DNA of 12,388 nt from Gemmatimonadota bacterium (GTDB taxonomy: Bacteria > GCA-2686955): NCBI GenBank assembly GCA_002686955.1, contig NYZA01000180.1, positions 1 to 12,388 on the forward strand, given 5' to 3'. Below are positions 1-12,388 of the stretch, in pieces. Every line of letters begins with the position of its first letter. Positions within the stretch are counted from its first letter, which is position 1. The position numbers and the translations under genes are program-made. The notes beneath the pieces are model-generated. The model searched no databases. It saw nothing but the letters and a program-made list of their open reading frames with translations, and was not told where the DNA came from.

Positions 1-170
1 AATGCCGTCTGAAAAAGCTGCCGCATCGCGGTGATCGGAATCTTCAGAATGTTCTTGGTCACCGCCTCCGGATCGACCGGGAGATTGCGCCGAGGACCCT
101 CGCGACGGTCGGCGCCACGCTGGGTCGATCCCTCCTCCATTTGATGCGCGTTGAACCCGATCCGACTCAT
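1..170 (-). CDS. Hypothetical protein, N-terminal 56 residues only (runs off window)
   Basis: An open frame starts at an ATG at 170 and stays open to the left edge, giving about 56 residues that begin MSRIGFNAHQMEEG. I do not recognise the family. The first 30 residues are polar and charged (RGADRREGPRRN). They are followed by a more hydrophobic stretch (AVTKNILKIPITAMRQLFQ) that looks like the start of a helix. About three quarters of the codons end in G or C, which fits real coding in this genome. No convincing ribosome binding site precedes the ATG, so the start is uncertain. It is divergent from the motility gene at 277, so it could belong to a flagellar or motility neighbourhood beyond the window, but nothing in the sequence proves this. 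Confidence 0.35.
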   Translation of the reverse strand, partial: MSRIGFNAHQMEEGSTQRGADRREGPRRNLPVDPEAVTKNILKIPITAMRQLFQTA

Positions 171-217
171 ATCGAAACGTCAGGGCCGTCAATGCCTGGA
201 CCCCGTGGCGTCGGCTC

Positions 218-245
218 TCAAGTTGCACGCCACTCATGCCGACTA
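218..245 (+). promoter_or_regulatory. Candidate sigma-28 (FliA) promoter for the motility gene
   Basis: TCAAGTTG at 218-225 matches 6 of 8 bases of the flagellar -35 consensus TAAAGTTT, and its TCAAG form is familiar from Pseudomonas FliA promoters. GCCGACTA at 238-245 matches 6 of 8 bases of GCCGATAA. The spacer is 12 bp, against the usual 11. Transcription would start near 252-255, about 25 bp before the ATG at 277. The placement fits a late motility gene. A sigma-54-like GG-N10-GC (213-226) overlaps it but matches its consensus less well. Confidence 0.45.
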
Positions 246-276
246 GACGGGTGACTCGAACCGTGCGGAGACCTCG

Positions 277-468
277 ATGCTCCTTCAACTCGCCGCAATG
301 GCGTCCGACATCACGCGATCCGGCTACACCCAGAAGATCGACATGGCCGTGGCGCGTCAGGCGCTCGATCAGCAGAAGATCGAGGGTCGCGGAGTGATCG
401 AGCTGCTGGAGAGTGCTCCGCCGCCGCCGACGCCGGGCAAGGGGCTGGTTCTCGACATCATGGCGTGA
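277..468 (+). CDS. YjfB-like small putative motility protein
   Basis: This 63-residue protein resembles the YjfB family of small putative motility proteins, which are about 60 residues long and of unknown biochemical role. Shared features are the central amphipathic segment MAVARQALDQQKIEG, the following VIELLESA, a proline-rich linker (PPPPTP, about residues 49-54), and a short C-terminal tail with an LDIMA ending like the LDVxA of the family. There is no signal peptide or membrane segment. The ATG at 277 is chosen because GGAG lies 6 bp upstream (267-270). A second ATG at 298 has no such site. A sigma-28-like promoter lies just upstream, which supports a flagellar link independently. Its stop codon directly abuts the stop codon of the convergent DUF4837 gene. 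The family call rests on pattern similarity over a short protein and is moderate. Confidence 0.6.
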   Translation: MLLQLAAMASDITRSGYTQKIDMAVARQALDQQKIEGRGVIELLESAPPPPTPGKGLVLDIMA

Positions 469-1509
469 TCAACGCGGATCCGCCTCCCAGCGCGGATCCA
501 GCTCGACCCGCGAGGCGAGGGTCTGCAGGGTCCGCAGTCCTTCCATCTTCGATTCGCCCGGGGCATAGACCGACATATCCACCAACAGAGTGCGATGCGC
601 GGCGGGGTCGGGAATGCACCAAGTTTCGAAGGGGCCGCCCATCACGTAGCCGCGGTTCTCCCAGAGGCCGCGCAGGCGCACCCCCGGGCGGCCCTCGAAG
701 GATCGCTCATCGGTCTTCAAGCCTTCGCTCCGGATGAGGTCGCCATCGTACACTTCGCCGATGACCGCATCTCGCCAGATGCGGCAACGCTCGCGCAATC
801 CACGCTCCGACGCACCGGGCATCGCCTGCACGAGAAGCTGCCAATCCTCTTTCTTGCGCCGTTTCCAGATCGCCACTCGGGCGTGGTCGCGATCGAAGTC
901 GCGAATCAGCCATCTGCGCGGGATCGGCACCTTGATGCCTGTCTCTCGAGCGGCGCGTTCCTCTGCTTCGCTCTGAGTTCGGCGCAGGATCTTGTCCGCC
1001 ACCCGCTCGCGGACGAATGAATCGTACACATCGCGGAGCGCGGTCCCCTGCACGAGCACCCGCCCGCGGATCTCGGCGCCGCTCTCGCCGCTCAACACGC
1101 CGACCAGCTGCGGGTGCGCCCAGAGATCTCTCTTCGTTCGCAGCCAACCGTTCTCGGCCGAATCATCGGCGAGTGTCGCCAGCGTCATATGGGGACGCAA
1201 GAGAGAAAACGCCTCGCCCCATCTGTCGTGCGTGCCGGCGATCAAAATCATCGCGAACTGGCTGAAGAACTCGAAATCCGCCGGAGATTCCCGTCGGACT
1301 TTGTAGATCGATTCCTCTCGCGGCGTTTCGATCGGCTCTTCGAAAAGCGCGCGGATCGGTTCTTCCAGCTCGGACCAGTCCACCGCGTCGGCAAAAACGA
1401 CAACAGTTTTTTCCGGCGACATCGATGTGCGCGCATCGAGTGGGCGCTCGCACGCGGAGAGAAACGACACTATTCCGATCCACTGAGCGAATGAAGCACA
1501 CCCTCTCAA
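469..1509 (-). CDS. DUF4837 family lipoprotein
   Basis: This is a predicted 346-residue lipoprotein of the DUF4837 family, whose function is unknown and which is best known from Bacteroidota. The N-terminus MRGCASFAQWIGIVSFLSAC is a short signal with lipobox LSAC, so Cys20 would be lipidated and the mature protein membrane-anchored in the periplasm. Family traits visible are a beta-rich start (EKTVVVFAD), the IRALFEEPIETP segment, AMILIAG, and IKVPIPRRWLIRDFD in the middle. Near the C-terminus are LRGLWENRGYVMGGPF and a final VDMSVYAPG strand before the last helix. The length is usual for the family. The TTG start at 1507-1509 is preferred: it lies 9 bp after GGGAG, gives a proper lipobox, and overlaps the upstream stop as TTGA. 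The next in-frame ATG (1422) would lose the signal. It is the last gene of the sigma-factor module, which suggests an envelope role. Confidence 0.75.
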   Translation of the reverse strand: MRGCASFAQWIGIVSFLSACERPLDARTSMSPEKTVVVFADAVDWSELEEPIRALFEEPIETPREESIYKVRRESPADFEFFSQFAMILIAGTHDRWGEAFSLLRPHMTLATLADDSAENGWLRTKRDLWAHPQLVGVLSGESGAEIRGRVLVQGTALRDVYDSFVRERVADKILRRTQSEAEERAARETGIKVPIPRRWLIRDFDRDHARVAIWKRRKKEDWQLLVQAMPGASERGLRERCRIWRDAVIGEVYDGDLIRSEGLKTDERSFEGRPGVRLRGLWENRGYVMGGPFETWCIPDPAAHRTLLVDMSVYAPGESKMEGLRTLQTLASRVELDPRWEADPR

Positions 1510-2711
1510 TGCGGAATGCTCCCGGTGCAACGCTCCAGCTCGAATCTGAGCTGATCGACCTCCGATTCGAGTGTCTCGAACTTCGCTTCGAATAGCTCCA
1601 ACGCTTTTGTCGGAGGGGAAGAGACGTGGGACGGCGACAGATTTTTCTTCTCCGCCGCGCCCATGCCCTCTTGCGCGATCGCCCAGTCTACCGATCGATC
1701 GAAGCCTACGGTGCGGCGACGAATCACCACATCGACATCGAGTGGAGAGCCGCCACGACTCGCGGACACCCGCAAGGCGGTACCGATCGGCGAATAGACG
1801 ACCGACTCGAGCAGCGCGTCTACCGACGGCACCGTGACCCCATTGACCTTGAGGATCCGGTCCCCCGGCATGAGCCCTGCTTCGAAGGCCGGCCCTCGCG
1901 GCACCACGTCGGTGACCTGCACGCAGGGCAACGGGTCCGAGCATTCTTCCGCCGTCACGCCGAGGTAGCCATATTCACCCTGCGCACCCTTGGCGATCAG
2001 GCGCTCCAAGCCTCGCCTTGCGCGTGCGATCGAAACGGCCACACTCAGATCTCCCGGCCCGGTCTCCGGTAGCGCACCGGCCACGATCCCGATCAGCTTT
2101 CCGGCGATGTCGAGCACCGCCCCTCCCGCGTCGCCCGGGCCGATCGGGGCGGTGATGTGCATCCATTCCGAAGGACCCAGATCGAGGCCACGAGGTACTC
2201 CGCCGCCGACCAGGCCAATCTTCGCACTCGGTCGGTCCCCCGTCGGATTCCCTAGGATCAGAATCACCTCGGCGTTTCGGGCTGGAACGTGGCGACGAGG
2301 AAGGGGCGCCGCCAGCTCTTTGGTGCTTTGCAGCACCGAGAGCCTGCTGATCGGATCTTGCCCGAGCAGCGAGGCCTGCCTCGCCTCCATCCCCTCAGCT
2401 CGAATCTCGATCCAGCTCGCGCGGCCGAGCGCGGGATCGAATGTGACCACATGATGCGCATCCCAAACGACGCCGCTCACCACCCTCACGGGCGTCTGCT
2501 CCGCTCCGTCGGCTGGCGCGCGATACGAGGAGACGACCTTCACCACGGAGCCGGGATTCGAGTCCAGGATCTCCTGGATCTCGGCCTGAAGTTCGCCAAG
2601 GAAGCCGGCTGGAGCGGATGCGGGCATCAGCAGGGCCGCGGCTGCGATCAGAAGTGTGGAGCAGGCGATTCGCTCGACGAAAGGGAGCGGGCTGCGACGT
2701 GGCGATTCCAT
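1506..2711 (-). CDS. HtrA/DegS-like PDZ protein with degenerate catalytic triad (pseudoprotease)
   Basis: This 401-residue exported protein has the layout of HtrA proteases: signal peptide (about 1-35, hydrophobic LLIAAAALLM then ASAPA), trypsin-like domain (about 45-240), PDZ domain (about 248-333: YLGV, VVPRGPAFEAGLMPGDRIL, VNGVTV), and a C-terminal coiled coil (about 368-395). The protease scaffold is clear, especially GPGDAGGAVLDIAGKLIGI at 191-209, which aligns with the GNSGG loop of DegP. The active site is lost. The His of TNxHVV aligns with Pro93 (VVTFDPAL), the Asp of DPxxDLAVL with Arg123 (DPISRLSVL), and the Ser of GNSGG with Ala195 (GDAGG). It should not hydrolyse peptides and may bind or sense peptides through the PDZ domain. 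It starts 17 bp after the anti-sigma gene and overlaps the lipoprotein start by 4 bp. The start has only a weak ribosome binding site. The fold call is firm and the role is inferred. Confidence 0.85.
   Translation of the reverse strand: MESPRRSPLPFVERIACSTLLIAAAALLMPASAPAGFLGELQAEIQEILDSNPGSVVKVVSSYRAPADGAEQTPVRVVSGVVWDAHHVVTFDPALGRASWIEIRAEGMEARQASLLGQDPISRLSVLQSTKELAAPLPRRHVPARNAEVILILGNPTGDRPSAKIGLVGGGVPRGLDLGPSEWMHITAPIGPGDAGGAVLDIAGKLIGIVAGALPETGPGDLSVAVSIARARRGLERLIAKGAQGEYGYLGVTAEECSDPLPCVQVTDVVPRGPAFEAGLMPGDRILKVNGVTVPSVDALLESVVYSPIGTALRVSASRGGSPLDVDVVIRRRTVGFDRSVDWAIAQEGMGAAEKKNLSPSHVSSPPTKALELFEAKFETLESEVDQLRFELERCTGSIPH
1519..1523 (-). promoter_or_regulatory. Ribosome binding site deciding a TTG start
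   Basis: GGGAG on the minus strand lies 9 bp before the TTG at 1509-1507. It sits inside the 3' end of the HtrA-like gene, whose TGA overlaps the TTG (TTGA). This supports the TTG as the true start of the lipoprotein gene and suggests translational coupling. Confidence 0.55.
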
Positions 2712-2728
2712 CGGACAGGTTGTTCGAT

Positions 2729-3427
2729 TCAGAAACTCCGCCTGCTCCGACCCGTCTCGAGGATAGCAGCTCGATCGCGCGCATCGAGCGCGGCGGGCAC
2801 GATCCTCGCGGCTGGGGGAGCCGCTCCGCCCAAAGGCTCGGGAACGAGCGGCAGAGATACCGTTTCGGCGGCGAGGCGGGCCTCGAGCTCTCCGAACGCC
2901 GATTCCAGATGGCCATCTTCGGCCGTGAGCGCGCTGTCTTCGGGCACCGCGGCGAGGTCGCCGACTTCAACCGGGCCTGCGATCGAGGCGATCACCTCCG
3001 ACGGCAGTACCGGGATCGGCTCGTCGCGTTGGGCTATCCGCGAGGCAGCGCCGGTGAAAGGGGAGGTTTCGACGGGACGAAGAAGAGCGACACCCAAGAC
3101 CGCGCATGTGGCTACCAGGGCGGCGGTGCGCAGCGGCCGCAACGCCAATGCCTCGGCGACGCGATCGGAGACCTCTCTCCAGGTCCAACCACCGAGATTG
3201 TCGGTGCGGACTCTTGCCATGACGCGTGCTTCGAAATCGGCGGGAGCTTCTACCGGCTCGAGGCTCTCGAGCAAACCGATCGCGGCGCGCATACGGTCGA
3301 GCTCGCTCCGACACTTCACGCACTCCTCCGCGTGAAGCTCGACCAGGCGAACGACGCGCTCGTCGGCATCGGCATCAACGGTTTCGGCGATCAGCGGCCG
3401 GACCGCATTGCATCTCATCCGACTCAT
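2729..3427 (-). CDS. Zinc-finger (zf-HC2) transmembrane anti-sigma factor
   Basis: This 232-residue protein is a typical ECF anti-sigma factor. The N-terminal cytoplasmic domain has Cys6 and the HxxxCxxC signature (His32, Cys36, Cys39) of zinc-binding anti-sigma domains. One membrane helix follows (about 98-117, TAALVATCAVLGVALL). The remaining 115 residues would be periplasmic: acidic and alanine-rich, with a proline-rich segment near the end. By family knowledge the zinc domain holds the partner sigma factor at the membrane until the anti-sigma is cleaved or changes shape. Its ATG overlaps the sigma stop as ATGA (3427-3424), and a strong GGAGG lies 7 bp upstream (3435-3439), indicating coupled translation with its cognate sigma. 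The protein ends in Arg-Ser-Phe, a hydrophobic C-terminus of a kind PDZ domains can bind, and the next gene encodes a PDZ protein. Confidence 0.85.
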   Translation of the reverse strand: MSRMRCNAVRPLIAETVDADADERVVRLVELHAEECVKCRSELDRMRAAIGLLESLEPVEAPADFEARVMARVRTDNLGGWTWREVSDRVAEALALRPLRTAALVATCAVLGVALLRPVETSPFTGAASRIAQRDEPIPVLPSEVIASIAGPVEVGDLAAVPEDSALTAEDGHLESAFGELEARLAAETVSLPLVPEPLGGAAPPAARIVPAALDARDRAAILETGRSRRSF

Positions 3428-4020
3428 CCGAGGGCCTCCACATAAGGCTGCATGAGGTCTTTGAAACGGCTTCGTGCGCGGTTCACCCGCGACTTGATCG
3501 TGCCGAGAGGCACACCGACGATTTCGGCGATCCTCTCGTAGGAATGTCCCTGAACATCTCGGAGCACGAAGGCCACACGGTACTTGATCGGCAGATCGGC
3601 GATCGCTTTCGCGATCTCTCCTCCCAGCTCGTGCTGCTCCGCGAGCTCGGCCGGGCCGCGCGCGTTGTCTTCGACATCGCGAACCAGCTCGTCGCCGGAG
3701 GAGGTACGAAGGGGACGCTCGAGCGAGATGAACGAGACCCGACGCCTGCGGCGGAGCTCATTGATCGCGAGATTGCTTGCGATCCGGTAGAACCAGGGGC
3801 TGAAGCGCGCCCCGTCGCGAAAGGTGTGGGCCTTGGTGAAGACCCGAAGAAACGCCTCTTGGGCAATGTCTTCCGCCAGCTCCCGGCTGTTCACGGTGCG
3901 ATACACGAATCCGATGATGCGGGACTTGTATCGAGAGACCAGCTCCTGAAACGCCGCATGGTCACCCTGCTTCACCAGGGCCATCAACATCTCGTCGGTC
4001 GGTCGTTTCGAATCGGGCAT
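3424..4020 (-). CDS. ECF-type RNA polymerase sigma factor (RpoE-like)
   Basis: This 198-residue sigma-70 family protein contains only regions 2 and 4, the mark of extracytoplasmic-function (ECF) sigma factors. Region 2 spans about 24-93 and includes AEDIAQEAFLRVF and PWFYRIASNLAINELRRRRR. An acidic linker follows (about 105-133). Region 4 spans about 134-188, with LPIKYRVAFVLRDVQGHSY and the helix-turn-helix YERIAEIVGVPLGTIKSRV that reads the -35 element. The length is usual. It is followed at once by its anti-sigma factor (4-bp ATGA overlap), so it is presumably held inactive at the membrane until an envelope signal arrives. A candidate ECF-type promoter lies about 53-80 bp before the start, consistent with autoregulation. 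No good ribosome binding site is seen before the ATG. The regulon cannot be read from this window. Confidence 0.92.
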   Translation of the reverse strand: MPDSKRPTDEMLMALVKQGDHAAFQELVSRYKSRIIGFVYRTVNSRELAEDIAQEAFLRVFTKAHTFRDGARFSPWFYRIASNLAINELRRRRRVSFISLERPLRTSSGDELVRDVEDNARGPAELAEQHELGGEIAKAIADLPIKYRVAFVLRDVQGHSYERIAEIVGVPLGTIKSRVNRARSRFKDLMQPYVEALG

Positions 4021-4060
4021 GGAGTCTCGCGCGCTTTCCTTAGAAGGTGCTTTGGAGCTT

Positions 4061-5233
4061 CTACAGATTCAAGATACGTCGGTGGAGCATGTGTTGTTCC
4101 CTCAGCTCAAACGCTTCGGCCCGCATTTCCAGTCCTCCCGGGTCCTGGAGCGGGGCAGGCGCCGGAATCGGAATCGATCCGATGGAAGAGCCCTCGAGGC
4201 TCCCGAGGTAGAGGATGCCGCCGGCCGCCTCGACGCTGGTGACGGGCGCGAATCCTCCCCGAGGATCTTGGAGGTTGTGGATGATCTTGGCGCCTCGGTC
4301 GAAGCAAACGACAGCGCCATAGCGATTTGGCCGGGGCTGAAGAACCGAGGGAAGGCGCATCAGGATCTCACGCAACGAGGGCCGGGGTAGGATCAGGTCG
4401 AGCAGAAGGCTGCGCGGGGAGTAGAGCGCGAGCCAGTGTTTGCCCTCGGAGTCGGTCGAGATTCCGTCGGGGAAGCCGGGGAGGTTTTCGACGAACACCT
4501 CGATTTCACCAGAGCGCGAACCACGGATCCAAGAGCGGAGAACTCTGTAACGGGTGGTCTCCGCAACCAAGACCGATCGTCCGTCATCGGCGACGGCCAC
4601 CCCGTTGGCGAAGTAGAGATCGCTCGCGACCACGCGAGTGCCGCGAGTATTGGGATCGTATGCCAGGAGCCGACCGCTCGGCCTGTGGTCGAGGATCTCC
4701 TCTTTGTAGCGATCGGGTCCGAATCGCGCCGACGAGTCGGTGAAGTAGATCGTTCCGTCCCCGGCCACATCTACATCGTTGAGAAAGAGATAGCGTTCCC
4801 CCTCGTGCCCGGTGCTGAGCACGGTGACCGCACCCTTCGGGTCGACCGAAAGGAGCCCCTTCACCCCGTCCGCCACCACGAGATTGCCCTCCGGATCGAA
4901 ATCGAGGCCCAGAGGACGCCCTCCGGTGCTCGTCCATCGCTCCACCCGGCCGGACTCCGGAACGATTCGAGCGATCGTCCCGTCTTCGAGCCCCGCATGG
5001 ACCCGCCCCTCCGCATCGACGGCCAGATCTTCCGGTCCGGGGCAGAGACCCGCGCCGATCCGCCGAACGCCGCCCAAGCGGTCGTTGACGGCGAACGGCC
5101 CCTCGAAGCCCGGGTCGCGCGGCGGATGCCATGAGGCCGGCTCGATCGGGACCGGCCAGAAGAGAAGGTACGCCCCGGCGAGAAGACCGGCGCTCGCCAG
5201 ACCGGTCTTCAGGCTCTTTTTGGGGACCTTCAT
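4061..5233 (-). CDS. Membrane-anchored strictosidine-synthase / SMP-30-like beta-propeller protein
   Basis: This 390-residue protein belongs to the strictosidine-synthase-like (APMAP-type) branch of the SMP-30/gluconolactonase six-bladed propellers, many of which act as lactonases or arylesterases. An N-terminal membrane helix (about 10-27) follows a basic start (MKVPKK), as in APMAP. Family motifs in order are IYFTDSSARFG (162-172), HRPSGRLLAYDP (183-194), FANGVAVADDG (208-218), VAETTRYRVLRSWI (223-236), ENLPGFPDGIS (249-259), LQDPRG (321-326) and ILYLGSLEG (340-348). The positions that usually bind the metal in SMP-30 proteins look conserved: Glu68, Asn152, Asn210 and Asp256. It starts only 18 bp after the oxidoreductase stop, so the two are probably cotranscribed. 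GAGGT sits almost against the ATG, which is an unusually short spacing. The substrate is unknown. Confidence 0.85.
   Translation of the reverse strand: MKVPKKSLKTGLASAGLLAGAYLLFWPVPIEPASWHPPRDPGFEGPFAVNDRLGGVRRIGAGLCPGPEDLAVDAEGRVHAGLEDGTIARIVPESGRVERWTSTGGRPLGLDFDPEGNLVVADGVKGLLSVDPKGAVTVLSTGHEGERYLFLNDVDVAGDGTIYFTDSSARFGPDRYKEEILDHRPSGRLLAYDPNTRGTRVVASDLYFANGVAVADDGRSVLVAETTRYRVLRSWIRGSRSGEIEVFVENLPGFPDGISTDSEGKHWLALYSPRSLLLDLILPRPSLREILMRLPSVLQPRPNRYGAVVCFDRGAKIIHNLQDPRGGFAPVTSVEAAGGILYLGSLEGSSIGSIPIPAPAPLQDPGGLEMRAEAFELREQHMLHRRILNL
4073..4100 (-). promoter_or_regulatory. Candidate ECF sigma (autoregulatory) promoter
   Basis: On the minus strand GGAAC (4100-4096) is followed after 17 bp by CGTATC (4078-4073). 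GGAAC is the core of the -35 element of RpoE-type promoters, and CGTA is a known core for several ECF -10 elements. The spacing is normal. Transcription would start near 4066, leaving a leader of about 45 bases before the sigma ATG at 4020. It lies inside the 3' end of the propeller gene, so it could drive the sigma module independently of read-through. Confidence 0.4.
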
Positions 5234-5251
5234 ACCTCGTTGCGTTGCGCT

Positions 5252-8200
5252 CTACCCGCTCAGAGCGCCCAGGATCGTACCTTTCTCGCCACTTTGAACC
5301 AGGCCTCGCCCGGCCTCGAGTAGTTCGATGGTTCGATCCATGAGCACCTCTTCCGGGATCTTGCCCGCCTCGTACTCCTTGATCAGCCGCGCCTGCGCTC
5401 TACGATCCAGATTCGAGATGCCGGCCTTGCTCTGGAGCATGCGCCAGCTCTTGCGACGCTCGACGCAGAAGAGCACCATCTGGCGGCTGATCCCGATCGG
5501 CTGCAGCGAACCGTCCGCACCCTGGACCATAGTCCACGAGCCCTCGGCCGGAACGTACGCCCTGTGGGCCGGATCGAGGAAACGACGGTGAACGACATCG
5601 TTCTGCGTGATGCGGGCCAGCAGCGTATCGAGATCGGCTCGTTGCTCACGATCCTCGGGCGTGACCTTGTGGAAGTGTCGCCGGAATCGCGCTTCGGTAT
5701 GCGCCCAGTGGGCCACTGTGTAGCGATACTTCTCCTTCGTGGGCCTGATCGTGATTGTCTGCCAGTCGGCTTTCGGCGAAGGGTTGCCCTTGAGTGAAAG
5801 GCAGTCTTCGTAGCTCTCACCGCCGCGAGGATCGAAAACCAGCTCAGGAACACCGCGACTGTCTCTGGCGCGTTGGGCCTGTTGCGAAGCCACATCGTCG
5901 CCCACGCCGTGCTCGGGCTGACAGGTCGTGTAGCTCTGCAAGAACGCCGTTCCTCGATAGCAGAGACCGTCGATCACGGCCTGGAAGAGCGCCGCCGAGT
6001 TGGCGATGGAGATCTGCGCGACGAAGGGGCTTCCGTGACCCGAAATCAGCGCCTCCGCGACGCTTTTCTTTTCGGTCAGCTTGCCTTCGGTTGCGGCTCC
6101 GAACTGGTTCATGTCGAGACCGCCGGGCATCGGGGAGCTGTCGGAGTTCTGGCCGCCGGTGTTGGAGTAGACCTGCGTGTCGAGGAGCAGCACGTGCAAG
6201 TTCGGCCGATTCTGCAGGATCGCCTTCGACACGTTCTGGAATCCGATGTCGCCGAAGGCGCCGTCGCCGCCGACCGCCCACACTTTCGGTAGCTCGATGA
6301 TCTCTTGGTCGGTCATCAGGGTGTCGGTGAAGTGGGTCAGATCCCAGTAGCCCTCCTTGTCGAGTCCATAACCTCCCACGACCAAGCCGGCCAATCTCTC
6401 CGGAAGGACGGAGCGACGCGCGTGGCTCGTGATGAAACCCTCGGCCAGGAGCCATCCGATTGTGGCTCCATCCTGGAAGAGTGAGTTCACCCAGGGGTAA
6501 GGATGCGGATTGCTGGGGTGCGTCGATCCGTAAACGGTGTTGCAGCCGGTACTGGCCGACATACCCATCACCGACATCCCGTTCCATTTGCCGCCGTCGA
6601 CGGCTTGCAGGTCACGGTGATTGTGGGCGTCCTGACGCAACACCTGAACCAGCGTGCCGATCAGCACTTCGTCGGAGCCGTCGAACCCGGTCTCGATGAT
6701 CCGGTCGGTATCCTGATCGTTTTCGCCGCCGAAGCCCAGTACGATGTGCAAAACGGCCTTGCGCAGATAATCGTACCCTTCGGCGTTGGTCGAGCGAAGC
6801 TCGCTCAGCTTTCCGATCCCCTCGCCCTCCAGCTTCGACGCCAGGGCTTCGAGGCGTTCCGCCTTCCGGTGGAAGACCGGTCTCATCAGCGCCTCAGTGA
6901 TGGTGCTGGTCGCGCGCAGCACCGATTTCTCGCCGCAGCCCGCGCAGGCTCCATCGCCCGCGACCAGCGCCTGGTAGTTGCTCCTAACCATCAAGTGGAA
7001 GTGCAACGCGGCCGCCTTCGATTCCTCGGGATGTTCCGAATCGAACTGCCCCAGGAACTGTCGTGGAGTGTCGGGGAGCAGATTGAGGAACTCGATCGCG
7101 GTTTCGTGTTCGGCGTAGACGTCCTCCGTCTCTTCGACCATCACCAATGCTTCGTGCTCACCGCACTCATGGACGCACTCGCCGCAGCCCTTGCAGAGAT
7201 CGCTGACGAAGATCGAGAAGACGCCTCCGCTTCCCGGCTCCTTCTTCTCGCGGCTGCCGAAGATCATCTTTACGTTGCTGTACGCGACCGGGATGGTCGG
7301 AGCCACGGTTTTGAGCTCTTGCAAAGCCTGCGCCGCCGCGTTGCTCTCGTATTCTCCCGCCGCGGTGATATATCGCTCGACCTCCGCCAAGAAGAGATCG
7401 GCGAAAGGTGTTGCTTCCGCCTGTTTGGCGCTCTCCGTCATCGCGCCGCGCAACGGAGCCTCGATCGCCGCGAGATCGCCGATGAGCTTGTCTCTGACCT
7501 CGCCGGCGGAGACGTAGTGCAATATCAACGCCCGGATAACCGTTCCCAGCTCCTGCGCTGTGTTCGGCAGAGCTGTGTCGGGGCACGCAGTGATGCAGGC
7601 CATACACTGAGTACAGTTTTCCGGAATGAAGCGAGGGACGAGCCGCCTGGCGACGTACTTCCCAACGGTCTCACCGGTCGCCGACGCCAGCGCTCCGGTC
7701 GCGGCCCGCGGTGAGCTCGGAGTGTCGTAGCCTAGCCCCGCGCGGAACTCACCGTCGTAGTGGGCGCGCGAGAAGAGCGGAGACCGCAAGGTGCAGCCCA
7801 GCACATCGTTCGCCACGCCTCGAGCCGGCACCGGGGCCAGTGCGTTCAACCAGGCCGTGCCGAATCCACCCGCGCCGTTCTCGCCCGGTCCGTTGGAGCT
7901 GGGTGAAGCGGTCGGGCCTTTCATCGATGAGCGGTCGGCGGAATCGACCGAACCGTGATGGATCTCCCTGACCTGATCGAAACCGTGCTGCATCACGGTC
8001 ATATTCGATTCGACCACGGCCTCGCCGAAGCGCCCGAATTTGCTCTCGTACTGGCCACGTACCGCCTCGAGGAACTCGCCCTCGGGGATCTTGTAGTCGC
8101 CGAGGAAGCTCGAGACCGCGAAGAAAGCGCCGAGGAACGAGTTGCCCTGCATGCGGTACTGCAGATCGGCTCGGTTGGTTGCATCGCGGGCGACAGCGAA

Positions 8201-10048
8201 GCCGTCGAGCACGAAGAGCCGAATCTCCTTGTCGATGATCTCTTGGCGGTACTGGGCCGGAATCCGAGACCAGACTCCCTCGTCGGTCGACTCGCTCGAC
8301 TCCCAGACGAATGCGCCCCCCTCGTTCAGTCCCGTGAGGGGATTGGTGTGCAGGAACACCTTGGGATCGCAGCAGAGCACGACATCGACGTGGCGCAGAT
8401 CGCAGTTCACCCGAACCCGCTCGCTCGCCGCGACCAGGAAGTAGTTGGTCGGAGCGCCTTTCTTCTCGGATCCGTACTTCGGGTTGGCGCTGATCTGAAT
8501 GACGCTCGACGGATCGTCGACTCCGTCGCGCTTGCCGACGTAGGTGCCCAGCTCGCCGAGGATCTCTCCCATGTTCTTGCCGGTCGTGATCATGCCCCAA
8601 CCGCCGATCGAGTGGAAGCGAACCGCGATCGCGCCCGCGGGCAGAAGGCTCGGGGTTTCGTCCGCCCTCACCGCGTAGGGGTGGGGGATCCCAACGTAGA
8701 AGAAGCTCGCCCCATCGACCGCGCGCTTTCCATCCTCTCTCGCGATCTTGCCGGTCGCGTACTCGTAAGCCCCCAGGATCCCCTCGGGCCGAAAATCGCG
8801 TGATCCCAACCCATAGGTACCGGAGAAGATCCGGGGGACTTCGCTCTGTTCGACCGTGGGCAGATCGGCGTGGGCCGGGCTGATCGAATTCTCGACCGCC
8901 TTGCCGAAGGCCGTGCGGATGTCTCGAACCAGCGGATTGTCGCCCGCGGTCTGATCGTCGATCCGCTCCAACACGATCACCCGCTTCTTGCCGCGAAGCG
9001 CCTCGAGAATCGCCTTCTCGGGGAAGGGGCGTACGACATTGAGATGGATCGACCCGACCTTTTCGCCTCGGGTCCCCCGAATGTGGTCGACCGCGGCCTC
9101 GATGTTCTCCGCGGCGGAGCCGATCGAAACGAAGACCGTGTCGGCGTCGTCACAGTGAGTCTGACTGATCAGGCCGTAGCGGCGCCCGGTCAGCTCCGCG
9201 AACTCCTCGTAGGCATCTTCGAGAAACTGGAGAATCGGCTCCACGAAGTGGTGCCTTCTGGCCGCGACCCCCTGCATGTAGTGCTCTTGGTTCTGCACCG
9301 GTCCCAGGAGCATCGGGTGTCTGAGATCGATTCCCGCGGGCACGCGCCGCCTGGTCGCGCCGAAGATCTCCTTCTGCGCGGCGGTCGGGCAATCGATGAT
9401 GTCGTCCGCTCGTCCGAGGAACTCCCGAATCAGCCCGGCCTCGGGCTTGGTGAATGTGCGCTCGAGGTGAGAGGTCAGAAACCCGTCCTGCCCATTGATC
9501 CCCGGCGTGAGCGAGAGCTCGTTGACCCGCCTCAGAATGAGTGCCTGATCCGACGCCTGCTGGGCGTCTTTTCCGTAGAGGATCGTCCAGCCGGTGTCGA
9601 GGGCCATGTAGATGTCGTCGTGCCCGCAGTGCACGTTGAGGGCGTGTTTCGTAATCGCTCGTGCCGAGACCTCGAGCACCATCGTCGAGAGCTTGCCGGG
9701 CGCGTGGTAGTACTGCTCGATCCCGTAGGCGACTCCCTGGCCGGAGGTGAAGTTGACGACCCGCCGGCCGGTAAGCGAGTAGGCGATCGCTCCGCCCTGC
9801 GCGGCGTGCTCCCCTTCCGTTTCGATCGCGATCTTTGCGTCTCCGAAGACGTTCAGCTCGCCGAGGGCGAACGAAAGCTGGAAACTCTCGCCCATTTCGG
9901 TGGAGGGGGTGATGGGGTAGAAGATCCCCGCTTCGGCGAGCCGGGCCTCGGTATAGTAGGAGACAAGCTGGTTCCCGTTGGTCGTGACGGGGATTCCCGG
10001 GTACTTGGCAGTCTTGGTCTTTTCCGCCACACTGGCTGGAGTCGACAT
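5252..10048 (-). CDS. nifJ: Long-form pyruvate/2-oxoacid:ferredoxin (flavodoxin) oxidoreductase
   Basis: This about 1598-residue single-chain enzyme would oxidise pyruvate (or another 2-oxoacid) with CoA to acyl-CoA and CO2, passing electrons to ferredoxin or flavodoxin in the cytoplasm. Domains follow NifJ order: domain I (about 15-240, YPITPSTEMGE), domain II (about 300-425), gamma domain (about 471-697, SANPKYGSEKKGAPTNY), Ser/Gly/Pro linker (about 705-727), ferredoxin domain, and TPP domain (VGGDGAFGDIGFQN, SNTGG). All cluster cysteines are present: Cys812/815/818/822, Cys952/955/958/962, and the TPP-side set Cys1035/1038/1169/1376. Usual NifJ length is about 1170-1200. The excess lies between the two ferredoxin motifs, between Cys1038 and Cys1169, and in a C-terminal tail after about 1430. 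The ATG at 10048 has GAGG 9 bp upstream and homology begins soon after; a GTG at 10117 would add 23 residues. Enzyme class is secure; substrate and the function of the additions are not. Confidence 0.93.
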   Translation of the reverse strand: MSTPASVAEKTKTAKYPGIPVTTNGNQLVSYYTEARLAEAGIFYPITPSTEMGESFQLSFALGELNVFGDAKIAIETEGEHAAQGGAIAYSLTGRRVVNFTSGQGVAYGIEQYYHAPGKLSTMVLEVSARAITKHALNVHCGHDDIYMALDTGWTILYGKDAQQASDQALILRRVNELSLTPGINGQDGFLTSHLERTFTKPEAGLIREFLGRADDIIDCPTAAQKEIFGATRRRVPAGIDLRHPMLLGPVQNQEHYMQGVAARRHHFVEPILQFLEDAYEEFAELTGRRYGLISQTHCDDADTVFVSIGSAAENIEAAVDHIRGTRGEKVGSIHLNVVRPFPEKAILEALRGKKRVIVLERIDDQTAGDNPLVRDIRTAFGKAVENSISPAHADLPTVEQSEVPRIFSGTYGLGSRDFRPEGILGAYEYATGKIAREDGKRAVDGASFFYVGIPHPYAVRADETPSLLPAGAIAVRFHSIGGWGMITTGKNMGEILGELGTYVGKRDGVDDPSSVIQISANPKYGSEKKGAPTNYFLVAASERVRVNCDLRHVDVVLCCDPKVFLHTNPLTGLNEGGAFVWESSESTDEGVWSRIPAQYRQEIIDKEIRLFVLDGFAVARDATNRADLQYRMQGNSFLGAFFAVSSFLGDYKIPEGEFLEAVRGQYESKFGRFGEAVVESNMTVMQHGFDQVREIHHGSVDSADRSSMKGPTASPSSNGPGENGAGGFGTAWLNALAPVPARGVANDVLGCTLRSPLFSRAHYDGEFRAGLGYDTPSSPRAATGALASATGETVGKYVARRLVPRFIPENCTQCMACITACPDTALPNTAQELGTVIRALILHYVSAGEVRDKLIGDLAAIEAPLRGAMTESAKQAEATPFADLFLAEVERYITAAGEYESNAAAQALQELKTVAPTIPVAYSNVKMIFGSREKKEPGSGGVFSIFVSDLCKGCGECVHECGEHEALVMVEETEDVYAEHETAIEFLNLLPDTPRQFLGQFDSEHPEESKAAALHFHLMVRSNYQALVAGDGACAGCGEKSVLRATSTITEALMRPVFHRKAERLEALASKLEGEGIGKLSELRSTNAEGYDYLRKAVLHIVLGFGGENDQDTDRIIETGFDGSDEVLIGTLVQVLRQDAHNHRDLQAVDGGKWNGMSVMGMSASTGCNTVYGSTHPSNPHPYPWVNSLFQDGATIGWLLAEGFITSHARRSVLPERLAGLVVGGYGLDKEGYWDLTHFTDTLMTDQEIIELPKVWAVGGDGAFGDIGFQNVSKAILQNRPNLHVLLLDTQVYSNTGGQNSDSSPMPGGLDMNQFGAATEGKLTEKKSVAEALISGHGSPFVAQISIANSAALFQAVIDGLCYRGTAFLQSYTTCQPEHGVGDDVASQQAQRARDSRGVPELVFDPRGGESYEDCLSLKGNPSPKADWQTITIRPTKEKYRYTVAHWAHTEARFRRHFHKVTPEDREQRADLDTLLARITQNDVVHRRFLDPAHRAYVPAEGSWTMVQGADGSLQPIGISRQMVLFCVERRKSWRMLQSKAGISNLDRRAQARLIKEYEAGKIPEEVLMDRTIELLEAGRGLVQSGEKGTILGALSG

Positions 10049-10057
10049 CGCTCTCAT

Positions 10058-10061
10058 CCTC
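10058..10061 (-). promoter_or_regulatory. Ribosome binding site favouring the ATG at 10048
   Basis: GAGG on the minus strand lies 9 bp before the ATG at 10048. It lies directly against another in-frame ATG (10057), too close to serve it. The upstream GTG at 10117 has no comparable site. This decides the oxidoreductase start. Confidence 0.5.
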
Positions 10062-10177
10062 GGTTTCGTTTTCGGGCCCGAGTAGGCTGGATCGTTGTAG
10101 AGAGCCGCGGGTCCCACAGCGGCTGATGTTGTCTAGCCAAGCTCTAGAACCTAGCACTCTGACCCCTGCTAGTCCAA

Positions 10178-10183
10178 AGAAGG
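10178..10183 (+). promoter_or_regulatory. Ribosome binding site supporting a GTG start
   Basis: AGAAGG (within AAAGAAGG, 10176-10183) lies 7 bp upstream of the GTG at 10191. This supports GTG as the start of the glycoside hydrolase, and the resulting N-terminus is a plausible signal peptide. Confidence 0.5.
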
Positions 10184-10190
10184 CACCGTA

Positions 10191-11747
10191 GTGATCGGCT
10201 CAAATCTCGCGACGACCATCTCGCTGACTCTCGTCCGGGCTCTGGTCCTTGCATGTCTATTGGGAGGAACGATTTCGGGAGCTCCCGCGATCGGCCAGGG
10301 GGCCGACTCTCTGGCCAACGTGCAACCGAGCCCCTCGACGTCGACCAACCGATACGGGGGCGCCGACCTCTTCCGCGGCAAAGGCACCGGCTTTTTCCGT
10401 GTAGAAAAGACGCAAGAGGGGCGCTGGTGGCTCGTGACACCCGACGGCTACGGCTTTTTCTCGCACGGAGTCGGCGTGATCCGCCCTACATGGAGCGCCG
10501 AGTCTGCCTTCGAGGAGCGTTTCGCGAGCGACAAAGCGCGTTGGGCTGCATCCGCTCTCGGCATGCTCCGTGACCTCGGAATGAACACGATCGGCCCCGA
10601 TCACCACGACCAACGCTACGTTTGGCTCGAGCCCTTGCGCCGGGTCGAGCCGCGCACTCCATACACTTTGGTCTTCGCTCCCGTCCCCTATCTGCCGCGC
10701 CGCAAGCCAGGCCAGCAGCGACACATTTTTCCCGACGTCTTCGAGACGAAATTCGAGCGGCGAAGCATGCGGGCGGCGAAGCGCGTCGCGGCCGAGGTGG
10801 CGAGCGATCCCTACCTGATCGGTTACCTCTTTCACAACGAGATGGACTGGGGGACCTTTGGGCATTTTTCGGGACTCTGGGCCGGGTATGTTCGCTTGCC
10901 TCCAGACGCTCCCGCCAAAAAGGCCTTCGTCGAGCTTCTTCGCGCGCGCTACGAGGGGGATGTTTCGGCGCTACGGACCGTATACGGATCGGCTCCGAGT
11001 CTACTCAACCACAAGAAGTGGCTCGATGCGAACGGGGATGATGGACCGATCCCCACATCGGTACGGTCTCGCGTAGAAAGCGTCTTCGCCGGCCCCCGCG
11101 CGCCCAGCTTCGAGAGCTGGAACGATGTCGCGGCATTCACCGATGCCGGTTTTCTCGAGATGGCGGTGCGTCTCAACCCCAAAGCACGGGCCGATGTCGA
11201 AGCATTCTTGGGTGTGATATCCGATCGCTACCATGGGGTCTTGGCGCGGTCACTGCGCGCCGTTGATCCGAACCATCTGCTGCTGGGATGCAAATTCGTC
11301 GGCGGAAAAACGGTTCCCCTCCCGGATGCTGTTCTCATGGGCGCCGCCCCCTACGTGGACATCATCTGTCAAAACGTCTATCACAATCCATTCAAGCGAC
11401 CCGCGGCGAGGCAGATCGGATTCATGGAACGTTCCTACAATCTTACGGGGAAGCCGATACTGATTACGGAATGGGGTGGCTTCCACGGTCAAGATGTCGC
11501 GACCTGCGAGTGTTACGTGCCTTTGCCGACGCAGAAGGATCGCGCGAAGGCATACACCCACGGAATTCGGCGCTTGGCCGCGGCTCCGTGGCTCTTGGGG
11601 GTCCACTACTACAGCTACGCCGACCACGCCGGCAAGAACTGGGGAATCGTCGACACCCGACTGGAGCCGTACCCGGAGATCACCGGCGCCATCCGTTCGG
11701 TTTCACCGCACCTCGCCCCGATTCATGCGGGGAAGATGGTTCCTTGA
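10191..11747 (+). CDS. Secreted agarase-like clan GH-A glycoside hydrolase
   Basis: This 518-residue protein has a signal-peptide-like N-terminus (hydrophobic about 8-30, then APAIGQG) and one TIM-barrel glycosidase domain. The segment GRWWLVTPDGYGFFSHGVGV (77-96) is the strand-1 signature shared by agarase-like and GH42/GH50-like enzymes. LIGYLFHNEMDWG (209-221) carries the Asn-Glu pair of clan GH-A, making Glu217 the likely acid/base. PILITEWGGF (422-431) makes Glu427 the likely nucleophile. Both catalytic residues are intact, so it should be a retaining hydrolase of extracellular or periplasmic polysaccharide or oligosaccharide. The substrate (agar, other galactan, or other beta-glycan) cannot be told. 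No carbohydrate-binding module or other polysaccharide gene is present here. The GTG start follows a good ribosome binding site. It converges on proS with only 16 bp between the stops. Confidence 0.75.
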   Translation: MIGSNLATTISLTLVRALVLACLLGGTISGAPAIGQGADSLANVQPSPSTSTNRYGGADLFRGKGTGFFRVEKTQEGRWWLVTPDGYGFFSHGVGVIRPTWSAESAFEERFASDKARWAASALGMLRDLGMNTIGPDHHDQRYVWLEPLRRVEPRTPYTLVFAPVPYLPRRKPGQQRHIFPDVFETKFERRSMRAAKRVAAEVASDPYLIGYLFHNEMDWGTFGHFSGLWAGYVRLPPDAPAKKAFVELLRARYEGDVSALRTVYGSAPSLLNHKKWLDANGDDGPIPTSVRSRVESVFAGPRAPSFESWNDVAAFTDAGFLEMAVRLNPKARADVEAFLGVISDRYHGVLARSLRAVDPNHLLLGCKFVGGKTVPLPDAVLMGAAPYVDIICQNVYHNPFKRPAARQIGFMERSYNLTGKPILITEWGGFHGQDVATCECYVPLPTQKDRAKAYTHGIRRLAAAPWLLGVHYYSYADHAGKNWGIVDTRLEPYPEITGAIRSVSPHLAPIHAGKMVP

Positions 11748-11763
11748 GGACCTCGTGTGGCTC

Positions 11764-12388
11764 TCAAGTTCCGGGCAGATCGCTCAGCCTCTCCGCAACC
11801 ACCCTCGAGACGATCCAATCGATCGCCTCGGCGACCGGAAGCTCCTGGATCGTTCCGTCCGCACGGGCTTTGATCTCGACCGTTCCGTCGCGCTCGATCC
11901 CTCTCCCGACAATGATCTTGTACGGGAATCCGATGAGATCGGCGTCTTTGAACTTCGGCCCCGGCTTCATCTTTCGGTCATCGATGACGACCTCGATCCC
12001 GGCCTCGTTCAGCTCCGCGTAGAGCTTTTCCGCGGCATTCGTGACATTTTCCTTTTTCGCGTCGGCCGGAATCACCGCGACTTCGAAGGGAGCGATCGGC
12101 ACGGGCCAGATGCAGCCCCAGTCGTCGTGTTGCTGTTCGACGGCCGCCGCGGCGATGCGAGAGATGCCGATTCCGTAGCATCCCATCACGAGCGGCTGGG
12201 ACTTCCCGTTCTCGTCGAGATATGTCGCACCCATCTCGGACGAGTATTTCGTTCCCAGCTTGAAGATGTGGCCCACTTCGATGCCTCTCCGCTCGCCAAG
12301 CGTTTCGCCGCAGTTGGTGCAGAACTCGGAACCGTGCGCCGTGCGAATGTCGGCGTAGACGGGCTCCTGGCAATCGCGACCGAAGTTC
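11764..12388 (-). CDS. proS: Proline--tRNA ligase, C-terminal 207 residues (5' part outside window)
   Basis: This class II aminoacyl-tRNA synthetase charges tRNA-Pro. The visible part begins NFGRDCQEPVYADIRTAHG and includes FCTNCGE and RRGIEVGHIFKLGTKYS, the stretch that in bacterial-type ProRS follows the editing insertion. Motif 3 is PLVMGCYGIGISRIAAAAVE, with its ATP-binding Arg, followed by WPVPIAPFEVAVI. The C-terminal anticodon-binding domain follows (VVIDDRKMKPGPKFKDADLIGFP, read as two adjoining pieces VVIDDRKMKPGPKF and KDADLIGFP; then KIIVGRG). The tail ends in ERLSDLPGT and a TGA. Complete bacterial ProRS is about 570 residues, so roughly the first 360 are missing at the window edge rather than through damage. 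It is presumably housekeeping and unrelated in function to its neighbours. Confidence 0.95.
   Translation of the reverse strand, partial: NFGRDCQEPVYADIRTAHGSEFCTNCGETLGERRGIEVGHIFKLGTKYSSEMGATYLDENGKSQPLVMGCYGIGISRIAAAAVEQQHDDWGCIWPVPIAPFEVAVIPADAKKENVTNAAEKLYAELNEAGIEVVIDDRKMKPGPKFKDADLIGFPYKIIVGRGIERDGTVEIKARADGTIQELPVAEAIDWIVSRVVAERLSDLPGT

Follow-up and report, generated by a model that had tools for sequence, protein, structure and literature searches.

The window analysed here, a stretch of 12,388 nucleotides, is the whole of contig C180 of a draft genome (G000) that is 84.5% complete; its phylum is represented by two genomes among those compared. The minus strand of the window carries, in 5' to 3' order, genes for an ECF sigma factor, an anti-sigma factor with one transmembrane (TM) helix, an HtrA-like protein that we call pseudo-HtrA, and a DUF4837 lipoprotein (Table 1). 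The sigma and anti-sigma genes overlap by 4 bases, and the pseudo-HtrA gene lies directly downstream of this pair, which is the arrangement that defines the family described below. The probable start of the lipoprotein gene overlaps the 3' end of the pseudo-HtrA gene, and both gene order and overlap are the same in the sister genus G001. Beyond its TM helix, the anti-sigma factor has a periplasmic tail of about 113 residues that ends in ...RSRRSF. An ECF-type promoter of the pattern GGAAC-N-GTC was not found upstream of the sigma gene, and the frequency of this pattern was not above chance.

Table 1. Features of the sigma/anti-sigma/pseudo-HtrA gene cluster in the window.
Feature	Positions	Strand	Evidence
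ECF sigma factor, 198 aa, SigW/RpoE-like	3424-4020	-	Pfam Sigma70_r2 and r4_2 above cut-off
Anti-sigma factor, 232 aa	2729-3427	-	Weak NCBIfam anti-sigma matches; HxxxCxxC zinc-type motif
Putative PDZ ligand, final three codons of the anti-sigma factor (Arg-Ser-Phe)	2732-2740	-	C-terminal aromatic residue enriched in partner anti-sigma factors
Pseudo-HtrA, 401 aa: signal peptide, inactive trypsin-like domain, one PDZ domain, C-terminal helix	1506-2711	-	
Codon 93, Pro (CCC), catalytic His position	2433-2435	-	phmmer, MAFFT
Codon 123, Arg (AGG), catalytic Asp position	2343-2345	-	phmmer, MAFFT
Codon 195, Ala (GCG), catalytic Ser position	2127-2129	-	phmmer, MAFFT
PDZ domain, about residues 247-333, GYLGV carboxylate-loop motif	1713-1973	-	Pfam PDZ_2/PDZ_6/PDZ
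C-terminal helix, residues 368-395, predicted coiled coil	1527-1610	-	AlphaFold2 model, alignment
DUF4837 lipoprotein, probable TTG start at 1530, lipobox LSAC	469-1530	-	PF16125, E 4.8e-28

An earlier note on this DNA had claimed that an intact frame encodes an HtrA-family protein with a preserved scaffold and all three catalytic residues replaced, and our analysis bears this out. The frame is open over all 401 codons. Alignment to DegP with phmmer and to dozens of intact HtrAs with MAFFT pairs the catalytic His with Pro93, the Asp with Arg123 and the Ser with Ala195, and the loss of Ser, which the note had read from the minus strand, is indeed encoded in the DNA. The Pfam models Trypsin_2 and PDZ both score above cut-off (44.8 bits against 27.6 for PF13365), so the protein has the HtrA/DegP-like fold; with P, R and A in place of the His-Asp-Ser triad, it falls outside the active HtrA serine proteases. 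Nor do the DegS equivalog models recognize it (TIGR02038, 69.7 against 422.95 bits; PRK10898, 55.6 against 408), and the window protein and four further family members score below the cut-offs of all HtrA equivalogs. The structural comparison proposed in the note gave the same picture: an AlphaFold2 model (pLDDT 81.5) aligns to DegS, DegQ, MucD and AlgW with Z scores of about 26-28, and the best structural neighbours include DegS with a YQF peptide and AlgW with a decapeptide. No alternative triad is apparent, because the only His residues near position 93, H86 and H87, lie upstream of the strand and H87 falls at the Tyr/His of GYxLTN, a motif position that varies in intact HtrAs too. Within the PDZ domain, G248, L250, G251 and V252 are invariant across the first nine family members, and the C-terminal helix is found in most members by alignment. 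Since the genome encodes two further HtrAs with an intact triad (on C111 and C46), HtrA proteolysis itself has not been lost from it.

The copy in the sister genus is a fragment, 45% identical, with Ala in place of the catalytic Ser and the same DUF4837 gene downstream. Its contig begins at residue 195 of the orthologue, so that the comparison covers the Ser position and not His or Asp; the N-terminal half of the orthologue and the G001 anti-sigma gene were looked for in that genome and not found. A scan of the genome contigs with the window protein returned ordinary HtrA/PDZ relatives alone and no pseudo-HtrA, and the wider family was reached through relatives of the DUF4837 protein, a relative in G040 and a profile search. 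The operon of sigma, anti-sigma and HtrA-like genes, often followed by DUF4837, occurs in 13 families whose carriers span, by their recorded phylum assignment, at least four phyla: that of the window, those of G137 and G321, and the remainder outside these three. The catalytic His is replaced in every family member that covers the position; MAFFT aligns P, F, D, S, T, N, G or A there (for G040, F by MAFFT and T by HMM alignment). In the discovery family, Asp is replaced in about half of the members, while Ser is lost from the window protein, the G001 copy and five more; the Ser substitutes across discovery and hold-out members are A, T, I, M, G, N, V or L. When HtrA genes with sufficient flanking sequence were counted, all 15 sigma-linked HtrAs lacked the His and all 53 unlinked ones had His, Asp and Ser. 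About 1.2 kb separate the intact HtrA of G237 (L141) from the sigma/anti-sigma pair upstream of it; being non-adjacent, this HtrA was not counted as linked, and it offers a useful contrast.

Because the discovery loci came from profiles built on the same family, we examined a hold-out set in the phylum of G321 (82 genomes), where hits were picked by a match reaching through the C-terminal coil and the triad played no part. All 39 hold-out proteins with an upstream sigma gene lack the catalytic His, these being coil-spanning hits and not a census of all sigma-adjacent HtrAs, with two of the 39 from same-genus relatives of G321. Two further hits at contig starts also lack it, and all 15 long unlinked HtrAs retain His, Asp and Ser. 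This shows that architecture, sigma linkage and loss of His occur together. A dead HtrA is found in the same cluster across at least four phyla, always adjoining a membrane anti-sigma factor.

A phylogeny of 85 proteins separates all 26 dead forms from the intact ones by a single branch (SH-aLRT 100), as an earlier tree had done with a support of 98/99; in both, the window protein groups with the HtrA-like proteins linked to sigma genes and away from canonical HtrAs. Long-branch attraction may contribute to this grouping because the dead forms evolve fast. The dN/dS test suggested in the note indicates purifying selection in one genus pair, G137/G274 (dN 0.19, dS 1.23, dN/dS 0.16); the values for G195/G326 and for G000/G001 (about 0.49) are uninformative, both pairs being distant.

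The draft state of the metagenome bin might suggest a pseudogene or a sequencing or assembly error, an explanation that we consider next to negligible: it is contradicted by the intact frame, the same Ser-to-Ala replacement in G001, the cross-phylum family and the purifying selection in one pair. The note had named a lone mutation as a finding that would undo its proposal; the replacement is not a lone one, since G001 shares the Ala at the Ser position and the family HtrAs beside ECF sigma genes lack the His. Together with the single branch and the dN/dS of 0.16, the Ser loss in G001 and the cross-phylum operon family uphold its reading that selection maintains a pseudoprotease here and that the gene is not in decay. 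That some members are still enzymes with a non-canonical catalytic arrangement is very improbable. Several members do keep Ser and Asp, but the His is absent from all of them and has many different substitutes, Ser is changed in many, and the window protein lacks all three triad residues.

The anti-sigma factors encoded next to pseudo-HtrA genes have characteristic C-termini. Of the 17 discovery partners, 15 have an aromatic C-terminal residue (12 Phe, 2 Tyr, 1 Trp), the others ending in Leu (G040) and Pro (G059), and all 39 hold-out partners end in Phe or Tyr. By comparison, an aromatic end was found in just two of 37 distinct zinc-type (ZAS) anti-sigma factors encoded without a pseudo-HtrA in the same genomes, a control set that includes two from sigma/anti-sigma/DUF4837 loci and from which one duplicate row was removed. 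The difference is significant by Fisher's exact test for the discovery set (2e-9), per family (11/13, 1.5e-7) and for the hold-out set (<1e-16). At both sigma/anti-sigma/DUF4837 loci without a pseudo-HtrA (L103/G100 and L104/G238), the anti-sigma factor ends in Arg. The zinc motif is present in 32 hold-out partners, a count that excludes the window anti-sigma factor, and absent from seven, which end for example in TVEF, SVQF or SIQF. Residue -2 is V, I, L, M, F, Y or W in 23 of the 32 tails. Judged by sequence, many partner tails are like class-II PDZ ligands of the hydrophobic-x-Phe type and resemble the tails of outer-membrane proteins (YxF/WVF) to which the PDZ domains of DegS and AlgW bind; C-terminal WVF and YYF peptides activate AlgW and DegS (PMC8545111). 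The window tail, RSF, has Arg at -2, which is not hydrophobic. A YVLP-like segment is frequent in the periplasmic tails of the partners and is not evident in that of the window. The zinc-less anti-sigma factors at L255, L256, L262, L271, L285, L287 and L288 also keep a hydrophobic-x-Phe tail.

From the tail motif and the retained PDZ carboxylate loop, we infer that pseudo-HtrA binds its own anti-sigma factor, and the sequences strongly suggest that the PDZ domain is the binding part. As the conserved dead protein adjoins a regulator with a PDZ-ligand-like tail, the dead HtrA is probably a sensor or cap and not a pair of scissors. We therefore favour, with moderate confidence, a conserved exported single-PDZ pseudoprotease whose PDZ domain grips the tail of its own anti-sigma factor and gates its proteolysis. 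The PDZ domain would bind the anti-sigma C-terminus in the periplasm, with the dead protease domain and the C-terminal coil forming the body of a cap or scaffold. With less certainty, the cap may keep the tail out of reach of a genuine site-1 protease until it is displaced by unfolded outer-membrane proteins, which have C-termini like the anti-sigma tail; displacement would lead to cleavage and release of the sigma factor. Such a role would amount to the job of RseB/MucB, which shields RseA/MucA against site-1 cleavage (PMC8545111), done by a DegS-type peptide sensor without its blade. An RseP-type site-2 protease scored above cut-off in 14 of 15 carriers, the window's genome included, which supports the mechanism weakly, as most bacteria are expected to have one. 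More tentatively, these loci may represent a widespread envelope-stress module in which unfolded outer-membrane proteins compete for a dead HtrA sensor whose PDZ domain holds an anti-sigma C-terminus that mimics them.

Pseudo-HtrA could equally recruit a protease. It might, for example, act as a scaffold or activator that delivers the anti-sigma tail to an active HtrA or the site-2 protease, or that joins an active HtrA trimer. MamO sets a precedent, being a pseudoprotease of HtrA fold through which the active MamE is switched on by non-catalytic means (PMC4794232); active-type HtrAs are encoded in the same genome, and the PDZ-tail evidence fits equally. Sequence gives no preference for activation over protection, and the cluster has no conserved active-HtrA gene; we regard activation as rather unlikely and prefer, by analogy, shielding with displacement by outer-membrane-protein tails. 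The note had offered a peptide sensor, a scaffold and a decoy as possible functions; of these proposals, direct PDZ binding is favoured by the tail motif, which does not separate a shield or decoy from a scaffold. A periplasmic non-proteolytic chaperone of the sigma regulon, binding unfolded proteins like inactive DegP and making no contact with the anti-sigma factor, would suit the retained HtrA fold and PDZ domain and the lipoprotein gene next in the cluster. It is improbable, since it leaves unexplained the aromatic ends that are peculiar to the partner anti-sigma factors as opposed to others in the same genomes.

The closest known systems share some features with pseudo-HtrA and differ in others. 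The note had assumed that an active DegS/MucD-type protease is usual at this operon position, which we could not sustain: the classical systems do not have an HtrA gene immediately behind the anti-sigma gene. E. coli degS lies outside the rpoE-rseABC operon, and in algU-mucABCD, mucD comes fifth; MucD shares with pseudo-HtrA its place within an ECF sigma operon but is an active-type protease. DegS and AlgW share the fold, the single PDZ domain, the periplasmic location and the tie to an ECF/anti-sigma pair. Pseudo-HtrA differs from them in lacking the triad, in its gene position, in its C-terminal coil and in that its putative PDZ ligand sits on the anti-sigma factor itself. RseB/MucB is, like the proposed cap, a non-enzymatic periplasmic partner encoded after the anti-sigma gene, but it has an unrelated fold with a lipid-binding domain and no PDZ; the window protein, built from trypsin and PDZ domains, is not a member of this family. 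MamO has an HtrA-fold domain with a degenerate triad and a non-catalytic job (PMC4794232), but binds metal, carries a transporter domain and has no sigma linkage.

No entry naming a sigma-linked pseudo-HtrA group was found in NCBIfam, Pfam or PDB, and a literature search restricted to open-licence papers yielded no description of an HtrA pseudoprotease linked to an ECF/anti-sigma pair. What appears to be new is the altered division of labour; the HtrA fold and ECF/anti-sigma signalling are known. In the sigmaE paradigm, detection of unfolded outer-membrane proteins and cleavage of the anti-sigma factor are both tasks of one HtrA protease. Many lineages appear to have kept the sensing fold and discarded the cutting, and the anti-sigma factors in these lineages end in a peptide of a type that such PDZ domains bind. 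This would be a clean case of a sensor function split from a protease function, with a testable peptide-competition mechanism, and genes annotated as HtrA or DegP beside ECF sigma genes may encode non-enzymes.

The DUF4837 lipoprotein is a frequent fourth gene of the cluster (469-1530 in the window; L055-L104). In its predicted structure, the C-terminal half resembles PsbP/Mog1/DcrB-like domains, which suggests no mechanism, and our literature search found no paper on this lipoprotein. Elsewhere in the window, the plus strand encodes a 518-aa exported protein without a Pfam or NCBIfam match (10191-11747). A pyruvate:ferredoxin oxidoreductase-like gene (5252-10117) encodes a protein of 1621 aa, which we take to be several hundred residues longer than a typical NifJ.
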